A DNA stretch of 36,158 nucleotides, taken from positions 1 through 36,158 of the IMG/VR virus record IMGVR_UViG_3300042876_000707. One strand, 5' to 3'. This document shows positions 1-36,158 of the stretch, piece by piece (the first letter of the stretch is position 1; each line of letters starts with the position of its first letter). A program made the position numbers and the translations under genes. This DNA is from a virus. The notes under the pieces are model-generated. The model was not told the origin of the DNA. It was given only the letters and a program-made list of their open reading frames with translations, and did no database searches.

Positions 1-191
1 TATTTGACGAAAATGACAATGACAAGACTGCAACATGCACACTATATTTTCACACTGAAGGAGGCGCTAAATTGTCTGTCGCAAAGGTGTTAGGTATTAT
101 GGTGCATAATGTTGGCGAAGAGAAAAAAGAGGCTGTGCGTGAGCTTGGCAAAAAACTGTTTGCTAGCGTTGATGACCCCACTAAGGCACGT
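1..191. repeat. Terminal redundancy, left copy
   Basis: These bases recur at 35968-36158 with one difference: position 72 is T here and A at 36039. A reading frame runs through the join without interruption, so the redundancy shows a circular or circularly permuted molecule with a unit of 35,967 bp. The mismatch changes a Met codon (ATG) to Leu (TTG) inside the gene. Confidence 0.95.
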
Positions 192-410
192 GATGTTGCA
201 GCTAAGCTAATGAGCGATAAAATGATCGGCAAAAAGGCTTATCTTGTTGCTGAGCCAAACGGTAAATACAAGACAACTAGCTATGGTGATATTTGGCACT
301 ACCCAGCAGAACCGCAAGGTGAACCTCAAGACGAGGCACAGGCAGCAGCTAAAGCCGTCAATGGCGCTGTAGTTGAAGACGATAATATCCCAGACTTTGA
401 GGACCTATAA
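3..410 (+). CDS. Single-stranded-DNA-binding-like protein, C-terminal part (continues from 35811)
   Basis: The frame is already open at base 3 and joins the 3' end of the window, giving a 188-residue protein that starts at 35811. The TTG at 72 is therefore an internal codon, not a start. The part seen here has an alternating strand/helix pattern, a Tyr/Trp-containing stretch (TTSYGDIWHY) and a low-complexity Ala/Glu/Asp tail ending in an acidic patch (DDNIPDFEDL). An acidic tail after a beta-rich core is typical of phage and bacterial single-strand-binding proteins, where it recruits partners. It lies after a Sak4-like ATPase and before the SF3 helicase and exonuclease, which fits a recombination/replication role. 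The family assignment is inference from this context and the tail; I do not recognise a diagnostic OB-fold motif. Confidence 0.6.
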   Translation, partial: FDENDNDKTATCTLYFHTEGGAKLSVAKVLGIMVHNVGEEKKEAVRELGKKLFASVDDPTKARDVAAKLMSDKMIGKKAYLVAEPNGKYKTTSYGDIWHYPAEPQGEPQDEAQAAAKAVNGAVVEDDNIPDFEDL

Positions 411-411
411 A

Positions 412-594
412 ATGGCAACCGTTAAGCGAGTACGCCGTAAAGAGGCCGGATTTGTTGGGGTGAACCTTGCCAAAGATGGTGATATGACTTTGTTCAACCG
501 TCTTGAGCAGGAAGTTAAGGCAACGACAATGAACAAAAGTTTGATCATCCGGCTAGCGTTACTTGAGTATTTTGAAAAACGCGATAGTAAATAA
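412..594 (+). CDS. Small ribbon-helix-helix-like protein
   Basis: Sixty residues. I chose the ATG at 412, one base after the preceding stop, over a longer upstream in-frame start that would overlap the previous gene. A basic N-terminus (KRVRRK) is followed by a short strand (FVGVNL), a helix (residues about 24-37), a turn with NKS and a second helix rich in Leu/Ile/Ala. That order matches the ribbon-helix-helix (CopG/Arc-like) fold of small DNA-binding repressors. It closes the run of genes that begins at 29.5 kb, just before a large hairpin, so it could regulate the operon. The fold is inferred from pattern only; another small DNA-binding or accessory protein is possible. Confidence 0.55.
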   Translation: MATVKRVRRKEAGFVGVNLAKDGDMTLFNRLEQEVKATTMNKSLIIRLALLEYFEKRDSK

Positions 595-599
595 ACATT

Positions 600-674
600 A
601 ACAATTTGGCTAGTCTACCTTATCCGGGGTTTGGTGCCCACCCCCTGACCCCGGTTAAGGCTAGCCAAGTTGTT
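600..674 (+). other. Large imperfect inverted repeat between operon segments
   Basis: The left arm (600-630) begins AACAATTTGGCTAG and ends CCGGGGT. The right arm (648-674) begins ACCCCGG and ends CTAGCCAAGTTGTT. The arms pair as AACAA, TTGGCTAG, CCTTA and CCGGGGT with a few bulges, around a C-rich loop of about 17 bases. No T-run follows, so it is not a standard intrinsic terminator. It could be an RNA processing or attenuation element, or a replication-related structure. A short ORF with a good ribosome site starts 16 bases after it. Confidence 0.7.
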
Positions 675-690
675 CTATAAAGAGGGTAAT

Positions 691-759
691 ATGGCTAAAA
701 AAATTTGCAAAATTTGCAATTCTAATGAGCACACAACAGCGAAATGTCCAAGTAAATAG
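691..759 (+). CDS. 22-residue zinc-knuckle microprotein
   Basis: The ATG at 691 follows an AGAGGGT ribosome site at the usual distance, and the frame ends in TAG at 757. The peptide MAKKICKICNSNEHTTAKC plus three residues contains C-x2-C-x4-H-x4-C, the exact spacing of the CCHC zinc knuckle known from retroviral nucleocapsid and other nucleic-acid-binding proteins. Basic residues flank the knuckle. The gene lies between the large hairpin at 600-674 and the SF3 helicase. Such a short ORF could arise by chance, but the exact knuckle plus a good ribosome site argues for a real product, probably binding single-stranded nucleic acid. Confidence 0.55.
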   Translation: MAKKICKICNSNEHTTAKCPSK

Positions 760-836
760 CGCTTACATAATCGGGCTGTATACCATATATAGCGTGGTGC
801 AAAACCGTAAGCGTGGGGGTAAAATAGAGGGTACAC

Positions 837-2249
837 ATGACACAAAACGAAGAAACAACTGAGATAGTTTTATCTACTACTGAAGAGAAAATGTCGCTAA
901 AACAGAGACAAGCGCGCGCTGTTAGCAGCAAATATCGCATTGTGCGTTTTAGGGGAGCAGTCTTATATCGTGCTGATGCTGGCTGGGAGCCACTATCATC
1001 TGATGAATTTGCAAGAATTTGTTATAAAGTTCACGGCGCCGGAATACGCCAGACGCAAATAAAAGACCTACAACACCTGTTCTTCACTAGCTCTGATGAT
1101 CTAACTAAATTTGCACACTATATCGCAATGCCTGACGGCCGTGTATGGGATATGAAAAAACTTGAGTTTACTCGTGATATATCCCACGAAGACTGTGTTT
1201 ATACAACTGCAGTTAATCCCGGTGATGGCAATTCACACCGAAAATGGCTTGAACAAGTAACGCTTGGTGACAAGGGCTTGGCAGATGATATTATTAAGGC
1301 TTTAGCGCCGGTATTCATGCACAAAAAGCCGTTTGGCGTCTTTTGGTTCCTGGGTAATGGTGCTAATGGTAAATCAACCACGCTCAAAGCGCTATATGCT
1401 ATTTTTGGATCAGAGGCACCGTATACACATAACCGGTGGTTCAGCCAACTTACTGTCAAGCAAATAGAAGACGAGCGCGACACGCCTATGGTCAATGGTA
1501 AGCTTGGTAACGTTTGTCTTGAAAGTAATGATGGACACATTAAAGACACTGGTGGTTATAAAAATCTAGCTGAGCATAGCACTTTTAATGTGCATAAATT
1601 TAATAGCCAGGATGGAGTGCAAATTGACGGAAATGTACACATCATATTTAATGCTAACAATATCCCAACTTTTGCAGATAAGACCCAAGGTGTAAGACGC
1701 CGAACATTCACCATACCTTTTAAGGCATCATTCCCACAAGACAATACTTTTGATGAAAAACTATTTGGTAATGAAAACTTTTTACCAGATTTATTGGGCG
1801 AAATATTGAAAACTACTAAAAAATTAGCAAAAAATGGCTATGATTATAAGTTCAGCGACAAGACATTATTAGCCAAACAAGATTATGACGAAGAGGTTAA
1901 TACTGCTGAGACATACTTTGAAGAGCTTGTGCAGACTGAAATATGGGGATTCACCAACTTCACGGACCTTACGCGAGATTATCAAAAATGGTGTGATGAA
2001 CGTAGCTATACTGCACTTGGCAAGAAGTCAATTGCTCACGCCGCAAAGGTGGTTGGGTACGAACGCAAGTCATTTAAGCGTGATGGCAAGCTAACAACTA
2101 GATATGTTTGTAATGATCACGATCCTGAAGATTTGCTTGAGTTAACACAACGATGGGGCATGTTCCAAAAAGCAGACAGTAAAATTGAGCTGGACGTAGC
2201 AGAAAACACGGTTGACAATACTTACGACAAACTGCTTAAGTTACTATAA
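837..2249 (+). CDS. SF3 helicase, phage/plasmid primase-helicase (D5-like) family
   Basis: This 470-residue protein carries a superfamily 3 helicase core: Walker A GNGANGKSTT (about residues 171-180), an acidic Walker B-like segment (VCLESNDGHI) and the Asn/Arg region FNANNIPTFADKTQGVRRR, which matches motif C and an arginine finger. This family unwinds DNA at replication origins as a hexamer. The first 140 or so residues are too short and lack the acidic motifs of an archaeo-eukaryotic primase domain, so it looks like a helicase without an attached primase. The start has an AGAGGGT ribosome site five bases upstream. Its stop overlaps the next start (TAATG), so the two are translationally coupled. 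With no DNA polymerase in the genome, it probably loads host replication enzymes. Confidence 0.9.
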   Translation: MTQNEETTEIVLSTTEEKMSLKQRQARAVSSKYRIVRFRGAVLYRADAGWEPLSSDEFARICYKVHGAGIRQTQIKDLQHLFFTSSDDLTKFAHYIAMPDGRVWDMKKLEFTRDISHEDCVYTTAVNPGDGNSHRKWLEQVTLGDKGLADDIIKALAPVFMHKKPFGVFWFLGNGANGKSTTLKALYAIFGSEAPYTHNRWFSQLTVKQIEDERDTPMVNGKLGNVCLESNDGHIKDTGGYKNLAEHSTFNVHKFNSQDGVQIDGNVHIIFNANNIPTFADKTQGVRRRTFTIPFKASFPQDNTFDEKLFGNENFLPDLLGEILKTTKKLAKNGYDYKFSDKTLLAKQDYDEEVNTAETYFEELVQTEIWGFTNFTDLTRDYQKWCDERSYTALGKKSIAHAAKVVGYERKSFKRDGKLTTRYVCNDHDPEDLLELTQRWGMFQKADSKIELDVAENTVDNTYDKLLKLL

Positions 2250-2995
2250 TGGCAAGCCTGAAAACAAGATTTGAAGAAATAATACACATGACTTGGGGCG
2301 AGTTCATAGAGCTTGAGCAAGACAAGTCTTCTACTGTTGATGATGTTGTTTTGTGTGCGTTGGTGCGTACTTGCGCCGATACTGACGATATATCTGCTAT
2401 TAAGCTAGCCTTTGACCGTGTTGATGGTCTACTTGAAACTCTTATTGAAATAAAAGTGCCCAAGTTTTATGTACGTTATGTCAATGCAAAAGAAATTGAA
2501 CCCGGAGCGAAGCAAATAGAGGCCCCAGGAACGGCTAAAAAAGAAGAAGACGTTAGTTATGACCCGGCAACTGCAAAACTGCGTGAAACACTGAAGGAAA
2601 TGCGTAAAATGCCCCGTGATGTGATCCGGGTAGTACGTCTTTATAAAAAACGCATTGAAAAAGGCGAAAAAGTTGAGCACGACCCAAAGGTTAAATCTGT
2701 CATCGTGGCAAATTTATTGAAAAATGTGCAAAAGGGTAGGTTTAAGGCCGTTGAATTGGTTTTTGACCAAATTGATGGCAAATTACCGAAAGCTATTAAC
2801 CTTCTTGGTGGTAGTGATGTTTATGTTGATGATTATAGTGTGTTGGTTGCCCCAGCACATGCACAGCTTGGTGAGGATGGCGTATATTATGCCGAAAATC
2901 AAATAATGACTACTGCCTGGTTGCGTGGTTTTGCTAACAGCCAGAAGGGGTTAGAAATACTAGCGGAGGGGTTAGAAGATGAGCAGGGAGAGTAA
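2249..2995 (+). CDS. Probable small terminase subunit with an internally duplicated domain
   Basis: This protein has 248 residues. Two segments resemble each other: residues 30-76, containing AIKLAFDRVDG followed by LLETLIEI and FYV, and residues 148-193, containing AVELVFDQIDG followed by LPKAINLL and VYV. The helix pattern A-x-x-L-x-F-D-R-x-x-G is typical of phage small terminase subunits and related DNA-packaging proteins, in which it usually occurs once. A charged linker (KEEDVSYD onward) separates the copies, and the C-terminus is acidic. It starts by TAATG reinitiation after the helicase and overlaps the nuclease gene. Being in the early block, far from the large terminase on the linear map, it is placed unusually. 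The assignment is inference from the repeat motif; a replication accessory protein is the main alternative. Confidence 0.5.
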   Translation: MASLKTRFEEIIHMTWGEFIELEQDKSSTVDDVVLCALVRTCADTDDISAIKLAFDRVDGLLETLIEIKVPKFYVRYVNAKEIEPGAKQIEAPGTAKKEEDVSYDPATAKLRETLKEMRKMPRDVIRVVRLYKKRIEKGEKVEHDPKVKSVIVANLLKNVQKGRFKAVELVFDQIDGKLPKAINLLGGSDVYVDDYSVLVAPAHAQLGEDGVYYAENQIMTTAWLRGFANSQKGLEILAEGLEDEQGE

Positions 2996-3266
2996 TTTAC
3001 AGTCTGATATTCGTAAATTTTTAAAAAGCAAGGGTTGTTATGTGATCGTGGTAAAGCCACAACCTGGCATACCAGATGGGTGCCCAGACATTATTTTTAT
3101 GCTAGAGGGCTTTTGGGGGGCTATTGAAGTAAAGGCTGCCCCATCTTCAAAATACCAACCACTACAACTAGAAACGCTGGAAAAATTTAACGCTTGGTCT
3201 TGGGCAAGGCGTGTTGATCCCAGTAGTTGGCTAAGCATAAAAGCTGAGCTGGAGGTTATGCTATGA
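2979..3266 (+). CDS. VRR-NUC domain nuclease
   Basis: At 95 residues this is a stand-alone VRR-NUC (PD-(D/E)XK) domain. An N-terminal helix with acidic residues (SRESNLQSDI) leads to GIPDGCPDIIF, with the metal-binding Asp, then GAIEVKA, with the E-x-K pair, and a C-terminal helix with Q-x-L. Members of this family cleave branched or structured DNA and are common in phages as Holliday-junction-resolvase-like enzymes. It probably resolves replication or packaging intermediates. The start lies within the previous gene behind a GGAGGGG ribosome site, and the end overlaps the next gene by four bases (ATGA). Confidence 0.85.
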   Translation: MSRESNLQSDIRKFLKSKGCYVIVVKPQPGIPDGCPDIIFMLEGFWGAIEVKAAPSSKYQPLQLETLEKFNAWSWARRVDPSSWLSIKAELEVML

Positions 3267-3448
3267 GGAAAACCCCAGAAGAGGCCCAAAAAGTAGAACG
3301 CTGTAAAACTGGAAAGAAAAAATCAACTCATGCACAGGCGAAAAAAGAGGCAAAATTTTTGAAATATCATAAAAAATACCCAGACATGGTACCACAGGCA
3401 TACAAGTGTAAGACTTGTGGCTGGTGGCACGTAGGTAACGCCGTATGA
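3263..3448 (+). CDS. Small zinc-ribbon-like phage protein
   Basis: This 61-residue protein has a strongly basic N-terminal two thirds (RKTPEEAQ, GKKKSTHAQAKKEAK) and ends in YKCKTCGWWHVG. The C-x2-C-G-W-W-H pattern recurs in small phage proteins of unknown function encoded beside nucleases and recombination genes. Two Cys and a nearby His suggest one zinc site, perhaps completed by the upstream Cys or by a dimer. It is translationally coupled on both sides by ATGA overlaps and has its own GGAGG ribosome site inside the upstream gene. It is likely a nucleic-acid-binding helper of the nuclease module. Confidence 0.65.
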   Translation: MRKTPEEAQKVERCKTGKKKSTHAQAKKEAKFLKYHKKYPDMVPQAYKCKTCGWWHVGNAV

Positions 3449-3975
3449 TCATATACCACGATGTTGAGCAAGGTACGCCAAAATGGTTTAAATTGCGCGA
3501 GGGGCTTTGGACCGGTTCAGTAGCAATTAGACTATTACAAGGCAAGACCTTTATAGAACAGAAAATTACTGACTTTGTGCATCGGCGTGGCCATTCGCTT
3601 GAAATAGTCGCTATTCGTGAATATGAGCGTGCGTATCACACTAAAGTAAAACGACCTGGGTTTGTCACCAATACTGTATATACCAATGCTGGATATAGCC
3701 CAGACGGTATAGATGGTGCTTGGCTGCTAGAGTGTAAGGCCTTTGAAGGCAAAAAACACGAAGACATGGTTGCTGAAAAAATCCCCTTGGTGGTATTAGT
3801 GCAAATTTACTTCGGTATGATTATAACCGGCAAACGAAAAGCGCGGCTGCTTGCGTTCAACCCTGAATACGAACAACAGCTAACAGTTGTTGAAATATTT
3901 TACGATAAATTAATAGGCAACAATATTCGTAAAAAATTACGCCTAGATATGAAAAACCGCCGTACTAACAAGTAG
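3445..3975 (+). CDS. YqaJ/lambda-exonuclease-type recombination nuclease
   Basis: The 176-residue protein shows the hallmarks of the YqaJ viral recombinase family. QGTPKWFKLREGLWTGS matches the N-terminal motif Q-G-T-x-x-W. RGHSLEIVAIREYE supplies the first Glu. SPDGIDGAWLLECKAFEG supplies the catalytic Asp and the E-x-K pair of the PD-(D/E)XK core. Members are 5'-3' exonucleases that produce single-stranded tails for annealing or strand exchange. Here the partners are probably the Sak4-like ATPase (34790) and the single-strand-binding-like protein (35811). It starts inside the preceding gene and is the last gene of the + strand block, followed by a gene-poor regulatory stretch. Confidence 0.85.
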   Translation: MIIYHDVEQGTPKWFKLREGLWTGSVAIRLLQGKTFIEQKITDFVHRRGHSLEIVAIREYERAYHTKVKRPGFVTNTVYTNAGYSPDGIDGAWLLECKAFEGKKHEDMVAEKIPLVVLVQIYFGMIITGKRKARLLAFNPEYEQQLTVVEIFYDKLIGNNIRKKLRLDMKNRRTNK

Positions 3976-4030
3976 CTCGGCGGCGATATTTCTTGAATAT
4001 CTGTGCACTTGGCAGCTCTTCAAAATACAT
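3965..4030 (-). CDS. Possible 21-residue ORF at the 3' edge of the exonuclease gene
   Basis: An ATG at 4030 has GAGG nine bases upstream and encodes MYFEELPSAQIFKKYRRRATC. The frame stays open upstream to about 4076 with a plausible sequence (SKSNTLEAYK) but no ATG, GTG or TTG. An ATT at 4063 preceded by AAGGAA could be a rare start. It overlaps the end of the exonuclease gene on the opposite strand by 11 bases. It may be a remnant or chance, and I give it low weight. Confidence 0.2.
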   Translation of the reverse strand: MYFEELPSAQIFKKYRRRATC

Positions 4031-4101
4031 TTTGTAGGCCTCAAGTGTGTTTGATTTACTAATACAATATTCCTTGCTTAGTACCTATATTTTACCACAC
4101 A

Positions 4102-4130
4102 TTGACATTCTACCCCTGTTATGATAAGAT
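4102..4130 (+). promoter_or_regulatory. Promoter of small RNA 1
   Basis: TTGACA (4102-4107), a 17-base spacer and TAAGAT (4125-4130), with an extended -10 TGA directly before the hexamer. No ORF follows before the terminator at 4140-4201, so the expected product is an RNA of about 65 nt starting near 4137. Confidence 0.75.
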
Positions 4131-4136
4131 GTGCTT

Positions 4137-4201
4137 ACTGACCGCTCCCACCAAAGATCAGCGTTCCAAATTGCAAATCTCTTTGGGCGCGGTCTTTTTT
4201 T
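4137..4201 (+). ncRNA. Candidate small RNA 1 (about 65 nt)
   Basis: This is a complete promoter-to-terminator unit without a coding frame. Nearly the whole transcript forms one hairpin: left arm GACCGCTCCCACCAAAGA (4140-4157) pairs with TCTTTGGGCGCGGTC (4180-4194), followed by seven T. The 22-base loop starts with TCAGCGTTCC (4158-4167), the exact reverse complement of GGAACGCTGA at 29500-29509 in the leader downstream of the early promoter at 29456. Seven of these bases (GGAACGC) also occur in the leader downstream of the promoter at 32944. I infer an antisense-type regulator of early mRNA. A plain terminator downstream of an unrelated start is the alternative. Confidence 0.6.
4140..4201 (+). 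terminator. Intrinsic terminator, + strand
   Basis: A long GC-rich stem (GACCGC, CCCA and AAAGA paired with their complements) is followed by TTTTTTT at 4195-4201. It ends small RNA 1 and would also stop read-through from the early block. Confidence 0.85.
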
Positions 4202-4210
4202 ATTTAAAGC

Positions 4211-4237
4211 AAAAAACCCCTTTACGTGGGGCTTTTT
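4211..4237 (-). terminator. Bidirectional intrinsic terminator
   Basis: CCCC and GGGG arms around TTTACGT are flanked by six A on the left and five T on the right. On the - strand it lies directly behind the 14-residue ORF at 4239-4283; on the + strand it backs up the terminator at 4195. Confidence 0.8.
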
Positions 4238-4238
4238 A

Positions 4239-4283
4239 CTAAGCGAGTGTATGCCTGATATTTAACTTAATCTTTGTTTTCAT
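4239..4283 (-). CDS. 14-residue leaderless peptide MKTKIKLNIRHTLA
   Basis: The ATG at 4283 is preceded by exactly six bases (AGCGTT) and then TATAAT (4295-4290), the same geometry as at several larger - strand genes here. There is no ribosome site, so the transcript would be leaderless. The frame ends in TAG two bases before the terminator stem, making a self-contained promoter-ORF-terminator unit. The peptide is basic, with alternating Lys and hydrophobic residues. It could be a micro-peptide, or the ORF could be incidental to another short RNA. Confidence 0.4.
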   Translation of the reverse strand: MKTKIKLNIRHTLA

Positions 4284-4300
4284 AACGCTATTATAGCGTT
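4284..4300 (-). promoter_or_regulatory. Palindromic promoter/operator of the 14-residue ORF
   Basis: AACGCTATTATAGCGTT is a perfect 8-base inverted repeat around one central T. On the - strand it contains TATAAT as a -10 hexamer. A promoter embedded in a palindrome suggests control by a dimeric repressor, for which the ribbon-helix-helix protein at 412 is one candidate; that link is inference. Confidence 0.55.
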
Positions 4301-4368
4301 GAGACTTATGTGTTGAGGTGGAGTTTGGGAGGTTTTTAACTGATTAAGGTGCGACACTCACTTTATTA

Positions 4369-4398
4369 TAGACATAAGCGTGATACTTTTGCTATACT
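4369..4398 (+). promoter_or_regulatory. Promoter of small RNA 2
   Basis: TAGACA (4369-4374), an 18-base spacer and TATACT (4393-4398), with extended -10 TGC immediately before the hexamer. The only thing downstream before the terminator is the candidate RNA at 4405-4467. Confidence 0.7.
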
Positions 4399-4404
4399 AA
4401 TGGC

Positions 4405-4467
4405 CGTGAGATGTAGTTCACAGAGGTGTGAACAAAAAAACGAGCGCTGTGCGAGGGCGCTCGTTTT
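4405..4467 (+). ncRNA. Candidate small RNA 2 (about 63 nt)
   Basis: The transcript would hold a perfect hairpin, GTTCACAGAGGTGTGAAC (4416-4433; seven-base stem, GAGG loop), a run of seven A, and the terminator hairpin CGAGCGC/GCGCTCG. No start codon with a ribosome site is present. The segment ACAGAGGTG (4420-4428) is the reverse complement of CACCTCTGT, which occurs at 29386-29394 and 29420-29428, downstream of the consensus promoter at 29343-29370. I infer a second antisense-type RNA. The GAGG loop also resembles a ribosome site, so binding to the anti-Shine-Dalgarno sequence is an alternative. Confidence 0.55.
4434..4467 (-). terminator. Terminator at the end of the late block, bidirectional
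   Basis: AACGAGCGC (4439-4447) pairs with GCGCTCGTT (4457-4465). On the - strand the stem is followed by seven T (complement of 4434-4440), about 20 bases after the holin stop. On the + strand four T follow, ending small RNA 2. Confidence 0.9.
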
Positions 4468-4486
4468 GATTTATAGCGTGTGTGTT

Positions 4487-4744
4487 TTAATTATCGCCTT
4501 TGGCTCCGCCACCGGCTTTTGCTGCAATAGCTGTTATACCAACAGCCCCTAGTGCAAGGTATAAGCCTTGTGCAACAGTTATATCGGCAATGCCAAGCGG
4601 CACATCTAATACGGCCACTAACACGCCAACCACTAGGGCAATTAAAATTGTGACAAAACCTGTCACTTGCGGCAAGGCCATTTTGACCATTTGCGTCACC
4701 GCGATTATCAATAAAGGGATTAATATTGCTGCATCTACTACCAT
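4487..4744 (-). CDS. Holin
   Basis: This 85-residue protein is almost wholly hydrophobic apart from its ends. Predicted membrane segments lie near residues 5-24 (ILIPLLIIAVTQMV), 30-50 (FVTILIALVVGVLVAVL) and 58-77 (VAQGLYLALGAVGITAIAA), followed by a short Gly/Lys/Asp tail. Size and topology match phage holins, which form holes in the cytoplasmic membrane and set lysis timing. It lies four bases after the CHAP endolysin gene and is the last late gene before the terminator at 4434-4467. The ribosome site AAGGAGT lies just upstream in the gap. Confidence 0.85.
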   Translation of the reverse strand: MVVDAAILIPLLIIAVTQMVKMALPQVTGFVTILIALVVGVLVAVLDVPLGIADITVAQGLYLALGAVGITAIAAKAGGGAKGDN

Positions 4745-4748
4745 GATT

Positions 4749-5699
4749 TTACTCCTTACCTGTTATTTTACGCCATAATGAACGAAGCCAGCCAGTGACC
4801 TCTTGATCAGTTTTAGCGTCTTCTGCAATTTTAGCGTCAAGATCGGCTTGGGCTTTCGCCGCCTTCTCTTCAGCTAACTTCAATTGATCAGTAACAGCTT
4901 TTAGCTGTTCGGCTGTAGGCCGGTCATCAAGCTCATCAATAAGCTTACGTGCTGCCGCTAAATCAGCTTGGGCCGTTTTTAGCGCTGCCTGTAGGCTATA
5001 AATCTGTTGATCCCAACGGTCATTAACTGCATTTTTGCCAACTTCTTGCCAGTGTGTAGCTTGGTCTGCCTCTGGGTTGTCGCTGATTCGTTCAATAGCG
5101 GTAAGGTCGCTTACCCCTACAATATTTTTTCTAAATTCTTCACGGGTCATGTTGCGACCCCTGACCTGATACATAAGCTTGTTGTATCGGCCAAAATAAT
5201 TGTCTAAATCTGGTATAGGCATTTCATCTGCTCCTTGTTCTATATAAGTTTTAATTCTATAAACGTGAGGGTTTTTGCCAACGCGCCAGCTCTCACCTTC
5301 ACTACCGATACGAGCTGAATACACATATGCACCATCAACAAGACGGCGAGTAGTGCCCGGCATGTTCACATTCTCTTCAAATACGCGTCCACCACTAAGC
5401 TGTAGTGCTATGTGGCCGTATGTTCCATATTCATAACAAATAAAGTCACCGCGTCTGCGCTGATCCCAGGGCACTTCTACTGCGTGCCCTTGGCGTACTA
5501 AAGTCTGACCTACATATCGCGCATCACCACGAGCAGAAAAAGGGCTTGGCACCTCTGTCATTTCTGCCAAAAACCACTTGTTCAACGTAACGCATTGCCC
5601 AGTCAAATTGCCATCAACAGGGGTTTGGTTGTGTGCAGGAAAAAATATACCAACACGAGCAGCCGCATAATCGTCTGCATTAGGCGCTATGCGTGGCAT
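4749..5699 (-). CDS. CHAP-domain endolysin
   Basis: In this 316-residue protein the N-terminal half is a CHAP-type (NlpC/P60 superfamily) peptidoglycan amidase or endopeptidase. The catalytic Cys36 lies in GQCVTLNKWFL, His96 in YGTYGHIALQL, and the polar residue after it in RVFEENVN (about 106-112). Residues about 225-300 form an Ala/Lys/Glu/Asp-rich coiled coil (repeats such as LAEEKAAKAQADLDAK), and the C-terminus has a Trp-rich basic end (GWLRSLWRKITGK) that could contact the membrane. There is no signal peptide, so release depends on the neighbouring holin. The ATG at 5699 has AGAGGT upstream, inside the small overlapping ORF 5680-5769. Confidence 0.85.
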   Translation of the reverse strand: MPRIAPNADDYAAARVGIFFPAHNQTPVDGNLTGQCVTLNKWFLAEMTEVPSPFSARGDARYVGQTLVRQGHAVEVPWDQRRRGDFICYEYGTYGHIALQLSGGRVFEENVNMPGTTRRLVDGAYVYSARIGSEGESWRVGKNPHVYRIKTYIEQGADEMPIPDLDNYFGRYNKLMYQVRGRNMTREEFRKNIVGVSDLTAIERISDNPEADQATHWQEVGKNAVNDRWDQQIYSLQAALKTAQADLAAARKLIDELDDRPTAEQLKAVTDQLKLAEEKAAKAQADLDAKIAEDAKTDQEVTGWLRSLWRKITGKE

Positions 5700-5769
5700 C
5701 TTCTACCTCTGGCTCAATAGCTGGGGCTGGCCTATTTTGTTTGCTTTTACGCTTTGGTAAACCTAACAT
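5680..5769 (-). CDS. 29-residue leaderless ORF overlapping the endolysin start
   Basis: The ATG at 5769 follows TGT TATAAT and six bases (CAAATT), the recurring leaderless-start pattern of this genome. The frame encodes a basic N-terminus (MLGLPKRKSKQNRP) and a Pro/Glu-rich C-terminus (PAPAIEPEVEDATHSA). It runs 20 bases into the endolysin gene in another frame. Because the endolysin ribosome site lies inside it, its translation could set endolysin expression. It may be a small lysis-region protein or a leader peptide; I recognise no family. Confidence 0.45.
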   Translation of the reverse strand: MLGLPKRKSKQNRPAPAIEPEVEDATHSA

Positions 5770-5775
5770 AATTTG

Positions 5776-5784
5776 ATTATAACA
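5776..5784 (-). promoter_or_regulatory. Extended -10 promoter (TGTTATAAT) for the lysis genes
   Basis: On the - strand TGT TATAAT lies exactly six bases before the ATG at 5769, so transcription would begin at or next to the start codon. No -35 element is evident, as expected for an extended -10 promoter. It would drive the 29-residue ORF, endolysin and holin. Confidence 0.6.
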
Positions 5785-6195
5785 TTATTGCCTAGCATTA
5801 ACAGTTTCGTGCTCAACCGTCTGTTGTTTGACATTTTGAACGTCCACGTTCTGGATGGCGCTAAGTACCTGTTCCGTATTAGATTTGCTAATGCGCTCAA
5901 ACTCCTGGGGTATGTTTTCTAACGCCTTTAGGCTCTTTGCAATATCTTGCAGCGGTAACTCTTTATAAACAGCGATCTGCCCTTGTAACGCAGCAATAGC
6001 CTTGCCATCTTCAATTTGTTTTTTAAGCCGTTCTTTACTCTCAAATTCCATAGTTTCAATGCGTTTTTCAAGGGCCGCAATGACTTTTGACTGTTCTTCA
6101 ATAGTTTGCTTTGGCAAGCGTGATTTTATGTACAGGAACGCCAATAAGGCGCCTACAATAATTTCTACCGAAAAGATGAGTGCTTGCAGTTCCAC
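5785..6195 (-). CDS. Membrane-anchored coiled-coil protein of the lysis region
   Basis: 136 residues from a GTG start at 6195; no ATG lies near the N-terminus. Residues about 5-24 (ALIFSVEIIVGALLAFLYI) form one membrane segment, followed by a basic turn (KSRLPK). Residues about 30-75 form a long charged coiled coil (SKVIAALEKRIETMEFESKE), and the Gln/Val-rich tail contains a VQNVKQQTV repeat. It lies between the collar fibre genes and the endolysin. A single membrane anchor with a coiled coil could be a lysis accessory protein or a second holin, but I recognise no specific family. Confidence 0.6.
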   Translation of the reverse strand: MELQALIFSVEIIVGALLAFLYIKSRLPKQTIEEQSKVIAALEKRIETMEFESKERLKKQIEDGKAIAALQGQIAVYKELPLQDIAKSLKALENIPQEFERISKSNTEQVLSAIQNVDVQNVKQQTVEHETVNARQ

Positions 6196-6206
6196 CGTTC
6201 TTACCG

Positions 6207-6440
6207 TTAACTTTCTTTCACCTTGACGTACATTTTGCTTAGATCTTCTTCAGCAACGCCAAACGATTTACCGTTTTTATCTGTGAGCACATAATTAGGC
6301 GGCGTTACCACTATTGTAGTATCGCCAAATTCAACTGTCGTTGGCTCTGTGACCTGAACACCTGTATAAACCGGTAGCTCAAAGTCATCCCCCATAGCCT
6401 CTTTTATGGTAAGATCGCTTTTATCGTAAAAAGTTGCCAT
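6207..6440 (-). CDS. Small beta-rich protein next to the collar fibre
   Basis: 77 residues with a clear GGGGGA ribosome site upstream of the ATG at 6440. The sequence alternates strand-forming stretches (VQVTEPTTVEFGDTTIVVT, then NYVLTDKNGKSFGV) with short acidic turns, suggesting a compact beta domain. It follows the collar-domain fibre by nine bases in the same transcript, so a tail-associated or fibre-assembly role is possible. I do not recognise the family. Confidence 0.6.
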   Translation of the reverse strand: MATFYDKSDLTIKEAMGDDFELPVYTGVQVTEPTTVEFGDTTIVVTPPNYVLTDKNGKSFGVAEEDLSKMYVKVKES

Positions 6441-6449
6441 ATATTCCCC

Positions 6450-7682
6450 CTAAAACTTTATTATCTTATTTGTTACTAGGGTAGGCTGTACGTTGTTATG
6501 CGAACCGCCACCGAACCCAAGGCTAGTGCTATACGATCCGACAGATCCACCACCACCGGCGTTTGATGTACCACCATCACGGTAACCAGAGTTACCTTGT
6601 GTACTAGTGTATATACCGCTAACCGTAGCAACGTTTGTGTTGCTTGCCGTACTGTGCATAACAATACTACCAGTAGCGTTAGCTTGTTCAGCGGTGGTAA
6701 GTGTGTGAGACTCAGCGCCACCAGATGCACCGGTTTGGCCATATGTGCCTTGTGTTTTTTGTAGTGTGAGGCGAGAAGCAGCCGTTCCGCCCATCGCATC
6801 AGATCCAGCGATTACGCGTCCACGAGCATCAGGCACGTTAAAGGTTGTTGACCCATCACCTAACCCATGAGGGCAAGCCCTTAAGGTATGGGTGCCGCTT
6901 TGTGTTCCAGTTGTGGTTATTTTAGTACCAGCGATAGCATTTGCACGAGTGGTACAAAGCGTGAAGGTGTTAGCGTCTGTTTTATTTACATAATAAAGAG
7001 TGTTTGCTGATAAGCCTGTTGGTAATGCGCCAGTAGTCGTAAGATACACTTGATCACCAGTTACGAGTCCATGATTATTAAGAGTAATTACACCGGGAGC
7101 AGCAATAGTTATCGTGAATGTGCCGATAGCAGGGTTCAGGACACTAAATAATGATGCGTAAGTTGTTCGTGATATGGCTTGTCCATAGCACATCAAAAAG
7201 CCGAATGGTGCTGTCATACCGGCATAGTCAAGCATTGACCCGACAGGAACCAGAGTATTGAGCGCATATCCACCAGTTATAGGTGCGTCAACTTTTAATT
7301 TTCCGTCATCATCATGAGAGACTGCCATTGTGTCTGCAACATTATCACCCCACTGAGTAGTTGGCTTAATTATTATAATGTCACCAACAGCACTACCGGC
7401 ATCAGTATAGCCGGGCGCGATAGTATCAATTTCAAGGTTTGCCCCATCAACATGACCAATAAAATCAACTGCGGTTGCCTCTGATATAACAGTAATGGTT
7501 TCACTAGTTACAGGGTCAACAAAGGTATGGGGTGTGCCCATAGATGCACAAAAAGTATCATTAATTCCTTGCACCGTGTCTACAATAAGGGTTGTCGCTA
7601 GAGGTGAGCGAACAGTTTGCACAGTTGCGACACTAGCGTTGCCGGAACCGTCACTTGATCTAATTAGTTGTATAGATGCCAT
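6450..7682 (-). CDS. Tail fibre protein with phage tail collar domain
   Basis: 410 residues. Residues about 148-295 make up a phage tail collar domain: GSMLDYAGMTAPFGFLMCYG, with SRTTYASLFSVL after it, and its second half GDGSTTFNVPDARGRVIAG. Between the halves sits an inserted beta-sandwich-like segment of about 80 residues (motifs NHGLVTGDQVYL, LPTGLSANTLYYV) also known as a separate domain in phage tail proteins. The C-terminus is Gly/Ser/Thr-rich with a His near the end (GGGSHNNVQPTLV), as in receptor-binding tips. The start has no ribosome site; TATCAT lies six bases upstream, just after the capsid gene terminator, so it looks leaderless. It probably contacts the host surface. Confidence 0.85.
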   Translation of the reverse strand: MASIQLIRSSDGSGNASVATVQTVRSPLATTLIVDTVQGINDTFCASMGTPHTFVDPVTSETITVISEATAVDFIGHVDGANLEIDTIAPGYTDAGSAVGDIIIIKPTTQWGDNVADTMAVSHDDDGKLKVDAPITGGYALNTLVPVGSMLDYAGMTAPFGFLMCYGQAISRTTYASLFSVLNPAIGTFTITIAAPGVITLNNHGLVTGDQVYLTTTGALPTGLSANTLYYVNKTDANTFTLCTTRANAIAGTKITTTGTQSGTHTLRACPHGLGDGSTTFNVPDARGRVIAGSDAMGGTAASRLTLQKTQGTYGQTGASGGAESHTLTTAEQANATGSIVMHSTASNTNVATVSGIYTSTQGNSGYRDGGTSNAGGGGSVGSYSTSLGFGGGSHNNVQPTLVTNKIIKF

Positions 7683-7688
7683 AGTTTA

Positions 7689-7694
7689 ATGATA
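7689..7694 (-). promoter_or_regulatory. -10 hexamer TATCAT for the collar fibre gene
   Basis: The - strand TATCAT lies six bases before the ATG at 7682 and directly after the T-run of the terminator at 7698-7723. Geometry matches the other leaderless starts, although the TGN extension is absent. Confidence 0.45.
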
Positions 7695-7697
7695 CAA

Positions 7698-7723
7698 CAA
7701 AAAAGGGGCTTTTTATAGCCCCT
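7698..7723 (-). terminator. Terminator after the major capsid gene
   Basis: On the - strand AGGGGCT (7723-7717) pairs with AGCCCCT (7710-7704) around six bases and is followed by a T-run. It lies about 20 bases after the capsid stop and would isolate the highly expressed capsid mRNA. Confidence 0.9.
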
Positions 7724-7744
7724 CTTATGCTTTTAATCGCTAGA

Positions 7745-8599
7745 TTAAGAGTTGGTTCGTTCAAGGGTAGCAATAGCCTTGTTCTTCAAGCCGAAGATAA
7801 AGATATCACCACGAGCACGAAGTTGTAGCTCAGAGCCACCATGACCCGGTACATCCTTGATGAGCTTCATGCCACTACCAGTAGCAGGGTCCATCTTAGG
7901 AGTTACACGGATGACGGCACGCTTGTCAACAACAACTGCGTCAATGTACGTTGCTGGGAAGTAACTGTCATCAGTTTCAACAACCATAACGCCATCAACA
8001 GGACCTAGAACACCATTTTTACCAGCTTCATAACCAAGGTTAGAGCCATCAAAGCTTGTTACCAAGGCCTTAAAGCTATCAGCGGTAGCAAATGGGATCC
8101 AAGCAACCATGTTGTTCGGACGGCCACCATTTTTCTTAACCTTAGAAACAGTGTTAAAGAACTTAAGTTTAATGCTGTCAGTTGAGCTGTTCCAGGTAAC
8201 TTTGTTTGCAGCCGGACGAGCAGCAACGATTTTTGTTAGAGCGTAAGCATCAAAGTCAGGGATAAATTTCTCATAAACCCATGATCGTGCAAATTTGCTG
8301 GCAATTGACGCAATAGGAGTGTCCTGCTCCAATGTGTCCTGGATGCGAAGGAATTTGTACTTGTTGTAAGCAAGTGTCATGTCCTGGTTACCAGTTTCAG
8401 CCAAGGTTACAGTTTGTGAAGTGGCAGTTTCGTCATAACTACCAAGAGAACTACCAGAAATATCGTAGTTCAAAAGACGAACAGTTTGTGCGGAAGTCCA
8501 GTCAACGCCGTTAGCGTTCAAATGACGAGCAACATAAGATTCTACCTCAAGTGGCTTGTCAAGAATTGAACTGGTTTTATTTCCATAAGAAGAAGCCAT
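7745..8599 (-). CDS. Major capsid protein
   Basis: I place the start at the ATG at 8599 (284 residues) because AAAGGG lies eight bases before it; the longer frame from 8617 would read through that ribosome site. The content is typical of an HK97-fold shell protein: an N-terminal arm (residues 1-40), many beta/alpha mixtures, AWIPFATADSFKALV in the middle, and a C-terminal VVDKRAVIRVTPKMDP followed by a short region ending LKNKAIATLER. Position after portal and scaffold, a private terminator and a strong ribosome site support the assignment; the fold itself is inferred. The 18 bases before the ATG closely match those of the gene starting at 28695. Confidence 0.8.
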   Translation of the reverse strand: MASSYGNKTSSILDKPLEVESYVARHLNANGVDWTSAQTVRLLNYDISGSSLGSYDETATSQTVTLAETGNQDMTLAYNKYKFLRIQDTLEQDTPIASIASKFARSWVYEKFIPDFDAYALTKIVAARPAANKVTWNSSTDSIKLKFFNTVSKVKKNGGRPNNMVAWIPFATADSFKALVTSFDGSNLGYEAGKNGVLGPVDGVMVVETDDSYFPATYIDAVVVDKRAVIRVTPKMDPATGSGMKLIKDVPGHGGSELQLRARGDIFIFGLKNKAIATLERTNS

Positions 8600-8689
8600 A
8601 AAAGCAATCCCTTTCAATTCAAATTAATATAATGTGCCGTCTTCTGTTATCATAAGAATACCACAAGGGTTATCACACAAGCAAATAAT

Positions 8690-10045
8690 ATGCAAATACC
8701 AGCACACCGTTTACCTCTACGAGACTACCAGCAAGAAATTGTTGAAGAGCTTAATAAGCCGGATCTGAGGCAAGCTGTACTTGTCATAGCAAGACGTGGC
8801 GCCAAGACATATACGGTTTTTGTTGAGCATATTGTACCGCAGATGGTTAAAGAGGTTATGAATGTTGTGATCGTATACCCAACACTAGCACAGGGGTTTA
8901 AAAACTTTTGGAACAATATTGAAAATGATGGTTTTAAAACTTTGAACCATTTTCCGAAAAGCTTAATATTAAGGCAAGGTAACACCGAAGATGACATGCG
9001 CCTTACCCTAATAAATGGTTCTACACTTATGGTTCTTGGTGCTCAAAATGCTGAAGCTTTGCGTGGTGCTAACGCTAAAATCTATTTTTTTGACGAATTT
9101 GTTGATCTGCCTAGTGGCGTTTTGGGCGTAGTAAGGCCTATCACGAACCGAAACGGCGGTAAAATTATCATCGCTAGTACACCTAAACAAGACGGTATAT
9201 CTGGCGGCACGTTTAAAAAACTGCATGAGGCAGCGAAAAAACGAGAAAATCAATATACCTGCTATGTTCCTGGTGATCGGTTCATGACACCTGAAGAAAT
9301 GGAAGTATTACGCCAAGATTATATTGACGAATACGGCAATGACTTCTTATATAATCAAGAAATATTGCTTGACTGGGGGCAGTCTTCAACAGCTAGCTAC
9401 TATGGTGAGATAATGGGGGCAAAAGACAAAGATGGAACTATTGGTTTATGGCCGTATAACCCTGCATACCCTGTGTTTACTGCCTGGGATCTTGGCCGGT
9501 CTGATTCTATGGTTGTTGGGTTTTTTCAATATTTTAAAGGTAAACCACGCATTATAGACATTCTTGACGTTAATGGTCTTGGCTTAAATGTTATAGCGCA
9601 AGCGCTTAAAGAAAAACCCTATATATATGCTTGGCACTTTTTACCGCATGATGGTACTGTGGCAAGCCTTAATGATAATGTGCGACGTATAGATTATTTA
9701 CAAAAGCTAGGTATAACTAACATATCAACACTAAAACGTGAAGGCGTAACTATCGGTATTGGTTATGTTGAAGACTGGTTGCCGAAGATATTAATAAATG
9801 CTAGTACAACCGGTGATTTTAGCCGTAAAGTTCGTATTTATCGCAAAAAATTCAACCCAAATACAGGGGATTATATTGGGCCGGACCATAAAAGCCAGAG
9901 TCACGTTGCCGATATGCTGCGTTATCTATGTACTGCGCTACAGTATTATTTCAACGAAAAGGGGGAGTTTATACTCTCCCCCGACAATACCCAGTCAGAA
10001 TATGAATCTGATCTAGTAAGTGTTCCGTTTATTTCTTTAGCTTAG
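8690..10045 (+). CDS. terL: Large terminase subunit
   Basis: The 451-residue DNA-packaging motor has an ATPase domain with Walker A ARRGAKT (34-40) and Walker B IYFFDEF (about 131-137). Motif III is probably IIASTPK. The nuclease domain has the acidic motifs TAWDLGRSD (about 264-272), LPHDGT and the C-terminal SHVADMLRYL. The Walker A loop is unusual: the Gly normally before Lys is Ala (GAKT). The gene stands alone on the + strand between capsid and scaffold-side genes that run the other way. Its 3' end overlaps the convergent gene at 10029 by 17 bases. No clear ribosome site precedes the ATG, and I see no convincing promoter in the 90-base gap upstream. Confidence 0.92.
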   Translation: MQIPAHRLPLRDYQQEIVEELNKPDLRQAVLVIARRGAKTYTVFVEHIVPQMVKEVMNVVIVYPTLAQGFKNFWNNIENDGFKTLNHFPKSLILRQGNTEDDMRLTLINGSTLMVLGAQNAEALRGANAKIYFFDEFVDLPSGVLGVVRPITNRNGGKIIIASTPKQDGISGGTFKKLHEAAKKRENQYTCYVPGDRFMTPEEMEVLRQDYIDEYGNDFLYNQEILLDWGQSSTASYYGEIMGAKDKDGTIGLWPYNPAYPVFTAWDLGRSDSMVVGFFQYFKGKPRIIDILDVNGLGLNVIAQALKEKPYIYAWHFLPHDGTVASLNDNVRRIDYLQKLGITNISTLKREGVTIGIGYVEDWLPKILINASTTGDFSRKVRIYRKKFNPNTGDYIGPDHKSQSHVADMLRYLCTALQYYFNEKGEFILSPDNTQSEYESDLVSVPFISLA

Positions 10046-10514
10046 CTGTAGCTTTGTCGCTGGTGACAGTCTCTTCGCTAGGCTCAAGGTCCTCATCATC
10101 AACAGTTTCAGGTATATCATCTGGTTGCTGAACAGCAACTTTTGGCTGCTCATTCTTGCCGGATATATCTTGCAAATACTGTTCTTCAAATGGCGCAGAG
10201 TCTTCTTCAATTCGTTCCTGGTAGGCACGTACCTGGTCACCATAAATAGTGTATAGAATTTGTGGCGTAGTTACTTTTTGGCCACCGTTACGGCTTGTAA
10301 GACGTTCCATTTTTACTTCATCGCGCCTAAAAGTACGAACTTTTTTAACCCATTCTGGGGCTAATCGCCAGCCAAAATCTTGATCACGTGAGGCATTTAT
10401 CCCCATATCTGAGCTATTTATAAATGCTTGTATCTGGGCTTCTGTTTTAGCCCACATTGTTTCACCGCTCTTAACGTTAAAAAATGGCACGCCTTGTGGT
10501 TCTTGTTTTTCCAT
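10029..10514 (-). CDS. Virion-region protein of unknown function (161 residues)
   Basis: The ATG at 10514 has AAAGGAG upstream. The N-terminal half is mixed (GVPFFNVKSGETMW, DFGWRLAPEWVKKVR), with Trp residues and a likely globular fold. The last 60 residues are acidic and Glu/Asp-rich (PETVDDEDLEPSEE) with a basic tail (ATAKLKK). It lies directly after the scaffold candidate and overlaps it closely in transcription. A head completion or neck protein is possible from position alone. The 3' end overlaps the opposing large terminase gene. Confidence 0.6.
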   Translation of the reverse strand: MEKQEPQGVPFFNVKSGETMWAKTEAQIQAFINSSDMGINASRDQDFGWRLAPEWVKKVRTFRRDEVKMERLTSRNGGQKVTTPQILYTIYGDQVRAYQERIEEDSAPFEEQYLQDISGKNEQPKVAVQQPDDIPETVDDEDLEPSEETVTSDKATAKLKK

Positions 10515-10516
10515 TT

Positions 10517-11473
10517 CTATGCTCCTTTAGCTAATTCTTTAGTTACTTGTTGTGCAAAATCATTTGGATCATCAACGGGTGATATTCCACCGTCACCGCC
10601 TTCATCTAACCTATCATCAGCTCCGGGCTGTACAGGAGGTGTTTGGGGCGCAGTTGGCGCGGTTGCAGACTGTTTCTGTGAATGTTCGTAAGCCATACGA
10701 TATGGTTCAAGCATCGTGTCATAAAATTCAAGCATATCAGGGGCAGATAAAATAACCCCTTTAGCTTCGTCAGCTTTTACTAGTTTTTTATATTGTTCCC
10801 ATACTTTGCCCTGTAATGCTGGGTAAGCTTTAAATAACGGATCATACCGTTCAAGTACGGTGATACCATCTTGTTTAAATTTAAGTGTTGTCTCAGCAAT
10901 TGACCTAGCATCACTTTTAATTTTTGCGATTTCTTGGTCAAGTTTAAACTGTTCGTTCATAAGCCATTGAGCAGCTTCTTCAGTAGTCATTTGACCATTG
11001 GTAGCATCAACAACATCTTGTGGTGTTTTAAGCTGTTTGCCGGTGTTTTGATCAACTAGCACGTTTGATAAGCCGTCAGGATAATAGGCTTCCATGACAT
11101 CCTGCACCGCATTATCAAGCGCCTGGCTGGATGTACGCTCTTCAGTTCGTATATCTCTAATAATATTGCGTATAGAGTCTTCCGTTAAAGGCTTTGGCTC
11201 TTCTTGCGCTGGCGGCGTTTCTGGAGGCGTAGCCGGTTTAGGCTGGCCTTCCTCTTTTTTCTCATCCTTTGCTGGATCGGCAGCCTCATCTTTGGGCGCC
11301 TCATCGGCTGGCTTGTCATCTTTTTTCGGTTCCTTTGGCTCGGTATCATCCTTGCCGCCATCCTCTTGAACTGGGTCATCCTTTGGTGGATCACTTGGCG
11401 GTGTTACTGGGGGTGTACCTTCTTCACCAAAACCCTCAAATGCTTTGTCAAAGTCTTCGTCTATATCTGGCAT
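10517..11473 (-). CDS. Scaffold-like protein
   Basis: 318 residues. Residues 1-100 are disordered and highly charged, rich in Pro, Lys, Glu and Asp (PKDDPVQEDGG, KKEEGQPKPATPP). Residues about 105-260 are helical and charged (SIRNIIRDIRTEERTSS, EIAKIKSDARSIAETTLK). The C-terminus is again Pro/Gly/Asp-rich. This mix of long charged helices and disordered ends, between portal and capsid genes, is typical of phage scaffolding proteins, which guide procapsid assembly and then leave. There is no sequence motif to prove it. Its start (AAAGGAG ribosome site) overlaps the preceding stop as TAATG. Confidence 0.65.
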   Translation of the reverse strand: MPDIDEDFDKAFEGFGEEGTPPVTPPSDPPKDDPVQEDGGKDDTEPKEPKKDDKPADEAPKDEAADPAKDEKKEEGQPKPATPPETPPAQEEPKPLTEDSIRNIIRDIRTEERTSSQALDNAVQDVMEAYYPDGLSNVLVDQNTGKQLKTPQDVVDATNGQMTTEEAAQWLMNEQFKLDQEIAKIKSDARSIAETTLKFKQDGITVLERYDPLFKAYPALQGKVWEQYKKLVKADEAKGVILSAPDMLEFYDTMLEPYRMAYEHSQKQSATAPTAPQTPPVQPGADDRLDEGGDGGISPVDDPNDFAQQVTKELAKGA

Positions 11474-11754
11474 TACGCTAACTCCTTTAATTTATTATCT
11501 ACTGTTGATTTAATGTCTCGCAAGTGTTTAACGACTAGCTTACAGACAGCTATTTGCTGCGTAGGAGTCATTTTAGCTTGCTCGGTTAGATCAATCACGT
11601 CAAGAGAGTTATGTTCATCAATTGCCTCAGTAAGATATTGCTGAACTTCTTTAAGCACACCCTTATACTCCTGGTCAGGATCATCGGGTTGTTTTTCTGG
11701 GTCAGGAGTAGCGAACTCGCTAACCTCGTATGGTATGTCTTCTGTATGTGCCAT
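11473..11754 (-). CDS. Small helical protein between portal and scaffold
   Basis: 93 residues, acidic at the N-terminus (EDIPYEVSEF, PDPEKQPDDPDQ) and helical afterwards (LKEVQQYLTEAIDEHNSL, ICKLVVKH). The ATG at 11754 lacks a ribosome site and has TATAAG five bases upstream on the - strand, close to the leaderless pattern. It ends by a TAATG overlap with the scaffold gene. A role in head assembly is a guess from position; no family is recognised. Confidence 0.6.
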   Translation of the reverse strand: MAHTEDIPYEVSEFATPDPEKQPDDPDQEYKGVLKEVQQYLTEAIDEHNSLDVIDLTEQAKMTPTQQIAVCKLVVKHLRDIKSTVDNKLKELA

Positions 11755-11773
11755 AACTGCTTATAGTTTTACA

Positions 11774-13471
11774 TTACTGCACCGGCGGTGTCAAATTAGG
11801 CTGGGGCATAACAGGGGTTTCAGGGATGTTATTAAGCGCAGTTGATAGCTCTGGCGCAGTCTCATCAAGTAGTTTGTCTTCAACAATTTTCTTTTTAGCG
11901 ACTGCTTCAGGGTCGTTAGGATCGGTAGTTTGGCTCATCACCGTGACTGCATCTTGCAAGTCACCGCGCTTTTCGTTGGTCCAGTCTTCTTTACTCATCG
12001 TTGTATCTACGGTAACATCAATTTCTTGGATGTATTCATAAAGTTGGTTCCAGTTAACCTTAAGCGCATTAGGGTTCTTTTCATCAGGGAAAGCGTCTGG
12101 CTTGATGCGTAAGACATCTTCACGAGTCGCATCATCAACGTATATAACGCCCTCACCATCTTGTTCCGATAAATAAAGATCTAGCCCAGAGATAATATAT
12201 TGCGCTAAAAACTCTTGGATAATATTGGTGATTTGCTGGATAGCATCATCAATGCCCATTTTTTGGGCTTGTGCACCAACGCCTGTTTTTGAGTCACCAA
12301 TTGCACCAAGCGCCTGGCCTGGGTTCATACCCATCATAGTTTGTATCTGCTTTTCAATTGAAGCACTAATAGTTGGGTATTGTTGGCTTGTAGCTGTATC
12401 TAGTGTTAGTAACGTGACTTTTGCATTAGGATCGGTTGAAGTAATAACGCCACCACTCTTAAGGTTCGTAGCGCCGGTAAACAGACCGGTTTTAACCATA
12501 GTTGGCTTGCTGTTATAAAGCCATGTTGTGGCTACGTTCTGGCGTAATGCCATCAAGAAGTTTTGATTAGGCGATGCTAGGCGTACACGGCTGTCACCAA
12601 ATGGCGATAGCTCAGCAGGGTCAATAACAAGCATTAGTACCCTTGGGAACCCAAACTTAGAACGATTTGGAACTGTCCTTATAATCTGGTTGATGCTTGG
12701 GCTAAATGTTTCAGTTGGGATAGACGTATCGTAATAATATCTTGTGATAATGTCATAAGTCTCAGCATTAGCCTCAATTTTGCTCTGTTCCATCGGAGTT
12801 ACATACTCTGCATAGTCAGACGATCCATTGCTGTCTGGGCCTGTTTCAATAAGTGCTTTAAGCGCTGGCAAGTTATATGTGCTTTTACCGGCTGGCTTTT
12901 TGCTCTCGCGATCATAAATACCCTGTAATTTAAGGGGGGTCATCTTGGTTCTAATATAGAAGTATGGGCTGTGGCTACCCTCTTGGGTGCCTGGTTCAAT
13001 AGCAAAGTCATTAAAGTGAATAAGCCTAGGCACTACCCCATATTTGCCGTATAGCTTAGTAGCGCTCACCTGGAACACGTTGAAGCCACGAGACAAAGAA
13101 CCGCGCCCACCAAGTTGCAAGGTGTTCACAAAGCCTTTGCCAAAGGTTGTTGGGTTAAGTAGCACTTTTTCAACACGGTTACGACATATAATAGCCTCTA
13201 CTGTGCTTTTTGATCCATTGATAGATATTGACACAAGCGGCATCTTTTTTACCGCTGTACGCATAATCTGGCGCACAATACCGGCAATAGTTGTGTCACC
13301 AATATTTGGGTTCTTGCCAGAAGCGCCGTCATATTGAGCATTTGCTATCGTGTCTAGCCTTTTAAAGTCTTTGATAGCAGTATCAACAAACTGCTTACCA
13401 CGCTGCCATTCACCAAGGTATTGGGTAACCTTTTGATCGGGAGTAATTTTTTCTTTAGATTCTTTAGCCAT
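11774..13471 (-). CDS. Portal protein
   Basis: This 565-residue protein begins with a charged N-terminus and a helical segment (FVDTAIKDFKRLDTIANAQYDG). A beta/alpha core follows with VPRLIHFNDFAIEPGT and SPYFYIRTKMTPL, typical of podovirus-type portal wings. A long stem/crown region comes next (SRVRLASPNQNFLMALRQNV), then helical segments with QTMMGMNPGQALG and a Pro-rich tail. Portal dodecamers form the DNA gate at one capsid vertex and dock the terminase. Length, gene order (adaptor and nozzle before, scaffold and capsid after) and composition fit. The assignment rests on overall resemblance rather than a single motif. Confidence 0.75.
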   Translation of the reverse strand: MAKESKEKITPDQKVTQYLGEWQRGKQFVDTAIKDFKRLDTIANAQYDGASGKNPNIGDTTIAGIVRQIMRTAVKKMPLVSISINGSKSTVEAIICRNRVEKVLLNPTTFGKGFVNTLQLGGRGSLSRGFNVFQVSATKLYGKYGVVPRLIHFNDFAIEPGTQEGSHSPYFYIRTKMTPLKLQGIYDRESKKPAGKSTYNLPALKALIETGPDSNGSSDYAEYVTPMEQSKIEANAETYDIITRYYYDTSIPTETFSPSINQIIRTVPNRSKFGFPRVLMLVIDPAELSPFGDSRVRLASPNQNFLMALRQNVATTWLYNSKPTMVKTGLFTGATNLKSGGVITSTDPNAKVTLLTLDTATSQQYPTISASIEKQIQTMMGMNPGQALGAIGDSKTGVGAQAQKMGIDDAIQQITNIIQEFLAQYIISGLDLYLSEQDGEGVIYVDDATREDVLRIKPDAFPDEKNPNALKVNWNQLYEYIQEIDVTVDTTMSKEDWTNEKRGDLQDAVTVMSQTTDPNDPEAVAKKKIVEDKLLDETAPELSTALNNIPETPVMPQPNLTPPVQ

Positions 13472-13476
13472 AATAC

Positions 13477-15558
13477 TTATACTATATCACCTATTACGCC
13501 TATATTGACACCTTCAAAATTGCCCATAACTAGGTCAAATGATGTGTTACTTAGGTCACTTGATACTTTAATTTTTGCCTCATTAATAACTGGATTTGGC
13601 AACTTTATACGACAACGCTTAACAATTTTAAGGCTGTTATTCTGCTCACTAGAGGTAGGGATAGGGGTTGACCAGTTAACCATACGGTTATTAAACGACT
13701 GCCATAATAGTCTTGGGTTACTCCAACCGGCCAATAAATTACGGCCATGAGATCCATTTGTAAATGTTTTACTCTTGGTTTTTGGACGGCCTTTTTTATC
13801 ATAATAGGTAACTTGGACCGTTATTGTGCCTATAAATTCAGCAACATACACCACTATTTGTGTAGTCGCAAAATATACGTTCCTGCCCTGGCTAAACGCC
13901 TTTAGGTTTGTCTCAACCTCAACAGGGTATGGGCTAGATGTGCCATCAGAGTTTTCATCTTCGGCAACATATGTATCTTGAAGTTTATAAAACTCGTTAC
14001 CTTGGCGGATATACAAGAAGCTATCTTTGTTTGGCGGTGATATTGAACCTATCCAGTCAACTGCTATATCCCATATATACCACTTAGGCTTATCTCTGTT
14101 GGTCATATCACGAACTGCAATTTGATTATTGTAGTTATAGCCGCGCGATGGGATAGCAAAACAAACAAGGTTGTTCCATGCAGCGCCAACAATTTTATCA
14201 AAATTCGCGTTTTTTATAGTCGCATAAGTCTTTTTAATTGGGTCGCTAACAATGGCCGGTTGCAAAACGTTTTGCAATGACTGTTCAGTTTTAATTGAGG
14301 TGATACCGTCAGATGATGGGAATAAAAGCTCACCAAGGTATGGAACTACACCATACTTAGCGTATACAGCAGATGCGCCAGCATTGAGGTCATCAGCGCC
14401 CCAGTAAGTGATGGTTGCGTTACCGTATGATAGTGTTTTTTGGCTAATAATTTGTTGCTTTGACACGCCTTCTGTACCACTGAATAAGGCAAGCAAATTC
14501 GGTATACCTTGGTTATTTCGGAAGCCGACAACAGAGGTAGGATAGTAGTTTGTTCCTTTAAGTAGCGGCAGTCTTTGAGCGCCATTATTTGAGCCAAAAG
14601 ATACACCGGTATCTGTTAAACCGCCAAAATACAAATCATAAGGGTTATCTGGATCACCATACATAACTGGTATATTGCCAGCCATTACGCCAGAAGTTGG
14701 CTTAATACCTCTTGTAGAGTTTGAATCTGGAGCAGTATTATAAGAGATATCAAATGGTACTGATCCATTATCAACAAAAGTGGTCGTGGCTATAGGTATA
14801 TTTGACTGAAGCATAGCTAAATCGCTAGGCACAGGAGTAGTGCCCTGTAATGCTATAGCGGCGTACAAATTCCAACTTGTCGCACCGGAAGGAGCTGTGT
14901 TATTGCGTGTAATGGTCAGATACTCTGTACCATCATCCTTCCATGTTGAACGGCTTTTTGAAACAGCTTGTGTAAGTATAGGGCTAGTAGCAGTCTCGCC
15001 ACCACCGTCAGAGTTCCAGGTTATGCCATAGTAAACACGATAAGAGCCGGAGCCTGTTATACCGGTTGCAGCGGCGGTAGGGGCACTAGTAGGATCTGCG
15101 ACAAAAGTAAATTGAGTCATCGCAAGAGTTGATAAATCAATATACCTTAATTCGTCAACGCCATTCATGCAGAATAACAAGTTGTTAACGCGCATAAACG
15201 TAGTTATCACACCAGCAGTAGTTGTTATTGCGTTAGATCCACCGCAGTCAGTCCAGGCAGTATCATTATCTTGGATATATTTAACCTTGCCGTCATCAGC
15301 AATAAAATAATAAATTTCACCGTTATAATAAACGGTTGACACCTCACTGTTAAAACCAACTGAATTTGGCAGCCATTTCTTTTTACTAAGCCTTTTTGTG
15401 ACGTTATTAGCTGAATTAATACGAACATTCCGACCATAGCTAATAGCGTCTGGCGGTATATTGTAGTCACCACGCTCATCTAGGCCACTAGAAAAAGAGA
15501 TAATATCACTTGAAGATATTGTAGCGCCTTTTACTTTAACTGGGTCTGAAATAGCCAT
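13477..15558 (-). CDS. Tail tube/nozzle protein (T7 gp12-type or P22 gp10-type)
   Basis: 693 residues, dominated by beta strands. The N-terminus contains SSGLDERGDYNIPPDAISYG, with a following NVRINSANNVTKR: the pattern 'G...P...a..g.N..i...g...kR' that opens tail hub or nozzle proteins of podoviruses. The middle has several YYNGEIYYF-like and WYIWDIAVDW-like repeats, consistent with a beta-propeller. The start overlaps the stop of the adaptor gene (TAATG), as in podovirus tail modules. It probably forms the distal part of the short tail. Exact homology to T7 or P22 proteins is inference. Confidence 0.7.
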   Translation of the reverse strand: MAISDPVKVKGATISSSDIISFSSGLDERGDYNIPPDAISYGRNVRINSANNVTKRLSKKKWLPNSVGFNSEVSTVYYNGEIYYFIADDGKVKYIQDNDTAWTDCGGSNAITTTAGVITTFMRVNNLLFCMNGVDELRYIDLSTLAMTQFTFVADPTSAPTAAATGITGSGSYRVYYGITWNSDGGGETATSPILTQAVSKSRSTWKDDGTEYLTITRNNTAPSGATSWNLYAAIALQGTTPVPSDLAMLQSNIPIATTTFVDNGSVPFDISYNTAPDSNSTRGIKPTSGVMAGNIPVMYGDPDNPYDLYFGGLTDTGVSFGSNNGAQRLPLLKGTNYYPTSVVGFRNNQGIPNLLALFSGTEGVSKQQIISQKTLSYGNATITYWGADDLNAGASAVYAKYGVVPYLGELLFPSSDGITSIKTEQSLQNVLQPAIVSDPIKKTYATIKNANFDKIVGAAWNNLVCFAIPSRGYNYNNQIAVRDMTNRDKPKWYIWDIAVDWIGSISPPNKDSFLYIRQGNEFYKLQDTYVAEDENSDGTSSPYPVEVETNLKAFSQGRNVYFATTQIVVYVAEFIGTITVQVTYYDKKGRPKTKSKTFTNGSHGRNLLAGWSNPRLLWQSFNNRMVNWSTPIPTSSEQNNSLKIVKRCRIKLPNPVINEAKIKVSSDLSNTSFDLVMGNFEGVNIGVIGDIV

Positions 15559-16274
15559 TACCAGATACCGCCAATGTTACTGTAGTCTTCGCCTCGCATA
15601 TCATCAATCTCGTTAGAGGCATTATTAATATTCAACGCTTTATTAAGTTCATTTGAATATTTTTGTGCAAATGATGGGCTTAAACTAACCTTTGTAACAT
15701 CGGACAGTGTGACGTTTTTTGAAACGCCCAATGTAGCAATTTGCTTGCTATATATCCATGATAGTACCGTATCATCAGTACGAGTCAGTCTAGGGAATTT
15801 AAACACAACATCAAGCACCATAGTTGCCCCCACTTCTTCAGATCGTGGGGCACGAGATAATACTATTTTGCCGCCGCCGCCATTACCACCTTCAACAAAA
15901 GTTGCCCTATCTGGTCGCAAAAAGTCATCATCAACCTGTCTTTGGTTAGGGTCAACCATCTTAAACTTAGCTATAACGGTGCCATCAACTATAAATTTTA
16001 AATATTTATTTTCATCAAATATAGGAGTTCTATAAGTATCAGGGAGGTCAAAAGAATAAGTAGTGGTATCAGCAATAACACCCAGTTCATAATCATTATC
16101 GCGCGCTTTATTCCAATAGGCTTCGGCCTCATATTCATCAAGCCACATATTAAATGCCCGAATGTAATTATTCTGAAAAATCGTTAGATCATCGCCTGTA
16201 TCATCATTTTCAGCGCCATTAATACTAAAGTATGAATCTTGCGCTAACTCTGTAATGTTATCTATTGCTGCCAT
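15558..16274 (-). CDS. Tail adaptor protein (T7 gp11-like)
   Basis: 238 residues. Helices in the first third (NNYIRAFNMWLDEYEAEAYW) are followed by a beta-rich middle (TTTYSFDLPDTYRTPIF, KFIVDGTVIAKFKM), then a helical C-terminus. This helix-beta-helix plan and the size match the ring that joins portal to nozzle in podoviruses. The gene directly precedes the nozzle candidate and overlaps it by one base. Confidence comes mainly from the pair and from gene order. Confidence 0.65.
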   Translation of the reverse strand: MAAIDNITELAQDSYFSINGAENDDTGDDLTIFQNNYIRAFNMWLDEYEAEAYWNKARDNDYELGVIADTTTYSFDLPDTYRTPIFDENKYLKFIVDGTVIAKFKMVDPNQRQVDDDFLRPDRATFVEGGNGGGGKIVLSRAPRSEEVGATMVLDVVFKFPRLTRTDDTVLSWIYSKQIATLGVSKNVTLSDVTKVSLSPSFAQKYSNELNKALNINNASNEIDDMRGEDYSNIGGIW

Positions 16275-16283
16275 ATTATTATT

Positions 16284-19200
16284 TTACCCTGAACTTCCTA
16301 TTTTATGCACGATATTTGGTCTTACTGTCTTAATAACTGGCACGCTACCGGACTGAGCATCAATTGTCTGGTACTGTCTTACCTCTGGAGCAAAGGCCCC
16401 AGCCTTAAGTTTACCGAACTCTGAGCTAAAGTTAGCTGAGCTACCACTACCGCCACGCCTACCAGAACCCTGTTTTTTAGCGCTATATTTTTGCTTATCA
16501 AGGGCACCTTTTTTGTAAGATACACCGGCTTTTGCCATACGCTCGTCTATTGCCCATAGCTTTTGGTACATGTCTGGGTCATAAGCGTCATCTTCTGGAT
16601 CACCCATCTTACGCCATTCATCAATCCCAATAGTCTGATATGCGTCAATAAGATCATAGGGTATTTCGCCATCACGGTAGATCTCACCACGCTTAATGGC
16701 AATATCCATTTTCTTTATATCGCTTGGCTTTGTAGCTTTATCAGCGTTCATAAGCTCTCGTTTTAATCGCAACGCAGTTAAGTTGCTATCATACTGCTCA
16801 CGCTCAAGATAAGCAGTATCATCGCCTGTTGAACTAACGCCCTTAACAAGCGCCTCTTGTAGTTTTTTAAGGTCTTTTTGGCCTAATTTTTCGCCATTGA
16901 TGGCCTTGTTGTATATCTGCAATGTGTCATCTTCAAGTACACTCTTTAGGTTAGGATCAGCAAAAGCCCCTGTATCTGCCATACTTTGAAGAGAATTATC
17001 AATGTTAGCCGTTATATTAGCGCTTCGCTCTTCGCCCTTTGACTGTGATGCTGAAGACGCCCCAAACAATAATTGAGCAGCGTTAGGGTTACTTATTACG
17101 TTTCCGGCGTCATCTTTTTTGTCTGGTATGTTAGCCATATTATTAACGCCAGGTATACCGCTGAGCACCTTATCTACAAAGTTTTCAATATTTGTGCCGC
17201 TGTTAGTATCGTTTTTAGTTGGGTCAAAAGACTTAGCCAACTGGTTTAATAGTGCCCCGGCAGGAGTTACGGCACGAACAGCGCTCGCCCCTGTCTGAGC
17301 CATGAATTTACCCATATCTGTACGGCCATTAATAGCATCCATGACGTTGCTAGCTTGGTCAGTTGGTAATAACGCAGGAACGATCTTAGCTGCATCAGCA
17401 GCAGCAGCTTTAAAATCGCCATCATTGCGGCCCAAACTAGCATAAAACAGGCCAGGGATAGCCCAAGAACCTAGATAAGCTGGTAATTGATAATAAGCAC
17501 CATCAATTTTTATTGAATTTTCTGTGATGCCTTCACGCTCCCATCTTGCGCGTTCTTCAGGGTCGCTTGGGTAACTCCCAGTAATAAGCCCATTTGCCCC
17601 CATAGCATAGAACAATGGTGGTATAACCATACTACCGGTGCCAGCTTGTTTAAGGCCTTCTTTCATTAAGATAGCACGCATTTGTGGGTCTTTCGTAGCG
17701 AGCGCCTTAACAAATGTTGGTGCGCCAAGCGTAAACCTTTTGACACCCTCAACAGCAGAACGGCCAATAGCCGTAGGGAACCCAATTGTCATACGAGTTA
17801 TTAACTTTGCGGTTCCTTCACTTAAGCGCCCTGGGTTTCCGGCAGAGATAGTGTCAGAAATAATATTTTTAACGATAGTCTCAATTTTATTGCCCCTTGT
17901 TACCCCGGCGCCAAGCCCAGCAGCAGTACGAGCCGTACTAGCGTATACCCTAGCCATATTATCTGGGTCTTGACGAGCCATAACCGAGGCACGATCAACT
18001 AATTCACGGCCTTTATAGCCCTGTTCTTTCAATACTTGAGTGTAATGGTCAAGCGTATTACGAGTAATTTGACTATCAATAATTGAATCACCAAGCTGGT
18101 TACCAGTGGTTGACCAGTTCTTAAGATGTGATAATGGGTTCCACCCAGCGTTACTAGCACGAGCCTTAGACGCGTCAACAATGTTCTCAACGCCATCACC
18201 AAAGCCCTTAAGGGTGCCACGACCAACACCACCGCCAACACTTTGACGAGTCAGCTTACTTGATATCCAAGCAGCCGGTTTACCAAAAATACCCTCTTCA
18301 ACGCCACCAACAGCAGCGTTAACAAAGTTTCTTATAAATGTTGCTGTTCCTGATAACATTGAGGCGTCAACAGCGTCCATCTGGTACATATCAGCTTCAT
18401 TAGCCATCTTCTCAAGCTCACGGACCTGTTTGATGTCTTTATTGCCCTTCAGAGTCTTATCAGCTACTTTGTATTCAGTGATTTTAGCGGCCTTATCTGC
18501 TTTATCAGCAGCATCTTGAGCAGCATGATAAGCTTTAGCGTTTGCGCTAGTTGGTGACTCAGTGAAGCGGTTATATGCAGCCAAAGCCTCATCACGAGCT
18601 TGGGTGTAAGCCTCTTCAGCGGCTTCAACTTGATCAAATAATTTACTGTCAATTTTTGTTGGGTCATCAGCCAAACGATATATTTTACTCTCATAGCGGT
18701 TCATCAACTCAGTGGCGCTAGCGGTACGGCGCATAGTATAGTTACGCAAAGCACCGGTCTGGCCCCAAACAGTACCATCTTCTTTTAGTATAGCCCTTGC
18801 CTCTTCCCACTCTGGAGTTCCGCGAGGTATACGCTTGCTCTCAAACAAAGCAGCTACATTTCGTATATCGCGCCTATTAAAGCCGCCTGTTTCAAGTTGA
18901 TTTTTACGCGCTGTCTGCAGCACGTCACCAGGTGACATTTGTGATGTTTCTTGTATAGCTTGTTGCATCTCGGCGGCACGACTAACCTTTTGGTAAGCCC
19001 CACCTTGAGCAGATTTTCCAAACTCACCAGTTTGTACAAAACCCTCACCAGACTGTGCTGCCGGTGATGCGGTATTGATACGATCCATAGCTGCAACAGT
19101 ATCTTCTTGTGCCTTGGCAACTGCACGAGCCATTTTGCGTTGGTTGCGAGCGGCTTGTACTTGTCTCTTATTAAATTGTCGTGGATTATCAAGTATTGCT

Positions 19201-21401
19201 TGTGTCTCAGCCGGTAGTTTACCTGGTGAGGTAGTAACAGGAGCATTAGCTACAGCTTCAGTCTTAGCTGCCATAGGTGATGTTTGGGTTGTAGCACGAA
19301 CTTGCCCTGGAGTTTCTGGTAAATTAGTAGGAACCACCGTTTGATCGGTGACTGGTATACTTTTTACCTCTTTAACCTTAATAGGAGCACCAACAGGAGC
19401 ATCAGGCTGTTCACCTTTTGCTAATAATGACTGTAGTTCAGGGTCAGCAGCGTCATCAAACGCCTTCTGGATGCTTGGGTCTGCCTGGCCGGAACGTAAT
19501 TGCCTCTCAGCTTCATCGCGCCAGTCTGCTTTTGTCATCCGTCTGCCCTTAGTATCACCAAAACGAACATTATTAGATGTACGATAGTAACCACCCTCAC
19601 CATCGGGCACTAATTGAGTGCCGTTACCTTCGCCAACATCTTTTAAGAATGAGGCGTATTCATCAATAAGTTTATCCTGACCACCCTTAACAGCCTCTTC
19701 ACTTAACTTATATGGTTCCGTTTTTCGTGGTGTTATGCCTTCAACCATTGGATCTGGTCGGGCAGAACTATTAAATGCGTCAGCGGCTTTTTTAGCCTCA
19801 TCAACACGAATTTGCTGTAATTCTTCCATAGGCTTAAACTTAAAGTCACCCTCAAGCTCTTTTATAAGGGTTGGTTTTGGCTTTGGAGGTGTTTTTACTG
19901 GTATGTTTTCTGGGGCGCTTTCAGCGATATCAACAGCAATATCTTTTGGAGTAACCACCTTAATTGGCCTTGGCTTTAGTGCCTGGTTAGCGGCTTCGGC
20001 GCTAGCTGATATACCGGCATCGTCTATCTCATTAATAACATCACCGGCATTTACTGGCTTGCCTTTAAATATTTTTGGCAATAAGCGGGTATTAACACTC
20101 CTACCAAGCGCTGGCAAGCCAACATCTGGTACAAGTCCAAGTACAGAGTTTATTGCACCGGCTTTTACCGCGTCTTGAGCATTGCCACCTTCTGAAATAG
20201 TGCTACCAGCCCCACTAGCAAAGTTACCAGCACCAGCCTTAACTATATTAGGGGCAGCGACACGAGCGCCAACACGCAAGCCACCTTCTTTAATGGCCTG
20301 TTCTATAGCTGCACCCTGGCCAAGTGTGTACAGATCAAGCATAGTAACCGCAGTAGGTAAGACAATATCTTTGGCGCCAGTTTTTATGTCACCGCGTTTA
20401 GATGCCTCTTCATCATAAAGAGTACCGGCGTTAAATAAACCGCCGTCATTTTTCTGAAACATCGTAGCTGCAGCATCTTGTTGAGCGTTATAATCTGAAA
20501 CACGATTAGACGCGTCATTGACGCGCTGTTTTGCTTTGGCTATTTTTACTTTATCGCCAGACTTAACAGCGTCAGAATACTCTTTAGTGGCTGCAGTTAA
20601 CTCACGAGTAGCAAATTGGTTCCCTATAGTTGGTATAAGTTGGGCAATTTGAGCACCGCCTGTATTAAGCATTTTAGTGACATGCCCAACAATAGGGGTT
20701 CTACTAATAATATTCCCAGACTTTTCTTGAACAATAGCCTTCTCTTGTTCACCATCCTTGAGTTTTTTGTTACCTTCTTGACGGCGCCATTTATCTGCCT
20801 CTGTGTTTGTATCAAAAATATCACGAAAACGATTACCAAAACTCTGCTTTGGCTTTTCTATTTTTATACCATAATTAGGACGTGTAGCTTGTGAATACTC
20901 ACGAACACCATCAAGATTATAGTTATTGTCACGAGCTATTTGCTCCCAACTTTTGCCCTCATTCAAGCCTCTATCAATAATTTGTTCTGGTGTATCGGGT
21001 ATTTCATCAGCATAACGACCATCCGGCAATTTTAGCCTTTGTGTTGGGGCGCTAGTAACTTTTAGGGTTGGAGTTACTACAGAACCGGGCTGTGGCTTTG
21101 GTGCCGGTGCTGTGTCTTGATTTTTCATAATATCAAGCACATTATTGCGCTTACCGATCATCAAGCTTTTGTTTAAATCTTGAAAAAGATTATCGGGCCT
21201 CTGTGGTTGGGGCGCTGACTTTGGCGAGTCAACCACAACATTTTGCGTTGGCCTAGCTGTGCTAACCTTTAAGGTTGGTGAAGAGCTTTGAAAACTAGTA
21301 GTATTTTCCTCTTTTTTCTTCCTCTCTTGACGGCGTTGAACCTCACCCCTACGATTCCAGGGTGTTGCTACATCCAGAGCGCGAGTGAACCAAGAGGCCA
21401 C
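16284..21401 (-). CDS. Giant internal virion (ejection) protein
   Basis: 1705 residues, the largest gene, with a GTG start at 21401 and a GCAGGAGC ribosome site. Residues 1-230 are basic, Pro/Gln-rich and probably disordered. Hydrophobic helices occur near 240-270 (TPIVGHVTKMLNTGGAQIAQ) and 345-420. Long charged helices fill 480-1000. Residues about 1230-1330 contain PPLFYAMGANGLITGSYP and ENSIKIDGAYYQLPAYLGSW, which resemble a domain shared by phage polyvalent/internal virion proteins. The C-terminus is Gly/Ser/Lys-rich (KKQGSGRRGGSGSS). Position before the adaptor and nozzle genes fits T7 gp15/gp16-like ejection proteins that form a conduit through the envelope. I see no clear lysozyme motif in it. 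Confidence 0.65.
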   Translation of the reverse strand: MASWFTRALDVATPWNRRGEVQRRQERKKKEENTTSFQSSSPTLKVSTARPTQNVVVDSPKSAPQPQRPDNLFQDLNKSLMIGKRNNVLDIMKNQDTAPAPKPQPGSVVTPTLKVTSAPTQRLKLPDGRYADEIPDTPEQIIDRGLNEGKSWEQIARDNNYNLDGVREYSQATRPNYGIKIEKPKQSFGNRFRDIFDTNTEADKWRRQEGNKKLKDGEQEKAIVQEKSGNIISRTPIVGHVTKMLNTGGAQIAQLIPTIGNQFATRELTAATKEYSDAVKSGDKVKIAKAKQRVNDASNRVSDYNAQQDAAATMFQKNDGGLFNAGTLYDEEASKRGDIKTGAKDIVLPTAVTMLDLYTLGQGAAIEQAIKEGGLRVGARVAAPNIVKAGAGNFASGAGSTISEGGNAQDAVKAGAINSVLGLVPDVGLPALGRSVNTRLLPKIFKGKPVNAGDVINEIDDAGISASAEAANQALKPRPIKVVTPKDIAVDIAESAPENIPVKTPPKPKPTLIKELEGDFKFKPMEELQQIRVDEAKKAADAFNSSARPDPMVEGITPRKTEPYKLSEEAVKGGQDKLIDEYASFLKDVGEGNGTQLVPDGEGGYYRTSNNVRFGDTKGRRMTKADWRDEAERQLRSGQADPSIQKAFDDAADPELQSLLAKGEQPDAPVGAPIKVKEVKSIPVTDQTVVPTNLPETPGQVRATTQTSPMAAKTEAVANAPVTTSPGKLPAETQAILDNPRQFNKRQVQAARNQRKMARAVAKAQEDTVAAMDRINTASPAAQSGEGFVQTGEFGKSAQGGAYQKVSRAAEMQQAIQETSQMSPGDVLQTARKNQLETGGFNRRDIRNVAALFESKRIPRGTPEWEEARAILKEDGTVWGQTGALRNYTMRRTASATELMNRYESKIYRLADDPTKIDSKLFDQVEAAEEAYTQARDEALAAYNRFTESPTSANAKAYHAAQDAADKADKAAKITEYKVADKTLKGNKDIKQVRELEKMANEADMYQMDAVDASMLSGTATFIRNFVNAAVGGVEEGIFGKPAAWISSKLTRQSVGGGVGRGTLKGFGDGVENIVDASKARASNAGWNPLSHLKNWSTTGNQLGDSIIDSQITRNTLDHYTQVLKEQGYKGRELVDRASVMARQDPDNMARVYASTARTAAGLGAGVTRGNKIETIVKNIISDTISAGNPGRLSEGTAKLITRMTIGFPTAIGRSAVEGVKRFTLGAPTFVKALATKDPQMRAILMKEGLKQAGTGSMVIPPLFYAMGANGLITGSYPSDPEERARWEREGITENSIKIDGAYYQLPAYLGSWAIPGLFYASLGRNDGDFKAAAADAAKIVPALLPTDQASNVMDAINGRTDMGKFMAQTGASAVRAVTPAGALLNQLAKSFDPTKNDTNSGTNIENFVDKVLSGIPGVNNMANIPDKKDDAGNVISNPNAAQLLFGASSASQSKGEERSANITANIDNSLQSMADTGAFADPNLKSVLEDDTLQIYNKAINGEKLGQKDLKKLQEALVKGVSSTGDDTAYLEREQYDSNLTALRLKRELMNADKATKPSDIKKMDIAIKRGEIYRDGEIPYDLIDAYQTIGIDEWRKMGDPEDDAYDPDMYQKLWAIDERMAKAGVSYKKGALDKQKYSAKKQGSGRRGGSGSSANFSSEFGKLKAGAFAPEVRQYQTIDAQSGSVPVIKTVRPNIVHKIGSSG

Positions 21402-21405
21402 TGTT

Positions 21406-22386
21406 TTAAGCTCCTGCTAATACTGGTGTTTGACTACTCTGCTTGTCACGGCGCTTATCACTCATAGTAAAGATACCAGAGCCAACTTGACCGTTATTTG
21501 GGGCAGATATCGCGTTAGGTTGTGATGGGTCTGCAAAAGCAGTAAGTTTTGGCGCCTGAACAGCTACAGGGGTTGTGTCATATGCGCTAACTTGTGTTCT
21601 GGTGTCATTAGCAATACTGGGTGTTAGCTCACCGGCTTTACTCATCCACCAGTTAGCATCAGTAGTACGACCAGCATCACCGTAATAACCAGCCATCTTG
21701 CCATATAGATCTTGAAGCTGTGTATTTGAGTCACGGCGAATTGCACGCTCATTATTAACGCGAGTATCCTCATTTTGTTTACGCTTAATGCCAAGATCGG
21801 TTAAAAATGTACTCAAAGAGCTGTCAAGAGCACCTTGATTTTCTTTTTGAGTATCAGCACCGGCGCGAATATCATTTGCTGTAATACCGCCAACTACATC
21901 ACGAACCTGATCATCCGCTGAACCGCCAGCAGCGCCAGTACCACGAAGAAGTGCAAAAAGGCCACCAATACCTTTAATACCAGCTCGTATTGAATCCATG
22001 AAATTAGCGTCATAATTTTGCTGATTAGTCACAGTAGACCCATCGTAAGTCTTGCGCTGAGCCTCTTCTTGAGAATTAAAGCCAGCATTAGCGTTTGTAA
22101 AACGAGTGCCTTCTGCCTCAAGAGCAGCCGCCAATAGGCCAGGTATCTGGTCTATTGTTGCCTGTGTATTGTTAACTGCGCCCTGGTTAAGAACTGGTGC
22201 CGGTGCAGCAGTATTACTTGTTGGGGCTGTTGTTGCTGGAGGGTTTACAGGATCAGCGATCTGTGCATACCCTAGTTGTTCTGGTGTTTTGTAAGGAGCT
22301 ATCCACTTCGTTACTTGGCCACCAGCGATTTCATCACCCTTCATGTAGGTGTTGCCATCTTGGCCAATCCAATATACGCCTGCCAT
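21406..22386 (-). CDS. Virion-associated protein upstream of the ejection protein
   Basis: 326 residues with an AAAGGAAC ribosome site. The N-terminus (GVYWIGQDGNTYMKGDEIAGG) is beta-rich with Gly and Trp. A Pro/Ala/Thr linker follows (ATTAPTSNTAAPAP). Residues about 75-250 are helical and Gln/Asn-rich (QEEAQRKTYDGSTVTNQQN, KRKQNEDTRVNNERAIRR). Five bases separate it from the giant protein gene, so the two are probably co-translated and act together inside the virion. By position it resembles the smaller internal core protein of podoviruses; I recognise no family. Confidence 0.6.
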   Translation of the reverse strand: MAGVYWIGQDGNTYMKGDEIAGGQVTKWIAPYKTPEQLGYAQIADPVNPPATTAPTSNTAAPAPVLNQGAVNNTQATIDQIPGLLAAALEAEGTRFTNANAGFNSQEEAQRKTYDGSTVTNQQNYDANFMDSIRAGIKGIGGLFALLRGTGAAGGSADDQVRDVVGGITANDIRAGADTQKENQGALDSSLSTFLTDLGIKRKQNEDTRVNNERAIRRDSNTQLQDLYGKMAGYYGDAGRTTDANWWMSKAGELTPSIANDTRTQVSAYDTTPVAVQAPKLTAFADPSQPNAISAPNNGQVGSGIFTMSDKRRDKQSSQTPVLAGA

Positions 22387-22418
22387 AATTATTGTTCCTT
22401 TATCAAATGTTTAGTGTT

Positions 22419-22457
22419 CATGCTTTTATTTTACTACAGAGAATAGAAAAAAGCATG
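22419..22457 (-). repeat. Inverted repeat CATGCTTTT / AAAAGCATG
   Basis: Nine-base perfect arms (22419-22427 and 22449-22457) surround an AT-rich loop in the gap between the fibre stop and the next gene. No T-run follows on either strand. It may slow transcription or stabilise the mRNA end. Confidence 0.5.
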
Positions 22458-22477
22458 GACTAATTAGAGTGTGTGTG

Positions 22478-24547
22478 TTAATAGTCTGTCTCTATATATA
22501 AGCGGTTAATGCCCATTTGAATAGCGGTAACTGTTGTTAGCGCCGCATTACCAGCAAGAACGTTTGGCCCCATGTTAGTATTGACGGCTGGGGCATTTGT
22601 AGAAGTTGAGCCGCTAGCCTCTGTGCCAGCAACAGTATCAATGATACGCCAGTTAACCGTAGTGCTGTTTGGAGCGGCCCACATGAATAAGTCGTAGCCT
22701 CTATTTGAAACTACTGTGAAGCCGGTACTAGTCTTAGTGGCAGTAGTACCGCGCATTAAGAAACTAATCAAGCCGTTGTCTGCAGCATCTATACAAAAGC
22801 CCACCGTGTTGTTGTTAGATGATGGATCGGCTGACACTGTAGCACCAGCGGCGTTAGCCGTAAGGCCAACAAACATACGGCCCCCATTGGTCCATACATC
22901 AAATCCCATACGACAGAAGAAGAAAAACCCACCTTGACCAGCAGTATTGCCCAAAAAGAACGTTGGGTTAGCTGAGTGTCGTATGCCAAGTATCTGGTTC
23001 GTAGTAGTGACCACGTTTGCGTATCGGCCACGAGGCTGAACTGTATATAAGTTTGTGGTAGCCGGTGCGCCAACACTAAAAGTACCGGCTGAAGTCACCG
23101 TACTAACAGTACCCTGCCATGCACCAGCGGTTGCAGATGATGGTTCCCATAATACCCAGTTATTTTGCCATAAAGCTACTTGCAATGGCGAATCAAGCCC
23201 AGACGGACCCTTCATTTTTGGTATCATCTTACCGGCTATTTTTTTAGCATATAGGTGCAAGTTATCTGCGGCTGGAGCTGACGGCTCGGTAGTTATTCCC
23301 TTAATAGTTATGCCTGTATCAGTACCACCAAGCGTAAGGTCATTAGTTGTTGGGTTCCACGTAAAATCAGCGTCACCGGCAAATGACCCGGTATCATTAA
23401 ATTGAATCTGTGTTGTTGATCCGCCAGGCGATCCACTACCGCCAGGAGGTGCAGCAAAAGTGCCATCAGCACGTAAAAAGTTTGATGTACCACCACCAGA
23501 TGCAGGAACTAAACCCTTTGCCCCCGATGTAAAAGTATCTAAAAGGGCTGTTTGGGCCGCCACATCGGCAGCAGTAAGCATATTGCGGCCAGCGGTGGTT
23601 GCATCACTAATCTGGCTGGCTGTTACCGAAGAGGCTGTAGCTAAAGACCCTAACCCCATTTGCGTGCGAGCTTGTGAAGGCGTCCTACTGGCCCAAGCAC
23701 TTGCTGTAGCAACCATAAAATTATCAGTAGTAGGGGTTAGCCCAGCAATGGTTGTCAAATCAGCGTCAAGTGGCTGTTTATTATCAAGTGCCGTTTGTGT
23801 CGCTGAAGATATTGGTTTACTGGCATCAGATGTGTTATCAACATTTGATAGGCCAACATCTGCTTTAGTAAGAGATAAGGCCGTTTTTAACTGTGCATAG
23901 GTTTTTTTAATCCAGCCAGCGCCATCACTAGCTATAGTGCCAGAAGTAGCGCTATCAAGCCCGGCGATAGCAGTAAGGTCAGAGTCAAGCGGCTGTTTTG
24001 AGGCAATAGTGGCAACATCGGCCTCTATCGTATCAAGGTCAACCGCCTGAGTGACTGTTATAAAATCGGTCTTTGTCTTTATGCCGGGCACATTATTCGC
24101 GTTAGTTTCAATAGTATCAAGGTCAACGGCTTGAGTAACAGTGATAAAGTCTGTTTTCGTTTTGATACCAGGAACATTATTAGCATTTGTCTCAATTGCA
24201 TCAAGATCAACAGGTTGCGTCACTGTTATGTTGCTTAATTTTGTCTTTTCGGCGGCAGTTGCAAATTTATTGGTTGTTCCAACAGTTATGTCATCAGTAT
24301 CATCAACCGACTTCATAAATGCACCAGCGGCAGCTACATTTGTTGCGTCCGTCACGTCTGCAGCGGACTCAATGCCAGCTAATTTCGTTTTTTCAGTAGC
24401 AGAATACTGTTTATAAGTAGTTCCATCGCCAATATCATCTTGATCAAGCACAACTGCGCCAGTTTGGCCGTTAACTGAGTCAACAGCACCACCGGCTGAA
24501 GTGCCAGTGAAGTCAAGATTTCCAGTAAAGGGGTTAAACCTAATCAC
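22478..24547 (-). CDS. Long tail fibre protein with internal 28-residue repeats
   Basis: 689 residues. The N-terminus RFNPFTGNLDFTG is the common opening of many phage tail and fibre proteins. Residues about 20-270 carry fibre-type repeats: KTKLAGIESAADVTDATNVA near the start, then 28-residue units built on FITVTQAVDLDTIETNANN (about 108-185), then QPLDADLTTIAGL units. A Gly/Pro-rich hinge follows (GGSGSPGGSTTQIQFNDTG), then a beta-rich C-terminal domain of about 300 residues with Trp/Phe clusters (GGFFFFCRMGFDVW) that probably binds the receptor. It overlaps the upstream gene by eight bases. Confidence 0.8.
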   Translation of the reverse strand: MIRFNPFTGNLDFTGTSAGGAVDSVNGQTGAVVLDQDDIGDGTTYKQYSATEKTKLAGIESAADVTDATNVAAAGAFMKSVDDTDDITVGTTNKFATAAEKTKLSNITVTQPVDLDAIETNANNVPGIKTKTDFITVTQAVDLDTIETNANNVPGIKTKTDFITVTQAVDLDTIEADVATIASKQPLDSDLTAIAGLDSATSGTIASDGAGWIKKTYAQLKTALSLTKADVGLSNVDNTSDASKPISSATQTALDNKQPLDADLTTIAGLTPTTDNFMVATASAWASRTPSQARTQMGLGSLATASSVTASQISDATTAGRNMLTAADVAAQTALLDTFTSGAKGLVPASGGGTSNFLRADGTFAAPPGGSGSPGGSTTQIQFNDTGSFAGDADFTWNPTTNDLTLGGTDTGITIKGITTEPSAPAADNLHLYAKKIAGKMIPKMKGPSGLDSPLQVALWQNNWVLWEPSSATAGAWQGTVSTVTSAGTFSVGAPATTNLYTVQPRGRYANVVTTTNQILGIRHSANPTFFLGNTAGQGGFFFFCRMGFDVWTNGGRMFVGLTANAAGATVSADPSSNNNTVGFCIDAADNGLISFLMRGTTATKTSTGFTVVSNRGYDLFMWAAPNSTTVNWRIIDTVAGTEASGSTSTNAPAVNTNMGPNVLAGNAALTTVTAIQMGINRLYIETDY
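24021..24210 (-). repeat. 84-bp tandem repeats within the tail fibre gene
   Basis: Two full units and part of a third, spaced 84 bases apart. The two full units encode the same 28 residues (core IETNANNVPGIKTKTDF), yet differ at roughly a quarter of bases, almost all at third codon positions. They form part of the fibre shaft. Confidence 0.8.
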
Positions 24548-24803
24548 CGCTCTTATATCCTATCGTGGTAACGCCATTATGCTCTACTGTCACGACACGA
24601 TATTTGCCATTTGGTTCTTCTTTTTCAACGTCAAACCATGAACCATCAACAAGTTTCTGTAAGTAAACAGTTGGCTCTGGGTCTGGCAATTGAACTTCAG
24701 GCGCGCGTACTTCTTGTACTTCTTGCACCACAATATCTTCGGTGACTGGTTCAAAATCACTTTGTTCGTTATTTTTATTGAAAAATTTTTTAAAAAATCC
24801 CAT
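24540..24803 (-). CDS. Small protein preceding the tail fibre
   Basis: 87 residues. A basic, Phe/Lys-rich start (GFFKKFFNKNNE) that could be an amphipathic helix is followed by an acidic Val/Pro stretch (TEDIVVQEVQEVRAPEVQL) and a small beta domain with Trp and Tyr (DGSWFDVEKEEPNGKYRVV). An AAGG ribosome site precedes the ATG at 24803. It overlaps the fibre gene by eight bases and may be a fibre attachment or virion protein; the family is not recognised. Confidence 0.6.
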   Translation of the reverse strand: MGFFKKFFNKNNEQSDFEPVTEDIVVQEVQEVRAPEVQLPDPEPTVYLQKLVDGSWFDVEKEEPNGKYRVVTVEHNGVTTIGYKSGD

Positions 24804-24804
24804 A

Positions 24805-25140
24805 TTAAACCCTTGATATGTTAGATACCGCTGTTTTTGTTGAGTCGGTATAGTTAATAGTTAAAACTTCTTGTATAGAGCCGCCAGATCCGCCAAGCTT
24901 AGTGGTGTAAACCTCTTGTGTTGATGTTGGATAAGCGGCTGAAATATAATCATACCTAAGTGTAAAAATACCGGTTGACCCTATAACTGGTATCGGGTTG
25001 GTTGTGGTATTTGTGACTGTTACATCGCTACTCGGTGCAACCGCGTTATCAACAACTACGACTGGAGCAACAGAATCGTCATCAAATTTATAGAATCTTC
25101 GTGGGGATAGATTATCTTGATCAGCAGGAACGTTAGCCAT
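24805..25140 (-). CDS. Small beta-rich structural protein
   Basis: 111 residues made of strand-forming Thr/Val/Ser stretches (VTVTNTTTNPIPVIGSTG, FTLRYDYISAAYP, IQEVLTINYTDST) after an N-terminal arm (PRRFYKFDDDS). The ATG at 25140 has no ribosome site. On the - strand TGC TATAAT lies exactly six bases upstream, so the mRNA is probably leaderless. It opens the transcript that carries the tail fibre and internal virion genes. A virion decoration or fibre-base role is possible. Confidence 0.6.
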   Translation of the reverse strand: MANVPADQDNLSPRRFYKFDDDSVAPVVVVDNAVAPSSDVTVTNTTTNPIPVIGSTGIFTLRYDYISAAYPTSTQEVYTTKLGGSGGSIQEVLTINYTDSTKTAVSNISRV

Positions 25141-25146
25141 AAGAAA

Positions 25147-25155
25147 ATTATAGCA
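25147..25155 (-). promoter_or_regulatory. Extended -10 promoter TGCTATAAT for the tail genes
   Basis: A perfect TATAAT with TGC extension lies six bases before the ATG at 25140 and about 27 bases after the T-run side of the terminator at 25182-25214. It probably starts a leaderless transcript for the tail module. Confidence 0.65.
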
Positions 25156-25181
25156 CCAGAAGCGCCAATAAGTATATTGCG

Positions 25182-25214
25182 AAAAAAATCAACCCCAGTT
25201 TTTGGCCGGGGTTG
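25182..25214 (-). terminator. Terminator after the 168-residue gene
   Basis: On the - strand CAACCCC (25214-25208) pairs with GGGGTTG (25196-25190) around 11 bases and is followed, after one A, by seven T (complement of 25182-25188). It separates the gene at 25249 from the tail transcript. Confidence 0.9.
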
Positions 25215-25248
25215 TTTTACAGAAGACAATTTGGTTGTTACACCAAGC

Positions 25249-25755
25249 TTATTTTACCTTATTTTTCTCAAACTCTGCAATCCATTTATTGACAGATGCG
25301 ACGTTCCATTCTTCGTTATCGTTTTCTGGTAAACATAAGAAGACAAACTTATGGTATGGCCGCTTTGGTGTTTTCGGTACGCTTACAACATGCTCAAGTA
25401 TTTTACCTGTATCAATTAAATACTGAGTAGTCATCAAATATTCGTGTAATTTATAGCCAGAATTTGTAACCGGCTCTTTCATATATGAATTTAAACGACC
25501 AACCGTAATATTTGATTTATTCCTGGTGTACTGTTCAAGAACGCGCATAATCTTTGAAGCAAGCTCTGGATCGTACCAATATTCCCATGTTTTTAGTGGT
25601 TTTACACGGTCTTTTTTTTCATCAACCTCAATTTCACCTCTATCAATTGCATCCCATATAGCAATATTCATATCAAGTGGCACCATATCCATAGCTGCGA
25701 CCAGCTCAGACAGCTTATTTGTTTCTAGGGTTTTTAGTAAGTACAATACGTTCAT
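25249..25755 (-). CDS. Unknown helical protein, possibly winged-helix
   Basis: 168 residues with an AAAGGAG-type ribosome site before the ATG at 25755. Leu-rich helices (MNVLYLLKTLETNKLSELV) precede DMNIAIWDAIDRGEIEVDE, which has the helix-turn-strand look of a winged-helix domain. A Tyr/Trp region follows (TWEYWYDPELASK), then a helical end (ASVNKWIAEFEKNK). It has its own terminator, so it forms a separate transcript upstream of the tail genes and could be a regulator. The fold is a guess from pattern. Confidence 0.55.
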   Translation of the reverse strand: MNVLYLLKTLETNKLSELVAAMDMVPLDMNIAIWDAIDRGEIEVDEKKDRVKPLKTWEYWYDPELASKIMRVLEQYTRNKSNITVGRLNSYMKEPVTNSGYKLHEYLMTTQYLIDTGKILEHVVSVPKTPKRPYHKFVFLCLPENDNEEWNVASVNKWIAEFEKNKVK

Positions 25756-25786
25756 TATTTTGCGCTCCTTTTGCTCGTTATGTATA

Positions 25787-25795
25787 TGCTAATAT
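25787..25795 (+). promoter_or_regulatory. Extended -10 promoter TGCTAATAT for the propeller gene
   Basis: TGC TAATAT ends six bases before the ATG at 25802 and no ribosome site intervenes, so a leaderless mRNA is predicted. It faces away from the gene starting at 25755. Confidence 0.6.
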
Positions 25796-25801
25796 TACCA
25801 T

Positions 25802-26773
25802 ATGAGCGTAAATACACTAGTAAAAGATGGGCTACTCACTGACATAGGGGTAGAAACAAAAATATTAACGGTAGATGCAAAAGTTGGCGAGGTTCACTAT
25901 AACCCCGGCTTAGCACGAGATCCAAGCGGTAAAATATATATCGCTATCCGGTCCTGTATTACCAACCAAAAAGAATATAACGGCGTAAGACACCCACTTG
26001 GCTACGAAAATTTTTTGCATGTCGGCATACTTGACGAAAGCACGCTAGAAATCAAGGACCTAAAGCTGGTAGAAGGTGAATATGATTATGTCGGGTTCCA
26101 ATGGGGCATTGAAGATGTGCGCCTATTTTGGCGTGAAGATGGCTTACACGGCATTGGCGTTATTATCCCAATAGAAGGCGAAAACTATAAATTGCGCCAA
26201 GCAGAAATTTTAATAAATCATAAAAAAGGCACCTTCAAATTATTGCGTGATCTTGGCCGTCCATTCGGACACGCTGAAAAAAATTGGTCACCATCAGAAC
26301 ATGCTAATAATTATTTTGATTTTATATACTCTTCAACGCAAATAATGAAAAATGGCCAGGTCATTGGCGAACCAAACGATTTATTCATCCATAACGGTAC
26401 GCCACTTATTGAGTATGAAGATGGTTACATATCAATTGGTCATTCTGTATTGGCTATTCATGGCGAACGAACTTATGGTCAAATAGCAATGAAGTGGAGT
26501 GCATCGGGGCAACTTCTTGAGCACAGCCAGTTCTTCCATTTTAATACCGGCTGGCGCGAACAACTAAAAGAAACAATTGAATTTGCCTCTGGCCTGTTGT
26601 GGTCTAGCGGTAAAGAGGGTCGTGAATTGTTAGTTGGGTATGGCGTAAAAGACGAGCTTGTAGGGATATGTAAGCTGCCGGTCAGCAAGCTTCGCTGGGA
26701 ACCATACGCAGATACAACCTGGTACGCATGGCGCTGGGATGGTAAGCCTAACCGCGTGGAATTAATGTATTAA
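25802..26773 (+). CDS. Five-bladed beta-propeller glycosidase-like protein (GH130-like)
   Basis: 323 residues with features of the GH43/GH32/GH130 five-bladed propeller group: NPGLARDPSGKIYIAIRS (34-51), where each blade begins with a short hydrophobic strand, GIEDVRLFW (102-110), which matches the conserved E-D-x-R-L-F motif, and EKNWSPSEHANNYFDFIYS, which matches the K-N-W-x-P...Y-S motif of GH130-like proteins. GH130 enzymes act on mannosides as phosphorylases or hydrolases. The gene runs against its neighbours, between a unique gene and two methyltransferases. A role in modifying host or virion glycans is inferred. Its 3' end overlaps the next gene by 26 bases on the opposite strand. Catalysis is unproven, and a lectin-like use of the fold is possible. 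Confidence 0.6.
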   Translation: MSVNTLVKDGLLTDIGVETKILTVDAKVGEVHYNPGLARDPSGKIYIAIRSCITNQKEYNGVRHPLGYENFLHVGILDESTLEIKDLKLVEGEYDYVGFQWGIEDVRLFWREDGLHGIGVIIPIEGENYKLRQAEILINHKKGTFKLLRDLGRPFGHAEKNWSPSEHANNYFDFIYSSTQIMKNGQVIGEPNDLFIHNGTPLIEYEDGYISIGHSVLAIHGERTYGQIAMKWSASGQLLEHSQFFHFNTGWREQLKETIEFASGLLWSSGKEGRELLVGYGVKDELVGICKLPVSKLRWEPYADTTWYAWRWDGKPNRVELMY

Positions 26774-27404
26774 CCCACACTTGATCTGGCATACCGCCAT
26801 ATTGTTCAGTCTCATCAGCGAGCGTAAAGCCAAGCACCGATAAATAAGCCTTAACTTTTATGTTACTGTCGGTCCATTTCTCAGTCTCAACGTGCATAAC
26901 TTTTATCTGTCTAAGCTTATCACCAATGCCCTCAATAACTTCCATTGACCAACCTTCGCAGTCAATTTTCATAATGTCTATAATTTCATCACCAATAAGA
27001 CTGTCTAGGCGCTCAGTTTTAACCATGATCTGGTGGCTTTCTAAGTCGTTTTCTTTCCAGTCAAGACGTAACGAGCTTGAGCCAACAGCCCCTTCATCAC
27101 CGTGATATACAACAAAAGGCGCCTCACCAGAAGTGTTGCTAGCAGCAATTTCAAGCACATCCATTTCTGGGTATTCGGACCGGATAATATCTGCTTGCAT
27201 AGGGTTTGGCTCAAAGGCAACGATCCGCGCATTAGTCCAGAACCAAACATCTTCACCGTCATAAATACGGCGCGCTAATTCAACACCGTCACGCCCATCA
27301 CGTGAGCCAACTTCCCAGACTACTGGTTTTTTAGTCATGCCAAAATAGTGATGATAATTCTGTATGACCGGGTTAAGCCAAGTGTTCAGTGGATAGTTGC
27401 TCAT
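26748..27404 (-). CDS. FkbM-family methyltransferase
   Basis: This 218-residue SAM-dependent methyltransferase has WEVGSRDGRDGVELARR as the SAM-binding motif I, IVAFEPNPMQADIIR as motif II with its acidic residue, and IIDIMKIDCEGWSMEVIEG as the FkbM signature with the D-x-E-G motif. FkbM enzymes usually O-methylate sugars or polyketides, so a glycan substrate fits the propeller protein encoded beside it. The ATG at 27404 has AAAGGT upstream and overlaps the HNH-like gene by 32 bases, indicating coupled expression. Confidence 0.85.
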   Translation of the reverse strand: MSNYPLNTWLNPVIQNYHHYFGMTKKPVVWEVGSRDGRDGVELARRIYDGEDVWFWTNARIVAFEPNPMQADIIRSEYPEMDVLEIAASNTSGEAPFVVYHGDEGAVGSSSLRLDWKENDLESHQIMVKTERLDSLIGDEIIDIMKIDCEGWSMEVIEGIGDKLRQIKVMHVETEKWTDSNIKVKAYLSVLGFTLADETEQYGGMPDQVWVNTLIPRG

Positions 27405-27666
27405 TGTTATTACCTTTCGCTAGCCTTAGTATTTCTTTCATTGTATCAAGGTCTGGCAACGGTAAGTGCACATAGGTTGCATTAATCTCGTCATGTTCTG
27501 CCCGGCAAATCTGCCTTTTGTTTTCTGGTAAATTAGCAAAGCGCCGCGCGATCCTACCAAGCCCACGAGCACGCCCATAGATATGGTCAAGATCAGAAAA
27601 ACAGCCATCAGCCGTATCAAAATATTTACATTCTGGGTTTGTTTTTGGACATTCTTTGCGAGCCAT
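27373..27666 (-). CDS. HNH-like zinc-binding protein
   Basis: 97 residues. Two Cys pairs or singles (KECPKTNPECKYF, DGCFSDLDHIYGRARG) and a later CRAEHDEINAT resemble a small HNH endonuclease, with D-H as the first catalytic pair and C/H for zinc. The middle (RIARRFANLPENKRQI) matches the segment between the two halves of HNH domains. It lies three bases after one methyltransferase and overlaps the other. It may be an active nuclease or a degenerate binding domain; the final His and Asn of a complete HNH are only partly convincing. Confidence 0.6.
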   Translation of the reverse strand: MARKECPKTNPECKYFDTADGCFSDLDHIYGRARGLGRIARRFANLPENKRQICRAEHDEINATYVHLPLPDLDTMKEILRLAKGNNNEQLSTEHLA

Positions 27667-27668
27667 TT

Positions 27669-28325
27669 TTATATCTCAACCATGACCTCTTTTGATTCTG
27701 CGTGACCGCCATTATTGCCGCCATATTTTGGAGTTTGATAAGCCTCTTCCGTAGTCAACCGGAGCAGCCCACCAAGACAGTCATCACGAACAAAAAAGGC
27801 ATTGACCCCCATTGACTCAACATGCACTAGTGAATACCCCTTTTCCCTGCCTAGTTTTTCAAGCGCCAATAACGATGCCCCAAAATAGTTGGTTCCATCC
27901 CATGTTCGGTGTGGTTCATACCTAACAACACGTGACAAGTTGGGAGTTATTGAAGCATTGTGCTCAATGACTAAAATTCTTGGCCTGTAATTAAGCGCAC
28001 GCCACACATAATAGTCATTAAAATCAATGTCAATTGATAGCAAATCAAACTCTTCTGGCACCCCTAATTCAGCAAAAACTTCGTTACAATTTTCTGCTGT
28101 CATCCATGCTTGGTGAATATCAGGGCTTAACTTCTCGCCATTAATTTGATACACGGTCCAGTTCAATTTTTTAAGCAGTAGCGTGTTGTCGGTTTCAGCA
28201 TCAAGCGCCCCAAACTCAACAGCCACCCTGTTTGTTTCACCGATCTCTTTTAATATTGCTTGGATAACACCGTCTTCGCCCTGTTGTGATAGCACTTTGT
28301 TTTCAGCTTTTCGTAAATTAATCAT
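27669..28325 (-). CDS. FkbM-like SAM-dependent methyltransferase
   Basis: 218 residues from the ATG at 28325. The longer frame from 28382 would cross a terminator, so I reject that start. SQQGEDGVIQAI is a common opening of this uncharacterised FkbM-like group. RVAVEFGALDAETDNT supplies motif I and EFDLLSIDIDFNDYYVWRAL an Asp-rich motif, with PRILVIEHNAS after it. The start has no ribosome site; TGC TATATT lies six bases upstream, just after the terminator at 28345-28378, so it is probably leaderless. It is the first gene of the methyltransferase/HNH set and likely modifies a sugar. Confidence 0.75.
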   Translation of the reverse strand: MINLRKAENKVLSQQGEDGVIQAILKEIGETNRVAVEFGALDAETDNTLLLKKLNWTVYQINGEKLSPDIHQAWMTAENCNEVFAELGVPEEFDLLSIDIDFNDYYVWRALNYRPRILVIEHNASITPNLSRVVRYEPHRTWDGTNYFGASLLALEKLGREKGYSLVHVESMGVNAFFVRDDCLGGLLRLTTEEAYQTPKYGGNNGGHAESKEVMVEI

Positions 28326-28331
28326 ATCTAA

Positions 28332-28340
28332 AATATAGCA
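28332..28340 (-). promoter_or_regulatory. Extended -10 promoter TGCTATATT for the methyltransferase set
   Basis: TGC TATATT on the - strand is followed by six bases and the ATG at 28325. It begins four bases after the end of the terminator T-run, so transcription ends and restarts within 60 bases. Confidence 0.6.
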
Positions 28341-28344
28341 CAAC

Positions 28345-28378
28345 CAAAAAACCTCCTGGGGGTCTAGTGCCAGGAGGT
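28345..28378 (-). terminator. Terminator after the small acidic gene
   Basis: ACCTCCTGG (28378-28370 on the - strand) pairs perfectly with CCAGGAGGT (28359-28351) around ten bases and is followed by six T. It ends the transcript that starts at the promoter 28730-28738. Confidence 0.9.
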
Positions 28379-28464
28379 GCAAATATTGGTTGCTAAAACG
28401 TATTTACTTTGCTTTTAAAAACGAACGTCTGTCGCGCAGGAGCGCGTCAGTGGTAGCTTGAAGC

Positions 28465-28695
28465 TTAGCGCCGCAGCCCAAAAAGCCCACGCCGTTTAGG
28501 CTGTTCTTCGTCCAACTGAGCAGAGGCCTCTTCGTCCTCAGTTGATTCGCTCTCTTCAACCTCAACACGTTCTTCATAAGTGCTAGATTCTTTAACATTT
28601 TCAGGCGAGTAGTAAGTGTTCCCATCAGTCAATGGGTCAACCCCTTCGTGCCTTGGAGCTTTTGGCAAGATCTTGCCGCCATCTTGAGTATCCAT
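28465..28695 (-). CDS. Small acidic protein, first gene of the late block
   Basis: 76 residues from the ATG at 28695, which has AAAGGA eight bases upstream; the in-frame ATG at 28713 would be inside the leader. The middle is very acidic (ERVEVEESESTEDEEASAQ), and the end is basic (KRRGLFGLRR). It has its own promoter (28730-28738) and its own terminator (28345-28378). Its leader matches that of the major capsid gene at 16 of 18 or so bases, which suggests similar strong translation. The function is unknown; a virion or early-late switch protein are both possible. Confidence 0.65.
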   Translation of the reverse strand: MDTQDGGKILPKAPRHEGVDPLTDGNTYYSPENVKESSTYEERVEVEESESTEDEEASAQLDEEQPKRRGLFGLRR

Positions 28696-28729
28696 AAAGA
28701 CAATTCCTTTCATCGTTAGTTACCATCAA

Positions 28730-28738
28730 ATTATAACA
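28730..28738 (-). promoter_or_regulatory. Extended -10 promoter TGTTATAAT of the late block
   Basis: TGT TATAAT on the - strand predicts a start near 28723 and a leader of about 27 bases containing AAAGGA before the ATG at 28695. No good -35 is visible. Confidence 0.6.
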
Positions 28739-28798
28739 CCCACCACCCACAAACCTTAACGCTCTTTTCACGTGAAAGAAATTGCCGTCATGGCGTAT

Positions 28799-28826
28799 TT
28801 GACAATAAGGGAAATTATTATATACA
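28799..28826 (+). promoter_or_regulatory. Promoter-like sequence facing the early block
   Basis: TTGACA (28799-28804), a 16-base spacer and TATACA (28821-28826). Only a nine-codon ORF with a poorly spaced ribosome site (28864) follows, so the product may be a non-coding leader or RNA. Confidence 0.5.
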
Positions 28827-29013
28827 AGGGAAACGCAAAATTTTATAAAAAATTGGGGAGGTGATGTATACGCGTCATTCGGGATGCAATTGAACACCCC
28901 CCCTGCCTGTATGTGTGGTAGGATGCACAACGCCAGCCGTTTGAGTGCCTGACCGCGCAGCAACATGTATATGATTTGACAAACTATACATTATATTATG
29001 CGTGGCCTCACAA

Positions 29014-29039
29014 TGTCGCAAAAGGTATCTTGTGCGACA
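29014..29039. repeat. Inverted repeat TGTCGCA / TGCGACA
   Basis: Perfect seven-base arms at 29014-29020 and 29033-29039 around 12 bases. It overlaps the left arm of the next hairpin, so the two structures would be alternatives. Confidence 0.6.
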
Positions 29040-29097
29040 CGAACAAACTACGAACAAACAGGGGTCGTTGATTTTGTCGTGTCGTATAGTTTTTTTA
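29035..29097 (+). terminator. Possible terminator or switch hairpin
   Basis: CGACACGA (29035-29042) pairs with TCGTGTCG (29077-29084) around 34 bases, followed by TATAG and eight T (29090-29097). The long loop makes it weak as a terminator. Its left arm is shared with the repeat at 29014-29039, as in attenuators. Confidence 0.4.
29039..29059. repeat. Direct repeat ACGAACAAAC x2
   Basis: Two exact copies at 29039-29048 and 29050-29059, spaced 11 bases, about one helical turn, as in paired protein-binding sites. Confidence 0.6.
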
Positions 29098-29142
29098 TGG
29101 CCGTATGTTTTTTGACATATTCATATATATGTTGTTTGACTG

Positions 29143-29166
29143 GGTTACACGGTTACACGGTCACGG
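29143..29166. repeat. Tandem GGTTACAC units (iteron-like)
   Basis: GGTTACAC occurs twice in tandem and is followed by the diverged unit GGTCACGG. Related inverse copies, GCTGTAACCG, occur at 29231-29240 and 29353-29362, the latter inside the spacer of the promoter at 29343-29370. This suggests one binding protein acting at several sites. Confidence 0.55.
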
Positions 29167-29281
29167 CTCATATTGAAAATAAAATACATCCAGCACCTTT
29201 ATATTTTTTTATTTGGTTCAAGTGGGTCATGCTGTAACCGGTCAATAAGGTGTTATCCGTCTTTTTTGTTGGCTCAAATCT

Positions 29282-29429
29282 ACCTCTGTTTTTCTATCAT
29301 CCTTTTTTATATTACACCAGAGTTACACCAACAAAGCAAATTTTGACAAGTAGCTGTAACCGTATATAATATGTTTTTCTTATATCACCTCTGTTATTTC
29401 GTGTATTATTTACAACGCCACCTCTGTTA
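29282..29429. repeat. Three copies of ACCTCTGTT
   Basis: Exact nine-base copies at 29282-29290, 29387-29395 and 29421-29429. The last two are preceded by C, so they contain CACCTCTGT, complementary to ACAGAGGTG in candidate small RNA 2. They flank and follow the promoter at 29343-29370 and may be either DNA-binding sites or RNA targets. Confidence 0.65.
29343..29370 (+). promoter_or_regulatory. Consensus early promoter 1
   Basis: TTGACA (29343-29348), a 16-base spacer and TATAAT (29365-29370). The spacer holds GCTGTAACCG, a repeated motif of this region, so a regulator could sit between the two promoter boxes. The leader from about 29377 contains two CACCTCTGT copies. Confidence 0.75.
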
Positions 29430-29455
29430 AGACAATACTTTATTATATTTTCTAT

Positions 29456-29484
29456 TGACATAATATTGAACATAGCGTATTATG
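29456..29484 (+). promoter_or_regulatory. Early promoter 2
   Basis: TTGACA (29456-29461), a 17-base spacer and TATTAT (29479-29484). The expected leader starts near 29491 and contains GGAACGCTGA (29500-29509), complementary to the loop of candidate small RNA 1. It lies directly before the protease gene. Confidence 0.8.
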
Positions 29485-29524
29485 AGAGGGTCAAGCAAGG
29501 AACGCTGACAAGCCACCAATAGCC

Positions 29525-30103
29525 GTGAAGGTCACGGCCAAAGTTGTGCCGGGCACTAAGGTCGGATATGCGGGCGGCTCAAATAAAGGTAGTGACGTTG
29601 TAACTGGATATATCACAATTGATAGCCGTTTTGTGGAGTATTGCGAAGATGGCCATTTAGATGAATTGGTCAACACGGTCAAACATGAATTGGCCCATCT
29701 AATCGCTGAAACGTTTAACAAGAAGAAGAAGACCGGCGTTTGGCACGGTCAAGCTTGGAAGGATATATTTACAAGCCTTGGCGGTGATGGCACGCGATAC
29801 TATACCGGCAAATTTGTTAAGCCTGAAAACAAGGGTAAAACATTTAAGACAAAAGCCGAATTATACCAAGTTACACCAACCGAACCGGCTAGCAATTGGG
29901 AGCGTGGCACATATCGCCAATGGCTTGAGCGTGGTTATCACGTTATCAAAGGCCAAAAAGGTCAATTGCAAGTCTGGGAATTTTCAGCACAAGAATATGA
30001 AACCGATGAAGACGGTAAAACGTCAACTTGGGGCCGGGCATCTGCTGTTTACTTTACTCCGGACCAAGTAGAACCAAATCAACCAGCAAAGGAGTCAAAA
30101 TAA
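29525..30103 (+). CDS. SprT-like metalloprotease fused to an ArdC-like DNA-binding domain
   Basis: 192 residues from a GTG at 29525. Residues 1-80 form a SprT-like zinc protease domain with HELAH (54-58) and a third possible ligand His74 in GVWHGQAW. Residues about 125-185 (RGTYRQWLERGYHVIKGQKG, then a strand and SAVYFTPDQVEP) match the N-terminal single-strand-DNA-binding domain of ArdC-type antirestriction proteins. In ArdC that domain precedes the protease; here the order is reversed. The start has no close ribosome site. As the first early gene it could protect incoming DNA or remove DNA-bound host proteins. The fusion assignment is inference from motifs. Confidence 0.7.
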   Translation: MKVTAKVVPGTKVGYAGGSNKGSDVVTGYITIDSRFVEYCEDGHLDELVNTVKHELAHLIAETFNKKKKTGVWHGQAWKDIFTSLGGDGTRYYTGKFVKPENKGKTFKTKAELYQVTPTEPASNWERGTYRQWLERGYHVIKGQKGQLQVWEFSAQEYETDEDGKTSTWGRASAVYFTPDQVEPNQPAKESK

Positions 30104-30462
30104 TGAAAACCCCATGTTGCGATAACCCACGTTTGGTAATGGATGAATCATTTAGCTACGAGGTGCCACTTGATGACGATGGCACAGCGATGGTAAACAC
30201 TAGTGACTATGCAACCGAAGGTTACGAAAACTTGCGATGCGTGAACTGTGATAAATCGTTTGGTGAAGATGATTATAGATTATGTGACCATTGCGGCAAC
30301 ATAATGTTTGAAGGATATTTACACGAAGGGAGCACGTACTGTACAGAAAAATGTTTGAGCTTTTATTGTTCACCTGAAGAATGGGCAGCCATTGACCACG
30401 AGAACAGTGACGAATCATACTGGACCGCTTGGACCGAATTGAAGGAGGCGCAAAATGTTTAA
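30103..30462 (+). CDS. Zinc-finger protein with several Cys pairs
   Basis: 119 residues from the ATG at 30103, which overlaps the previous stop (TAATG) and has AAAGGAG upstream; a longer frame from 30028 lies inside the previous gene and is unlikely. Cys groups: PCCDNP, RCVNCDKSFGEDDYRLCDHCGN and YCTEKCLSFYC, giving probably two zinc sites, one of them of the short CxxC...CxxC type. The middle and C-terminal parts are acidic. It may bind nucleic acid or host protein; the family is not recognised. Confidence 0.65.
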   Translation: MKTPCCDNPRLVMDESFSYEVPLDDDGTAMVNTSDYATEGYENLRCVNCDKSFGEDDYRLCDHCGNIMFEGYLHEGSTYCTEKCLSFYCSPEEWAAIDHENSDESYWTAWTELKEAQNV

Positions 30463-30709
30463 AACTATTGCAACATCGTCAAGCTATCAATTGCTTTTAA
30501 AAGATAATTGTTATGGCCTGGATGATGAAGATATAACCACCATGCTAGAGGCCCTGAAATTTGCACATGAACAGCTAGACATTGACAACCTAGATGCAAG
30601 TTATAGGCTAGGCCAAATCATTGAGGCGCTAGAGAAAACCACAGATAATGCTTGCGACTACGACCCAACAAATGGCGTGGATGCTTGCGACAAAATACAC
30701 CAGCATTAA
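30455..30709 (+). CDS. Small acidic helical protein
   Basis: 84 residues with an AAGGAGG ribosome site and an eight-base overlap with the previous gene. The sequence is mostly helical and acidic (DDEDITTMLEALKFAHEQLDI, SYRLGQIIEALEKT). A C-terminal part with two Cys and a final His could contact zinc weakly. The function is unknown. Confidence 0.55.
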   Translation: MFKTIATSSSYQLLLKDNCYGLDDEDITTMLEALKFAHEQLDIDNLDASYRLGQIIEALEKTTDNACDYDPTNGVDACDKIHQH

Positions 30710-30775
30710 TATCGTGACCGATGGTTGTGAAGTCCTAAAACTAGACAACCCACCAAATAACAAAGGGGGTAACTC

Positions 30776-31087
30776 ATGGAATATGAGCTAACACCAATAA
30801 AACCATTAATAACCCGAAAGGGTGGGAAGGACATGAAAATGTCAAAAACTAATAACAACACAACGGCGCCGGAAGTTGTCAAGGCCTCAAAGAAATATGC
30901 CAAGACGCGCGGCGAGCACTTTAAGGACATTGTAATTGCGGTGCTAATCACTTCAATTATTGCCTTTGTTGGCGGCATGGTATTTGCTAATAAGCAAAAC
31001 ACCGAAGTCAAAAATGCTGTTAATGCAGCACAGAGCGTTGTTACTCCGAAGGCTGAAGCTGCTAGCGCAGCCCCAGCGTCAAAATAG
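30776..31087 (+). CDS. Single-span membrane protein, possible anchor of the next gene
   Basis: 103 residues from an ATG with AAAGGGGG upstream; an inner ATG at 30833 is a shorter alternative. A basic N-terminal half (KKYAKTRGEHFKD) is followed by one membrane segment, residues about 52-70 (IVIAVLITSIIAFVGGMVFA), then an Ala/Pro/Lys/Ser-rich tail (KAEAASAAPASK) outside. The stop is TAG six bases before the start of the lytic transglycosylase-like gene, in the -1 frame. A P-site slip on AAA before the TAG would fuse the two products. Confidence 0.65.
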   Translation: MEYELTPIKPLITRKGGKDMKMSKTNNNTTAPEVVKASKKYAKTRGEHFKDIVIAVLITSIIAFVGGMVFANKQNTEVKNAVNAAQSVVTPKAEAASAAPASK

Positions 31088-31092
31088 AGGCG

Positions 31093-31473
31093 GTGGCGCT
31101 GAAGACTGACCCAGCGCCAGTAAAGCCGCCAGAAACACCGGTTACACCTTGCGAATTGATGCAAGCCGAAGTTGCTAAATATAGCGACTGGGATGCAAAT
31201 ATTATTCAGGCAATCGCTCAAGCCGAAAATAGAAGTTGTGACCCATTGAGACACAACGAAACGGCTAGCGAAACCCACCGAAGAGCTGACGGCACAATAA
31301 TTTGTGTTGGTAGTTACGGCGCCTTGCAAGTTGGATGTTTACACTACCAACCAGGCGAAGACCGCAACGACCTTGCAACAAATATCAGAGTTGCACACAG
31401 AGTTTGGCAGTCATCAGGCTACACGGCCTGGACCATGTACAAAAACGAAACTTACAGGGGGTTTTTAAAATGA
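31093..31473 (+). CDS. Lytic-transglycosylase/lysozyme-like protein
   Basis: 126 residues from a GTG at 31093. After a Pro/Thr/Lys-rich linker (TDPAPVKPPETPVTP) comes an SLT-like domain: IIQAIAQAENRSCDP with probable catalytic Glu45, GSYGALQVGCLHY (73 onward), which matches the G-x-x-G-x-x-Q motif, and NIRVAHRVWQSSGYTAWTMY as the C-terminal helical part. Such enzymes cut glycan strands of peptidoglycan. It is in the early block, beside a membrane protein, and not in the lysis cassette, so an entry-blocking or wall-remodelling role is more likely than final lysis. No signal peptide is present unless it is fused to the upstream gene. Confidence 0.65.
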   Translation: MALKTDPAPVKPPETPVTPCELMQAEVAKYSDWDANIIQAIAQAENRSCDPLRHNETASETHRRADGTIICVGSYGALQVGCLHYQPGEDRNDLATNIRVAHRVWQSSGYTAWTMYKNETYRGFLK

Positions 31474-31571
31474 CACCATATAAACCAGCAAAAGGCATAG
31501 CACGCAAGCCGATGCGCTTACAATTACGCAAACGCAAAGTAATTAAGTTACGATATAAGGCGATGGCATGA
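31470..31571 (+). CDS. 33-residue very basic peptide
   Basis: The ATG at 31470 overlaps the previous stop (ATGA). The product is about 40 percent Lys/Arg (ARKPMRLQLRKRKVIKLRYK). It may bind nucleic acid or act as a translational spacer. It ends by overlap with the next small membrane gene. Coupling on both sides supports it as a real ORF, but short size leaves doubt. Confidence 0.45.
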   Translation: MTPYKPAKGIARKPMRLQLRKRKVIKLRYKAMA

Positions 31572-31690
31572 AATGGTTGAGCCGGTTATTTACCGGCATA
31601 GCCATACTTGGATGGCTTGTTATGCTGATAATAATAATTGATGCGATGATATATAATTGCAAACTAATCACAGGGGCATTATTCAAATGA
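31568..31690 (+). CDS. 40-residue membrane peptide
   Basis: The ATG at 31568 overlaps the preceding stop (ATGA) and the TGA at 31688 overlaps the helicase start (ATGA). MKWLSRLF is followed by one hydrophobic span (GIAILGWLVMLIIIIDAMI) and a short tail. Two overlaps with neighbours make a real gene likely. Function unknown; it could be a small membrane toxin or superinfection-exclusion peptide, which is speculation. Confidence 0.5.
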   Translation: MKWLSRLFTGIAILGWLVMLIIIIDAMIYNCKLITGALFK

Positions 31691-32922
31691 ACTTATACCA
31701 TTATCAAGAGGAGTACCTAAAAAGCCTACCAGCTAGCTGTATTATGGCTGCTGACCTTGGCACAGGCAAAACACTTATGAGCCTTGCACACTGGCAACGC
31801 CAGAACACTGGGCGGCCATTGTTAATAGTTGCCCCGGCGTCAAAAATTAGAACTGGTGACTGGGTACAGGAGGCATCCCGGTGGTTTGGGATGGATAACC
31901 CAGACATCACCTGTATTAGTTATGAGTCATTGCGACTTATGGACAAAGAGACTAGAAGACCGCGATGGTGGAAGTTTACCGGTGCCCGGAACGGTGGCTT
32001 GGTTTACGATGTGATAGCTGACGAGTGCCACGCGTTGAAAAACCCACAAAGCAAGCAGAGCAAAGCCATTTATGAAATAACCCGATCTGGCGGCCTCTTT
32101 ATTGGTTTATCTGGTACACCGATGCCGAACGGATGGATAGATTTTGCCGGTTACTCAAAATTATTTGGATATGTGAACGGTATCACAGAATTTAAAAAGA
32201 ATTATTGTGTATACCAAGATTACAAAGGTTTCCCGGAATTAGTTAAATATATCAACGTTGATAAGCTGCAAACACAGCTTGACGCTGTTGCTTATAGGTT
32301 GTCACGCGAGCAAGCAGCAGAATTACCAGACAGACGAATGTTAGGAATAAATATTACGCTTAATTCAAAGACTGGCAAGCTATACAGAGAGCTTAAAATC
32401 ACGCGGAAGGACCCAAGAACTGAAGAATTACTTGATAGTGCACCGCGCCTATTATCTGTTTTGCGCCAGAGCACCACAGATGCCCGGCTTGATAGTTTAT
32501 TGTCAATAGTTGGCGATACATCAGACAATATTGTGATATTTTACAATTATATTAGTGAGCGCAAGGCGATCTTAAAAGCACTTGCAAAAACTGATAAGAA
32601 AATATTGCGCTACGATGGCGAGCAACACGATAAATTGCCAGCGAGTAATGCTGATATATCAAATACGGTATTAGTGGCGCATTACAAGAGCGCGTCCACC
32701 GGCTTAAACCTACAGTGGGCCAACGTTACGATATATTTCAGCCCAACATATAGTTACCAAGAATTTGAGCAAAGTATTGGCCGGACGCATCGCAATGGTC
32801 AAACGAAAAAATGTTTGTATTATCTGTTCAATGTGAAGAGTACGGTTGATCGGAATATTTGGGATTGCTTACGCGATAAGCGAGATTTTAACGAAAAGCT
32901 GTGGTCAGCAGAAAGTGAGTAA
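31687..32922 (+). CDS. SNF2-type DEAD/H helicase
   Basis: 411 residues from the ATG at 31687; a longer in-frame start at 31657 lies inside the upstream gene. Motif I ADLGTGKT (22-29), motif II DECHALKN, motif III SGTPMPN, then the second RecA lobe with LVAHYKSASTGLNLQWAN (motif V) and EQSIGRTHRNGQ (motif VI). This is the SNF2-like superfamily 2 pattern found in phage replication modules, where it probably remodels or translocates on DNA. It overlaps the small membrane peptide gene by four bases and is followed by a promoter-like gap. Confidence 0.9.
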   Translation: MNLYHYQEEYLKSLPASCIMAADLGTGKTLMSLAHWQRQNTGRPLLIVAPASKIRTGDWVQEASRWFGMDNPDITCISYESLRLMDKETRRPRWWKFTGARNGGLVYDVIADECHALKNPQSKQSKAIYEITRSGGLFIGLSGTPMPNGWIDFAGYSKLFGYVNGITEFKKNYCVYQDYKGFPELVKYINVDKLQTQLDAVAYRLSREQAAELPDRRMLGINITLNSKTGKLYRELKITRKDPRTEELLDSAPRLLSVLRQSTTDARLDSLLSIVGDTSDNIVIFYNYISERKAILKALAKTDKKILRYDGEQHDKLPASNADISNTVLVAHYKSASTGLNLQWANVTIYFSPTYSYQEFEQSIGRTHRNGQTKKCLYYLFNVKSTVDRNIWDCLRDKRDFNEKLWSAESE

Positions 32923-32943
32923 CATAATTACAACAATAAACTA

Positions 32944-32975
32944 TTGACAAAATAAAACATTATTGATACCATAAT
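32944..32975 (+). promoter_or_regulatory. Promoter for the second early segment
   Basis: TTGACA (32944-32949) is clear. The best -10 choices are TACCAT (17-base spacer) or CATAAT (20). About 14 to 20 bases further on is CAAGGAACGC (32989-32998), also found at 29497-29506 after early promoter 2, so the two leaders share a block. Confidence 0.55.
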
Positions 32976-33020
32976 AAAGTATAAGCAACAAGGAACGCGC
33001 TTAGCAGGAAGGGGGCGAGG

Positions 33021-33080
33021 GTGAAAATTAAGGTTAAATACATCCCATCAATTCACAAGATTAAAGTCAGGGTGAAGTGA
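33021..33080 (+). CDS. 19-residue leader peptide, GTG start
   Basis: GTG at 33021 follows a strong AGGAAGGGGG ribosome site, and the frame ends TGA overlapping the next ATG at 33080 (TGATG). The peptide (KIKVKYIPSIHKIKVRVK after the start) alternates Lys/Arg with hydrophobic residues. It may be a leader that couples translation of the zinc-binding protein. Confidence 0.5.
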   Translation: MKIKVKYIPSIHKIKVRVK

Positions 33081-33349
33081 TGGAAGAGGCACTTTTACAA
33101 GTAGGGTTACCAGTGAAGTGCCGAGTCTGCGACAACCGGGGTTTTGTTAAACCCTGCACAGATTACGGCGGATGGTATAAGTCAAAAATGTTTAGGATGC
33201 GGCCAAAAAAACGATGGTTTTGCCCAGAGCACTATCAGCTAGGACGCGATCACGACAATAGATTTTATGAAAACTACCGAACACCGGACCCATACAATGA
33301 AAAAGACACACCAAGCATTGAAGAAGAATTATATAAACTGCTAGATTAA
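33080..33349 (+). CDS. Zinc-binding protein with HNH-like tail
   Basis: 89 residues from the ATG at 33080; a GTG directly before it is an alternative start. Two Cys groups (VKCRVCDNRGFVKPC) and WFCPEHYQLGRDHDNRF suggest one zinc site with C-x2-C and C-x2-H ligands, as in small treble-clef proteins. The C-terminus is acidic. It opens a run of small genes of unknown function and has no recognised family. Confidence 0.6.
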   Translation: MEEALLQVGLPVKCRVCDNRGFVKPCTDYGGWYKSKMFRMRPKKRWFCPEHYQLGRDHDNRFYENYRTPDPYNEKDTPSIEEELYKLLD

Positions 33350-33361
33350 GGAGACAATTTT

Positions 33362-33748
33362 ATGACAGCAAACCAGTCAAACGCATTAGTTAAAAACCCA
33401 AATACTAAGAAGGCGCTACAAATTTTAGAGCGTTATGCTAGGGCCGAGGCTACTCTTAAGGCGCTTGAAAAAGAGCAAAAGGAGGCCAACGCGCTAATAC
33501 TAGAGGCAATGGATATCCAAGGTATTCAAAGAATTGAAATTGATATGCCGGGCCTAACAGGCTATATCACCCTTGCCGAGCGTACAAGCTACAAGGCAGA
33601 CGATATCATGGAAGTTGAGGCAAAATATCTTAAGTCTGTTTTAGACACAGATAAAGTAAAGGCTGAGGCTGTATTGACCGGGAAATTACCAGAAGGTATT
33701 AGTGAGTCAAAAACGCAATATATCACTAAGAAACTTAAGGCGGTTTAA
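33362..33748 (+). CDS. Coiled-coil accessory protein of the replication block
   Basis: 128 residues with an AAGGAGAC ribosome site. Residues about 15-50 form a helix with a Lys/Glu/Ala pattern (ERYARAEATLKALEKEQKEA). The remainder has strands (IQRIEIDMPGLTGYITLAERT) and a helical end (TQYITKKLKAV). The layout resembles small phage proteins that pair a helix with a compact beta domain near recombination genes, but I cannot name a family. Confidence 0.6.
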   Translation: MTANQSNALVKNPNTKKALQILERYARAEATLKALEKEQKEANALILEAMDIQGIQRIEIDMPGLTGYITLAERTSYKADDIMEVEAKYLKSVLDTDKVKAEAVLTGKLPEGISESKTQYITKKLKAV

Positions 33749-33750
33749 AA

Positions 33751-34029
33751 ATGCTTACGCTACAACAGCTTAAAGATATGGAGCCATACACAATATTTGC
33801 AACCGGTGTAACTACCGATGGTTATGATGCGGTGAATATGTATGGCAAGGGCCAAGAGCTTAAATGGGTTGCGACACGTGGCGGCATCCATGACTAGGCT
33901 ATTTATATTGCACCAGTTGACTGGACTGACGAAATGATCAAATCTAACGGCGATAAAGTTCATAACCGCACGAGTGTTAAAAAACTTGTGCCATGTAATG
34001 ATGAAGCTTTAGCGATGTATAGAGACTAA
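33751..34029 (+). pseudogene. Conserved small phage protein interrupted by an in-frame amber codon
   Basis: From the ATG at 33751 the frame reads MLTLQQLKDMEPYTIFATG and continues to GKGQELKWVATRGGIHD, then TAG (33895-33897), then AIYIAPVDWTDEMIKSNGDK and KKLVPCNDEALAMYRD before TAA. Both halves match one widespread small phage protein family in which the segment is GIHDWAIY, so the TAG stands exactly where Trp (TGG) is expected: a single G-to-A change. The frame is otherwise open for 92 codons. It could be a recent nonsense mutation, a sequencing or assembly error, a strain polymorphism, or amber suppression. The gene keeps a conserved position between replication genes. Confidence 0.8.
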
Positions 34030-34030
34030 T

Positions 34031-34195
34031 ATGTTTATAGATGTATTATTTGGTTTCTTTTGGAACCGACTAAAAGACTTGTTCAAGCCAGAGTGCCCAA
34101 GATGGGCTATGGGGTACAAGTGTAAAGAAAGCCAGCCGGGCGGTTGCCCTGACTGCGGAAGGGGGGCTAGCAATGCGAGCCAGCGAAAAATTTAG
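34031..34195 (+). CDS. 54-residue Cys-rich peptide
   Basis: The ATG at 34031 lies one base after the preceding stop. MFIDVLFGFFWNRLKDLF forms a hydrophobic N-terminal helix, followed by PECPRWAMGYKCKES and PGGCPDCGRG, with five Cys and a C-x2-C ending. It may be membrane-associated and bind a metal. It overlaps the next gene by 23 bases. It is too short to place in a family. Confidence 0.5.
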   Translation: MFIDVLFGFFWNRLKDLFKPECPRWAMGYKCKESQPGGCPDCGRGASNASQRKI

Positions 34196-34439
34196 TATAG
34201 TTGCATTTATAATTGCAGCAGTTTTCACGGTATTATCAATTAATATATTAATTTGGAGGATGACATCTATGACAGATGCAAAATACACATTAGTAAATTA
34301 CACTGGGGTTGGTTCTGGTGTATATAAGCATGGAACAATTGTTAAAGTTGTTGATGGTCAACCAGTAGTAGTTGGGCACTTTGATGACGATAGTGGAGCA
34401 GAATATCCAGGTACACTTGAAATTAAAGAGGCTAAATAA
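34173..34439 (+). CDS. Small membrane-anchored protein with possible internal start
   Basis: 88 residues. Residues about 8-28 form a membrane span (IVAFIIAAVFTVLSINILIW). The rest is a soluble beta-rich domain (KYTLVNYTGVGSGVYKHGTI, then VVGHFDDDSGAEYP). A GGAGG ribosome site lies seven to eight bases before an in-frame ATG at 34269, so the soluble domain may also be made without its anchor. It overlaps the next gene (TAATG). Function unknown. Confidence 0.6.
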   Translation: MRASEKFSIVAFIIAAVFTVLSINILIWRMTSMTDAKYTLVNYTGVGSGVYKHGTIVKVVDGQPVVVGHFDDDSGAEYPGTLEIKEAK

Positions 34440-34597
34440 TGGATAGTTTCTCAATTTTTGTACTGTGCCTGTTTGGCATATGGACGCTGAACGCTATGCA
34501 CATACGATGGACACGCCGCCGGATTATTCGCGATCTAACGGATGAGGGCAAAAGCGCCGAAGACATATCAAAAATAATGGAATCATACAAGGACTAA
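34439..34597 (+). CDS. 52-residue membrane peptide with basic/helical tail
   Basis: The ATG at 34439 overlaps the preceding TAA. MDSFSIFVLCLFGIWTLNAM is a membrane-like start, followed by a basic patch (IRWTRRRIIRDLT) and an acidic helix (EGKSAEDISKIMESYKD). It ends six bases before the next gene. Probably a small inner-membrane protein; the role is unknown. Confidence 0.5.
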   Translation: MDSFSIFVLCLFGIWTLNAMHIRWTRRRIIRDLTDEGKSAEDISKIMESYKD

Positions 34598-34602
34598 AAA
34601 AT

Positions 34603-34797
34603 ATGAAAATAACCTATAAATTAATTGTTGCCGAAGATATTAATACATTTGAGCAGCTTGTTGATGATTATCTTGAGCAAGGATACCGCTTTATTGCCGG
34701 TAACCAAGTGATGATAAATAAGCGCGGATATTTTTGGCAAGACAGGTTACAATATTCTGTATCAATGATATTGGAGGGGGAGCAAACAAATGGCTAG
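34603..34797 (+). CDS. Small alpha/beta protein before the ATPase
   Basis: 64 residues. KITYKLIVAEDINTFEQLVD opens with a strand and a helix, DDYLEQGYRFIAGNQVMIN continues, and it ends with strands (YSVSMILEGEQ). The pattern beta-alpha-beta-beta suggests a compact ferredoxin-like or DUF-type fold. It overlaps the ATPase start by eight bases and supplies the GGAGGGGGAG ribosome site within its own coding sequence. Function unknown. Confidence 0.55.
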   Translation: MKITYKLIVAEDINTFEQLVDDYLEQGYRFIAGNQVMINKRGYFWQDRLQYSVSMILEGEQTNG

Positions 34798-35401
34798 ATT
34801 AATATTCGTGCTTGGCAACCCAGGAACAGGCAAGTCAACAAGCTTACGAAACCTGAAAAACACTGAGGTAGCATACATAACCGTTACTGGCAAAGAGTTA
34901 CCTTTTCGTTCTGATATAAAGTCAAACCCTGTTCGTACTATGGACGAGGTGCAAAAGATGATCACGGCATCAAAAAAGCCAATAGTTGTTATTGATGACG
35001 TAAACTATCTATTCACAAAAGAAGTTTTTGGCGCGTCAGATAAAACAGATAAGTGGGATGTTTACGACAAAATTAGCAAAGATTTTTATAAAATTGTGCA
35101 AACGATTTTGAACAAAGACACCAACCAAAATTTTTACCTTTTTGGCCATCTGGAAGACCCAGATTCAACAATGAAGGCGCTTAAGACGCTAGGGCAAGCA
35201 ACACGCAAGAATAACAACCCAGAGGGATGGACTAATATTGTGTTTGAGTCAGCGGTTGATCTTGATGAGTTTGTGTTCAAGGTGAAGACTGATGGTAGTG
35301 GCGTAAAATCACCTATGGACATGTTTGATTCAACTACGGTTCCGAACGATCTAAAGGTCGTGAACGATAAAATAAATGCTTACTATAAAGGGGGTAAATA
35401 A
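34790..35401 (+). CDS. Sak4-like recombination ATPase
   Basis: 203 residues with a RecA-type ATPase core: Walker A GNPGTGKST (8-16) and Walker B KKPIVVIDDVNYL (about 62-74), followed by a segment with a Gln/Asn-rich loop (NKDTNQNFYLFGH) and a helical C-terminal part. Size, motifs and position next to a single-strand-binding-like gene match the Sak4 family of phage strand-annealing or recombination mediators. It probably works with the YqaJ-type exonuclease at 3445. A strong ribosome site lies inside the upstream gene. Confidence 0.75.
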   Translation: MARLIFVLGNPGTGKSTSLRNLKNTEVAYITVTGKELPFRSDIKSNPVRTMDEVQKMITASKKPIVVIDDVNYLFTKEVFGASDKTDKWDVYDKISKDFYKIVQTILNKDTNQNFYLFGHLEDPDSTMKALKTLGQATRKNNNPEGWTNIVFESAVDLDEFVFKVKTDGSGVKSPMDMFDSTTVPNDLKVVNDKINAYYKGGK

Positions 35402-35808
35402 TGGGTAAAACCACACCTGGCTACCGAGTAGCCTACAATATTAATCCATCGCTTTTAGCGAATAATGAGGTTGATGAAAACGACAACCCAACTGGGGGTG
35501 ACGTTTACCTACAGGTAACTAAAAGCGGTGATACTGAATATCCAGCACTAGTGATCAATTGGCAAGATGGACCGCGTGGTAATGGTACTAACCCTGATGG
35601 CTCAGTAACGCTTGCTGATCCGAACGGTGCATTTGTTGAAGATGTGCTTTGGGCTGCGCTGCAGCGTCTTGAGTTCTTTAATGAAAGCAAGTATCGTGAC
35701 CGCGCAAATTCACTTGCGATTACACACATTGAGCAAGCACTTCAAGCATTAAAAGATCGTCAGCTTGAGCGATCATATAGAAACGTAGAAGGGAAACACG
35801 AGGTATAA
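35401..35808 (+). CDS. Acb2/Tad1-hairpin-like protein, candidate anti-defence sponge
   Basis: 135 residues. Residues about 77-135 form a helical hairpin with the family pattern: VEDVLWAALQRLEFFNES, then RANSLAITHIEQALQALK, and the ending VEGKHEV. Proteins of the Acb2/Tad1 type, which sequester cyclic nucleotides or gcADPR made by CBASS or Thoeris defence, share the A-L/N-S-L-A-I-T-x-x-E-x-A-L motif and the V-E-G-x-H-x-V end. The N-terminal 75 residues are an added domain (DVYLQVTKSGDTEYPALVI). The gene abuts the ATPase gene (overlapping start TAATG) and the single-strand-binding-like gene. The anti-defence role is inferred from family resemblance only. Confidence 0.6.
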   Translation: MGKTTPGYRVAYNINPSLLANNEVDENDNPTGGDVYLQVTKSGDTEYPALVINWQDGPRGNGTNPDGSVTLADPNGAFVEDVLWAALQRLEFFNESKYRDRANSLAITHIEQALQALKDRQLERSYRNVEGKHEV

Positions 35809-35810
35809 TT

Positions 35811-36158
35811 ATGGGGATGTTTGACGATGTATTAGATAAAGTTGGTGAGCCATTTTCAGGCGGAAAGGGGTTTGAATACGGAACCCATGAAGTAGTAATT
35901 GGAACCGTTAGCCCAACAGAAAAAAAGACCAAGGCTGATCCAAAGGTTGCAGTCATTGAAGTAGTTGTATTTGACGAAAATGACAATGACAAGACTGCAA
36001 CATGCACACTATATTTTCACACTGAAGGAGGCGCTAAAATGTCTGTCGCAAAGGTGTTAGGTATTATGGTGCATAATGTTGGCGAAGAGAAAAAAGAGGC
36101 TGTGCGTGAGCTTGGCAAAAAACTGTTTGCTAGCGTTGATGACCCCACTAAGGCACGT
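35811..36158 (+). CDS. Single-stranded-DNA-binding-like protein, N-terminal part
   Basis: The ATG at 35811 lies two bases after the preceding stop, with GAGG upstream. This part encodes MGMFDDVLDKVGEPFSGGKG, a beta-rich core (YGTHEVVIGTVSPTEKK, VAVIEVVVFDEND, CTLYFHTEGG) and a following Lys/Glu-rich helical section. It runs off the window and continues at base 192 (equivalently base 3 in the repeated part). At the repeated polymorphic site this copy has ATG (Met). The beta-rich core fits an OB-like fold, inferred. Confidence 0.6.
   Translation, partial: MGMFDDVLDKVGEPFSGGKGFEYGTHEVVIGTVSPTEKKTKADPKVAVIEVVVFDENDNDKTATCTLYFHTEGGAKMSVAKVLGIMVHNVGEEKKEAVRELGKKLFASVDDPTKAR
35968..36158. repeat. 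Terminal redundancy, right copy
   Basis: Identical to 1-191 except A at 36039 instead of T at 72. Confidence 0.95.

Follow-up and report, generated by a model that had tools for sequence, protein, structure and literature searches.

The genome under study is IMG/VR virus record IMGVR_UViG_3300042876_000707, a stretch of 36,158 bases that was analysed in full and is referred to here as the window. One stretch of protein (FDENDNDKTATCTLYFHTEGGAK...) is encoded twice, with minor differences, at positions 1-410 and 35810-36158, indicating that the record is effectively a full-length genome with overlapping ends. According to PHROGs and Pfam searches, genes for replication and recombination, among them those for a primase, an SNF2-type helicase, a Sak4-like annealing protein and a YqaJ nuclease, are located in a plus-strand block that extends from 29.5 kb over the ends of the record to 3,975. 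The minus-strand block holds the structural genes. The same searches found neither an integrase nor a repressor in the window genome, in which many ORFs lacked any match; the phage is apparently lytic. Contigs of these phages occur in two Saccharibacteria MAGs; one contig, of 37,354 bases, matches a related full-length genome (G004). On the strength of these two MAG contigs, the hosts are probably Saccharibacteria (Patescibacteria).

The plus- and minus-strand blocks converge on a compact unit whose features, with those of the two early leaders, are listed in Table 1. A sequence-only reading of this DNA had described the unit as a promoter, a hairpin and a T7 tract without an ORF, and our analysis confirmed this. 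The predicted fold of the 65-nt RNA had an energy of −23.9 kcal/mol (z = −5.0), which no shuffled sequence equalled, and no plus-strand ORF was found in the unit, the longest in-unit ORF comprising 13 codons on the minus strand. The same reading had placed the match to an early leader in an exposed loop. This is roughly right: in the MFE fold, UUCCAAAU lies within the terminal loop, but GCG is held in a weak 3-bp stem. An Rfam search at E values up to 5 yielded no family matching the unit, and a phage GenBank collection searched with the DNA yielded no match.

Table 1. Features of the small RNA unit, the early promoter region and the two early leaders in the window.
Feature	Position	Strand	Remarks
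sRNA promoter	4102..4130	+	TTGACA at 4102-4107, 17-nt spacer, extended −10 TGA-TAAGAT ending at 4130
Operator-like motif ACCCCTGTTA	4112..4121	+	in sRNA promoter spacer; common to early promoter region
Putative small RNA, about 65 nt	4137..4201	+	5' end placed from the promoter
Hairpin of sRNA	4140..4194	+	T7 directly 3'
Outer stem, 5' arm GACCGCTCCC	4140..4149	+	partner 4185-4194; compensatory changes
Seed block 1 TCAGCGTTCC	4158..4167	+	core CAGCGTTCCAA invariant in 10 phages
Seed block 2 TTGC	4171..4174	+	TTGCT in most relatives; complement of leader (A)GCAA
Outer stem, 3' arm GGGCGCGGTC	4185..4194	+	compensatory changes
U7 tract, intrinsic terminator	4195..4201	+	read from the sequence; U-rich tail in 9 of 10 relatives
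Bidirectional terminator AAAAAACCCC...GGGGCTTTTT	4211..4237		predicted from sequence; between converging blocks
Third operator-like motif ACCTCTGTTT	29282-29291	+	early promoter region
Two operator-like motifs ACCTCTGTTA	29387..29429	+	between early promoters 1 and 2
Early promoter 2	29455..29483	+	TTGACA-17-TATTAT
Leader-1 hairpin GTCAAGCAAGGAACGCTGAC	29490..29509	+	near expected 5' end of early-operon-1 transcript
Target site 1, AGCAA + GGAACGCTGA	29494..29508	+	complements seed blocks 2 and 1
Early operon 2 promoter	32944..32972	+	TTGACA-17-TACCAT
Target site 2, AGCAA-CAA-GGAACGC	32984..32998	+	in leader 2
19-aa ORF VKIKVKYIPSIHKIKVRVK	33021..33080	+	first ORF of operon 2; 22 nt 3' of target site 2

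Within the window, GGAACGCTGA at 29499-29508 is the 10-base complement of TCAGCGTTCC (4158-4167). The sequence-only reading had reported this complement at 29500-29509, one base off, and had held that the match by itself made chance unlikely. The latter claim was too strong, as 274 of 500 shuffled loops had a complementary stretch, 10 bases or longer, within the window. Genome-wide duplex energy, which ranked the leader only about second, after the self-complement, did not single it out and was dropped as a pointer to it. In a single genome, the match of loop to leader is not clearly beyond chance. Because these statistics were weak, we compared relatives, which were sought with YqaJ, terminase, SprT-like, primase and helicase proteins and with DNA patterns.

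The unit was present in ten divergent phages at the same place behind yqaJ, and its promoter was preserved in the relatives having this sRNA family. Across the ten phages, the outer stem was 97% paired, with changes on both sides at nine of its ten pairs; none of 500 shuffles scored as high, and slid versions were 43–58% paired. Five cells of the outer stem alignment were G-U, which identifies the plus strand as the structured RNA. While the stem varied, the loop CAGCGTTCCAA-(0-3)-TTGC(T) was invariant. Together, these alignments show that the unit is conserved as an RNA structure. A covariance model matched the window at 4138-4202 with 71 bits, known members scoring 61–83 bits, and gave 26 bits to a diverged copy found at the same position in four contigs (L189, L190, L191 and L198). 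One close relative, L185, lacked the unit where it was expected, and its contig does not include the leaders. Nearly all sRNA members and variants also conserve a 3' loop stretch, TCTCTT (4178-4184), which lies outside both the leader pairing and the outer stem.

In relatives, the operon-1 leader either reads GTCAAGCAAGGAACGCTGRC or differs from it by changes that are compensated in the stem, as in L187 (GGTTAGC...GCAACC), and the lower stem of the leader-1 hairpin has compensatory variants in L187 and L192. A second-operon leader with both blocks was found in 13 phages. When 19 leaders from the two different operons were aligned, the only near-invariant columns were AGCAA and GGAACGC, separated by a spacer of 0–7 nt; these are the reverse complements of the two invariant loop blocks. 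The L181 leader has GGGACGC in place of GGAACGC, and its pairing is kept by G-U. The motif occurred at both early leaders in each of the four full-length genomes (the window, G001, G004 and G013), against an expectation of 0.02–0.1, the further copies being the antisense copy in the sRNA of G001, G004 and G013 and one stray in G004. Each of these four genomes contained the exact GGAACGCTG once in sense, in leader 1, and once in antisense, in the sRNA. A leader pattern of GTCAAGC-N-GGAACGCTG was rejected as too loose, its matches falling mostly by chance in coding DNA; a stricter pattern gave 11 loci, some still due to chance.

Loop and leader were also lost together and changed together. In G012, yqaJ and the two early promoters are present, but the sRNA is missing and neither leader contains the motif. 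In the distant L009/L207 clade, the seed GCGUUCC is replaced by GCGCUCC (GCGCTCC in the sRNA DNA) and the leader block GGAACGC by GGAGCG, within ATAAGGAGCGC in operon 1 and TAAGGAGCG in operon 2, each of which is the Shine-Dalgarno (SD) sequence of a short ORF. L009 and L207 are two contigs of one metagenome that overlap by 600 bp at 93% identity and do not constitute one genome; the 11-base match of this clade, taken alone, was reached by 56 of 500 shuffles. For the diverged L189/L198 variant, the predicted leaders, AGCA-N-GGAGCGCT, were not found, the helicase scan having given another subclade. No sRNA matching the TCAGCAAGCRACACGGCAAGCTGA leader of L018 and L019 was found, the region behind yqaJ not having been identified in these contigs. 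On their minus strands, at ~5644 in L018 and ~5978 in L019, ACCCCTGTTA, TATAAT and a hairpin GTATACACGGGACCTCG...CCCGCGATAC lie antisense near the SprT-like gene, possibly a different small RNA of that clade. 16S rRNA, near whose 5' end we take GAACGCUG to lie, was set aside as a target of CAGCGUUC, since the variant seed would break that pairing.

In the comparison of relatives, which had been set beforehand as the check, loop and leader never drifted apart independently. This conservation shows that the match of loop to leader is beyond chance, and it supports the core of the sequence-only reading, namely that the loop is antisense to an early leader. The single-block match to one leader proposed in that reading holds for block 1; the complementarity is bipartite, however, and includes a second target, missed by that reading, before operon 2.

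The predicted sRNA-leader pairing comprises 7–10 bp plus 4–6 bp flanking an internal loop. In the phages examined, operon 2 starts with an ORF of 19–36 aa, and in most of the relatives examined this is a microprotein ORF resembling VKIKVKYIPSIHKIKVRVK. Seed pairing ends 1–30 nt 5' of the start codon of this first ORF, and in four phages (G001, G002, L192 and L207) pairing extends over the SD or bases adjoining the start codon, the SD of G001 leader 2 falling inside the seed. By contrast, target site 1 is more than 100 nt upstream of the annotated gene in most leader-1 sequences, so that direct blocking of the RBS fails to explain leader 1. In L020, L021, L187 and L192, a long leader with long-range complementary arms separates target site 1 from the first gene, as exemplified by CATCTATATAAA and TTTATATAGACG in L020; the window is without such arms.

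On this comparative evidence, we consider it likely that the phage encodes a trans-acting antisense RNA of about 65 nt that pairs with both early leaders, most likely lowering early expression. The RNA would be transcribed from its own promoter, and its hairpin loop would present CAGCGUUCC and, a few nucleotides on, UUGC(U). Their partners would be GGAACGCUG and AGCAA, present within the 5' leader of both early (replication/recombination) operons, and pairing would probably begin as a loop-loop contact with the leader hairpin. At operon 2, the duplex would either overlie the RBS of the first ORF or lie upstream of it at a distance of no more than about 30 nt; at operon 1, it would lie at the 5' end of the leader. 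Early expression would most likely be lowered by blocked ribosome access, by exposure of the duplex to RNase III, or by both. Because the seed ends so close to the start codon and overlaps the SD in the four phages named above, ribosome blocking is the most likely route at operon 2. As site 1 is at the expected mRNA 5' end and usually far from the annotated gene, decay, or an influence on the long and structured leader, appears likelier there. RNase III was found in 40 of 41 genomes of the class to which the hosts probably belong. From its place at the distal end of the early block, the sRNA would exert delayed negative feedback and would favour the switch to late expression. Such feedback, already suggested by the sequence-only reading, fits the gene order, with the targets at the start of the early block and the sRNA at its end, and would be its simplest logic.

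The sRNA might instead activate the leaders by pairing with them, for instance if this opened the leader hairpin or shielded the mRNA 5' end. We regard this as unlikely: the weakly supported leader-1 hairpin would open on pairing, but it does not visibly sequester an SD, and pairing over the SD or start-codon-adjacent bases in G001, G002, L192 and L207 fits inhibition. More doubtful still is that the hairpin is a mere terminator of the early block's yqaJ end, with an accidental promoter-like site and accidental complementarity. Terminators need no fixed loop, yet here the loop is invariant and the stem variable; moreover, the sRNA promoter is kept in relatives, loop and leader are lost or changed together, and another terminator lies directly downstream, all of which weigh against what the position at the block convergence, the U-tract and the 10-base complements of 274 of 500 shuffled loops would suggest. 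Just as improbable is that AGCAA-N-GGAACGC is the DNA site of a phage regulator just 3' of three promoters, reversed at the sRNA gene: the motif does occur near +10 to +30 in all three transcription units, whose promoter regions also have an operator-like motif in common, but the block spacing varies (0–7 nt), the motif is located in an RNA loop, the outer stem of the sRNA covaries and includes five G-U pairs, which the opposite strand would turn into A-C, and the L181 pairing is preserved by G-U.

The promoter of the putative antisense RNA resembles the early promoters in its operator-like motif. ACCYCTGTT(A) occurs at 4112, 29282, 29387 and 29420, with 11 sites at no more than one mismatch versus 4.1 expected, and a ACCCCTGTTA-like motif is recognisable in 8 of 10 sRNA promoters. 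The motif is likely an operator and, being common to the sRNA promoter and the early promoters, suggests that a single DNA-binding regulator may control both. Right after the sRNA lies a second conserved unit (4369-4475). Its promoter reads TAGACA-18-TATACT, its hairpin loop is SD-like (in relatives AGAGG, GAAGG or AAAGG), and its terminator has the loop UGCGAGG. Its counterpart is present in G012, which is without the first sRNA. This unit is perhaps a second small RNA; complements of its loop exist, and no conserved one was seen.

Several known RNAs resemble the proposed antisense RNA in part. In the account of satellite phage P4 given in PMC4825925 (citing Forti 1995 and Briani 2000), CI RNA (seqA/seqC) pairs with two complementary sites and limits the P4 replication genes. 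To the extent of that account, both are small phage RNAs complementary to early-operon leader sites, with the phage's own replication genes as targets. CI RNA, however, is cut out of the very leader transcript under its control and confers lysogenic immunity through transcription termination. The RNA described here has its own promoter and terminator and is encoded at 4137, at the opposite end of the early block from its target sites (29494 and 32984), and would act on two separate operons.

The P1/P7 c4 RNA is a structured phage antisense RNA with complementary stretches in its loops that acts at the RBS of its target (PMC12197685). The present RNA likewise has two short complementary blocks in a loop, but matched no described RNA family in sequence and structure (Rfam). 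While c4 arises from the same transcript as its target, ant, and controls immunity, the present RNA would act in trans on two targets, and its phage is apparently lytic. OOP, an antisense RNA of phage lambda, has a promoter and a terminator of its own and causes target decay by RNase III (PMC12197685). The present RNA, likewise read as a phage antisense RNA, resembles it in having both elements. OOP is a fully complementary cis-antisense to the end of cII, in contrast to the short bipartite complementarity in trans described here, from a locus that differs from the target loci.

Like bacterial trans-encoded sRNAs, the present RNA has its own promoter, a terminator and a short seed complementary to several mRNAs near the RBS. 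The classic enterobacterial representatives use Hfq; by contrast, none of 99 genomes of the likely host class (the class of G025) had an Hfq match in a search whose controls were positive. As with plasmid antisense RNAs, the seed is situated in the loop of the terminator, and its complementarity to the target is preserved by evolution, as is generally asked of trans-acting antisense RNAs.

The seed might further define a regulatory or immunity type, such that GCGUUCC phages shut off early genes in superinfecting GCGUUCC phages and not in those of the GCGCUCC type; we think this improbable. If it were true, the sRNA would serve Hfq-less Saccharibacteria phages as a feedback timer and for superinfection exclusion alike, and would have arisen independently of P4 CI and P1/P7 c4. 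A few model temperate phages are known to control their early genes through RNA, mostly of cis-derived kinds. The present case is a separately encoded RNA family, predicted to target two operons, in related phages of probable Saccharibacteria (Patescibacteria) hosts, with a complementarity that can be traced through evolution, co-loss and co-change included. The covariance model offers a means to find further members.
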